Source of the DNA: Pelotomaculum sp.
GTDB lineage: Bacteria > Bacillota > Desulfotomaculia > Desulfotomaculales > Pelotomaculaceae
NCBI GenBank assembly: GCA_018435055.1
Contig: JAHDOA010000001.1
Span: 1-41,491 of the forward strand
Direction: 5' to 3'
Length of the DNA: 41,491 nt
A program made the translations under genes and the position numbers. Of this stretch, positions 1 to 41,491 are shown in pieces (the first letter of the stretch is position 1; each line of letters starts with the position of its first letter). The notes beneath the pieces are model-generated. The model was not told where the DNA came from, ran no database searches, and worked only from the letters and a program-made list of their open reading frames with translations.

Positions 1-720
1 GCGGCAGGCGCCCTGATTAACATAGAAGTCCAGATAGCCAACCAGTACAACATCGACAAACGGACCCTGTATTATTGGGCCGGGCTCTACTACGGGCAAC
101 TCTCCAGCGGAGAAAACTTCAGGCGCCTCAGAAAAACCATCGCCATCAATATCCTGGGGTTCGGCTGGTTTGCCGGCAAAAATAAATACCACCATATATT
201 CCAGTTAAAAGAAAAGGACACCGGAGAACTGCTCAACGACGACATGGAAATTCATTTTCTGGAACTGCCGAAAATAATGGAGCTTGACCGCAGGCCCAGC
301 GACGCCTTGGAAGAATGGATGCTGTACCTGAACAACCTGGAAGGGAAAGAAATGGAGGAAATCGCCATGAGCAACCCAGGTATTAAAAAAGCGTTGACCA
401 TTGAGCAAATCTTTCAAAAAAATAAGAGAGAACGCAGGGTGTATGAATTAAGAGAGAAGGCGTACAGAGACGAACTCTCCGCATTGGCCGGGGCCAGGGC
501 GGAAGGAGAGGCCGCGGGAGAAGCCAGAGGAGTAAAAATGGCACAAGAGGCCATTTGCAAGTACCTGGAGGCCAGGTTCGGGGACAAATCGCAGCCCTTG
601 CAAGAGAAAGTCAAGCAGCACAACGAAATAGAAAAACTGGACAAAATTATTAATAAGATATACACTATCCGTTCGATTGAAGAGGCCGGCGCTGTCATTA
701 ACGGTACCGGTAAAAATTAA
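1..720 (+). CDS. Rpn-type PD-(D/E)XK nuclease/transposase, 5' part outside the window
   Basis: The reading frame is open from the first base and ends at TAA 718-720, giving 239 residues of the C-terminal part. NIEVQIANQYN followed by KRTLYYWAGLYYGQL is the ExQ core typical of Rpn/PD-(D/E)XK transposase-like nucleases. FFRR-like LRKTIAINILGF and EIHFLELPK further along are family signatures. The C-terminal third is a charged, probably helical tail with an Ala/Gly/Glu-rich repeat (ARAEGEAAGEARG). Such proteins are horizontally mobile, recombination-promoting endonucleases, not classical transposases with inverted repeats. No inverted repeats are visible on the 3' side. The start codon and N-terminal catalytic Asp lie outside the window. 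Confidence 0.85.
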   Translation, partial: AAGALINIEVQIANQYNIDKRTLYYWAGLYYGQLSSGENFRRLRKTIAINILGFGWFAGKNKYHHIFQLKEKDTGELLNDDMEIHFLELPKIMELDRRPSDALEEWMLYLNNLEGKEMEEIAMSNPGIKKALTIEQIFQKNKRERRVYELREKAYRDELSALAGARAEGEAAGEARGVKMAQEAICKYLEARFGDKSQPLQEKVKQHNEIEKLDKIINKIYTIRSIEEAGAVINGTGKN

Positions 721-738
721 GAAATATAGCTTTAAAGC

Positions 739-766
739 CAAAAGCCGGGCATAAGCCCGGTTTTAT
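739..766 (+). terminator. Intrinsic terminator of the Rpn-type gene
   Basis: CCGGGC (745-750) and GCCCGG (755-760) pair around an ATAA loop and are followed by TTTT. It sits 25 bases after the stop codon. Confidence 0.7.
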
Positions 767-808
767 GATGGTATAAGCGTAAGTCAAATCGTATTGGAAA
801 ATTCCTAA

Positions 809-1195
809 AAGACACAGGCGCCGCCATCGCAACCGCCACCATCACCCCAACCCATATTATTGGGCAACCTCAAAGCAGACAGTATAGAGCTGCCCAATAC
901 AAACATGACACCCCATTCAGGCAACACATAGGTAAACAAGCCCTACAAAGTAAGGGCAAAGTTTTCATCGACATTTGACGAAGCAGGCTGGGTCAAATTA
1001 AGGTTTTACGCCTGGAGAAAAGCCAGTTGGATGGAAGAATTAACATCGGGTTATGTGTATATGCAGCCGAACACAACTATTGAGAGAGTTTGGGATTTCA
1101 CAGGCGGGACCGAAGAAGTCACCCTGTATGCATCAATTAACTGCAAATACGGCGACTCCTGGGCAGGCGAACCCTTTACCAGGGGTTTCCGATGA
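809..1195 (+). pseudogene. Decayed gene for a secreted-type protein
   Basis: One frame reads coherently from 809 to TGA 1193-1195 but carries an in-frame TAG at 929-931. Upstream of the TAG it reads LKADSIELPNT. Downstream it reads AKFSSTFDEAGWVKLRFYAW, then YVYMQPNTTIERVWDF and EEVTLYASINCKYGDSW. The Tyr/Trp/Thr-rich beta-strand pattern resembles an extracellular Ig-like or adhesion domain, but I do not recognise the family. No start codon or ribosome binding site precedes the coherent part, so it is read as a remnant next to the mobile nuclease gene. An alternative is a short protein starting after the TAG, but no suitable start was seen. Confidence 0.45.
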
Positions 1196-1351
1196 AGAAT
1201 AGATAACTTGAAAAAAAAGCCACCAGTACATATCAGGCAGAATTATTGGTCAATTTGTGGAAATATTGCCACCGGGACGTTTATTTCTGGTAAAATAGTG
1301 ATATTGTATTATAAAGATTCCTGTTTAACTATAATGAAAGGGAGCGGGGGA

Positions 1352-3043
1352 ATGGCTGCAAACGGTTACAACACGCCTGCCAATTTTATTCAAAACATCA
1401 TCAACGAAGATTTTGACACAAACAAATACGGTGGCCGGGTGCATACCCGGTTCCCGCCCGAGCCCAACGGCTACCTGCATATCGGGCACGCCAAATCGAT
1501 CTGCCTGAATTTCGGCATCGCCGCCAAAAACGGCGGGCTGTGTAACTTGCGCTTTGATGATACTAACCCGGTCAAGGAAGAGGTCGAATACGTGGATTCG
1601 ATCAAAAAGGATGTAAAATGGCTCGGCTTTGACTGGGGCGACAGGATGTTTTATGCCTCGGACTATTTTGATCAGCTGCACGAATACGCCGTCCGCCTGA
1701 TCAAGAAAGGAAAGGCATATGTCTGTGATCTGAGCGCGGAAGAGATCAGGGAATACCGCGGCACCCTGACCAGTCCCGGGCGGGAAAGCCCGTACCGGGG
1801 ACGTTCTGTGGAGGAAAACCTGGATCTTTTCCGCCGCATGGGGGAGGGTGAATTTGCGGAAGGGACCCGCGTCCTGCGGGCCAAGATTGATATGGCCTCG
1901 CCCAACCTGAATATGCGGGACCCGGTTATTTACCGCATAATGAAGGCGTCACACCACCGGACGGGCGCCAGATGGCGCGTCTACCCAATGTACGACTACG
2001 CGCACCCAATATCCGATTCTATTGAAGGAATAACCCATTCTATCTGCACCCTGGAATTTGAGGATCACCGGCCGCTTTATGACTGGACGCTGGAAACGCT
2101 GGGCATATTTCACCCGCAGCAGATCGAGTTTGCCCGGTTGAACCTTACCTACACCGTGATGAGCAAGCGCAAGCTCCGGCAGCTTGTGGAAGAAGGATAC
2201 GTCAGCGGCTGGGACGACCCGCGCATGCCCACCATTTCCGGACTGCGCCGGCGCGGCTACACCGCGGAGTCCATCCGGAATTTTTGTGAGAACATCGGGG
2301 TGGCCAAGGCTAACAGCGTCGTTGATATTGCGATGCTCGAACACAGCATCAGGCAGGATTTGAATTTCCGCGCGCCCCGCGTTATGGCTGTACTGAGGCC
2401 GCTCAAGCTGATAATAGACAATTACCCGGCAGATCTGGTCGAAGAGCTTCCCGCCGAAAACAATCCGGAGAATCCAGCTATGGGGACACGCAAGACGCCT
2501 TTTTCCAGGGAAATTTACATTGAACGCGACGATTTCCATGAAAACCCGCCAAAAAAATTTTTCCGGCTTGCTCCCGGCAGCGAGGTGAGGCTGAAGCACG
2601 CGTATATTATAAAATGCGAGCGGGTGGTAAAAGATGAGCAAACCGGCGGGATAATTGAGCTGCACTGCACATACGACCCGGCGACACGCAGCGGTTCAGG
2701 CAGCACGCGCAAGGTCAAGGGTACGCTGCACTGGGTTTCGGCGCGCCACGCCATCCCCGCAGAGGTGCGATTATACAGCAGCCTGTTTACCAGGGAAAAC
2801 CCGGACGAAGAGGATGATTTCAAGGCTTGTATTAACCCCGATTCCTGCGAGGCGCTGACTTCCTGCCTGGTTGAGCCGGGACTCGCACAAGCGGCGGCGG
2901 GAAGCCGCTACCAGTTTTTACGGCACGGCTATTTTTGCGTGGACCCTGTTGATACAACAGCGCATGCCCTTGTGTTCAACCGCATCGTATCCTTAAGAGA
3001 CACGTGGGCGAAAATCATGAAGGCCGAACAAATGCGGAAATAA
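1352..3043 (+). CDS. glnS: Glutaminyl-tRNA synthetase
   Basis: This class I synthetase charges tRNA-Gln with glutamine in the cytoplasm. The 563-residue product has the usual length. [17 protein letters not shown] gives the HIGH signature at residues 43-46, and VMSKRKL near residue 270 is the KMSKS-equivalent loop. The C-terminal half has the GlnRS anticodon-binding beta-barrel layout. ATG 1352 is chosen because GGAGCGGGGG lies just upstream; ATG 1334 is a weaker alternative, and longer openings run through promoter-like sequence (TTGCCA 1266, TAAAAT 1291). GlnRS is patchy in Gram-positive bacteria, many of which use GatCAB transamidation, so its presence is informative. It appears monocistronic. 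Confidence 0.96.
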
Positions 3044-3199
3044 CGATAGAGGCAAGAAGACACCCACGTTACGAAACCGATGCTGCATTTGATACAATGA
3101 CAGTGGAATGGGGGGGACAGTTCTCAGCTTAAGGGTATTCCTTTGGGGTGGAGATATGTCCCCGATCGGGATGGCTGGAGGAATGTCCCGGGGGTAAAT

Positions 3200-3484
3200 A
3201 TGAAGAGAAACTATTCTGCAGAACTTTGCTGCGGTCACTGTGAAAGGAAAGGACTGTCGAGGGTACTATCTGAATACAGCGAGAGGGATATCGAAACCCT
3301 GACCAGTCCCTGTGGCTATCTGGTAAAACAAAGCAAAAGACCCTGGGGGGTCGCTTATATTCTGTCGCGCTGCATGCATTGTGAAAACGTAACTCTGACC
3401 AGAATAGAATGGCACGACAATTGCAGCGCAGAGGGGTATTCCTATACTGTCCTATATCCTGCGGCTGATGCAAAAATAAAATGA
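3200..3484 (+). CDS. Small cysteine-rich hypothetical protein
   Basis: The 94-residue product has two CxxC-like pairs, CCGHC near the N-terminus and CMHC in the middle, plus further cysteines. This suggests a zinc-ribbon or other metal-binding fold, but I do not recognise a family. There is no signal peptide or membrane segment. ATG 3200 is used because the sequence upstream (around 3155-3178) matches the repeat near 40679-40700 and so is unlikely to be coding. The ribosome binding site is weak (GGGGGT at 3190). It stands alone between glnS and a region of short frames, so its reality rests on the Cys pairs and coherent composition. Confidence 0.5.
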   Translation: MKRNYSAELCCGHCERKGLSRVLSEYSERDIETLTSPCGYLVKQSKRPWGVAYILSRCMHCENVTLTRIEWHDNCSAEGYSYTVLYPAADAKIK

Positions 3485-3512
3485 TTCACCAACGATATTG
3501 CTTGCTGTCGCG

Positions 3513-3707
3513 TTATTGCTGCGAAATCCTTTGCTGGTAACCAAATATTTCTTCGTATGTGGACATATTTCTAACTATTATTTTGCGGGTTTCCCTGCAG
3601 GTTAGTTCTGTAACATTTTCTATTTTCCAGCTTCCCCCGTTGGAAAACCCGGAGATGATGTAATGGTAATAAAATTTTATGCGGCCAATCAATTTAAAAA
3701 GACCCAC
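3513..3707 (-). CDS. Possible small protein of unknown function
   Basis: On the minus strand a GTG at 3707-3705 follows an AGGGG box with about nine bases of spacing and opens a 64-residue frame. The product starts GLFKLIGRIKFYYHYIISGF and ends EEIFGYQQRISQQ. It has no recognisable domain. The surrounding 3485-3926 stretch is AT-rich and contains overlapping frames, including one at 3689-3880 on the same strand, so this may be chance. Nothing else supportable was seen in this stretch. Confidence 0.3.
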   Translation of the reverse strand: MGLFKLIGRIKFYYHYIISGFSNGGSWKIENVTELTCRETRKIIVRNMSTYEEIFGYQQRISQQ

Positions 3708-3926
3708 ATGCTACACCCCTGTAATATCCTAACATTAATCATATTATAAAACAATATATATTGTAGAAATATATCGTTTTTTACACCAGGTATTGTGGGG
3801 GGCAGCAGGCGCGGAGAATTGCGACGCCAGATAAAATCCAGTGACATAAAGGTGAACGTGTGAACCGGTATTATTTTCAAAGCTAAAATTTTTGTTTTTT
3901 AGGGGAAATTTTGCGTTTTCATCCGG

Positions 3927-3955
3927 TTGCGCGCCTACCGCTAATCATTTATAAT
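3927..3955 (+). promoter_or_regulatory. SigA-type promoter of the SCIFF gene
   Basis: TTGCGC (3927-3932) and TATAAT (3950-3955) are 17 bases apart. The SCIFF start codon follows about 25 bases after the -10 box. Confidence 0.7.
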
Positions 3956-3980
3956 GACTAGGGAAGTGAGGTGGTAAACT

Positions 3981-4130
3981 TTGGGCAAACATATAAAAAC
4001 AATTAACAGCGCCGCCCAGGCGTTGACAGTCAAGGACCACGGTTGCGGGGAATGCCAGTCTTCCTGCCAGTCAGCCTGCAAAACCTCCTGCACTGTGGGC
4101 AATCAGGTGTGTATAAAACAAAATAAATAA
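3981..4130 (+). CDS. scfA: SCIFF ribosomal peptide precursor (six cysteines in forty-five)
   Basis: This 49-residue ORF begins with TTG behind GTGAGGTGG and is easily missed because it is short and has no ATG. The product begins GKHIKTINSAAQALTVK and carries cysteines at 22, 25, 29, 33, 37 and 44. CQSSCQSACKTSCTVGNQVC is the hallmark core of the SCIFF family. In this family a radical SAM/SPASM maturase installs Cys-to-Thr thioether crosslinks, and the gene is nearly universal in Clostridia. The maturase usually lies next door; here the next gene is an M23 peptidase and no SPASM enzyme is present in the window. It has its own promoter and terminator, so it is a monocistronic orphan precursor. 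The final function of SCIFF peptides is unknown. Confidence 0.93.
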   Translation: MGKHIKTINSAAQALTVKDHGCGECQSSCQSACKTSCTVGNQVCIKQNK

Positions 4131-4133
4131 AGT

Positions 4134-4169
4134 AACGCCTTGTCCTTTTCCGGGACGAGGTGTTTTTTT
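4134..4169 (+). terminator. Intrinsic terminator of the SCIFF gene
   Basis: CGCCTTGTCC pairs imperfectly with GGGACGAGGTG across a short loop, followed by seven T residues, starting just after the scfA stop. Confidence 0.8.
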
Positions 4170-4379
4170 GTCGGAAAAACCTGGCATGTGAGGCAAAAAA
4201 TCACCGCTATGCTGGATTAAATCAGTTTTGCGCCCGTTTTCTACGCCAAAAGCTTGTTTACCGGCTATTTTTTACCGTGTTATAATATATCCACGTTTCT
4301 CTACATACATATGCTTGGCCAACCTGAAATTGTAAATAATAATCGCCTGATAATAATATAATGAAAGGAGCTGAAGCGT

Positions 4380-5804
4380 TTGCCGCTTAAGCAAATAGGC
4401 CTGCGGCGCCTTCCGGGGCGGGTAAATTGGGGTTTTCTGTTTGCATATTTGCTCATTGCCCAAAAATGGTTTATGAAACAAACCATACCGCGCCGGATTG
4501 TGATTGGAGTTGTGCTATATCTGACAGTTACGCTGTCGTTGTATGCCCTTTTCGCTGGAAACGCGTGCGCGGTCAAAGTGAATGGAGAAGTGATAGCCAT
4601 TGCCGCTGATGAAACCACGGCTAAAAAAGCCCTGGCTGAACTGGTGGACTATAAGACACGCGAGGCCGGCAGTACGGTAAGCTATGTAGAAGAGATTTCA
4701 TACAAGGGTATCAGGGTCAAGAATGAAACTGAAGATATTTTGGGTTTTGAGGAGCTCAAGGCACAGATGAGCGGGGCCCTGACATTTAGAATGCAGGGCG
4801 CGGCCATCCTGGTTAACGGGGAAGAAAAAGTCTTTCTGAGGAGCAGACAGGAAGCGGAGACGCTGCTGGGCTGGCTGAAGTCGGTTTATCCCATTGAACC
4901 TGCCGATCAATTAGCATTCAAAGAAAACGTTGAAATAGCCGACACTCACACAGACATTGATAGAGCCATGGATATTGAAGATGCTAAAAAAATGGTTTTA
5001 CTGGGGACAAACAAGATTGTTCAGTACATGGTTAAAGATGGCGATAACCTCTGGGATATCTCACGCGCCGTAAATATCGACCTGGATCAGATTATATTTA
5101 CCAATCCAGGTATGGACCCGGAGAATTTAAGCATCGATCAGGTGTTGTACCTGAGCCGGGAAACGCCGTTAATCACAGTCGTAGCGACCAGGGAAGTTAC
5201 TGTGGACGAGAAAATTGCCTATCCGGTCAATGTTAAATATGACGACGGGCTGTTGCTTGGGGAGAAGCTTATTATCAGCGAAGGTGTACCTGGCGAAAGG
5301 ACGGTAACATACAGGATTACACGTGAAAATGGCCTGGAAACCGGCAGGGAGGTCCTTAGCCAGATTGTAAAAAGTGAACCCAGGACCGAGGAGGTGGTCA
5401 AGGGCGCAATCACCATGGTAGCCTCCAGGGGCAGCACAGTAAGACTGGCCTGGCCCTGCAGCGGCGCTGTGGAGTCCTCCTTTGGCACGCGCTGGGGAAG
5501 GATGCACGAAGGTATAGATCTGGCCGCCGACTATGGCGCCAGTGTGGTGGCTGTTGCCGGTGGAACCGTCATCGATGCGGGTTGGAACGGGGGATACGGT
5601 ATGCAAATCGAAATATCCCACGGCGGCGGCCTGGTGACCAGGTACGCGCACCTTTCCAAAATATATGTGGGTGTGGGGGATTCAGTCGACCGGGGAGAGA
5701 CCATCGGCTTGGTTGGCTCAACAGGAAACTCTACCGGCCCGCACCTGCACCTGGAAACCATTGTAGGAGGCGTGCCGCGTGATCCGCTGGAATACCTGCC
5801 CTGA
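4380..5804 (+). CDS. Membrane-anchored LysM-G5-M23 metallopeptidase
   Basis: The 474-residue protein has one N-terminal membrane anchor (about 40-60), a LysM peptidoglycan-binding domain (about 215-260), a G5-type domain (about 272-340) and a C-terminal LytM/M23 domain. The M23 zinc ligands are visible: HEGID gives H376 and D380, and HLHLE gives H455 and H457, so it should be active. Its likely role is cleavage of peptidoglycan cross-bridge peptides outside the membrane, possibly during sporulation or growth. TTG 4380 is used because AAAGGAG lies at suitable spacing. A TATAAT at 4281 suggests its own promoter. The terminator after it ends a single-gene unit. Confidence 0.9.
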   Translation: MPLKQIGLRRLPGRVNWGFLFAYLLIAQKWFMKQTIPRRIVIGVVLYLTVTLSLYALFAGNACAVKVNGEVIAIAADETTAKKALAELVDYKTREAGSTVSYVEEISYKGIRVKNETEDILGFEELKAQMSGALTFRMQGAAILVNGEEKVFLRSRQEAETLLGWLKSVYPIEPADQLAFKENVEIADTHTDIDRAMDIEDAKKMVLLGTNKIVQYMVKDGDNLWDISRAVNIDLDQIIFTNPGMDPENLSIDQVLYLSRETPLITVVATREVTVDEKIAYPVNVKYDDGLLLGEKLIISEGVPGERTVTYRITRENGLETGREVLSQIVKSEPRTEEVVKGAITMVASRGSTVRLAWPCSGAVESSFGTRWGRMHEGIDLAADYGASVVAVAGGTVIDAGWNGGYGMQIEISHGGGLVTRYAHLSKIYVGVGDSVDRGETIGLVGSTGNSTGPHLHLETIVGGVPRDPLEYLP

Positions 5805-5819
5805 TTTAAATATTTTATA

Positions 5820-5854
5820 TTGCCCGGGACCCGTGAGCCCGGGCAAACTTTTTG
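5820..5854 (+). terminator. Intrinsic terminator after the M23 peptidase
   Basis: TTGCCCGGG (5820-5828) pairs perfectly with CCCGGGCAA (5838-5846), followed by ACTTTTT. Confidence 0.85.
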
Positions 5855-5868
5855 CCTTTTAACGGGGA

Positions 5869-5896
5869 TTGCCAACCATTCCGGCAGTGCTATAAT
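5869..5896 (+). promoter_or_regulatory. SigA-type promoter of the TPR gene
   Basis: TTGCCA (5869-5874) and TATAAT (5891-5896) are 16 bases apart, 20 bases upstream of the TPR-protein ATG. Confidence 0.65.
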
Positions 5897-5916
5897 TAGT
5901 GTGAGGTGGTGAGAAT

Positions 5917-6498
5917 ATGTTTTTTGGCAGATCAAAAAGCAAGTTTAGGAAAACTATCTTCTTGATAATAACTGTCCTAATTGCCATCGGCCTGGTAATC
6001 CCGCTGACAGCCCTTTTTCAGAAGCAGCCTTCCGGCGGAAGGGCGCAGGACCCCGGGACAACCCAGCAGACCCCGCGGGAGAGACTTGCCGGGCTGGAAG
6101 CCGAGGCGATAAAGGAGCCCGGAAACACAGCGGTTTTGATGGAATTGGCAGACGCTTATATTTATACGGGTAAACCGGACCGGGCCGTAGAAACCTATGA
6201 ACAGGTGCTGGCGGTTGATCCTGGCTATTCCGAGGCCCGCTATATGATCGCCTATATTTATTACAACAAGAATGAGAATGATCAGGCGATAGCTAAGCTA
6301 CAGGAATTAATTGAAAAAGATCCGGATTATGCGGATGCGCACCTTCTCTATGGTTATGTTCTGGGACATGACAAAAAAGACTATGCTGGAGGAATACAAG
6401 AACTGGAAAAATTTATCGCCCTGGCTAAAGGAGGGCCGGAAACAGAAAAAGTAAAATTAATAATTGAAGAATGGAAAGCGGAACAGGCCAAAGAATAG
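5917..6498 (+). CDS. Membrane-anchored tetratricopeptide repeat protein
   Basis: The 193-residue protein has a basic N-terminus and one membrane helix (about 14-34), then a Pro/Gln/Gly-rich linker and about three TPR units (from about residue 70 to 175). The pattern A..Y...G....A...Y...L..DP.Y..A is clear. TPR arrays bind partner proteins, so this is probably a scaffold on the outer face of the membrane; the partner is unknown. ATG 5917 follows GTGAGGTGGTGAGA. It sits between two peptidase genes and has its own promoter. Confidence 0.85.
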   Translation: MFFGRSKSKFRKTIFLIITVLIAIGLVIPLTALFQKQPSGGRAQDPGTTQQTPRERLAGLEAEAIKEPGNTAVLMELADAYIYTGKPDRAVETYEQVLAVDPGYSEARYMIAYIYYNKNENDQAIAKLQELIEKDPDYADAHLLYGYVLGHDKKDYAGGIQELEKFIALAKGGPETEKVKLIIEEWKAEQAKE

Positions 6499-6637
6499 AT
6501 TGCCCTTAAACCACGGGGAATTTGCCGGGACTGCCCCGCAACCGTTAGTTTCAAATTTTACCGCTGGTAAGGGTCCGGCGCCGGCCTTATAATTATACTG
6601 GTCAACTAATAAGATTAGATCAGTGGAGAGGCCGGCT

Positions 6638-7549
6638 ATGAAACCTGTGACAACGCAAAACATAATATCAGGCAATGCAGGCGCCGCCAGCCGTGGAGGC
6701 GCTTTACTAAAGGCCGCAAAAATTTTAACGGCCGCTTTTGTTTTGCTCAGCGCTTTCATCTGGAAGATTCCTGCGGCGGCCAGGACCTGCAGCTACTGGA
6801 CTGTCAGGGAAATCCTCAAGGTCTATACCGTTGCCGGCGCCTGTGGCATGGAAAAATTGACATCGGAGCATTTTTATGTTAAATTCAGGCCCGCAGATCG
6901 TAACGATGCGGCGCTGGTTTTGGAAACGGCGGAGTATTTTTACCGCCCGGTGACGGAGGATTTCGGCTATGCGCCGCGCGTCCGGGTGCCGATCATTTTA
7001 CACTCTTCCAGGGCGGAACTGAACAGGAGCTTTGGCTGGGAAGCCAAGGAAAACGCCATAGGGGTTTACTATGCCGGGGTCATAAGAGCGCTGGCGCCGC
7101 AATCCTGGATTTATGAAGACAGTCCGGACGGCGTCAAAGAGACTTTTGTAACTGCGGGTCCGATGGCCCATGAATTTACCCACCTGATGATCGACTACCT
7201 GACCGGCGGTAATTATCCCCGCTGGTTTACCGAGGGAATGGCGCAGTACGAGGAATACAAACTAACCGGGTTTACATTTAATGATCCGGCTGGCGCCGTT
7301 AACCATGGTTTTTACTCCATGAAAGATATTGCGGAAAATTTTGACGACCTCCCCAACCAGTCTCTAGCATATCAGGAGGCGTTTGGCGCCGTAAGATATA
7401 TCGCCGGCGAGTATGGTGAAGAAACCTTGCATGACTTAATAAGGTCATTGGGCGCGGGGATGGAATTTGAAAATGCTATGCAAAAACATTTAAACCTGGA
7501 TTACGCCGGTTTGGAAAAATGCCGGCGGGCATGGGCGTCAAGTAAATAG
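6638..7549 (+). CDS. Secreted or membrane-bound gluzincin peptidase (peptidase MA-like)
   Basis: The 303-residue protein has an N-terminal hydrophobic signal or anchor (about residues 28-46). HEFTH at 178-182 is the zinc-binding HExxH motif, and the third ligand is most likely the Glu at about 199 in EGMAQYEEY, 17 residues later. This is the gluzincin (peptidase MA-like) layout. The substrate is unknown. ATG 6638 is used because GGAGAGG at 6624-6630 is ideally spaced; the upstream GTG at 6623 would overlap that site. It is monocistronic or loosely linked to murA, which follows after 129 bases with its own ribosome binding site. Confidence 0.85.
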   Translation: MKPVTTQNIISGNAGAASRGGALLKAAKILTAAFVLLSAFIWKIPAAARTCSYWTVREILKVYTVAGACGMEKLTSEHFYVKFRPADRNDAALVLETAEYFYRPVTEDFGYAPRVRVPIILHSSRAELNRSFGWEAKENAIGVYYAGVIRALAPQSWIYEDSPDGVKETFVTAGPMAHEFTHLMIDYLTGGNYPRWFTEGMAQYEEYKLTGFTFNDPAGAVNHGFYSMKDIAENFDDLPNQSLAYQEAFGAVRYIAGEYGEETLHDLIRSLGAGMEFENAMQKHLNLDYAGLEKCRRAWASSK

Positions 7550-7678
7550 CGGCGCGCTGGGCAAGGCCGCCACGCGCATTTGTGCGGACCTGTTCGAGCA
7601 AGCGGCAGGAATAAATGTTTAAGGGACGAATAATCTAAAACGGAACATTTATATAGGGATTATAGCCAGGAGGAATTT

Positions 7679-8935
7679 ATGGGCAAAATTCTAATCAAGG
7701 GAGGGATCCCCCTCCGCGGCAGGGTAAAAATTTCCGGCGCTAAAAATGCGTCTCTGGCGCTTTTATGTGCGGCCATAATGGCCAGAAATGAAATTGTACT
7801 GGAAAATGTTCCTGATATCAGCGATGTACGCGTAATGATAGAAATAATAAACAGCCTTGGGGCCCGCGTCTCCTGGGAAGGCCCGGGGGTTCTGCGGATT
7901 GTTCCGCCCAAAGAGTTGTCCGCGGGGGCGCCTTTTCATCTGGTTAAAAAATTACGGGCTTCCAACCTCCTGCTGGGGCCTATGCTGGCCAGGTTCGGAC
8001 AGGCCACGGTAGCGCTGCCCGGCGGCTGCAATATCGGGGTCAGGCCGATGGACCTGCATTTTAAGGGTCTGACCGGGCTGGGGGCTAACCTTTCACTGGA
8101 ACACGGGTGTGTATGCGGCAGTACGGGGGATCGCCTCAAAGGGGCCAGGGTTTATTTGGATTTTCCAAGTGTTGGGGCGACTGAAAATATTATGATGGCC
8201 GCCTGCCTGGCCAGGGGCCAGACACTAATAGAAAACGCCGCCAAGGAGCCGGAAATCGTCGACCTGGCTAATTTTCTAAACGCCATGGGGGCCAGGGTGC
8301 GGGGCGCCGGCACGGATGTGATAAAAATTTCCGGTGTCAGTTTTCTTGCAGGGGGGATTCGTTTTCCTGTCATACCGGACCGGATTGAAGCGGGTACCTT
8401 TATGGTTGCGGCTGCGGCTACCGGGGGCGACATTACCATAGAAAACATGATCCCTGCCCACGTTCAGCCGCTAAGCGCAAAACTGCGCGAGGCCAATGCT
8501 GAAATCATTGAGGGCGGGGATACCCTGCGGGTATTTGTGAACAGGCCGCTGAAGTCCATTGACATAAAGACTATGCCTTATCCCGGGTTTCCCACCGATA
8601 TGCAGTCTCAGCTGATGGCGATGCTTTCGGTTATACCCGGGACAAGCGTACTGGTGGAAAACATATTTGAGAACCGTTTTATGGTGGCCGATGAGCTGAA
8701 GAGAATGGGCGCCAGAATTAAAGTTGAAGGACGAATGGCGGTTATCGAGGGGGTGGATTCCCTGGAAGGCGCCCATGTTAAGGCCACCGATCTGCGGGCC
8801 GGCGCGGCGCTGATAGTGGCCGGGCTGATCGCCTCAGGTGAAACCGAGATATGCAACATTGCTTATATTGACAGGGGATACCACAACCTGGGTGAAAAAC
8901 TCAAGTCACTGGGAGCGATAATTAGCAGAAAATGA
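7679..8935 (+). CDS. murA: UDP-N-acetylglucosamine 1-carboxyvinyltransferase
   Basis: MurA transfers enolpyruvate from PEP to UDP-GlcNAc, the first committed step of peptidoglycan synthesis, in the cytoplasm. The 418-residue length is typical. The start IKGGIPLRGRVKISGAKNAS is the conserved N-terminal segment with the substrate-binding Lys-Asn. PGGCNIGVRPMDLH carries the fosfomycin-target Cys at residue 117. Firmicutes often have two MurA paralogues, and this window cannot tell which this is. It differs from B. subtilis, where the second copy lies between tal and rho. AGGAGG lies 5' of the ATG. rlmH follows after nine bases, so the two are probably cotranscribed. Confidence 0.96.
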   Translation: MGKILIKGGIPLRGRVKISGAKNASLALLCAAIMARNEIVLENVPDISDVRVMIEIINSLGARVSWEGPGVLRIVPPKELSAGAPFHLVKKLRASNLLLGPMLARFGQATVALPGGCNIGVRPMDLHFKGLTGLGANLSLEHGCVCGSTGDRLKGARVYLDFPSVGATENIMMAACLARGQTLIENAAKEPEIVDLANFLNAMGARVRGAGTDVIKISGVSFLAGGIRFPVIPDRIEAGTFMVAAAATGGDITIENMIPAHVQPLSAKLREANAEIIEGGDTLRVFVNRPLKSIDIKTMPYPGFPTDMQSQLMAMLSVIPGTSVLVENIFENRFMVADELKRMGARIKVEGRMAVIEGVDSLEGAHVKATDLRAGAALIVAGLIASGETEICNIAYIDRGYHNLGEKLKSLGAIISRK

Positions 8936-8944
8936 GGATGCTGC

Positions 8945-9427
8945 ATGTACCGTATTTCCATCCTGGCGGTGGGGCGGCTTAAGGAAAAGTACCTGGCTGA
9001 GGGCTCCGCCGAATACCTGAAGCGGCTGACGCCTTATGCCCGGGTTGAGGTCCATGAGGTACGCGATGAAGGTTTTTCCGACAACCCTTCCCCGGCAGAA
9101 TGCGTGCAGGTAAAAGAAACAGAAGGCGGGCGCCTGCTCAAACACCTGCGCCGGGATACCTGCCTGATCGCCCTTGACCGGCGGGGCAGGATGTATAACT
9201 CCGAGGAAATGGCCGGGGTTTTAGAAAAACTTGCCCTGGAAGGGAAGGGGGACATCACGTTTGTTATCGGTGGGTCCCTGGGCTTGTCCAAAGCTGTGCT
9301 GGACAGGGCGAACATGTTGCTTTCATTTTCAAACTTTACTTTTCCCCACCAGTTAATGCGCATTGTTTTGCTGGAACAAATATTCCGCTGGTTTAAAATT
9401 GCCCGGGGTGAGCAGTACCACAGGTAA
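8945..9427 (+). CDS. rlmH: 23S rRNA (pseudouridine-1915-N3)-methyltransferase RlmH
   Basis: This SPOUT-family enzyme methylates N3 of pseudouridine 1915 in helix 69 of 23S rRNA, in assembled ribosomes. The 160-residue product has the SAM-binding trefoil-knot signature FVIGGSLGLSKAVLDRAN and the C-terminal MRIVLLEQIFRWFKI...GEQYHR, close to the family ending YHK. The ATG lies in a GAGG-containing context nine bases after murA, so the pair looks like one transcript. Length and both ends match the family well. Confidence 0.95.
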   Translation: MYRISILAVGRLKEKYLAEGSAEYLKRLTPYARVEVHEVRDEGFSDNPSPAECVQVKETEGGRLLKHLRRDTCLIALDRRGRMYNSEEMAGVLEKLALEGKGDITFVIGGSLGLSKAVLDRANMLLSFSNFTFPHQLMRIVLLEQIFRWFKIARGEQYHR

Positions 9428-9447
9428 TAATAATTTTTTTTATAGCA

Positions 9448-9476
9448 TTGCTTTTTGCCATATGCCGTGGTACTAT
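9448..9476 (+). promoter_or_regulatory. Promoter of the structured RNA
   Basis: TTGCTT (9448-9453) and TACTAT (9471-9476) are separated by 17 bases. Transcription would start near 9482, just before the 5' strand of the RNA closing stem. Confidence 0.65.
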
Positions 9477-9481
9477 AGTAT

Positions 9482-9757
9482 TAAGCACCATCCTTACAGA
9501 GACAGTGGTTTAGTTGCTTGTTGAGTCTGAATAAATTTCGGGTATAAGACAAGGTTGACCAGTCCATGGATAGTGTTTTTTGTTTCGGATTGTGTTTTCA
9601 AGAAAGCTGATGGGAAAAATTAGGTTGAGGACGTTTGGAGGAATTTCGGTAATCCATCTCGTAGTTTCAGTTGGTAAGTGCGGTATTGCCCTGGAATCAG
9701 AAGTTCTGTAGGGATGGTAGCTTTTAGGGAGAAGGTGCGGACCTTCTCCCTTTATTT
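9482..9757 (+). ncRNA. Structured non-coding RNA, family not identified (6S-like size)
   Basis: Between rlmH and dsrC is a non-coding unit with its own promoter and a strong terminator. ACCATCCTTACAGA (9487-9500) pairs over 14 positions, with one G-T wobble, with TCTGTAGGGATGGT (9705-9718), closing a domain of about 230 nucleotides. Inside, GGTAA (9673-9677) pairs with TTGCC (9686-9690), and CTTG (9517) plus TCT (9526) pair with AGA plus CAAG (9547-9553). No open reading frame fits it. Size and the long closing stem resemble 6S RNA, but I do not see features decisive for 6S, and conserved marks of tmRNA, RNase P RNA or SRP RNA are absent. Confidence 0.6.
9726..9757 (+). terminator. Terminator of the structured RNA
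   Basis: AGGGAGAAGGT (9726-9736) and ACCTTCTCCCT (9741-9751) form an 11-bp perfect stem with a GCGG loop, followed by TTATTT. Confidence 0.85.
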
Positions 9758-9956
9758 GGGCATCAGTAATATATTAAATATATTAATAAAAATATTTTAT
9801 TAAGGGATGACTGATCAATACAATATTTAATTATTCAGAACAAATGCGTTGACTATACTAAGACAAACATGGTATCTTGTTACTTAAGATTTTTCCAGGA
9901 AGGCAGTCCCCTTTATTCATTTGGAGCTATTGCTGACCATAGAGGAGGTTTTCGCA

Positions 9957-10274
9957 TTGCCGCACATTGTAATTAACGGCCGGGAGATAGAGCTTGACGA
10001 GGAAGGATTTATAATAAATCCGGAAGATTGGAGCGAAGATTTGGCCGGCGCTCTGGCTGCAGCCGAAGGCATAGTAGAGCTTAATGAAGATCACTGGAAA
10101 ATAATTTATTACCTGCGTGATTATTACCGGCAGTATCAAATCGCGCCCATGATCCGCAGGCTGTGTAAGGATACGGGCTGCAGTTTGAAATATATATATG
10201 ATTTATTTCCGCCGGGTCCGGCCAAAGGCGCATGTAAACTGGCCGGTCTGCCCAAGCCGGCCGGATGCGTGTGA
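9957..10274 (+). CDS. dsrC: DsrC sulfur-carrier protein
   Basis: DsrC is the small carrier whose C-terminal arm receives sulfur from dissimilatory sulfite reductase DsrAB as a trisulfide. The 105-residue product from TTG 9957 (GAGGAGG eight bases upstream) has the family length. Its end, KGACKLAGLPKPAGCV, holds both redox cysteines at 93 and 104, with the latter penultimate. This distinguishes true DsrC from TusE/RspA-type relatives that have only one. A longer opening from TTG 9921 would place the ribosome binding site inside the gene. No dsrAB or dsrMK genes are in the window, so it is a stand-alone copy with its own terminator. Confidence 0.93.
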   Translation: MPHIVINGREIELDEEGFIINPEDWSEDLAGALAAAEGIVELNEDHWKIIYYLRDYYRQYQIAPMIRRLCKDTGCSLKYIYDLFPPGPAKGACKLAGLPKPAGCV

Positions 10275-10295
10275 TTAAAAAACAACTTATATGCA

Positions 10296-10338
10296 AAAAA
10301 TAAACCCCGGGTGGATAATCCGGGGTTTATTTTTTATT
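10296..10338 (+). terminator. Intrinsic terminator of dsrC
   Basis: AAATAAACCCCGG pairs with CCGGGGTTTATTT around a nine-base loop and continues into a T-rich run. Confidence 0.88.
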
Positions 10339-10398
10339 GCTACATAAAAACAGGCGCTTATTGAAAAAATATAAAAAAATCCCGGGAGGTGAGGATTC

Positions 10399-11106
10399 AT
10401 TAATAAAAAGAAACCATTTACAAAGAAAATATTGGTTTTCGCTGTACCCTGCCTGCTGGCCTTGTTTGCGGCTATGATTTTAATGCGCGGATTGGCGGCC
10501 GCCCAGGGAACGGTTCTTTACTGGGGCAGCAGCGGTAATGAGGTGTCTAGTGTGCAGCAGCGGCTCAGCCAGTGGGGTTATTACAAAGGTCCTGTAGACG
10601 GTGTGTACGGTTATGAGACTTTCCGGGCGGTCCAGAACTTCCAGCGTAATAACGGACTGCCACAGGACGGGGTGGTGGGAAGAGCGACCAGGGAGGCCCT
10701 GGGGCTCAGCTCGCCTGACAATGCTCCCGCTGTTTCCAGGGGAGCGGTGACAGACAGGGGCGATACCACATTGCTGGCCAGGGTAATAGAGGGAGAAGCG
10801 GCGGATGAGTCTCTCCAGGGTAAAATAGCAGTAGGAGCGGTAATTTTGAACCGGACCAAGAGCGCTGCTTTCCCCCGCACAATCAGCGGCGTTATATTTC
10901 AGGACCACGCTTTTGAATCAATATCAAACGGGCAGGCGTACCGGCCTCTGACCCAGCAAAGCATTCAGGCCGCCCAAATGGCCCTGAGCGGGTATGATCC
11001 CACCGGCGGCGCGCTCTTTTTCTGGAACCCGTATAAGCCGGTAAGCTCCTGGATCTGGTCAAGAAATATTGTGACGCAAATCGGCAACCATGTTTTTGCG
11101 CGGTAA
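10399..11106 (+). CDS. sleB: Spore cortex-lytic enzyme SleB, apparent ATT start
   Basis: SleB is a spore-coat/inner-membrane lytic transglycosylase that opens cortex peptidoglycan during germination. After a signal peptide the protein has a peptidoglycan-binding domain (LYWGSSGNEVSSVQQRLSQW, then VDGVYGYETFRAVQNFQ) and a C-terminal hydrolase domain with LARVIEGEAADESLQGKIAV, where the Glu is the expected catalytic residue. The first standard start, TTG 10432, would remove the basic n-region of the signal peptide and lacks a good ribosome binding site. GGAGGTGAGG at 10385-10394 points to ATT 10399, giving 235 residues with N-terminus INKKKPFTKKILVF. ypeB follows after 14 bases, as in Bacillus. 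Confidence 0.93.
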   Translation: MNKKKPFTKKILVFAVPCLLALFAAMILMRGLAAAQGTVLYWGSSGNEVSSVQQRLSQWGYYKGPVDGVYGYETFRAVQNFQRNNGLPQDGVVGRATREALGLSSPDNAPAVSRGAVTDRGDTTLLARVIEGEAADESLQGKIAVGAVILNRTKSAAFPRTISGVIFQDHAFESISNGQAYRPLTQQSIQAAQMALSGYDPTGGALFFWNPYKPVSSWIWSRNIVTQIGNHVFAR

Positions 11107-11120
11107 AGGAGGGGTTTATC

Positions 11121-12482
11121 TTGAGAAGGTGGATCATACCGGTGGTGATCGGCCTGCTGGCACTGGCCGCCGCCGGTTCGTGGGGTTATAACCAGCGCCT
11201 GGCCAACCGCAACCTGGAAAACTTTTTAAACAATAAGTATCAGAGGGCTTTTTTTGATATGACTGCCCAGGTCCAGAACATTGAGGTGCTTCTGTCCAAG
11301 AGCATGGTAGCCGCCGATCCCCGCCTGGACAGCACACTGTTGATGGATATCCGGCAGCAGGCCGCCTTTGCCCAGTCCAACCTCGGGCAGCTGCCGTTAA
11401 ACGACGCGCTGTCCGGCCGCACCGCCAAATTCCTTACCCAGGTGGGTGATTACGCGGACAGCCTGTCAAAGCAGGTCGGCAAGGGCGGTTCAATTGACGC
11501 CAAACACTGGGAAGCGCTAAACAGCCTCTACCAGCAGTCAATGGAATTAAACCAGGAGCTGCAGGGGATGCAGTATAAGGTTGCTCAAAATAATTTTTAC
11601 TTCGGAGAGCTGGTCCGGCAGGTTAGAAAAAACCTGCAGAACAACCCGGATAACCTGGCTCAGAGCGATTTTCAGGTTCTTGATCAAAGGATGCAGCGCT
11701 ACCCTGCTTTGATTTATGACGGCCCCTTCTCGGAACACCTGGAGCGCACAGAGCCGAGGGATTTGAGCGGCCTGGCGGAGGTCGGCCCGGGTGAAGCGCA
11801 GCACAAGGCGCTGTCTTTTATTGATGGGAAGCAGGGTGTTGATTACCAGGCCGCTGTAACCGGCTCCGCGGAAGGACGCATTCCCGCTTACCGCGTTGAG
11901 GTATCTCCGGCCGGAGGCAGTGACAGTGAAAAGTATGTTATGGATATATCGAAGAAAGGCGGCAAGCTGGTCTGGATGATTAATTCGCGTCCTGTGGGAA
12001 ACCAGTCTATCGATATAAATGCAGCCCGGCAGAAAGCGCTGGACTTCCTAAAGAACAGTGGTTTCGGCGATATGAAAGCAACTTATTTCCAGCGGCACGA
12101 AAATTCGGCAACATTTAATTTCGCGGCGCTGCAGAATGGCGTCGTATTATATCCCGATTTAATTAAGGTGACGGTAGCCCTGGATAACGGGGAAATTACA
12201 GGGGCGGAAACATCCGGCTACCTGATGTCGCACCGGCGGCGTGATCTGCCGGCGGCCGGCATCTCCCGTGAGCAGGCTATGGCGGAGTTAAATCAGCGCC
12301 TTCAGGCCCGGGGTGGTAATCTTGTACTGATACCGCTGGGTTCGGAGGAAGAAAAACTTGCCTATGAATTCCAGGGCCGGCTGGGTGAGGATAACTACCT
12401 GATATATGTTAACGCCCTTGACGGCAGGGAGGAAAATGTGCTGAAGTTGATCGAGTCGCCCGACGGCACGCTGACCATGTAA
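11121..12482 (+). CDS. ypeB: Germination protein YpeB
   Basis: YpeB is needed for the assembly and stability of SleB in spores, and the two are mutually dependent. The 453-residue protein has an N-terminal membrane anchor (about 5-22, IPVVIGLLALAAAGSWGY), a long helical N-terminal domain, and C-terminal PepSY-type repeats with the pattern ..R..A..FL...G....... . TTG 11121 follows AAAGGAGGGG at ideal spacing. Position directly behind sleB supports the call. No terminator is obvious before the T-box promoter. Confidence 0.93.
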   Translation: MRRWIIPVVIGLLALAAAGSWGYNQRLANRNLENFLNNKYQRAFFDMTAQVQNIEVLLSKSMVAADPRLDSTLLMDIRQQAAFAQSNLGQLPLNDALSGRTAKFLTQVGDYADSLSKQVGKGGSIDAKHWEALNSLYQQSMELNQELQGMQYKVAQNNFYFGELVRQVRKNLQNNPDNLAQSDFQVLDQRMQRYPALIYDGPFSEHLERTEPRDLSGLAEVGPGEAQHKALSFIDGKQGVDYQAAVTGSAEGRIPAYRVEVSPAGGSDSEKYVMDISKKGGKLVWMINSRPVGNQSIDINAARQKALDFLKNSGFGDMKATYFQRHENSATFNFAALQNGVVLYPDLIKVTVALDNGEITGAETSGYLMSHRRRDLPAAGISREQAMAELNQRLQARGGNLVLIPLGSEEEKLAYEFQGRLGEDNYLIYVNALDGREENVLKLIESPDGTLTM

Positions 12483-12545
12483 TCCGCATTTTTATAAAAT
12501 GCGGCAGGAGATATAAAGGATTCCTGCCCAGGCAAAATTTGGCCG

Positions 12546-12574
12546 TTGACGCAAATAATACCCCATGCTATAAT
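12546..12574 (+). promoter_or_regulatory. Promoter of the T-box transcript
   Basis: TTGACG (12546-12551) and a perfect TATAAT (12569-12574) are separated by 17 bases. Confidence 0.85.
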
Positions 12575-12580
12575 GGCTTC

Positions 12581-12850
12581 AATTTACTGGCAAAGCCATG
12601 ATGGGGAAGAATGCCGCTGTTAATCGAAAGCGAACCGGGGAATGGTGCGAGCCCGGTAGAGAAGAGCGTCAGAGCCGCCCCGGAGCTGCGGGCAGAAATC
12701 TAATTTATGTATGGTTAGAGAGTAAGATGCCGCCGGCTAACCCCGTTACAGGTTTAAGAGGGCTTTAAAGCAGGTCATTTGCTTTTTAGCCAATGAGGGT
12801 GGTACCGCGAGAACAACTCCCGTCCCTTTTTAGGGCGCGGAGTTTTTTAT
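12581..12850 (+). promoter_or_regulatory. T-box riboswitch leader, alanine specifier likely
   Basis: T-box leaders bind uncharged tRNA and switch a terminator to an antiterminator. The conserved AGGGTGGTACCGCG is at 12796-12809, followed by the terminator hairpin AACTCC...GGAGTT with a T run (12815-12849). Stem I has the apical GGTGCGAGCCCGG-type motif (from about 12644), and the base pairs GGGG with CCCC. In the 3' side of the specifier loop, AGA-GCC-G precedes CCCCGGAGCTGCGG, as the specifier does in other T-boxes, so GCC (12674-12676, Ala) is the best reading. The TGGT bulge fits a tRNA with discriminator A, as in tRNA-Ala. It controls the Lrp-type regulator and aminotransferase downstream. 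Confidence 0.92.
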
Positions 12851-12873
12851 TGTTGCTGAAAGGGGGAATTACT

Positions 12874-13377
12874 GTGTCAGGGAACAGGTGCAAAAGGAAG
12901 GAAATCCTCGAAATTATCGAAAACGACGCGAGGCTGAATGCGGAACAGATAGCGGCCATGCTTGATATGGCAGAAGACGAGGTAGTGCGTATTATTAAAG
13001 AGATGGAAGAAGAAAAGATCATCGCGGGGTATTTTACGGTGATCAACTGGGATAAAGTAGGCGAGGAAAAGGGTTCCGCCATTATTGAGGTAAAGATTAC
13101 ACCGCAGCGGGACCTGGGGTTTGACGCGGTGGCTATGCGTATCTGCCGCTTTCCCGAAGTAAAAACCGTCCGCCTGATGTCCGGCGCGTATGACCTGGTG
13201 GTTTATATAGAGGGGCAGACCATGCGTGAAGTGGCCGCTTTCGTAACCCAAAAACTGGCCCCGCTGGAGCATGTGCTGAGCACCGCGACGCACTTTGTCC
13301 TGAAAACCTATAAACTGCAGGGGACCCTCGTGGAAGAAGACGGTGAGGAAGACAGGAGGCTGATGATTACCCCATGA
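12874..13377 (+). CDS. Lrp/AsnC-family transcriptional regulator
   Basis: The 167-residue protein has an N-terminal winged helix-turn-helix (about 8-50, with NAEQIAAMLDMAEDEVVRII) and a C-terminal RAM/AsnC ligand-binding domain (about 60-150) with the typical YDLVVYIEG strand. Proteins of this family sense amino acids and regulate neighbouring amino-acid genes. GTG 12874 follows AAAGGGGG with good spacing and lies just after the T-box terminator; longer frames would run through the terminator hairpin. Its stop overlaps the ATG of the aminotransferase by four bases, so the two are translationally coupled and cotranscribed under the T-box. Confidence 0.92.
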   Translation: MSGNRCKRKEILEIIENDARLNAEQIAAMLDMAEDEVVRIIKEMEEEKIIAGYFTVINWDKVGEEKGSAIIEVKITPQRDLGFDAVAMRICRFPEVKTVRLMSGAYDLVVYIEGQTMREVAAFVTQKLAPLEHVLSTATHFVLKTYKLQGTLVEEDGEEDRRLMITP

Positions 13378-14624
13378 CAAACACCACAGACTGGAAAGCT
13401 AAGATAAACCCCCTGGTGCTGGGAATTCAGCCTTCCGGGATCAGGCGTTTTTTTGACCTGGTCGCGGAAATGAAGGGCGTTATCTCTCTGGGCGTCGGCG
13501 AGCCGGACTTTGTGACACCCTGGCATATCAGAGAGGCCTGTATGTACTCACTGGAAAAAGGCTACACCATGTATACCTCTAACCACGGACTCCTGGAGCT
13601 GAGGGAGGCGATCGCCCGGAACATAGCGGCGGCTTGCGGGGTCGCCTATAACCCGCGACATGAAATATTGATCACGGTGGGAGTTAGTGAAGGCCTTGAT
13701 CTGGCTGTCCGGACCATCCTGTGTCCGGGAGACGAGGTCTTGATCCCGGAACCGTCCTATGTTTCTTATGCTCCTGTTACTATCATGGCCGGGGCAAAGC
13801 CGGTATTTCTTAAGACATCGGCGGAAAACGGCTTCCGGATCAACGCGGCGATGGTGGAAAAAGCAATCACGCCAAAAACCAAGGCGCTGATCCTCTGCAA
13901 CCCGAACAACCCCACAGGCGCAACATTAGACCGGAAGCATTTGCTGGAAATAGCCGAGGTTGTAAGGGCGCACGATCTTATTTTTATTTCTGATGAAATA
14001 TACGGGCGCCTGACCTATGTGGGCGAGCATACCTGTGTGCCTTCCCTGCCCGGCATGCGCGACCGGACCATCCTGCTTGACGGTTTTTCCAAAGCCTACG
14101 CCATGACCGGCTGGCGTGTCGGTTACGCCGCCGGCGCCCAGGATTTTATCGCGGCCATGACCAAGATCCACCAGTATACCATGCTCTGCGCGCCGGTGAC
14201 CGCCCAGGCCGCGGCGCTGGAAGCTTTGCGGAACGGGGAAAGCGGGATGAAAAAGATGGTGGACCAGTACAACCGCCGCCGGCGCCTGGTGATTAAGGCC
14301 TTCCATGAGATGGGCCTGCCCTGCGGCGAGCCGCGCGGAGCGTTTTACGCCTTTCCGGATATCAGGTCAACGGGGCTGTCTTCCGAAGATTTTGCCCAAC
14401 AGCTGCTGCAGGAAGAGAAGGTGGCGGTTGTTCCGGGCAACGCTTTCGGCGAACAGGGCGAGGGTTTCGTCCGCTGCTCCTATTCGGCCTCGATCAATGA
14501 CCTTACCGAAGCGTTTAAACGCATGAACAGCTTTGTCAGGCGCAGGGCGCGCAAGGGGCAGGTCCTGACATTCTCTCCAGGGAAAAGCGGGATAAAAAAA
14601 GAGGATATTTGTCAAACCATGTAG
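13374..14624 (+). CDS. PLP-dependent class I/II aminotransferase
   Basis: The 416-residue protein is a fold-type I aminotransferase. The Schiff-base lysine is K240 in GFSKAYAMTGWRVGY, and the phosphate/substrate segments VSEGLDLAVRTILCPGDEVL, ILCNPNNPTGA and SDEIYGRL are all present. The closest general match is the PatA/AspC-like branch. The upstream T-box with a probable Ala specifier suggests a role in alanine formation (glutamate plus pyruvate), while iorAB downstream would suit deamination of aromatic amino acids; the substrate is therefore uncertain. The last about 28 residues, rich in Arg/Lys and ending KKEDICQTM, extend beyond the usual end. Translation is coupled to the regulator by the ATGA overlap. 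Confidence 0.93.
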   Translation: MTNTTDWKAKINPLVLGIQPSGIRRFFDLVAEMKGVISLGVGEPDFVTPWHIREACMYSLEKGYTMYTSNHGLLELREAIARNIAAACGVAYNPRHEILITVGVSEGLDLAVRTILCPGDEVLIPEPSYVSYAPVTIMAGAKPVFLKTSAENGFRINAAMVEKAITPKTKALILCNPNNPTGATLDRKHLLEIAEVVRAHDLIFISDEIYGRLTYVGEHTCVPSLPGMRDRTILLDGFSKAYAMTGWRVGYAAGAQDFIAAMTKIHQYTMLCAPVTAQAAALEALRNGESGMKKMVDQYNRRRRLVIKAFHEMGLPCGEPRGAFYAFPDIRSTGLSSEDFAQQLLQEEKVAVVPGNAFGEQGEGFVRCSYSASINDLTEAFKRMNSFVRRRARKGQVLTFSPGKSGIKKEDICQTM

Positions 14625-14685
14625 TATTAGATAAAGTCGTATGTTCCGTTTAGGAACAATAAAACGTGGTACTGAAGGACGGGCA

Positions 14686-16251
14686 ATGATCTTATCAATT
14701 ATCCTCACACTACTGCCAATAATATTTATTGTAGTACTGATGACCTGGAAAAAAGCAGCGGCGGATGTCAGCGGAACAGCGGGATGGATACTGGCGGTGC
14801 TCATCGCCCTGTTATTCTTTAATACCTCACTTGAGGTTGGGATGCGAGCCAGCCTCGCGGGAATAATCGCTTCCTTTCCGGTTTCCCTGATGGTATTAAC
14901 CTCTATCCTGCAGATTACCTTTATGGAGGCCACCGGCGCCATAAAAAGAATAGTGGTATTTGTGAAAACCCTGGCGCCCGCAGATAAAGCGGTACAGATT
15001 ATGCTGATTAACGTGGGCGCCGGGACCCTGCTGGTTTCTATCGGCGCGACTCCAACTTCTATATTGCCGCCGATCATGCTGGCTTTGGGTTATTCCACGT
15101 TTGTGGCGATAGCCCTGCCGGCGCTGGGTTTTGACGCCCTGTGCACATTTGCCCTGCTGGGGGCGCCGCTGGTAGCCTTTGCCGATTTAACCGGCGCCTC
15201 CTTAATTGAGTCGGCCCAGGTTTTTGCCCGCTTTCTGCCGATTTTGTCTACCCTGGTTTGTTTCGGCATGCTCTGGATCGTGGGGCGGTTCAAGCTCATG
15301 AAAGAGGGTTTTGTCCCCTGTCTTATAGCAGGCGTTACCAACGGCGGTATGGCCGTTGTTATGGCATATATGCCGTTTTTAAAAAACGGCGTTGTTTTAA
15401 CCGGGGTGGCGGCGGGCTTTATGACCATACTGGCCATGCTGCTGTATTTGAAGCTGTTGGGCAGGCCGATAATCGACAGGAGCATTTTGTCAGCTGAGGA
15501 TCTGGCAGTCGAAAAAAATATGCGCCTGGTTACAGCCCTGTCTCCCTGGTTGATCCTGATCGCCGTGCTGTTTTTCATAAATTATTTCCCGCCATTAAAA
15601 GAATTGCTCTTTACCAGCCTGGCTATGCCGGTTGCCATAATTCCGGGGCAAAAGATATTGACCAGAATGACATGGAACGCCTATACCTGGGTATTGATCA
15701 GCACCATTTTAGCCGCAATTTGGCTGCGGCCCACCGCTGCGCAGGTCGGCAGCATACTGGGCAAATGGCTGAAACGCGCCCCCAGACCGACATTTTCAGC
15801 CGCCATTTTTTTTGCGATTGCTTTTGTTATGAACAATTCCGGCATGCAGGCGGGTGTTTGGCAGCCTGTGGGTGACGAAACCAATATGATCTGGGTCCTT
15901 TCGCATGCCTCGACCCTGGCTTTTGGCGGCGCCTACCCCTTTATCAGCGGCTACCTGGGGCTCTTCGGCGGTTTCGTCAGCGGCAGCGAGGCTTCAACCA
16001 TCGCCATGTTTGCCAAGTACCATATCATTACCTCGAAAATCTTGCATGTCAACGCGCTGATGGTAACAGCGGCAACCGCCATCGGCGGCGGGCTGGCCAG
16101 CGTGATTTCCCCGGCCAAACTACAAAACGCTGCCGCTACTATTGACGCCCTCGGCGTCGAGAGCGAAGTAATTAAGACAGCGATTGTTTTGTCCATGGTA
16201 ATTACCTTTTTCGCCGGAGTTCTGGCAATGTTGTTTGCACTGGTTATGTGA
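14686..16251 (+). CDS. Lactate permease family transporter (LctP)
   Basis: The 521-residue membrane protein has about 12-14 hydrophobic helices and the family marks GFVSGSEASTIAMF and VISPAKLQNAAAT near the C-terminus. LctP carriers import lactate or glycolate with protons. In this context the natural substrate could also be another 2-hydroxy or 2-oxo acid. ATG 14686 is chosen because AAGGACGGG precedes it; ATG 14641 has no ribosome binding site and lies in a GTTCCGTTTAGGAAC hairpin (14643-14657). It follows the aminotransferase by 61 bases without a terminator, so it is probably in the same operon, and has its own terminator. Confidence 0.88.
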   Translation: MILSIILTLLPIIFIVVLMTWKKAAADVSGTAGWILAVLIALLFFNTSLEVGMRASLAGIIASFPVSLMVLTSILQITFMEATGAIKRIVVFVKTLAPADKAVQIMLINVGAGTLLVSIGATPTSILPPIMLALGYSTFVAIALPALGFDALCTFALLGAPLVAFADLTGASLIESAQVFARFLPILSTLVCFGMLWIVGRFKLMKEGFVPCLIAGVTNGGMAVVMAYMPFLKNGVVLTGVAAGFMTILAMLLYLKLLGRPIIDRSILSAEDLAVEKNMRLVTALSPWLILIAVLFFINYFPPLKELLFTSLAMPVAIIPGQKILTRMTWNAYTWVLISTILAAIWLRPTAAQVGSILGKWLKRAPRPTFSAAIFFAIAFVMNNSGMQAGVWQPVGDETNMIWVLSHASTLAFGGAYPFISGYLGLFGGFVSGSEASTIAMFAKYHIITSKILHVNALMVTAATAIGGGLASVISPAKLQNAAATIDALGVESEVIKTAIVLSMVITFFAGVLAMLFALVM

Positions 16252-16334
16252 AATAAAAAACAAATCACTATGGCCCCTTGTCCGACCCGGCTGTTTTTGT
16301 TAAACTGTTTAAGACAATAACTTTTTGACTTGTA

Positions 16335-16374
16335 CCGGTTCGGAAAGCCGTTGGGCTTGCTGTACCGGGTTTTT
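16335..16374 (+). terminator. Terminator after the LctP-family gene
   Basis: CCGGT (16335-16339) pairs with ACCGG (16364-16368), enclosing a second stem AAGCC/GGCTT, followed by GTTTTT. Confidence 0.7.
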
Positions 16375-16408
16375 ATTAGTAAATATAGGCTGCAAAAAAA
16401 AATAATCT

Positions 16409-16447
16409 CACAGGATTAACAGGATTTCACAGGATTAACAGGAATTT
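16409..16447 (+). repeat. ACAGGATT-type repeat, copy 1
   Basis: Four CAGGATT/CAGGAATT units spaced by 8-11 bases (CACAGGATTAACAGGATTT and again). The same units recur at 20773, 27016, 32240, 37766 and 41324. It lies 180 bases before iorA. Confidence 0.8.
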
Positions 16448-16634
16448 TAATTAAAACATTATTTAGGTTTGTTAAACCATCCGAAGCCAGCAGCTTTGTG
16501 GTTTTTTGTTAGTTAACAACATTGTGAAACAATGTTTTGTTAGGAAATCCATGTTTGTCGAAAATTGTGAACAAGTGACCTGCAGGCTTTTCAAAAGCGG
16601 CGCAGGCGAATTTATTTTTTCAGAGGTGATGGAT

Positions 16635-18404
16635 TTGAAAGAGCTTCTTTCCGGCAATGAGGCCATTGCCAGGGGCGCTTATGAAGCCGGCGTGACTGTG
16701 GCCGCCGCTTATCCCGGCACGCCCAGCACGGAGATTTTGGAGAATTTTTCCCGCTATCCCGGTGTCTACGCCGAATGGGCGCCCAATGAAAAAGTGGCCC
16801 TGGAGGTCGGCATAGGGGCCTCTTTAGCCGGGGCGCGGACGCTTGTCGCGATGAAACATGTGGGGGTCAACGTGGCTGCCGATCCCCTGCTGACCTTTGC
16901 CTATACAGGTGTTAACGGGGGTTTTGTCCTGGTGTCGGCGGATGATCCCGGCATGCACAGCTCGCAGAATGAACAGGACAACCGCCACTACGCGCGTTTT
17001 GCCAAAATTCCTCTCCTGGAGCCGGGCGACAGCCAGGAAGCAAAAGAAATGGTGGGGCTGGCCCTGGATATCAGCGAGCAGTTCGATACCCCGGTAATGC
17101 TCAGGACCACCACCAGGGTAGCCCATTCCCAGGGTCTGGTGGAGATTGGCGGGCGGTCGCCCCGGGAGTTGCGCCCCTATAAGAAAGACCCGCAGAAATA
17201 CCTGATGGTGCCGGCTTTCGCCCGGCTGCGCAGGAACGCCCTGGAAAAACGCCTGGCCCTGCTCAAAGAATATGCGGAAAAAAGTCCGTTAAACTTTATC
17301 GAATGGCGTGACAAATCAATTGGTGTCATAACCAGCGGGATCAGCTACCAGTATGTCCGGGAGGCGCTGCCGGAGGCTTCCGTGCTCAAGCTCGGCATGA
17401 CCAACCCGCTGCCGGAAGCTGTAATCCGCCGTTTTGCCGCCGGGGTAAAAAGGCTGATTGTGGTAGAGGAACTAGAGCCTTTTATACAGGATCAGGTAAG
17501 CGCTATGGGGATTGCGGCAACGGGCAAGGGGTTCATACCAAATAGCGGTGAACTTGACACGGGAATTCTCGCCAGAAAATTTAGCGAGGCGGGGATCTTG
17601 AAGCCGCCTGTTAAAACAGCGGCGGAAGGTAGCGCCCGCCCGGAGGCGCCGGCGGCCCCGGGGCGACCCCCGGTAATGTGCCCGGGCTGCCCCCACCGGG
17701 GACTCTTCTATGCTCTGAAAAAACTAAAACTAACTGTTACCGGGGACATCGGCTGCTATACCCTGAGCGGCCTGCCACCGCTGGAGGCGATGGACTGCTG
17801 TATCTGTATGGGCGCGAGCATCGGCGCCGCTCATGGGGTGAGCAAGGCCAACCCGGCCATGTCCGGCAGCACGGTAGCCGTAATCGGTGATTCAACCTTT
17901 CTGCATTCCGGCGTCACCGGGCTTTTAAACATGGTTTACAATAACGGCTCCGGCACTGTGATCATCCTGGATAACCGTACTACCGCCATGACCGGGCATC
18001 AACATCACCCCGGCACGGGCAGCACCCTGATGGGGACAGCGGCGCCGGCCGTGGATTTGGAGACGCTGGTGCAGGCGCTTGGCGTTAAAAGGGTGCGGGT
18101 GGTAAATCCCCTGGACCTGGCTAAAACCCAGGCGGTCCTCCGGGAGGAAACAACGGCAGGCGAGCCCTCGGTGGTAATCTCCCGCTGTCCGTGCGTGCTA
18201 CTGACCAGGGCGGCAAAACCGGCTGTCCGGGTAGAAAAAGATAAATGCATCGGCTGTAAGGTCTGCATCCAGTTGGGCTGTCCCTCTATATCCATGCAGG
18301 ATAGAAAAGCCCTGGTAGACCCGGTATCCTGTACCGGCTGCGGTTTGTGTGTCCAGGTATGCCAGGAGGGAGCCCTGGTGAAAGGGGGAGACGCCGATGC
18401 TTAA
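16635..18404 (+). CDS. iorA: Indolepyruvate:ferredoxin oxidoreductase alpha subunit
   Basis: IorA, with IorB, decarboxylates arylpyruvates (from aromatic amino acids) to aryl-acetyl-CoA and reduces ferredoxin. The 589-residue protein begins KELLSGNEAIARGAYEAGV, the family start. It contains PGTPSTEI, the TPP domain with MCPGCPHRGLFYAL and IGDSTFLHSGVTGL, and a C-terminal ferredoxin module with CIGCKVCIQLGCP and CTGCGLCVQVCQ, for two [4Fe-4S] clusters. TTG 16635 is chosen because AGAGG (16622-16626) is well spaced to it and the family begins there; ATG 16629 is too close to that site. Its stop overlaps iorB by eight bases, so both subunits are co-translated. Confidence 0.95.
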   Translation: MKELLSGNEAIARGAYEAGVTVAAAYPGTPSTEILENFSRYPGVYAEWAPNEKVALEVGIGASLAGARTLVAMKHVGVNVAADPLLTFAYTGVNGGFVLVSADDPGMHSSQNEQDNRHYARFAKIPLLEPGDSQEAKEMVGLALDISEQFDTPVMLRTTTRVAHSQGLVEIGGRSPRELRPYKKDPQKYLMVPAFARLRRNALEKRLALLKEYAEKSPLNFIEWRDKSIGVITSGISYQYVREALPEASVLKLGMTNPLPEAVIRRFAAGVKRLIVVEELEPFIQDQVSAMGIAATGKGFIPNSGELDTGILARKFSEAGILKPPVKTAAEGSARPEAPAAPGRPPVMCPGCPHRGLFYALKKLKLTVTGDIGCYTLSGLPPLEAMDCCICMGASIGAAHGVSKANPAMSGSTVAVIGDSTFLHSGVTGLLNMVYNNGSGTVIILDNRTTAMTGHQHHPGTGSTLMGTAAPAVDLETLVQALGVKRVRVVNPLDLAKTQAVLREETTAGEPSVVISRCPCVLLTRAAKPAVRVEKDKCIGCKVCIQLGCPSISMQDRKALVDPVSCTGCGLCVQVCQEGALVKGGDADA

Positions 18405-18981
18405 GCCAGTTGATATCTTGATGGTGGGCGTGGGAGGCCAGGGGACGATCCTGGCCAGCAAAATACTGGCCCGGGCGGCCCTGGAAACCGGCTACGACAT
18501 AAAAGTTTCCGAAATACACGGCATGGCCCAGCGGGGCGGCAGTGTGGTTACCCAGGTACGCCTCGGGGAAAAGGTTTTTTCTCCTTTAATTCCCGCAGGC
18601 GGGGCCGATGTGGTACTGGCTTTTGAAAAACTGGAAGGACTGCGCTTGATGCCGTTCCTTAAACCCGACGGGGCGATGATCATTAATGAACAGGAAATCC
18701 CGCCTGTGCCGGTGCTGGTAGGAGCGGCGGAATACCCCGCGGACATTATTGAATATATCCGCTCAGCCGCGCGGCATGTCGTGGCTGTGGACGCCCTGGC
18801 CGTTGCCGAAAAATGCGGCAATGTCAAGGCCGCCAATGTAGTGCTGTTAGGGGTCATGGCCCGCCGCCTGCCCTTCGCGCGGGAGGTATGGGAGCGGGCG
18901 CTGGCCGGCTGCGTTCCCGCGAAGCTGCTGGAAGTGAACAAGGCCGCTTTCGCCGCAGGGTACGAGTACAAAGGGATATAA
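18397..18981 (+). CDS. iorB: Indolepyruvate:ferredoxin oxidoreductase beta subunit
   Basis: IorB is the gamma-type domain of the 2-oxoacid oxidoreductase superfamily and completes the enzyme with IorA. The 194-residue product begins PVDILMVGVGGQGTILASKI, which is the family signature, and KVSEIHGMAQRGGSVVTQVR follows. The ATG overlaps the end of iorA by eight bases with a GGGGGAGACG ribosome binding site inside iorA. The pair with the aminotransferase upstream suggests amino-acid fermentation through arylpyruvates. No terminator was found before argS. Confidence 0.94.
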   Translation: MLKPVDILMVGVGGQGTILASKILARAALETGYDIKVSEIHGMAQRGGSVVTQVRLGEKVFSPLIPAGGADVVLAFEKLEGLRLMPFLKPDGAMIINEQEIPPVPVLVGAAEYPADIIEYIRSAARHVVAVDALAVAEKCGNVKAANVVLLGVMARRLPFAREVWERALAGCVPAKLLEVNKAAFAAGYEYKGI

Positions 18982-19092
18982 ATTGTTGGACGTTGACATA
19001 TTAGATGTGGGACATAATTTACGGGTATCTTGCTATCACTTGTAGGGCTGGTTTCATGCAATGATACAATGTTGAAGAAACAGGGGTGTTGA

Positions 19093-20772
19093 ATGAATAT
19101 AGTTGAAGAAATGAAGGCCGGACTGGAAAAAGCTTTGGCCAATTCCCTGCAGGCGTCCCGCGATAGCGGGCTGATCAGAATTGATCAGGCGCCGCAAATT
19201 ACTGTGGAGGCGCCACGGGAAAAAGACCACGGCGATTTTGCCACCAACCTGGCGATGCTGCTGGCCAGGCCTGCCCGGATGGCGCCGCGCCGGGCGGCTG
19301 AGATCCTGGCGCAAAACTTTTCTGCCGGGACCTGGGTGGAACGGGTGGAAATCGCCGGCCCCGGTTTTATTAATTTTTACCTTAAACCGGGCTGGGTCTA
19401 CCTGGCCTTGCCCCGGATTGTTTCGCAGGGGGAACGGTACGGCAGTGTAGACATCGGCAGGGGCAGTAAAGTCCAGGTAGAGTTTGTCAGCGCCAACCCA
19501 ACCGGTCTCCTGCACATGGGGAACGCCCGCGGAGCGGCGCTGGGGGACAGTATTGCCGCCATTCTGAAATTTACCGGTTATGATGTCACGCGTGAATTTT
19601 ACATCAACGACGCGGGAAACCAGATAGAAAATCTCGCTTTTTCTCTGGAAGCCCGTTACCTGCAGCTGGCCGGACAGGATATACCCGTGCCGGAAGATGG
19701 ATACCACGGAGAAGATATTATTGCCACCTGTATCTCTTTTAGGGAAAAATATGGCGACAGTTACACAGCCGCAGCTGGGAAAGATCGCCGCGCGGCGCTG
19801 GCGGCCTTTGCCCTGGAAGAAAAGCTTAAATCTATAAAAAATGTTTTAAGTAATTTTGGTGTGGATTATGACGTATGGTTTTCTGAACAATCCCTGCACG
19901 ACGCCGGGGCGGTGCAGGACACCCTGCGGTTTTTGCAAGAGAAGGGCTGCGTCTATGAACATGAGGGGGCCTTATGGTTTAAGGCGACAGATTTTGGCGC
20001 CGACAAGGACGAAGTTTTAATCCGCTCCAACGGTTTGCCGACATACCTGGCATCCGACATAGCCTATCACCGCAATAAATTGCAACGGGGCTTTGCCTGG
20101 ATTATCGACATCTGGGGCGCCGACCACCACGGACACGTGCCCCGGATGAAAGCGGCGGTGAAAGCTCTGGGATATGATCCGGCGGCCCTGGAAGTGGTGA
20201 TCATGCAGCTGGTCCGCCTCTATAAAGGAGGCGAGATAGTGCGCATGTCCAAGCGCTCCGGCCAGTTTGTAACGCTTGAGGACCTCATCGAGGAGGTCGG
20301 GCGGGACGCCGCCCGCTATTTCTTTGTCATGCGCGGCGCTGACAGCCACCTGGATTTTGATCTCGATCTGGCCAGGTCTGAATCCAACGAAAACCCCGTC
20401 TATTACATCCAGTACGCGCATGCCCGGATATGCAGCATCATGCGGCAGCTGGAGGAGCAGGGCGGACAGGCGCCGGACCCCGGCAGTGTTGATTACAGCC
20501 TGCTGGTTGAGGAGTACGAACTGGCCCTGGCCAGAAAGCTGGCCGATTTCCCCGGTGAGGTGGCCACCGCCGCCGCCGGGCTGGCCCCCCAGCGCATCGC
20601 CCGTTATCTGCACGAACTGGCGGGGCTGCTGCACAGCTTTTATAACAGCCACAGGGTAATCATACCGGAAAAGGATATTTCAGCAGCGCGCCTGGTACTG
20701 GTGGAAGCAACCAGGATAACCCTGAAAAACGGCCTGGCCCTGCTCGGCATCAACGCCCCGGAAAGAATGTAA
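19093..20772 (+). CDS. argS: Arginyl-tRNA synthetase
   Basis: ArgRS charges tRNA-Arg, and it needs the tRNA for activation. The 559-residue length is typical. FVSANPTGLLHMGNARGAALGD holds the HIGH-equivalent (HMGN), and VRMSKRSGQFVTLEDL the KMSK-equivalent loop. The C-terminal DALR anticodon domain is visible (YAHARICSIMRQLEEQ onward). The ATG is 36 bases after a TACAAT -10-like box (19065-19070), and a TTGACA also lies at 18993; a promoter is likely here. argS followed by pyrG matches the B. subtilis order, with a small XapX-type protein between them. Confidence 0.96.
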   Translation: MNIVEEMKAGLEKALANSLQASRDSGLIRIDQAPQITVEAPREKDHGDFATNLAMLLARPARMAPRRAAEILAQNFSAGTWVERVEIAGPGFINFYLKPGWVYLALPRIVSQGERYGSVDIGRGSKVQVEFVSANPTGLLHMGNARGAALGDSIAAILKFTGYDVTREFYINDAGNQIENLAFSLEARYLQLAGQDIPVPEDGYHGEDIIATCISFREKYGDSYTAAAGKDRRAALAAFALEEKLKSIKNVLSNFGVDYDVWFSEQSLHDAGAVQDTLRFLQEKGCVYEHEGALWFKATDFGADKDEVLIRSNGLPTYLASDIAYHRNKLQRGFAWIIDIWGADHHGHVPRMKAAVKALGYDPAALEVVIMQLVRLYKGGEIVRMSKRSGQFVTLEDLIEEVGRDAARYFFVMRGADSHLDFDLDLARSESNENPVYYIQYAHARICSIMRQLEEQGGQAPDPGSVDYSLLVEEYELALARKLADFPGEVATAAAGLAPQRIARYLHELAGLLHSFYNSHRVIIPEKDISAARLVLVEATRITLKNGLALLGINAPERM

Positions 20773-20820
20773 AAAAAATCCTGTAAGTCCTAATAATCTT
20801 GTTAATCCTGTGAAATTTTC
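20773..20820 (-). repeat. ACAGGATT-type repeat, copy 2
   Basis: AATCCTGT, AATCTTGT and TTAATCCTGTG units follow the argS stop directly in the orientation opposite to copy 1. Confidence 0.7.
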
Positions 20821-20843
20821 AAACTCCAACCGGAGGATTCAAA

Positions 20844-21008
20844 ATGAGGGAAATCATCCTTACCACCATCACCGGATTTATTGTCGGGCTGATTTTTGCC
20901 AGGTTCAGGCTGCCTATTCCCGGTCCGCCAAGCCTGGCCGGGGTCATGGGTATTTTCGGCATACTGCTGGGTTATCTTGTAGCGGCAAAAATCGGTATCG
21001 GCAAGTAG
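20844..21008 (+). CDS. XapX-domain small membrane protein
   Basis: This 54-residue ORF starts at ATG 20844 behind CGGAGGA. It encodes two membrane helices with REIILTTITGFIVGLIFARF, a Pro-Gly-Pro-Pro turn, and a second segment GVMGIFGILLGYLVAAK. This is the XapX/DUF1427 domain arrangement. The function of the family is unknown. It lies alone between argS and pyrG and was found by reading for short frames. Confidence 0.85.
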   Translation: MREIILTTITGFIVGLIFARFRLPIPGPPSLAGVMGIFGILLGYLVAAKIGIGK

Positions 21009-21105
21009 AAGCTTACATGCGGCAGCTGTTTTTGTTTTCAACAAATATGTTCCCGGGCCGGCTGCTTTATCGCGGCTAACCCGGGGTTTAAATTTGCCCG
21101 TTCTA

Positions 21106-21135
21106 TTGACTCTATGTTGGATTAAAAGATAGAAT
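21106..21135 (+). promoter_or_regulatory. Probable pyrG promoter
   Basis: TTGACT (21106-21111) and TAGAAT (21130-21135) are 18 bases apart. The leader of about 50 bases begins with GGGAGAG, and no pyrG-type attenuator hairpin is evident. Confidence 0.6.
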
Positions 21136-21176
21136 GGGAGAGATGGTTTTCATGCCATTTTCTTACCAGGATATAA

Positions 21177-22820
<1,644 letters not shown>

Positions 22821-22832
22821 ATTGCCTTTTGA

Positions 22833-22860
22833 CAGCTTTGGGTAAAACCAAGGCTTTTTT
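22833..22860 (+). terminator. Terminator of pyrG
   Basis: AGCTTTGG (22834-22841) pairs, with one wobble, with CCAAGGCT (22848-22855), followed by TTTTT. Confidence 0.75.
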
Positions 22861-22945
22861 ATGTGTCACAAAAAAATAGATAGCATTTCGCAAACATTTC
22901 AGGGCAAAATTTAAATCAAAAGGTTTGAGGGGGAGATGATTTGTT

Positions 22946-23869
22946 TTGCAGAAAAAGTTTATTGCAGGGATAGTGCTTGGCATAGTCATACTTGCCCTTG
23001 TATTTGCCGCCGTTTTGCAACCGGCCGGCAAGCCCGCTGAAAACAGCCGGAATAAAGGCGAGGTGGGAATTATATACATAGAGGGCGTTATCGCCAGCGG
23101 CCGTACGGGCGGCACATCCCTGGCAGATTCGGCGGCATCCGAGGATATCGCCGCAGCTCTAAGAGAAGCAGCAAGGGATCCCAGGCTCAAAGCCGTTGTA
23201 ATCCGTCTAAATAGCCCGGGCGGAACAGCCGCGGCGGCCCAGGAAATTAGCGCGGAAGTAGAAAGGCTCAAGAAATCCGGCAAAAAAGTTGTGGCGTCCA
23301 TGGGGGATACGGCAGCTTCAGGCGCGTATTGGATTGCTGCCGGGACAGACCGCATTGTAGCCAATCCGGGGACAACGACCGGCAGCATCGGCGTAATTAT
23401 GGAGCGCTATGACCTGCAGGGTCTGTATGAAAAAATCGGTGTCGGCACGGAAACATTTAAAAGCGGCCCGCACAAGGACATGGGATCTGCCAGCAGGCCG
23501 TCGACTGCCGAGGAACGGGCCATCTTCCAGTCCATGATTGACGATATCTACACCCAGTTTGTTGAATTCGTGGCGCAGGGCAGACATAAGGATATCTCCG
23601 AGGTCAGGACGCTGGCGGACGGCAGGGTTTATACCGGTCGCCAGGCTATAGAGCTGGGTCTTGTAGACCAGTTGGGCGATTTTCATGACGCGGTCCTTTT
23701 AGCCGGGTCCCTGGCCGGTATATCAGGGGAGCCTGCAGTGGTAAATCTGGGACCCAAAAATATTTTTCGCCAGCTGTTTGGGATAACAGGAGCGAATGCT
23801 TTCCGGCAGTCCGTCCGGCCTTTTCTTCCTTACCTGGATGAGGCTGGAAGCCCTTATCAGCTACAGTGA
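22946..23869 (+). CDS. sppA: Signal peptide peptidase SppA
   Basis: SppA is a membrane-anchored serine/lysine protease that clears cleaved signal peptides on the outer face of the membrane. The 307-residue protein has an N-terminal anchor (about 4-25) and a ClpP-like fold. The nucleophile is S125 in DTAASGAYW and the lysine is about K172 in FKSGPHKDMGS; both are conserved. TTG 22946 follows AGGGGGAGAT. Length matches the short Gram-positive form. The next gene begins within about 24 bases, so they are cotranscribed. Confidence 0.94.
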   Translation: MQKKFIAGIVLGIVILALVFAAVLQPAGKPAENSRNKGEVGIIYIEGVIASGRTGGTSLADSAASEDIAAALREAARDPRLKAVVIRLNSPGGTAAAAQEISAEVERLKKSGKKVVASMGDTAASGAYWIAAGTDRIVANPGTTTGSIGVIMERYDLQGLYEKIGVGTETFKSGPHKDMGSASRPSTAEERAIFQSMIDDIYTQFVEFVAQGRHKDISEVRTLADGRVYTGRQAIELGLVDQLGDFHDAVLLAGSLAGISGEPAVVNLGPKNIFRQLFGITGANAFRQSVRPFLPYLDEAGSPYQLQ

Positions 23870-23892
23870 CTGGGAAAAAGGGGGAGTTTGTT

Positions 23893-24663
23893 TTGAGCGG
23901 AGACGCCGGCCACAGCAATGGACACAATAATGAAAACAATGCTGTACGGGATGAGTTGTGGGAAGCGGGTAACACAACTAAAATTTCGCAACTGGACGAC
24001 GGTGGGCCTGATGGCGGGGCGCCCCAGGGTTTTTTGGAGATAGTGTACGGTGTGCTGTTTGAACCTGTGCAGACCATGCAAAGAGCTGCGAAAAACCCGC
24101 CGCTGGTAACGGCGCTCGTGATTGTTACCGTAATTAGCCTGCTTGGTACCACAATGGGGCTGCTTACCTTTGCCAGGGTTTTCAGCCAGAGTCTGGATAG
24201 CGGCGGCATTATTCCGGCCACACGTTCTTTGGCGCCTGTCGCGGTAGCCATCAGCCTTGTTTTCAGCTATGTCAAATGGTTTGGTTATAGCGCCATACTG
24301 CACCTCGTCGCTGATCTGCTGGGCGGGCGGGGCGGCGCCAGAGGTGTTTTTGCCGCAGCCGGTCTGGCCGGACTGCCTCATATCTTTTTGGCGCCTTTTC
24401 AGTTCTTGGGATACTGGTACGGCCTGGAGAACCTGTCCGTAAGCGTATTGTTAATGCTGGCCAGCCTGGCTATATGGATATGGAGCAGCGTTATTTTAAT
24501 TGTCGGCCTGAAGGCAACCCACCGGCTTTCAACAGGACGTTCTGTTTTGGTGTTTATTACTCCTTACCTGGCCCTGTTTTTACTATTGATTCTGTCACTA
24601 ATTGCCCTGGTGGTTACAATCTCGGTATTTCCATTAAATACAAATATCCCCGGTTATTTTTAA
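23893..24663 (+). CDS. Yip1-domain membrane protein
   Basis: The 256-residue protein has a polar N-terminus of about 40 residues (Asn/Asp/Gly-rich) and then five or so membrane segments, the pattern of Yip1-domain proteins (VLFEPVQTMQRAAKNPP is a typical family start). These are often near membrane and stress genes; their bacterial function is not known. TTG 23893 is chosen because AAAAAGGGGGAG has good spacing and the same arrangement precedes sppA; GTG 23866 overlaps the sppA stop and is an alternative. Confidence 0.8.
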   Translation: MSGDAGHSNGHNNENNAVRDELWEAGNTTKISQLDDGGPDGGAPQGFLEIVYGVLFEPVQTMQRAAKNPPLVTALVIVTVISLLGTTMGLLTFARVFSQSLDSGGIIPATRSLAPVAVAISLVFSYVKWFGYSAILHLVADLLGGRGGARGVFAAAGLAGLPHIFLAPFQFLGYWYGLENLSVSVLLMLASLAIWIWSSVILIVGLKATHRLSTGRSVLVFITPYLALFLLLILSLIALVVTISVFPLNTNIPGYF

Positions 24664-24776
24664 ATGAGGAACCCCTACTTTTTTTTGCCGTCTGGAGGAA
24701 TTTAGAAATAGTTGAAGAAATGTTACCTAATACCCTGCAGGCGAAAGGTTATATTGTACTAGAAGGGGTGTGATGC

Positions 24777-25166
24777 ATGGACCTGCCTTATAATCTGCTT
24801 GTTGTTGATGATCAGGACGGGGTCCGGAGATTTCTACGCGAGGCTTTCACCGAGGAAGGCTACAATGTAGAAACGGCTGCAAACGGCGCAGAGGCTGTAA
24901 GGAAGGCCAGTATCAGGCCGCCTTCGCTTATACTGCTGGACATTAAAATGCCGGGCATGAGCGGTCTGGAGTTGCTGGAGGGACTGCGCCAAATTGTCCC
25001 CGACGCTCTGGTAGTTATTATGACTGCCTATAGTGAGCTGGACATTATCACGGAGGCTAAAAAAAGAGGGGCAAAGTGTTATATTAACAAACCGTTTGAT
25101 TTATACGAAGTGCGTTATCTGGTTAGGGACCTGCTCGCGGAAGCGGACTTGCAGCACGGGTGGTGA
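24777..25166 (+). CDS. spo0F: Spo0F-like single-domain response regulator
   Basis: Spo0F is the phosphorelay intermediate between sensor kinases and Spo0B, leading to Spo0A. The 129-residue receiver domain has acidic D11-D12, the phospho-acceptor D55 in LILLDIKMPG, Thr in VVIMTAY and Lys in INKPFD. No output domain follows. Position before fba and tal matches B. subtilis spo0F, which supports the name over a generic receiver. GGGGTGTGATGC precedes the ATG. Whether a Spo0B partner exists cannot be seen here. Confidence 0.88.
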   Translation: MDLPYNLLVVDDQDGVRRFLREAFTEEGYNVETAANGAEAVRKASIRPPSLILLDIKMPGMSGLELLEGLRQIVPDALVVIMTAYSELDIITEAKKRGAKCYINKPFDLYEVRYLVRDLLAEADLQHGW

Positions 25167-25339
25167 AAAGTACCAGTTAGATACTAGCATGTTGGATGGA
25201 AAATATTATTGCTAAAGTCCAGACTTGCATATTTCAGACGAAATCGGGCCATGTTTCTATTTAGTCGACTTTTTGGTGTTAAAAGCGCCGTTTTTAGAAG
25301 GATTTTTCCCCTGTATGGCGAAGGAATTAAAGAATCTTC

Positions 25340-25365
25340 AATACTGTGAAAATTTTCACAGTATT
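25340..25365. promoter_or_regulatory. 26-base perfect palindrome, possible operator
   Basis: The half-site AATACTGTGAAAA is followed directly by its exact reverse complement TTTTCACAGTATT. It ends just upstream of the ribosome binding site of the following gene and has no T-run, so it fits a dimer-bound operator better than a terminator. Confidence 0.5.
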
Positions 25366-25380
25366 TAGGGGGAACACAGC

Positions 25381-26064
25381 ATGCTTATAAATACAAACTC
25401 CATTATGACCATGCGCTGCCCCATTTGTGGGATAATTAAGTATCACGATTTATCACGGTTCGCCATCAGTAAAGGTAATCCAATTCATATTAATTGTTCC
25501 TGTGGCGCTGCGGCGCTGATTATCAGCACTAAAAACCATGCGCTTTACCGGCTTCAGGTTCCCTGCCTGATTTGCGAAACCAAGCATCAAATGGAATTTA
25601 CCGGCAAGTTTCTCTGGTCTGGGGAAATAATCCGCCTTTCATGTAGCGACACCGGTCTGGAACTCGGTTATATCGGACCGGAACCGGCGGTGAAGCAGAT
25701 AATTTACAATCAGGAGCAGGAACTGGATGCCCTGGCGGATGATATGAACAGCGAAGATTATTTTCATAATCCCGATATCATGTACGAGGTGTTAAGTTGT
25801 CTGCATGAAATTGCCGAACAAGGTGATCTTTACTGCCAGTGCGGCAACCTGGAAATTGAGGTTGAACTTTTCCCGGATTGCCTGGAGTTGCACTGCAAGA
25901 ACTGTGATAGCATAAATATTATTTATGCGGAGACAGAAGAAGACTTAAACGTCATCCGGCAGGTTGATACAATTGAGCTGGCACGCCATGGCTTTAAATG
26001 CCTTGACAGTCTGGCCAATACCAATAAGCACAAGAAGTCAGGTCGCAAAAGAAGCAAAACATAA
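25381..26064 (+). CDS. Zinc-ribbon-type protein of unknown function
   Basis: The 227-residue soluble protein has four Cys pairs: CPICGI near the start, CSCGA, CLICET, and YCQCGN with CKNCDS in the C-terminal third. The pattern suggests two or more zinc ribbons. The C-terminus is Lys/Arg-rich (KHKKSGRKRSK) and could bind nucleic acid. I do not recognise a named family. AGGGGGAA precedes the ATG. It sits between spo0F and fba, and the palindrome upstream suggests specific regulation. Confidence 0.75.
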   Translation: MLINTNSIMTMRCPICGIIKYHDLSRFAISKGNPIHINCSCGAAALIISTKNHALYRLQVPCLICETKHQMEFTGKFLWSGEIIRLSCSDTGLELGYIGPEPAVKQIIYNQEQELDALADDMNSEDYFHNPDIMYEVLSCLHEIAEQGDLYCQCGNLEIEVELFPDCLELHCKNCDSINIIYAETEEDLNVIRQVDTIELARHGFKCLDSLANTNKHKKSGRKRSKT

Positions 26065-26107
26065 TTTCAATCTTTTCCGTCTATACTTGATTATAGATTT
26101 ATTCATA

Positions 26108-26124
26108 GCGGTGTGATGCACCGC
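26108..26124 (+). other. Small hairpin in the fba leader
   Basis: GCGGTG (26108-26113) and CACCGC (26119-26124) form a six-base stem about 20 bases before the fba ribosome binding site. It is followed by TTATTC rather than a T-run, so it is probably not a terminator. Confidence 0.4.
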
Positions 26125-26159
26125 TTATTCTTAACTGCTTTATGGAGGAAGGTGTTTTT

Positions 26160-27014
26160 ATGTCTCTTACAGGTGTGGCTGAAATGTTGAAAAACGCGGA
26201 AGCCGGCGGGTACGCTGTGGGCGCGTTCAATTGCAATAATATGGAGATAGTACAGGCTATTGTCGCGGCAGCCGGGGCCGAGAATTCCCCGGTGATCCTG
26301 CAGGCGAGCCAGGGCGCCATAAAATACGCGGGACTTGATTACATAGTGGCCATGGCCAAATTGGCCGCAGAGCGCACACATGTGCCGGTGGCGCTCCATC
26401 TTGATCACGGTACCAGTTACGAACAGGCCATTCAGTGTATTCATGCCGGTTTTTCTTCAGTGATGATCGATGGCTCAAAGCTGCCCCTTGATGAGAACAT
26501 CAAGCTGACCAGGCGTGTGCTGGATGTCGCCAGGGCGGTTGGAGTGTCCGTTGAGGCCGAACTGGGCAAGATCGGCGGGACTGAAGATGATATCACCGTC
26601 AGCGAGCGCGACGCTTTACTAACGGATCCCGGGGAGGCCGCAACCTTTGTGCGTGAAACCGGGGTTGACTCGCTGGCCGTAGCCATCGGCACCGCCCACG
26701 GGCAGTACAAGGGCATACCGGAACTGGATTTTCCCCGTTTGAAAAAGATTAAATCCATGGTAAATCTCCCCATAGTCCTGCATGGTTCTTCCGGCGTGCC
26801 CGATGACGCCATCAGAGAGGCTATCCGCCTGGGGGTGCGCAAGGTCAATATAGACACGAATATCAGGGAGGCCTTTGTCCGGGCTGCACGAAAGGCGCTG
26901 GACGACAACCCGCAAGAAATAGATCCGCGCAAGATGCTTGGTCCCGCCAGAGAGGCGGCAACCTTAGTGATCAGGGAAAAGATGCGGATTTTCGGCAGCT
27001 CGGGTAAGGCGTAA
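26160..27014 (+). CDS. fba: Class II fructose-bisphosphate aldolase
   Basis: This zinc-dependent enzyme splits or forms fructose 1,6-bisphosphate in glycolysis/gluconeogenesis. The 284-residue protein has the zinc-binding VALHLDHGTSYEQ, the FSSVMIDGS segment, and HGQYKG and LHGSSGVPDD, all family signatures. ATG 26160 is used because GGAGGAAGG (26144-26152) is perfectly spaced; ATG 26142 would overlap this site. Order spo0F-fba-tal is as in B. subtilis. Confidence 0.96.
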   Translation: MSLTGVAEMLKNAEAGGYAVGAFNCNNMEIVQAIVAAAGAENSPVILQASQGAIKYAGLDYIVAMAKLAAERTHVPVALHLDHGTSYEQAIQCIHAGFSSVMIDGSKLPLDENIKLTRRVLDVARAVGVSVEAELGKIGGTEDDITVSERDALLTDPGEAATFVRETGVDSLAVAIGTAHGQYKGIPELDFPRLKKIKSMVNLPIVLHGSSGVPDDAIREAIRLGVRKVNIDTNIREAFVRAARKALDDNPQEIDPRKMLGPAREAATLVIREKMRIFGSSGKA

Positions 27015-27015
27015 G

Positions 27016-27097
27016 TAAAACAAATTGACAGGACTTACTGGATCGATTAGTATTTACGTGATTAATCAGGATTCAAGGGTTAATCAGGGTTTTGCAA
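27016..27097 (+). repeat. Degenerate ACAGGATT-type repeat, copy 3
   Basis: ACAAATTGACAGGACTTAC begins like the left end of the 37766 element, followed by degenerate AATCAGGATT units. Confidence 0.5.
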
Positions 27098-27195
27098 AAC
27101 CGTGTAATGTAAAAACCGGATACGGTTTAAACCGTTTGGCGGAACCATCTTTTTCGGGATAAATTCAGCCCTGAGGCAAGCGGAAAAAACAGCAA

Positions 27196-27225
27196 GCGTG
27201 TCAAAAGAACCGTCCCCCTGGCACG
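27196..27225. repeat. GTGTCA-type palindromic repeat, copy B1
   Basis: GTGTCA...CCGTCCCCCTGGCAC is an imperfect inverted repeat matching the copies at 30813, 35771, 38525 and 40705. It lies upstream of the tal ribosome binding site. Confidence 0.7.
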
Positions 27226-27257
27226 ACCCTCGGCACGAAAAGGGAGGTGTTAAACAG

Positions 27258-27905
27258 GTGAAACTTTTTATCGATACCGCTAATGTGGATGAAATAAGGG
27301 AGGTATATTCTCTTGGGGTTATCTGCGGCGTCACCACTAATCCGTCCCTGATCGCCAGGGAAGGCCGCAACTTTGCCCAGGTAGTAAGGGAAATCGTCTC
27401 CATTGTGGACGGCCCGATCAGCGCGGAGGTAATCAGCGCGGATGCCCCGGGTATGGTTTCCGAGGCGGAGGAACTGGCCTCTATCCACCCCAACATTGTT
27501 ATAAAGATACCAATGACAGCAGAGGGCCTGAAAGCGGCCAGCATTTTAGCCGGTAAAAACATCCCCACCAATGTCACCCTGATCTTTTCGGCCAACCAGG
27601 CGCTTTTAGCGGCGAGGGCCGGAGCGACTTATGTCAGCCCGTTTATCGGCCGTCTTGACGATATCAGCGAGGACGGAATAGAACTGGTGCGTGATATTGT
27701 AGAAATATTCGACCTGCATCAGATCGAGACCCAGGTGATTGCCGCCAGTATCCGCCACCCGGTCCACGTTACTGAGTCAGCCAGGGCGGGCGCGGACATT
27801 GCGACAGTACCATATAAAATTATTAAACAGATGATTAACCACCCCCTGACAGACGCAGGCATAAAAAAATTTTTAATGGACTGGGAGACGGTAAAAAACA
27901 TATAA
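27258..27905 (+). CDS. tal: Transaldolase-like protein (TalC/FSA family)
   Basis: The 215-residue protein is of the short transaldolase type and begins [20 protein letters not shown], followed by [10 protein letters not shown]. The Schiff-base lysine lies in [14 protein letters not shown]. It interconverts pentose-phosphate intermediates, or acts as fructose-6-phosphate aldolase; these two are not separable from sequence alone. GTG 27258 is used because GGGAGGTG is ideally spaced and the family begins there; longer frames run through a palindromic repeat. Position after fba matches ywjH of B. subtilis. Confidence 0.93.
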
Positions 27906-27941
27906 TGGAACGGGGATTCATCTTAAAAAAGGAGTATAATT

Positions 27942-28430
27942 GTGATTGCCCAGAGTATAATATATTTTAGGAAAAGGATTGCCACCCCTGTTTTAGAGAA
28001 GATCAGGGCATACTATACCACGGTGATCAGTTTGCCCGGCTCTCCCAAAAAAATTGCCCAGGGGGTGGCTTTGGGCTTTGCCTTTGATTTTCTTCCCATC
28101 CCGATTGTCAGCATCCCCCTTTCCTATCTGGTTGCCCGCCTCGCCCGCTGTAACGCGGTAGCCGCAGTATGCACGGTTATATTCTTCAAACTGGCGGTGC
28201 CGTTTTTCTATGCGATAAACCTGTTTGTTGGGAAAGCTATCTTTGGTGATTTGCCCGGCCCCGATATACAATTTGCGGGTGGGACGCTGGTGGCAAATTT
28301 TTTGGAGCAGCTGGTAGAGCACGGATATCCCTTCCTCCTTGGCAGCTTTATAAACGCGGCGCTGGCCTGGTTCATTGTGTACACATTACTGATGTATATA
28401 ATCAGGCATAAACAGCGGCGGGACGCATAA
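27942..28430 (+). CDS. DUF2062 membrane protein
   Basis: The 162-residue protein has an N-terminal amphipathic stretch and three or four membrane segments. GSPKKIAQGVALGFAFDFLP is the family opening, followed by RCNAVAAVCTVIF. Function unknown. GTG 27942 follows AAAAAAGGAG. It is inserted between tal and rho, where B. subtilis has murA2. Confidence 0.8.
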   Translation: MIAQSIIYFRKRIATPVLEKIRAYYTTVISLPGSPKKIAQGVALGFAFDFLPIPIVSIPLSYLVARLARCNAVAAVCTVIFFKLAVPFFYAINLFVGKAIFGDLPGPDIQFAGGTLVANFLEQLVEHGYPFLLGSFINAALAWFIVYTLLMYIIRHKQRRDA

Positions 28431-28489
28431 AACACTTTCCCTTTGGTTATAAAATTGATTAGTATCCACCTTAGCAAGGGGTGTTGCCT

Positions 28490-29794
28490 TTGAAATATAC
28501 CGATCTAGAAAACAAAACCATGGTCGAGCTTTACAAAATAGCAAAGGAGCTGGAGCTGCCCGGCTATTATAAGCTGCGAAAGAAGGAGCTTATATTTGAA
28601 ATCCTGAAGATGCAGACGGAAAAGACCGGATTCCTTTATGCCAAGGGTGTTTTGGAAATCCTGCCCGACGGATATGGATTTCTCAGGCCGTTTCAGTACC
28701 TGCCGAGCAACGACGATATCTACGTTTCCCAGTCTCAGATCAGGCGCTTTGACATGCGCACCGGGGATCTAGTGGCCGGCCAGGTGCGCCGTCCCAAGGA
28801 CAGCGAAAGATATTTCGCCCTGTTGCGGGTGGAACAGGTAAATGGGGAGGACCCGGAGCTGGCCTCTGAGAGGCTGCATTTTGACGGGCTTACCCCCCTG
28901 TATCCCCAGGAACGGATTACCCTGGAAACACGACAGGATAAACTGTCCACCCGGATTATAGACCTGTTGTCCCCGATTGGCAAAGGCCAGCGCGGCCTGA
29001 TAGTTTCCCCGCCTAAAGCAGGCAAGACTATTCTCCTCAAAGAGATCGCCAACAGTATCACGACAAACCACCCGGAAGTTTATCTCCTGGTCCTGTTAAT
29101 TGATGAGAGGCCGGAGGAAGTGACTGACATCGAGCGTTCAGTTAATGGGGAGGTAGTCAGTTCAACTTTTGACGAACCACCGGAAAACCATGTAAAAGTG
29201 GCCGATATGGTTTTGGAGCGGGCCAAACGCCTGGTTGAGCACAAGTACGACGTTGTTATCCTGCTGGATAGCATCACCCGGCTGGCCAGGGCGCACAACC
29301 TGGTGGTGCCCCCCAGCGGCAGAACTTTGTCCGGGGGCGTGGATCCATCAGCCCTGCACAAGCCCAAACGGTTTTTCGGGGCTGCGCGCAACCTGGAAGA
29401 GGGCGGCAGCCTGACCATTATGGCTACAGCCCTGATTGATACCGGGAGCCGGATGGATGACGTTATATTTGAGGAATTCAAAGGCACCGGCAATATGGAG
29501 CTGATCCTGGACCGCCGCCTGGCGGAAAGAAGGCTGTTTCCGGCCATTGATGTGCTGCGTTCAGGAACGCGTAAAGAAGAGCTGCTTCTTTCCAGAGATG
29601 AACTGGAAATGATCTGGCAATTCCGCAAGGCCACTGTCGGCGCGGCGCCATGGGAAGCTATGGAGATGCTCGTCGAACAAATGAAGCGGACCAAAACCAA
29701 CAGCGATTTGCTGCAGGCGTTCCATTATTTGCGGCGTTCCGAAATATCCACAAATGGCAGACGGAACGCGCCTGGAAAGGAAGCTTCGCTGTAA
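28490..29794 (+). CDS. rho: Transcription termination factor Rho
   Basis: Rho is a hexameric RNA helicase/translocase that terminates untranslated transcripts. The 434-residue protein has the N-terminal Rho_N fold ([19 protein letters not shown]), the RNA-binding OSB domain ([15 protein letters not shown]), Walker A ([15 protein letters not shown]) and Walker B ([14 protein letters not shown]). Q-loop [25 protein letters not shown] follows. TTG 28490 is used because AAGGGGTG is well spaced; upstream GTG 28481 and TTG 28484 overlap this site. The next ribosomal gene in this order is rpmE, as in B. subtilis, but two other genes intervene. Confidence 0.96.
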
Positions 29795-29886
29795 GGTCAA
29801 AGCATAAATTATAAAGATTTGGGTATAAAGATTGCCTCTTTTGGTAATGATCGCTAATGACTTGCTTTTTAAGAGGTGATTTTTTT

Positions 29887-30771
29887 ATGCAAATCGTTAA
29901 AACCATGGTAAAAAAGGGCAGGGCTCTGGCTGCGGTTCTAACAGCAGCGGTGGTCCTTTCGATGGCCAGTCCCGCATTTGCGCGGCTTGATGAATTAATC
30001 GTGAAGGACGCTCCTTATATTTGTCCGCCTGTTATAGCCGAATATGCGCAGCAAGCTCTCTATCTAGTGAAAACGGGCGATACCCTCTCGCACATCGCTG
30101 GAAAAAACGGTCTTACTGTTGAAAGCCTGACTACGGCAAACAACCTGTCGGACCGCGACCGCATCTTCGCGGGTCAGGTTTTGAAACTGCCTGCGGGCTG
30201 TATTGTGCACAGTGTTCAACGGGGGGAAACTCTGTCGGGCATCGCCAGGATGTACCAGGTCGACATAAATGATCTTGGAGCAAGGAACAACCTCTCCAAT
30301 TTAAACAGCATCACTGTCGACCAAAAAATCAGTATCCCATATAGCGCCGGGGGTGCGGAGCATGTATCCGGCCAACCGGGCGACCTGCCGCTGCTGGCCT
30401 GGCCATTGTCAGGGGTGGTTAGCTCACCGTTCGGGATGAGGGACGGCCGGCCCCACGAGGGTATTGACATAGCGGTGGAAGAGGGGACTCCCGTTCGTGT
30501 GTCCGCGGGCGGCCGGATCATATTTGCCGGCCCGCGGGGAACATACGGACTGGCTGTAATCGTTGATCATGGCGGCGGGATGCGCACACTGTACGCGCAC
30601 TGTTCCAGGCTGCTGGTAACAGAAGGCAAAAATGTTGACGCCGGGGATATCATTGCCCTGTCAGGCAACACCGGCCGTTCAACAGGCCCGCACCTGCACC
30701 TGGAGGTGCTGAAAAACGGTGTGCCTCTGGATCCCCTGCCATACCTTGAACGCACAAGCTACTACGGATAA
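29887..30771 (+). CDS. Secreted double-LysM M23 metallopeptidase
   Basis: The 294-residue protein has a signal peptide ending ASPAFA (about residue 32), two LysM domains (about 59-102 and 105-150) and a C-terminal M23 domain. Zinc ligands are H190 and D194 (PHEGID) and H269/H271 (GPHLHLE), so it should be active. A likely role is peptidoglycan remodelling outside the cell. ATG 29887 is used because AAGAGGTGA precedes it; an upstream frame has no good ribosome binding site. A GC-rich hairpin follows. It shares its domain style with the 4380 gene but lacks G5 and the anchor. Confidence 0.92.
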   Translation: MQIVKTMVKKGRALAAVLTAAVVLSMASPAFARLDELIVKDAPYICPPVIAEYAQQALYLVKTGDTLSHIAGKNGLTVESLTTANNLSDRDRIFAGQVLKLPAGCIVHSVQRGETLSGIARMYQVDINDLGARNNLSNLNSITVDQKISIPYSAGGAEHVSGQPGDLPLLAWPLSGVVSSPFGMRDGRPHEGIDIAVEEGTPVRVSAGGRIIFAGPRGTYGLAVIVDHGGGMRTLYAHCSRLLVTEGKNVDAGDIIALSGNTGRSTGPHLHLEVLKNGVPLDPLPYLERTSYYG

Positions 30772-30780
30772 AAACCCGGA

Positions 30781-30813
30781 CAAGAGGGGCCGCTTTCACA
30801 GCGGCCCCTCTTG
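30781..30813 (+). terminator. GC-rich hairpin after the M23 gene
   Basis: CAAGAGGGGCCGCT pairs perfectly with AGCGGCCCCTCTTG around a five-base loop. There is no T-run because a repeat follows directly, so it may act through Rho or simply stabilise the 3' end. Confidence 0.5.
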
Positions 30814-30857
30814 CGTGTCACGGGGACGGTTCTCTTGACACGCTGCTCTTGACACGG
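30813..30857. repeat. GTGTCA-type repeat, copy B2
   Basis: GTGTCACGGGGACGGTTCTC, read as the complement of the CCGTCCCC type, with two TTGACACG ends. Its outer ends are complementary. Confidence 0.7.
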
Positions 30858-30902
30858 AAAAATACCCCGTTAGAGGGTGTAGAGAGTGTATTCCTATTCC
30901 GC

Positions 30903-30932
30903 TTTACCTTTGCTCAGGGGATCGATTATAAT
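30903..30932 (+). promoter_or_regulatory. Promoter of the radical SAM gene
   Basis: TTTACC (30903-30908) and TATAAT (30927-30932) are 18 bases apart, 32 bases before the ATG. Confidence 0.6.
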
Positions 30933-30964
30933 ATTCCAGAATCTGAATAGAGGGAAGGGAGACT

Positions 30965-32218
30965 ATGTACCGTCTTGTTTTTGCCGGAAGTGACGGGAAG
31001 TTATACGATCACCACAGCCTGGGCGCCACCGGGAGAACCGGTGACAGGTTTGTGGAATTAACCGGGGACGATCTGGAAAAACTGCCGGCGGGAGCATCGC
31101 TGGCGCTGGTGCCGGGGGGAAGACCGGTGGGTATTACCAGCAGCGGCCGCTTCACCCTGCTGAAACGCAACCCGTGGCAGGAGGGGCCGGTATGGGCGGT
31201 GGGCGCGCTGCTGCCGCAGGGCTTTACCCGCGTCTTTCTGCCGGCGTACAGCAGGGATAAAGACGACAGGCCATTGCCTCTTTTTGGGTATACTGCGGTG
31301 GCGTGCCGGGACGGAGAGCTTTATGCCGCCGTCAGGCCGACAGACAATCCCCGGCGCTGGGATCCCGCCTTTTATGACACAGAAGAACTGCCGGCATTGG
31401 TAAAAGAGAAACTGGCGCGTTACCCGGCTAACAGGATACTGCGCCAGCTGGCCCACTGCAGCCTCAAATACCACTGCTACACAGCCCAGAATATTTTTTA
31501 TGGCCGCTGGGAGGGGGGTATTCCCGTTTCTCCCTCATGCAACTCCGCCTGTCTGGGCTGCATATCCCTGCAGAGTGCGGAATGCTGCCCTTCCCCGCAG
31601 ACAAGGATAAATTTTGCGCCTACACCGGAAGAAGTGGCTGAAGCCGCAATACCCCACCTGCGGAGCGATAACGGCTCTATAATTAGTTTCGGGCAGGGTT
31701 GTGAAGGGGAACCCTCCCTGGCAGCCCGGACATTAGTCCAATCTATTAAAAAAATCAGGGAGGCTACCAGCCTCGGCACTATCAATATGAACAGCAACGC
31801 CGGTCAAAAAGACGCTGTGGCCGCTATCTGCCGGGCCGGGCTTGACGCCATCCGGGTCAGTATGATCAGCGCCAGGGAGGATACCTACAACGCCTATCAC
31901 CGCCCATCGGGCTTTGGCCTGCCGGATGTCAGGCAGTCAATAAAGTATGCTGTGGCGCGAGGTGTTTACACGTCTTTAAATTTGCTTGTGTTTCCCGGAC
32001 TAACCGACCGTGCAGAAGAGGTCGCCGCTATTTTGAACCTGGTGCGCGACACCGGAATAAACCAGATCCAGCTGCGCAATCTGAATATAGATCCTGATCT
32101 GCTGATGGACCACCTGCCGGCAGGCGGCGGAAAAATTATCGGCATCCCCGGGATGATTGATTCTCTACGCTCGGAACCCGGACTGACGGTAGGAAATTTC
32201 AGCCGGCCGGTGCGGTAG
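30965..32218 (+). CDS. Radical SAM protein of unknown substrate
   Basis: The 417-residue protein has about 160 N-terminal residues of no recognised domain, rich in beta-type sequence and including a GRPVGITSSGRFTLLKR segment. A radical SAM core starts at about residue 185: CNSACLGC (C192, C196, C199) is the CxxxCxxC cluster motif, followed by a CC pair (ECCPSP). A SAM-binding GQGCEGEPS and later barrel strands follow. The C-terminus has no cysteines, so there is no SPASM domain and it is not the SCIFF maturase. AGGGAAGGGAG precedes the ATG, and it has its own promoter. I do not recognise the family's reaction. It sits between the M23 gene and rpmE. Confidence 0.85.
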   Translation: MYRLVFAGSDGKLYDHHSLGATGRTGDRFVELTGDDLEKLPAGASLALVPGGRPVGITSSGRFTLLKRNPWQEGPVWAVGALLPQGFTRVFLPAYSRDKDDRPLPLFGYTAVACRDGELYAAVRPTDNPRRWDPAFYDTEELPALVKEKLARYPANRILRQLAHCSLKYHCYTAQNIFYGRWEGGIPVSPSCNSACLGCISLQSAECCPSPQTRINFAPTPEEVAEAAIPHLRSDNGSIISFGQGCEGEPSLAARTLVQSIKKIREATSLGTINMNSNAGQKDAVAAICRAGLDAIRVSMISAREDTYNAYHRPSGFGLPDVRQSIKYAVARGVYTSLNLLVFPGLTDRAEEVAAILNLVRDTGINQIQLRNLNIDPDLLMDHLPAGGGKIIGIPGMIDSLRSEPGLTVGNFSRPVR

Positions 32219-32239
32219 GTGGGTTAAAACAAACAGAAA

Positions 32240-32429
32240 AAACAAATGGACAGGATTTACAGGATAAAATAAGGATTTACAGGATTTTTTTAAAATATTT
32301 AATTCAATATTTTTTGAGGCCCTTTTCGCTTAGAAACCCTGGGGTTAAGGCTTAACGAGCCACATATTGTGTCATTTTTTAAATCCTGTAAATCCAATCA
32401 AATCCTGTTAATCCTGTTAAATTGTTTTT
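32240..32429. repeat. MITE-like element with ACAGGATT terminal repeats, copy 4
   Basis: The left end AAACAAATGGACAGGATTTA and the right end AATCCTGTTAATCCTGTTAA plus ATTGTTTTT (32401-32429) are inverted copies. The unit is about 190 bp. The inside is AT-rich without a coding frame. Confidence 0.65.
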
Positions 32430-32484
32430 CATGCGAGTAAATGAGTGCCTAATTTATCTGCCTGGTCTTTTGAATCTGTTTTTC

Positions 32485-32513
32485 TTGCAGGTTAAAATTG
32501 CTTGTGCTATAAT
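32485..32513 (+). promoter_or_regulatory. rpmE promoter
   Basis: TTGCAG (32485-32490) and TATAAT (32508-32513) are 17 bases apart. Confidence 0.7.
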
Positions 32514-32556
32514 TAAAAAGTGTCTTTTTCCGAATAGAACGGTGAGGTGAATTTAG

Positions 32557-32760
32557 GTGAAAGAAAAAATACATCCCAAATACGGTGTTGCCAAGGTTTC
32601 GTGCGTTTGCGGCGAGACTTTTGAAACCGGCTCAACAAAAAAAGAACTGCGGGTAGAAATATGTTCCAAGTGCCATCCTTTCTATACGGGCACGCAGCGG
32701 ACAATCGACACTGGCGGCAGAGCTGAACGATTCCGCAAAAAATACGGCTTGACGAAGTAA
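32557..32760 (+). CDS. rpmE: 50S ribosomal protein L31, zinc-containing type
   Basis: bL31 bridges the ribosomal subunits. The 67-residue product has [20 protein letters not shown] and the cysteine set CVC and [10 protein letters not shown], the zinc-binding C+ form. GTG 32557 follows GAGGTG with seven bases of spacing. Position after rho matches B. subtilis. It has its own promoter and terminator. Confidence 0.96.
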
Positions 32761-32762
32761 GA

Positions 32763-32792
32763 AAATAGCAGAGCGGGCGCTCTGCTATTTTT
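32763..32792 (+). terminator. Terminator of rpmE
   Basis: AATAGCAGAGC and GCTCTGCTATT pair perfectly with a GGGC-type loop and TTT follows. Confidence 0.85.
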
Positions 32793-32809
32793 ACTAAAGG
32801 GGTGATGGC

Positions 32810-33679
32810 ATGGGTTCCCAGTTCCAGTACGGAGGCCAGGCCGTAATAGAAGGCGTGATGATGCGCGGTCCGGACAGCCGCGCTATCGCCGTGCGGAAGC
32901 CTGACCAGTCTATTTTGGTTGATGAGAAAGAAGTAGGCTCAGTTACAAAGAAGGTACCTTTTTTAAAATGGCCTTTTGTGCGCGGGACGATCGTATTGAT
33001 TGAATCCCTGATCATGGGGATTGAGGCGCTGTCCTTTTCCGCCAGCCAGGCCGCCGATGAAGAAGAGGAGCAGCTGACCATAAAGGAAATCGTCATCACT
33101 ATTATTCTGTCTTTTGGCCTGGCGATCCTGCTATTTGCGGTGCTTCCCACCGCGGCCGCACATCTGTTGATTACAATCGCCCCCGGCACGCTGGTGCAGA
33201 ATTTAATAGAAGGGTTTTTTCGCATTGCCGTGCTCGTAATCTACATAGTGGCCATTGGCAGGCTGGCGGACATCAAACGTGTTTTCCAGTATCACGGCGC
33301 CGAACATAAGGTCATAAACGCCTATGAGGCCAGAGAGCCGCTTGTGGTAGAAAAGATCCAGCGCTATTCAACCTTGCATCCCAGGTGTGGCACCAGTTTT
33401 CTTCTAATCGTCATAGTAATCAGCATCCTGATTTTTTCCCTGCTGGGAAAACAGGTACTGTGGTGGAGGATCCTTTCCCGGGTGCTGCTGTTGCCCGTGG
33501 TGGCGGGAATTTCCTACGAATTGGTTAAACTATCAGGTAAGTATGCCACTGCGCCGTTGTGCCGGATATTAATAGCCCCGGGGTTGTGGCTGCAGAAATT
33601 AACCACCAACCCGCCTGACGACGGGCAGGTGGAAGTAGCGCTTTCCGCTTTTAAGGCGGTGCTTAAGGAGGAGAATTAA
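32810..33679 (+). CDS. DUF1385 membrane protein (YqhQ-like)
   Basis: The 289-residue protein begins with [20 protein letters not shown], the DUF1385 hallmark. It continues with three to five membrane segments and the conserved [17 protein letters not shown], then [10 protein letters not shown]. His/Glu/Cys conservation suggests a metal site, but the function is unknown. AAAGGGGTG precedes the ATG. prfA follows after two bases, as in many Clostridia where this gene neighbours prfA/prmC. Confidence 0.9.
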
Positions 33680-33681
33680 CT

Positions 33682-34749
33682 GTGCTGGAAAAGTTGGCCA
33701 GCCTGGAAGAAAAATATGAGGAACTGGGGAATTTAATCGGGGATCCGGAAGTGATCGCAGACCTGGCCCGCTGGCAGCAGTATGTCAAGGCCCATGCTGA
33801 TTTGACCGGCCTGGTGACTGCGTATCGTGAATATAAGAAAATTACCAGGGAAATCCAGGAGGCAAAGACCCTCCTGGAGGAAGAAGACGATAGTGAACTA
33901 TGTGAAATGGCCCAGGCGGAGCTTGACGAGCTTGCCGAAAAGAGAGACAGCTTGGAACAGCGCCTCAAGGTGTTGCTGCTGCCGCAGGATCCCAACGACG
34001 AAAAGAATGTGATCCTGGAGATACGCGCCGGCACGGGCGGCGAAGAGGCCGCTCTTTTTGCGGCGGACCTGTTCCGCATGTATTCCCGTTACGCCGAACG
34101 GCAGGGGTGGAAGACCGAGGTGTTAAACGCCAACTACACTGATATCGGCGGTTTTAAGGAATTGATCTTCCTTATTCAAGGCCGGGGGGCTTACAGCCGA
34201 CTAAAGTTTGAAAGCGGCGTCCACCGGGTGCAGCGCATTCCCACCACCGAGTCCGGGGGGCGTATACACACCTCCGCCGCCACAGTAGCGGTTTTACCGG
34301 AGGCGGAGGACGTGGATCTGGAAATAGACCCCAACGATCTAAGAATAGATGTGTTCTGCGCGTCCGGACATGGCGGTCAGTCAGTAAACACAACCCAGTC
34401 TGCGGTGCGCATTACCCACATCCCTTCGGGGATAGTGGTTTCCATGCAGGACGAAAAATCGCAGCACAAAAACAAGGACAAGGCCATGAAGGTTTTAAGG
34501 GCCCGTCTTCTTGACCGCATGCAGGAAGAGCAGCAGCAAAAAGTGGCCAGCACCAGGAGATCAATGGTTGGCTCCGGCGACCGCAGCGAGCGGATCAGGA
34601 CCTATAATTTTCCACAGAACAGGGTTACCGACCACCGTATCGGTCTTACGCTGCACCGGCTGGACGGGGTGCTGGAAGGGGATCTTGACGAGACAATCGA
34701 CGCCCTGGTCACCACCGACCAGGCGGAGCGGTTGAAACAGGTTGATTAA
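33682..34749 (+). CDS. prfA: Peptide chain release factor 1
   Basis: RF1 reads UAA and UAG stop codons and triggers peptide release. The 355-residue length is typical. The GGQ motif lies at residues 231-233 in [19 protein letters not shown], and [19 protein letters not shown] is conserved. GTG 33682 follows AAGGAGGAGA. The Gln of GGQ is the substrate of the next gene, prmC. The gene overlaps the operon of DUF1385 and prmC with almost no spacer. Confidence 0.97.
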
Positions 34750-34795
34750 AATGGATGCGGCAGCCCTTCTTACAGGGTGTGCGAGGTGAAAGGAT

Positions 34796-35683
34796 ATAAC
34801 CTTAACAATCAAAGGCGCGATTAAGACAGCCAGGAAAAAATTTAATGACCGTGGTATAGATTCAGCCGCCCTGGACGCCGAGGTACTCCTTTCGCATGTC
34901 ACCGGCCTGGCCAGGGCCGCTCTTTACCGTGAGTGGGACTGGCTTCTGAGAGATGACGAGGCTGTTCAATATAATATCCTGATTGATCGGAGGCTCTCCG
35001 GTGAGCCGGTGGCCTACATCACCGGCCACAAGGAATTTATGGGCCTCGATTTTTATATCGACCGCGCTGTTTTAATACCCCGGCCGGAAACCGAGTTGCT
35101 GGTGGAACACGCTTTGCGGCTAATGCCGCCGTTACCGGCGCTGATAGATGTCGGGACCGGCAGCGGGGCTATTGCCGTGAGCCTGGCTTATTACAACAAG
35201 AAGGCTTTGCTCTACGCCACCGATCGCTCCCCTGCGGCCCTGGCGGTGGCCAGGCGTAATTGTATCAGGCACGGTGTGAGCGACAGGGTATCCCTGCATC
35301 AGGGTGACCTGCTGCAGCCGTTGTCCGGCTGTCCGGCGGCGGGCGGGGTTGATCTGATAGCGGCCAACCTGCCTTATATCGCAGAAAGTGACCTCCCCGG
35401 ACTGCCCGGGGGGGTCAGAATGTTTGAACCCCTTCTTGCTCTTGCCGGAGGAGAAGACGGGCTGGAGCATTATCGCCGGCTTGTGCCGCAGGCCGCAGCC
35501 TTCTTAAAAAAGGACGGGCGCCTTCTGATGGAAATCGGATTTGATCAGGGCCGCCGCGCCCTGGGGCTGTTTGCCCCACACCTCTGGGAGGCGCAAGTAT
35601 GGCCGGACCTGGCCGGTCTGGACCGACTGGTTGTAGCAAGATATAAAGGAACGGGGATATACCCTTTGAGATGTGGGAAATAA
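34796..35683 (+). CDS. prmC: Release-factor glutamine methyltransferase PrmC, apparent ATA start
   Basis: PrmC methylates the Gln of the release-factor GGQ motif. The frame is open from 34790 but has no ATG, GTG or TTG before 35009. The conserved N-terminal domain (IKGAIKTARKKF, then DSAALDAEVLLSHVTGL) lies upstream of that GTG. GAGGTG at 34783-34788 points to ATA 34796 with seven bases of spacing, the same spacing as for rpmE; this gives 295 residues, the family length. The SAM motif is LIDVGTGSGAIAVSLA. The catalytic NPPY appears as NLPYI. An in-frame TGA at 34787-34789 closes ATG 34751, so that start is excluded. Confidence 0.9.
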   Translation: MTLTIKGAIKTARKKFNDRGIDSAALDAEVLLSHVTGLARAALYREWDWLLRDDEAVQYNILIDRRLSGEPVAYITGHKEFMGLDFYIDRAVLIPRPETELLVEHALRLMPPLPALIDVGTGSGAIAVSLAYYNKKALLYATDRSPAALAVARRNCIRHGVSDRVSLHQGDLLQPLSGCPAAGGVDLIAANLPYIAESDLPGLPGGVRMFEPLLALAGGEDGLEHYRRLVPQAAAFLKKDGRLLMEIGFDQGRRALGLFAPHLWEAQVWPDLAGLDRLVVARYKGTGIYPLRCGK

Positions 35684-35707
35684 GATGTGAGAATGGAGGC
35701 ACGTGCC

Positions 35708-35733
35708 CGCCCTGCAAGGTTGGGGAGTGTCCC
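35708..35733. repeat. Composite repeat piece C1a
   Basis: CGCCCTGCAAGGT then GGGGAGTGTCCC, matching 38497-38522. Confidence 0.65.
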
Positions 35734-35770
35734 GTTGTACGACAAAAGAACCCTCGCTTCAAAACGTGTC

Positions 35771-35869
35771 CGTGTCAGGAGTACATCCATGACAATGCTT
35801 TGACACAGGAGAATGGATGAAAGTATCCATTTGTTCCCGTACTTTCACATTAACCGTCCCCTTGACACA
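35771..35869. repeat. 98-bp repeat, copy B3
   Basis: Nearly identical to 40705-40802. It begins CGTGTCAGGAG, carries GAATGGATGAAAGTATCCAT in its middle and ends ACCGTCCCCTTGACAC. It is followed by shorter GTCCCCCTGACACC-type pieces to about 35934. Confidence 0.85.
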
Positions 35870-35936
35870 CTGTGAAAAGTTGTCAACAACCCCGTCCCCC
35901 TGACACCCCCCTGACACCACCCCTTGACACGCCAAG

Positions 35937-35960
35937 CGCGGCTTTAGCCGCGTATCTTTG
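35937..35960. repeat. Composite repeat piece C1b
   Basis: GCGCGGCTTTAGCCGCGT, a short palindrome followed by ATCTTT, matching 38459-38482. Confidence 0.65.
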
Positions 35961-36049
35961 GTGGCTTGAAAACGGGGAAAACAGGCATTATAATTTAAAA
36001 CGACATATATACCCGCTATGCCCGGGACTTTAAATGCGAGGTTGCCGAC

Positions 36050-37117
36050 ATGTTTGCATACCATATAAATACACGTTACATAAAGGTTGACCAAAACCAT
36101 CCGGAGGCGGACGCCATAGCCGGGGCCGGGCTAATCCTGCGCCGGGGAGGCCTGGTGGCTTTCCCTACGGAAACAGTATATGGTCTGGGGGCTGACGCTA
36201 CAAACGCCCGGGCAGTCGCCAGGATTTTTGAGGCGAAGGGGCGCCCGCCGGACAACCCGATTATTGTGCATGTCGCCTCCCGCAGTCAGTTAAGCGCACT
36301 TGTGGTAGGCGTCCCTACTGCAGCGAAAATTCTTATGGACACCTTTTGGCCTGGCCCCCTGACTATTATCCTGCCTGCAGCCAAAGGGGTGCCTGAAGTG
36401 GTCACAGCCGGGCTGGCCACTGTAGCGGTGCGCATGCCCGATCATCCGGTCGCGCTGGAATTAATAAAAGTGGCCGGCGTACCTGTGGCCGCGCCCAGCG
36501 CCAACCTGTCGGGAAAGCCGAGTCCCACACATGCGGCACACGTTTTACAGGATCTCGACGGCCGTATTGAAGCCGTCCTGGACGGGGGGCCGGCCGGGGT
36601 CGGGGTGGAATCAACAGTTATTGATTTGACTGCAGAGGCGCCGGTTATTTTGAGGCCGGGAGGGATAACACCAGAAGAATTGGGCGCCTGCCTCGGTGAG
36701 GTAATTATAGATAGTGATGTTTTAGCAGGCAGTTACGATGGAGATAGTCCGCGTTCACCAGGAATGAAATACACACACTACGCGCCCCGCGCCCCGCTCC
36801 TGCTGGTGACAGGAAACGGGCCGGCAGTGGCGCTGAAGATTCGTCAGCTGGCCTGTGCGGAAAAATGCGTTGGCAGGCGGGTAGGTATTCTCACGTATTC
36901 CGACAGTAGCGATTTTTCCGCTGCGGGGGAGGTAGTTGTCGCCGGTCGCAGGGAAAGGCCCGAGACCGTCGCCGCCGGCTTATACTCCGCCTTGCGCCGT
37001 TTCAACGAGTTGGGTGTGGATGTTATTCTGGCGGAAGGCCTTGAGGAAAAAGGGGTGGGATTGGCGGTGATGAACCGGCTCAAAAAAGCTGCCGGTGGCC
37101 GTATTATACAAGTGTAA
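36050..37117 (+). CDS. tsaC: Threonylcarbamoyl-AMP synthase (Sua5/YwlC)
   Basis: It makes threonylcarbamoyl-AMP, the first intermediate in t6A modification at position 37 of ANN-reading tRNAs. The 355-residue protein has the YrdC domain (about 20-205; LVAFPTETVYGLGADATN, PSANLSGKPSPTH) and a C-terminal Sua5 domain (about 235-350), joined by PRSPGMKYTHYAPR. The long form corresponds to YwlC. The ATG follows GCGAGGT. The upstream region is all repeats. Position after prmC matches B. subtilis once spoIIR is skipped. Confidence 0.94.
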   Translation: MFAYHINTRYIKVDQNHPEADAIAGAGLILRRGGLVAFPTETVYGLGADATNARAVARIFEAKGRPPDNPIIVHVASRSQLSALVVGVPTAAKILMDTFWPGPLTIILPAAKGVPEVVTAGLATVAVRMPDHPVALELIKVAGVPVAAPSANLSGKPSPTHAAHVLQDLDGRIEAVLDGGPAGVGVESTVIDLTAEAPVILRPGGITPEELGACLGEVIIDSDVLAGSYDGDSPRSPGMKYTHYAPRAPLLLVTGNGPAVALKIRQLACAEKCVGRRVGILTYSDSSDFSAAGEVVVAGRRERPETVAAGLYSALRRFNELGVDVILAEGLEEKGVGLAVMNRLKKAAGGRIIQV

Positions 37118-37220
37118 GTTGCCCCATTAGCAGATAATAGATATACAGGGACAGTGTTTTGGGGTTTTAGAGCTGCTGCTAAGGTATGTTCCCGAAACTA
37201 AACGAAGCTGAGGATGCAAA

Positions 37221-37760
37221 ATGAGCTTTTTTACATTAATAGTACTGGCGGTGGCGCTTGGTACTGACGCCTTTTCCTTGTGTCTCGGAATTGGTATGGC
37301 TGGGGTAAACCGCAAGCAAATGTTGATCATCAGTGTTACTGTGCTTATATTTCATATCTTTATGCCGCTGGTTGGATGGTATACAGGCGAACTGGCCGGC
37401 GCCCTGCTGGGCCGGGCTGCGTCTTTCATCGGGTCTGCCCTGCTAATCTACCTTGGCGGCCGGATGATATGGGATAGCAGGCGGAAGGGGCGGGAAGCCG
37501 GGTTTAAGTTTAATTTTAATGCCTCGGGCCTCGTTCTGCTGGGAGCGAGCGTTAGCATAGACGCGCTGAGCGTGGGCTTTACCCTTGGCGCGCAGCAGGT
37601 CGATCTTTTGCTTACGGCTGCTACAATAGGTCTCGTCGCAGGAATTATGACTGCCGCCGGCCTGGCCTGCGGACGTTTTATGAGCAGCCTGGTGGGTGAA
37701 AGAGCCCAGTTTTTAGGCGGCGTAATCCTCATTGGTATTGGTGTTAAGCTGTTTTTTTAG
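37221..37760 (+). CDS. mntP: MntP-family manganese efflux pump
   Basis: MntP exports Mn2+ across the membrane. The 179-residue protein has six hydrophobic helices in two repeats, with LAVALGTDAFSLCLGIGMAG and GASVSIDALSVGFTLGAQ as the paired Asp-containing motifs. The upstream 100 bases have a TTAGCAG/CTGCTAA pairing (37128 and about 37172) but not the yybP-ykoY consensus. Position between tsaC and ywlE is as in B. subtilis. Confidence 0.92.
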   Translation: MSFFTLIVLAVALGTDAFSLCLGIGMAGVNRKQMLIISVTVLIFHIFMPLVGWYTGELAGALLGRAASFIGSALLIYLGGRMIWDSRRKGREAGFKFNFNASGLVLLGASVSIDALSVGFTLGAQQVDLLLTAATIGLVAGIMTAAGLACGRFMSSLVGERAQFLGGVILIGIGVKLFF

Positions 37761-37765
37761 GAAAA

Positions 37766-37960
37766 AACAATTTGACAGGATTTACAGGATTATATGGATT
37801 TACAGGATTTAAATTATTTATTACATATATTTCAACTAATACTTGATTATACTCCCAATATTTATTATCTTTGAGTATGTCAGTAATAATGATATTTATT
37901 AAAATGTTTTAGAATCCAGTTAATCTAATTTTAAATCTTGTTAATCCTGTCAATTTGTTT
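37766..37960. repeat. MITE-like element with ACAGGATT terminal repeats, copy 5
   Basis: The left end ACAATTTGACAGGATTTAC and the right end GTTAATCCTGTCAATTTGTT are inverted copies. Unit about 195 bp. The inside is AT-rich with no gene. Confidence 0.7.
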
Positions 37961-38000
37961 AAGATCTTTTTATCTTATAATTTATTAGGGGGTTCTAAGG

Positions 38001-38450
38001 ATGAAAATACTTTTTGTCTGCACCGGAAACACCTGCCGCAGCTGCATGGCAGAGGGGCTGGCAGGCAGATTACTGGAGGACAGGTTTGGCACAGGCGGTA
38101 ATATTGAGGTATATTCCGCTGGCCTGGCGGCATTACCGGAAGACGCCGCCTCTCCCTTTGCCGTGGAGGCCATGGCCTGGAAGGGGATTGACATAAGCGA
38201 TCACCGGGCGGCCATGCTAACAGCGGAAAGAATGCGTGAGGCGGATTTGATTTTAACCATGACGCGGGGACATCGTGAGCAGGTAAATAGTCTGTTTCCC
38301 GGGCATGCGGAAAGGGTTTTCGCCCTGGCTGATTTTGCCGGGCACGGGAGCGATGTGCCGGATCCGCTGGGACAAACCCTGGAAGCCTACCGCGAATGCG
38401 CCCGCAAGCTGGAGGAGATGATCGTACGCGTGCTGGACAAGCTTGACTGA
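38001..38450 (+). CDS. ywlE: Protein-arginine-phosphatase-type low-molecular-weight phosphatase YwlE
   Basis: The 149-residue protein begins KILFVCTGNTCRSCMAEGLA. The CX5R loop runs from C7 to R13 with Thr at position 11, the residue that in B. subtilis YwlE favours phosphoarginine over phosphotyrosine. The Asp general acid lies in the C-terminal DVPDPLGQ. Acting with McsB-type kinases it would regulate protein turnover; no mcsB is in the window. The upstream AGGGGGTTCTAAGG gives the ribosome binding site. Confidence 0.92.
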   Translation: MKILFVCTGNTCRSCMAEGLAGRLLEDRFGTGGNIEVYSAGLAALPEDAASPFAVEAMAWKGIDISDHRAAMLTAERMREADLILTMTRGHREQVNSLFPGHAERVFALADFAGHGSDVPDPLGQTLEAYRECARKLEEMIVRVLDKLD

Positions 38451-38458
38451 AAATGTAG

Positions 38459-38482
38459 GCGCGGCTTCAGCCGCAGATCTTT
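38459..38482. repeat. Composite repeat piece C2b
   Basis: GCGCGGCTTCAGCCGCAG followed by ATCTTT, matching 35937-35960. Confidence 0.65.
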
Positions 38483-38496
38483 GGCGGGCTAAAGAT

Positions 38497-38555
38497 CGCC
38501 CTGCAAGGTCGGGGGTGTCCCCATGCGTGTCAGGAGAACCGTTCCCTTGGCACGA
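38497..38555. repeat. Composite repeat piece C2a with GTGTCA-type palindrome B4
   Basis: CGCCCTGCAAGGTCGGGGGT followed by GTGTCAGGAGAACCGTTCCC and TTGGCACG, that is, C1a joined to a GTGTCA palindrome. Confidence 0.65.
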
Positions 38556-38627
38556 TGGTTTTGGACTACCGGCGACCATGGTTAAAAATGATCTATCCGG
38601 AGGGTTTTGAAGGGAAAATTGTATTTC

Positions 38628-38656
38628 TTGTAGAATCCTGTTAGTATACTTATATT
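38628..38656 (+). promoter_or_regulatory. Promoter of rpiB-glyA
   Basis: TTGTAG (38628-38633) and TATATT (38651-38656) are 17 bases apart. Transcription would start near 38662. Confidence 0.5.
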
Positions 38657-38661
38657 ATAAA

Positions 38662-38705
38662 ATGCCGGCCAGAGGCCCACTGTTTTAATCGTGGGATCCC
38701 GGCAT
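38662..38705 (+). other. Nested stem-loop at the 5' end of the rpiB leader
   Basis: ATGCCGG (38662-38668) pairs with CCGGCAT (38699-38705), and CCCAC (38676-38680) pairs with GTGGG (38691-38695) inside. It lies at the predicted transcript start and no T-run follows directly. Confidence 0.5.
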
Positions 38706-38757
38706 GTATGTTTTAACGAACAACACCAGACGCCAGGAAAGAAGGTCTTAACTAAGG

Positions 38758-39216
38758 ATGAGGGTTGCTCTAGCAGGCGATCACGGTGGTTTTAAGCTAA
38801 AAGAGCAGGTCGCCGGTATTTTCAAAGAGTGGGGAATAGACTACACAGATTTTGGCACATTTTCCGAGGATCCGGTAGACTACCCTGATATCGCCTTGCA
38901 AGTAGCGGAAGCTGTGCAAAGCGGCGACTATGAACGGGGCGTGATCTGCTGCGGTACTGGTATTGGCGTGGCCATAGCCGCGAACAAGGTGCCCGGCGTC
39001 AGGGCGTCCCAGTGCCACGATACTTTTTCAGCCAGGGCGGCCAGGGAACATAATAACGCCAACGTCCTCACCATGGGCCAGCGCGTCATTGGATCCGGCC
39101 TGGCCAGGGATATTGTCAAGGTCTGGCTGGGAGCAGAATTCCAGGGAGGCCGCCATGCCACCCGGGTAGATAAAATCAGTTACATAGAGCAAAAATATAA
39201 TTGTTTCAGCCGGTAG
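38758..39216 (+). CDS. rpiB: Ribose-5-phosphate isomerase B
   Basis: RpiB interconverts ribose 5-phosphate and ribulose 5-phosphate. The 152-residue protein begins [17 protein letters not shown]. The active-site Cys lies in [17 protein letters not shown] (about 62-78), and the His in the [20 protein letters not shown] segment is also present. The order ywlE-rpiB-glyA matches B. subtilis. ATG follows ACTAAGG, a weak site. glyA follows after 26 bases, so they are cotranscribed. Confidence 0.94.
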
Positions 39217-39242
39217 CACTGCCGGTCGGGGGAGGATTTTTT

Positions 39243-40490
39243 ATGAAATTAATGCGGGTTCTTGCAGAGGTTGACCCGGAAGTAAGCCATGCCATCGGGC
39301 TTGAAACTAAACGCCAGCAGCAGACTTTAGAATTAATCGCTTCCGAGAACGTGGCCAGCCGGGCGGTGCTGGAGGCGCAGGGTTCGGTTTTGACCAACAA
39401 ATATGCTGAAGGATACCCGGGCCGCCGCTATTACGGGGGCTGCGAGTTTGTCGATATAGTGGAAAGCCTGGCCATATCAAGGGCCAGGGAGTTATTCGGC
39501 GCTGACTATGCCAACGTGCAGCCGCACTCAGGCGCGCAGGCCAACACCGCTGTCTATTTTGCCCTGCTGCAGCCGGGTGACACAATTTTGGGTATGGACC
39601 TGGCCCACGGGGGACACCTCACCCACGGCAGCCCGATTAATATTTCCGGAAAATATTTTAATACGGCTTTTTATGGTGTAGATAAGGAAACAGGCCGGAT
39701 TAATTATGAACAGCTCTTTGCAGCGGCGATGGAAAGCCGGCCAAAATTGATCATAGGTGGGGCCAGCGCTTACCCGCGCGAAATAGATTTTTACAAGATG
39801 AAGGAAGTGGCAGAAGAAGTAGGCGCGTATTTATTGGTAGACATGGCCCACATTGCCGGGCTGGTCGCGGCGGGACTGCATATGAGCCCGGTACCCCATG
39901 CGGATGTGGTTACTACCACCACCCATAAGACCCTGCGGGGACCGCGCGGCGGCCTGGTGTTAAGCAAATATGGCGACAAGTACGGTGTAAAACTCAACAG
40001 GGCTGTTTTCCCCGGCATCCAGGGAGGGCCGCTGATGCACGTTATAGCGGCGAAAGCGGTTGCCCTGAAGGAGGCGCTGGAGCCCGGCTTCAAAGAGTAT
40101 CAGCAACAAATTGTAAACAACGCACGGGCGCTGGCTTCAGCCCTGCTGGAGCGCGGCTTTGAACTGGTTTCCGGCGGGACCGACAACCATTTGCTCCTGG
40201 TTGATCTAAGAAGCAAGAATATTACAGGCAGTGAAGCCCAGGAACTATTTGATGTTGTGGGCGTAACCATAAATAAAAACGCGATACCGTTTGATCCCCA
40301 GCCGCCCAATATTGCCAGCGGCATCCGTATCGGCACTCCTGCAGTCACATCACGCGGTTTGGTTGAAGATGACATGGTCCAGATTGCGGAAATAATGGAC
40401 TACGCCGTTGTCAACCGCGACGATGCGGCCAAACTGGCCGGGGCGCGGGCAAAGGTAGCCGCCATTTGCGATAAGTACCCGCTGTATTGA
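39243..40490 (+). CDS. glyA: Serine hydroxymethyltransferase
   Basis: GlyA converts serine and tetrahydrofolate to glycine and methylene-THF. The 415-residue protein has the PLP lysine in [16 protein letters not shown], and [35 protein letters not shown] and [14 protein letters not shown] are all conserved. ATG 39243 follows GGGGGAGGA with good spacing. Length is typical. Confidence 0.97.
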
Positions 40491-40704
40491 GACGTGAGAA
40501 GCGGGAAGTGAGATGTGAGACTTGTGAGACAGAACGTCTTAATGCTCAAAAAGGCTAAAGGGAACGCCTGAATCCTGCGTCTTTCGGCCCACTGCGCACA
40601 ACTCATAATGTAGAACAAAAAAGATTTAACTTGTAGAGGACGAGGACACACCAACAACAAAAAGGGGACACATTTGTTAGATATGTCCCGATCGAGATTG
40701 GTCG
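40491..40704. other. Intergenic stretch without a gene, repeats only
   Basis: It holds purine-rich GTGAGA-type repeats (40493-40530), a stretch of no clear identity, and an ATATGTCCCGATCGAGAT piece (40681 on) matching 3155-3178. No gene or RNA was seen. Confidence 0.6.
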
Positions 40705-40802
40705 CGTGTCAGGAGAACGTCCATGACAATACTTGACACAGGAGAATGGATGAAAGTATCCATTTATTCCCGAACTTTCACATTAACCGTCCCCTTGACA
40801 CG
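40705..40802. repeat. 98-bp repeat, copy B5
   Basis: Nearly identical to 35771-35869. It starts CGTGTCAGGAG and ends CCGTCCCCTTGACACG. It ends 19 bases before the comEB start and contains the false upstream ATG 40746. Confidence 0.85.
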
Positions 40803-40820
40803 ATTGTAAGGAGCGAATCT

Positions 40821-41321
40821 ATGGACGTGGAAAAAATGCAGGGACCGCCCGCTGGCCTAAACCGGCAACGCCCGGCCCGGCCGGGCTGGGACGAGTATTT
40901 TATGAATATAGCGAGTGTCGTGGCCACGCGCTCGACTTGTCTCAGGAGGCAGGTGGGTTCTGTAGTGGTCAGGGACAAGCGGATCTTGTGCAGCGGTTAC
41001 AACGGGGCGCCGGCAGGTTTAAAGCACTGTTTGGATATCGGATGCCTGAGGGAGCAGAAAGGAATTCCTTCCGGCCAGCGCCATGAGCTCTGCCGGGGCC
41101 TGCACGCGGAGCAAAACGCGATCATCCAGGCTGCGGTGCACGGCACAGCCATCAAGGGTTCCGTTTATTATGTGACCCACCAGCCCTGTATCCTTTGCGC
41201 CAAAATCCTGATCAACGCGGGGATTAAAAAGGTGGTATTCCAGGGCGAATACCCCGACCCGATGGCCCTGGAACTGTTTGCAGAGGCAGGAGTCGAGCTA
41301 ATGCGTTACCAACCGGAGTAA
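40821..41321 (+). CDS. comEB: dCMP deaminase-family protein (ComEB)
   Basis: This zinc enzyme deaminates dCMP to dUMP, feeding dTTP synthesis. The 166-residue protein has the HAEQN zinc/proton-shuttle motif and PCILCAK, plus the GYNGAPAG loop. ATG 40821 follows AAGGAG; the longer frame from 40746 would start inside the 98-bp repeat. It follows glyA in the same direction. In B. subtilis it is a competence-operon gene; here it is linked to folate and nucleotide genes. Confidence 0.93.
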
Positions 41322-41323
41322 AA

Positions 41324-41491
41324 CAATTTGACAGGATTAACAGGATTATTTGGATTAACAGACATCCATGCCGTTAAAGCGGCACCATCGGAAGGATGAA
41401 AATGACTTTCATAGAATCTCTTTCTTACGGCTGGCGGAGGGAGGTCGTATAATCCTGGTGCTGCGAGCCCGTTTAACAGACAGACCCCAAC
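41324..41491. repeat. ACAGGATT-type repeat, copy 6, and unassigned end of window
   Basis: AACAATTTGACAGGATTAAC (41326 on) matches the left end of copy 5. After about 41362 no gene or repeat could be supported to the end of the window. Confidence 0.6.

Follow-up and report, generated by a model that had tools for sequence, protein, structure and literature searches.

The window, the whole 41,491-nucleotide stretch of Pelotomaculum sp. DNA analysed here, carries between rlmH and dsrC an RNA gene of its own, confirmed by sequence comparison as a unit with its own promoter and terminator. Comparison with homologues further established the family as such, together with its promoter, its terminator and the helices P1, P2 and P2b, which are located in the window as follows:

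9448-9476, + strand: sigma-A promoter (-35 TTGCTT at 9448-9453, 17-bp spacer, -10 TACTAT at 9471-9476)
9482-9757, + strand: free-standing RNA gene between rlmH and dsrC
9483-9499, + strand: 5′ strand AAGCACCATCCTTACAG, common to P1 and the alternative helix P1*, nearly invariant in 62 homologues
9501-9564, + strand: P2/P2b arm with 13 modelled pairs, supported by covariation, in which GAC 9501-9503 pairs with GTC 9562-9564, TGGT 9506-9509 with ACCA 9558-9561, and CTTGTT 9517-9522 with GACAAG 9548-9553 (TTGCAA/TTGCAA in most relatives)
9526-9531/9537-9542, + strand: apical hairpin of the P2/P2b arm
9598-9705, + strand: variable middle region
9706-9723, + strand: 3′ strand of P1, CTGTAGGGATGGTAGCTT, with bulged A9719, present in 62/62 homologues
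9726-9757, + strand: terminator T2, an 11-bp stem (9726-9751) with a T-rich tail (TTTATTT after the stem)

Transcription is predicted to start at about 9482. A promoter of the form TTGnnn-N17/18-TAnnnT stands at the same place in 62/62 homologues (with a spacer of 17 in 61), ending a few bases 5′ of TAAGCACC; the window promoter went uncalled in a simple sigma-70 scan because of its -35. An intrinsic terminator follows immediately 3′ of P1 in 60/61 homologues, and some 200 bases separate the end of the gene from dsrC, in line with the original prediction. The T2 stem keeps GRGAGAAGG/CCTTCTCYC in much of the family, beyond what a terminator needs, with one pair alternating between G-C and A-U. 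The window RNA, terminator included, folds at -94 kcal/mol (z = -5.1; none of 200 dinucleotide shuffles was as low), and no plausible ORF was found in the homologues, whose longest closed ATG/GTG/TTG frame measures 63 amino acids, with a median of 32. The promoter, the hairpins inside P1, the 11-bp terminator stem and the non-coding body of the original prediction were thus borne out. Elsewhere in the window, at 12589-12830, Rfam matched a T-box leader (97.7 bits).

The closing stem P1 joins 9483-9499 to 9706-9723 through 17 bp around the bulged A9719; the 14-bp closing stem proposed earlier is real, but its extent was underestimated, as it forms the inner part of this helix. Across 62 homologues, 720/744 of the P1 pair cells (97%) are canonical, and the proposed check for covariation in relatives came out in favour of the stem, which varies compensatorily at position 16 (CG in 39, TA in 22) and reads C-G, U-A or U-G at position 13. 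In the P2/P2b arm, both sides change in 13/13 modelled pairs and 85% of cells are paired (0/500 shuffles as high). The arm scored 0.34 for covariation; shuffles gave 0.18, and sliding the structure never gave more than 0.11. The underlying alignment had been fitted to the structure, a bias in favour of the score. For this arm we used a covariance model-based alignment (A3); MAFFT misaligned P2b between lineages.

The middle region, by contrast, differs between lineages in group-wise consensus folds, and because it is unalignable across lineages, RNAalifold on alignment A1 recovered mainly P1 and T2. In the window its helices are ATGGAT 9566-9571/ATCCAT 9652-9657, a competitor of P1*, and TTTCAG 9665-9670/CTGGAA 9691-9696. 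Many Desulfotomaculia-type members carry a Shine-Dalgarno-like GGAGG (GGAGGAA at 9637-9643 in the window) that no obvious start codon follows; Negativicutes members have not kept the motif.

BLASTN searches with the window RNA matched 27/60 relatives at a loose E ≤ 0.1, several of the weaker matches being short or due to chance; similarity was full-length within the genus and limited to the conserved ends outside it. R1, a covariance model built on the 5′ domain, found the RNA in 33/113 genomes of the class, mostly at E values of 1e-11 to 1e-22, and an exact pattern searched in named genomes, with its matches confirmed by R1, extended the family to Sporomusa, Pelosinus, Lucifera, Anaerospora, Propionispora, Dethiobacter, Desulfocucumis and several MAGs. 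Model R2, run on a wider sample, detected the RNA in additional families of the phylum (7/398 genomes). As judged by these sequence models, the family spans many spore-forming Firmicutes of several classes, far beyond Peptococcaceae. Carriers are scattered even inside one family, so the RNA is accessory rather than universal. Named genomes carry one to four copies, with a single one in Pelosinus fermentans; the four of Sporomusa silvacetica (L073, L082, L096 and L104) form three sequence groups that differ in their middle region. At another locus (L127:4998-5529, minus strand), two tandem copies lie between a citrate-type-symporter-like gene and a feoA-like gene. A phage origin was considered and rejected, as the seven viral contigs that carry the pattern score near chance with R2 (best 20.5 bits), and pattern matches in unrelated phyla were dismissed likewise (best 25.9 bits).

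In Pelotomaculum relatives the RNA lies between rlmH and dsrC, a context that is local to a few genera. No neighbour is constant across the homologues, and the genes downstream are diverse and often convergent, which favours action in trans. At two loci, L122:5321-6159 and L068:5324-6181, which belong to Desulfocucumis and one other genome, a tRNA gene and an SRP RNA directly follow the RNA on the same strand.

We next considered whether the RNA belongs to a known class. Rfam 15 gave no gathering-score match over 9482-9757 or in the homologues, only weak chance matches, so the original assignment to no known family held for the window copy and for distant members alike: the family is absent from Rfam 15. 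Among the open-licence papers listed, none described the rlmH-dsrC RNA. 6S RNA, the first candidate of the original prediction, has a similar size and a long closing stem; however, its model (RF00013) gave no match at E ≤ 10 for the window copy and none at E ≤ 5 for distant members, while 6S RNA was found in 58/60 relatives and, in this genome, at G000:C17:22017-22197 (E = 9.8e-20). As a good 6S gene lies elsewhere in the genome, 6S identity is excluded, and a divergent 6S RNA, refuted at the level of sequence and structure models, retains next to no probability. The raiA model (RF03072) had no match on the RNA at E ≤ 10 and none in 41 genomes (this one and 40 relatives), which weighs little since control genomes were likewise silent.

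A leader or attenuator of dsrC would be in keeping with the position of dsrC, which lies downstream of the RNA here as it does in several related genera. The RNA has its own terminator, however, other genera have a different next gene, often on the opposite strand, and no conserved same-strand downstream gene lacking an intervening terminator was found; we therefore rejected this very improbable reading, in agreement with the original prediction of a free-standing RNA. Equally far-fetched is a CsrA-sequestering RNA, suggested by GGA motifs and by the GGAGG/GGAT motifs of several members: four carriers at least 93% complete (G004, G009, G017 and G018) have no CsrA match, and Negativicutes members do not keep GGAGG. 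The absence of CsrA from several carriers led us to reject it.

The 5′ strand of P1 (AAGCACcAUCC) is also complementary to a conserved element, GGRUnGUGUUU, about 80 nt downstream, with which it can form the alternative helix P1*; the original prediction had missed this second partner. The features involved are:

9568-9578, + strand: P1* partner element GGATAGTGTTT, supported by folds of the truncated domain, pair counts and tree-aware changes
9576-9585, + strand: U-rich tract UUUUUUGUUU, directly 3′ of the GUG strand of P1*; candidate partial terminator T1
9587-9597, + strand: a second copy of the element (GGATTGTGTTT), imperfect but complementary to the 5′ strand at 10/11 positions, and not conserved in this form outside the genus

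In the window, GGAT 9568-9571 pairs with 9490-9493 and GTGTTT 9573-9578 with 9483-9488, flanking a mismatch of A9572 with C9489. P1 and P1* are mutually exclusive, with one 5′ strand serving two conserved partners. When the 5′ ~100 nt were folded alone, P1* formed in 58/58 sequences with 8-11 pairs; at least eight pairs with the 5′ strand arose in 6% of 1800 shuffles that kept this strand, compared to 30/30 observed.

Comparison of sequences likewise supports the conservation of the P1* complementarity. Of the 53 members that share a register, all pair positions 4-7 and 9-12, 52 pair position 2 and 49 pair position 3, the exceptions at position 3 being four sequences (GTGTA types) with A opposite A3. 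C8 is unpaired in 53/53, facing A in 43, U in 8 and C in 2, but never G. On a tree built without the element columns under test, the base opposite C8 changed eight times, never to G, and the R opposite U10 changed nine times, exclusively between A and G. Most P1* pairs have no room to covary, as the 5′ strand does not vary in its core. Nevertheless, one genome (L002) shows a compensatory change from A-U to U-A that suits P1* and breaks P1 (GTAGCACC with GTGTTATTT), and in a sister group of seven loci (L022, L044, L051, L054, L056, L057 and L061) A13 has no partner in P1 (AA/AG), whereas in P1* it pairs with U. Pelosinus-type members form P1* in a different register, with a bulge. Part of the locus set was fetched with a pattern forcing GCACCATCC and GTGTTTTTT, which accounts for some of the conservation seen at those letters; the pattern placed no constraint on GGRU, n or position 13.

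We then examined the predicted order of folding by minimum-energy folding of transcript prefixes, which does not model kinetics. P1* was present in 78% of prefixes ending between the element and the 3′ end, whereas the predicted ensemble of the full-length RNA was dominated by P1 (median 12.0 of the 12 pairs counted), with a switch from P1* to P1 predicted once the last ~25 nt emerge. The order P1* then P1 is thus a result of prediction. In the window copy the share of P1* was lower (14/25 prefixes) because a middle-region helix, CATGGAT/ATCCATC, competes with it. Taken together, comparison and predicted folding revealed the arrangement of a metastable 5′ hairpin: the 5′ strand has a local and a long-range partner, both conserved, and can pair with only one of them at a time.

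The eight nucleotides after GUG include 5-8 U in 53/53 members and 6-7 in 51, in a set partly selected for GTGTTTTTT. P1* and the tract after it together look like an intrinsic terminator whose stem is imperfect. Some transcripts may therefore end at T1, although the mismatch speaks against efficient termination there. If T1 is a partial terminator, the gene would possibly yield forms of ~100 nt and ~275 nt.

Based on these data, we consider it probable, with appreciable doubt, that this is a trans-acting structured RNA with a metastable 5′ hairpin and two-state regulation, in which the 5′ strand is used twice. The RNA would be made from its own sigma-A promoter and not as a leader. During synthesis, the 5′ strand would pair with GGRUnGUGUUU as P1*, closing an arm of ~100 nt that ends in the U-rich tract, and the obligatory mismatch would keep P1* weaker than P1. 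Past T1, the last ~25 nt would provide CUGUAAGGAUGGUnGCUU, displacing P1* and closing the molecule as P1 just before T2, which would free the GGRUnGUGUUUUUU segment. The short or growing form would hence contain P1* and, if T1 terminates in part, would be a ~100-nt RNA with a U tail, while the long form, with P1, would expose the GU/U-rich segment to a partner RNA or protein, for which Hfq is the obvious candidate. Binding of Hfq, the likeliest candidate partner, and regulation of targets are our inference; hfq is present in 107/113 genomes of the class, including this one, so its presence does not discriminate.

Two other readings accept the same family and structure. In one, the RNA is static: P1 is the sole functional closing stem, GGRUnGUGUUUUUU is conserved as a single strand that binds Hfq, another protein or target RNAs, and its likeness to the 3′ strand of P1 is incidental or stems from a shared target. 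The dominance of P1 in the predicted equilibrium of the full-length RNA fits this account, as does the U6 stretch, which suits the proximal face of Hfq. GGRU, however, lies outside the U-run and is the exact complement of AUCC, its R changes exclusively between A and G, and n avoids only G; with the compensatory change in L002 added, we regard a static RNA as unlikely, though a serious contender. In the other reading, the P2/P2b arm is an aptamer controlling read-through at T1, and synthesis of the long RNA depends on a metabolite, as it does for EutX and Rli55. The arm is suitably placed between the two P1* strands and right before the U-tract, every modelled pair covaries, and another RNA body with its own terminator lies downstream; yet we noticed no antiterminator inside the arm, and its loops are strongly variable, without an invariant ligand-like core, which makes a ligand-controlled sRNA quite improbable.

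Returning to the preferred trans-acting RNA with a metastable 5′ hairpin, a more speculative extension, which we put forward tentatively as a possibility, is a new, self-timing class of regulatory RNA. Here, the 5′ strand would pass from an early hairpin-terminator, flawed by design, to the 3′ end; whether the transcript is complete would then determine which of two conserved surfaces is exposed, and the Sporomusa paralogues would combine the same switch with different variable bodies. It is rare for a structured RNA with its own promoter and terminator to be conserved in several Firmicutes classes and still lack an Rfam entry, so this one deserves a name. Its mismatch, kept through eight substitutions, is a comparative sign of refolding during transcription, of a kind rarely encountered except in riboswitches and toxin mRNAs. 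The RNA can be tested in hosts that grow in culture, among them Pelosinus fermentans and Sporomusa ovata.

Several known systems resemble this RNA in part. 6S RNA (RF00013), which changes fold during its cycle, is alike in size, in its long closing stem and in having its own gene; it differs in its central bubble, where the window RNA has a branched arm closed by P1*, and a separate 6S gene is present. EutX and Rli55 are sRNAs controlled by cobalamin riboswitches, with an early terminator in the sRNA gene and short and long forms. The window RNA would share the early terminator, as candidate T1, but has no cobalamin riboswitch match and finds its alternative partner at the 3′ end. The raiA RNA, or ModT, of C. 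difficile, another free-standing structured RNA of Bacillota, occurs as short and long isoforms through terminator read-through (PMC11706538); tandem terminators (here only candidate T1) would be a common trait, whereas the anatomy differs and raiA has no match on the window RNA. In hok and the Helicobacter aapA1 mRNAs, metastable 5′ structures form, in which a transient local hairpin of the nascent RNA gives way to long-range pairing with the 3′ end (PMC6733600). Although those are toxin mRNAs, and the window RNA is a separate family without a conserved ORF, the replacement of a transient 5′ hairpin by 3′-end pairing is the feature that the window RNA is predicted to have in common with them.
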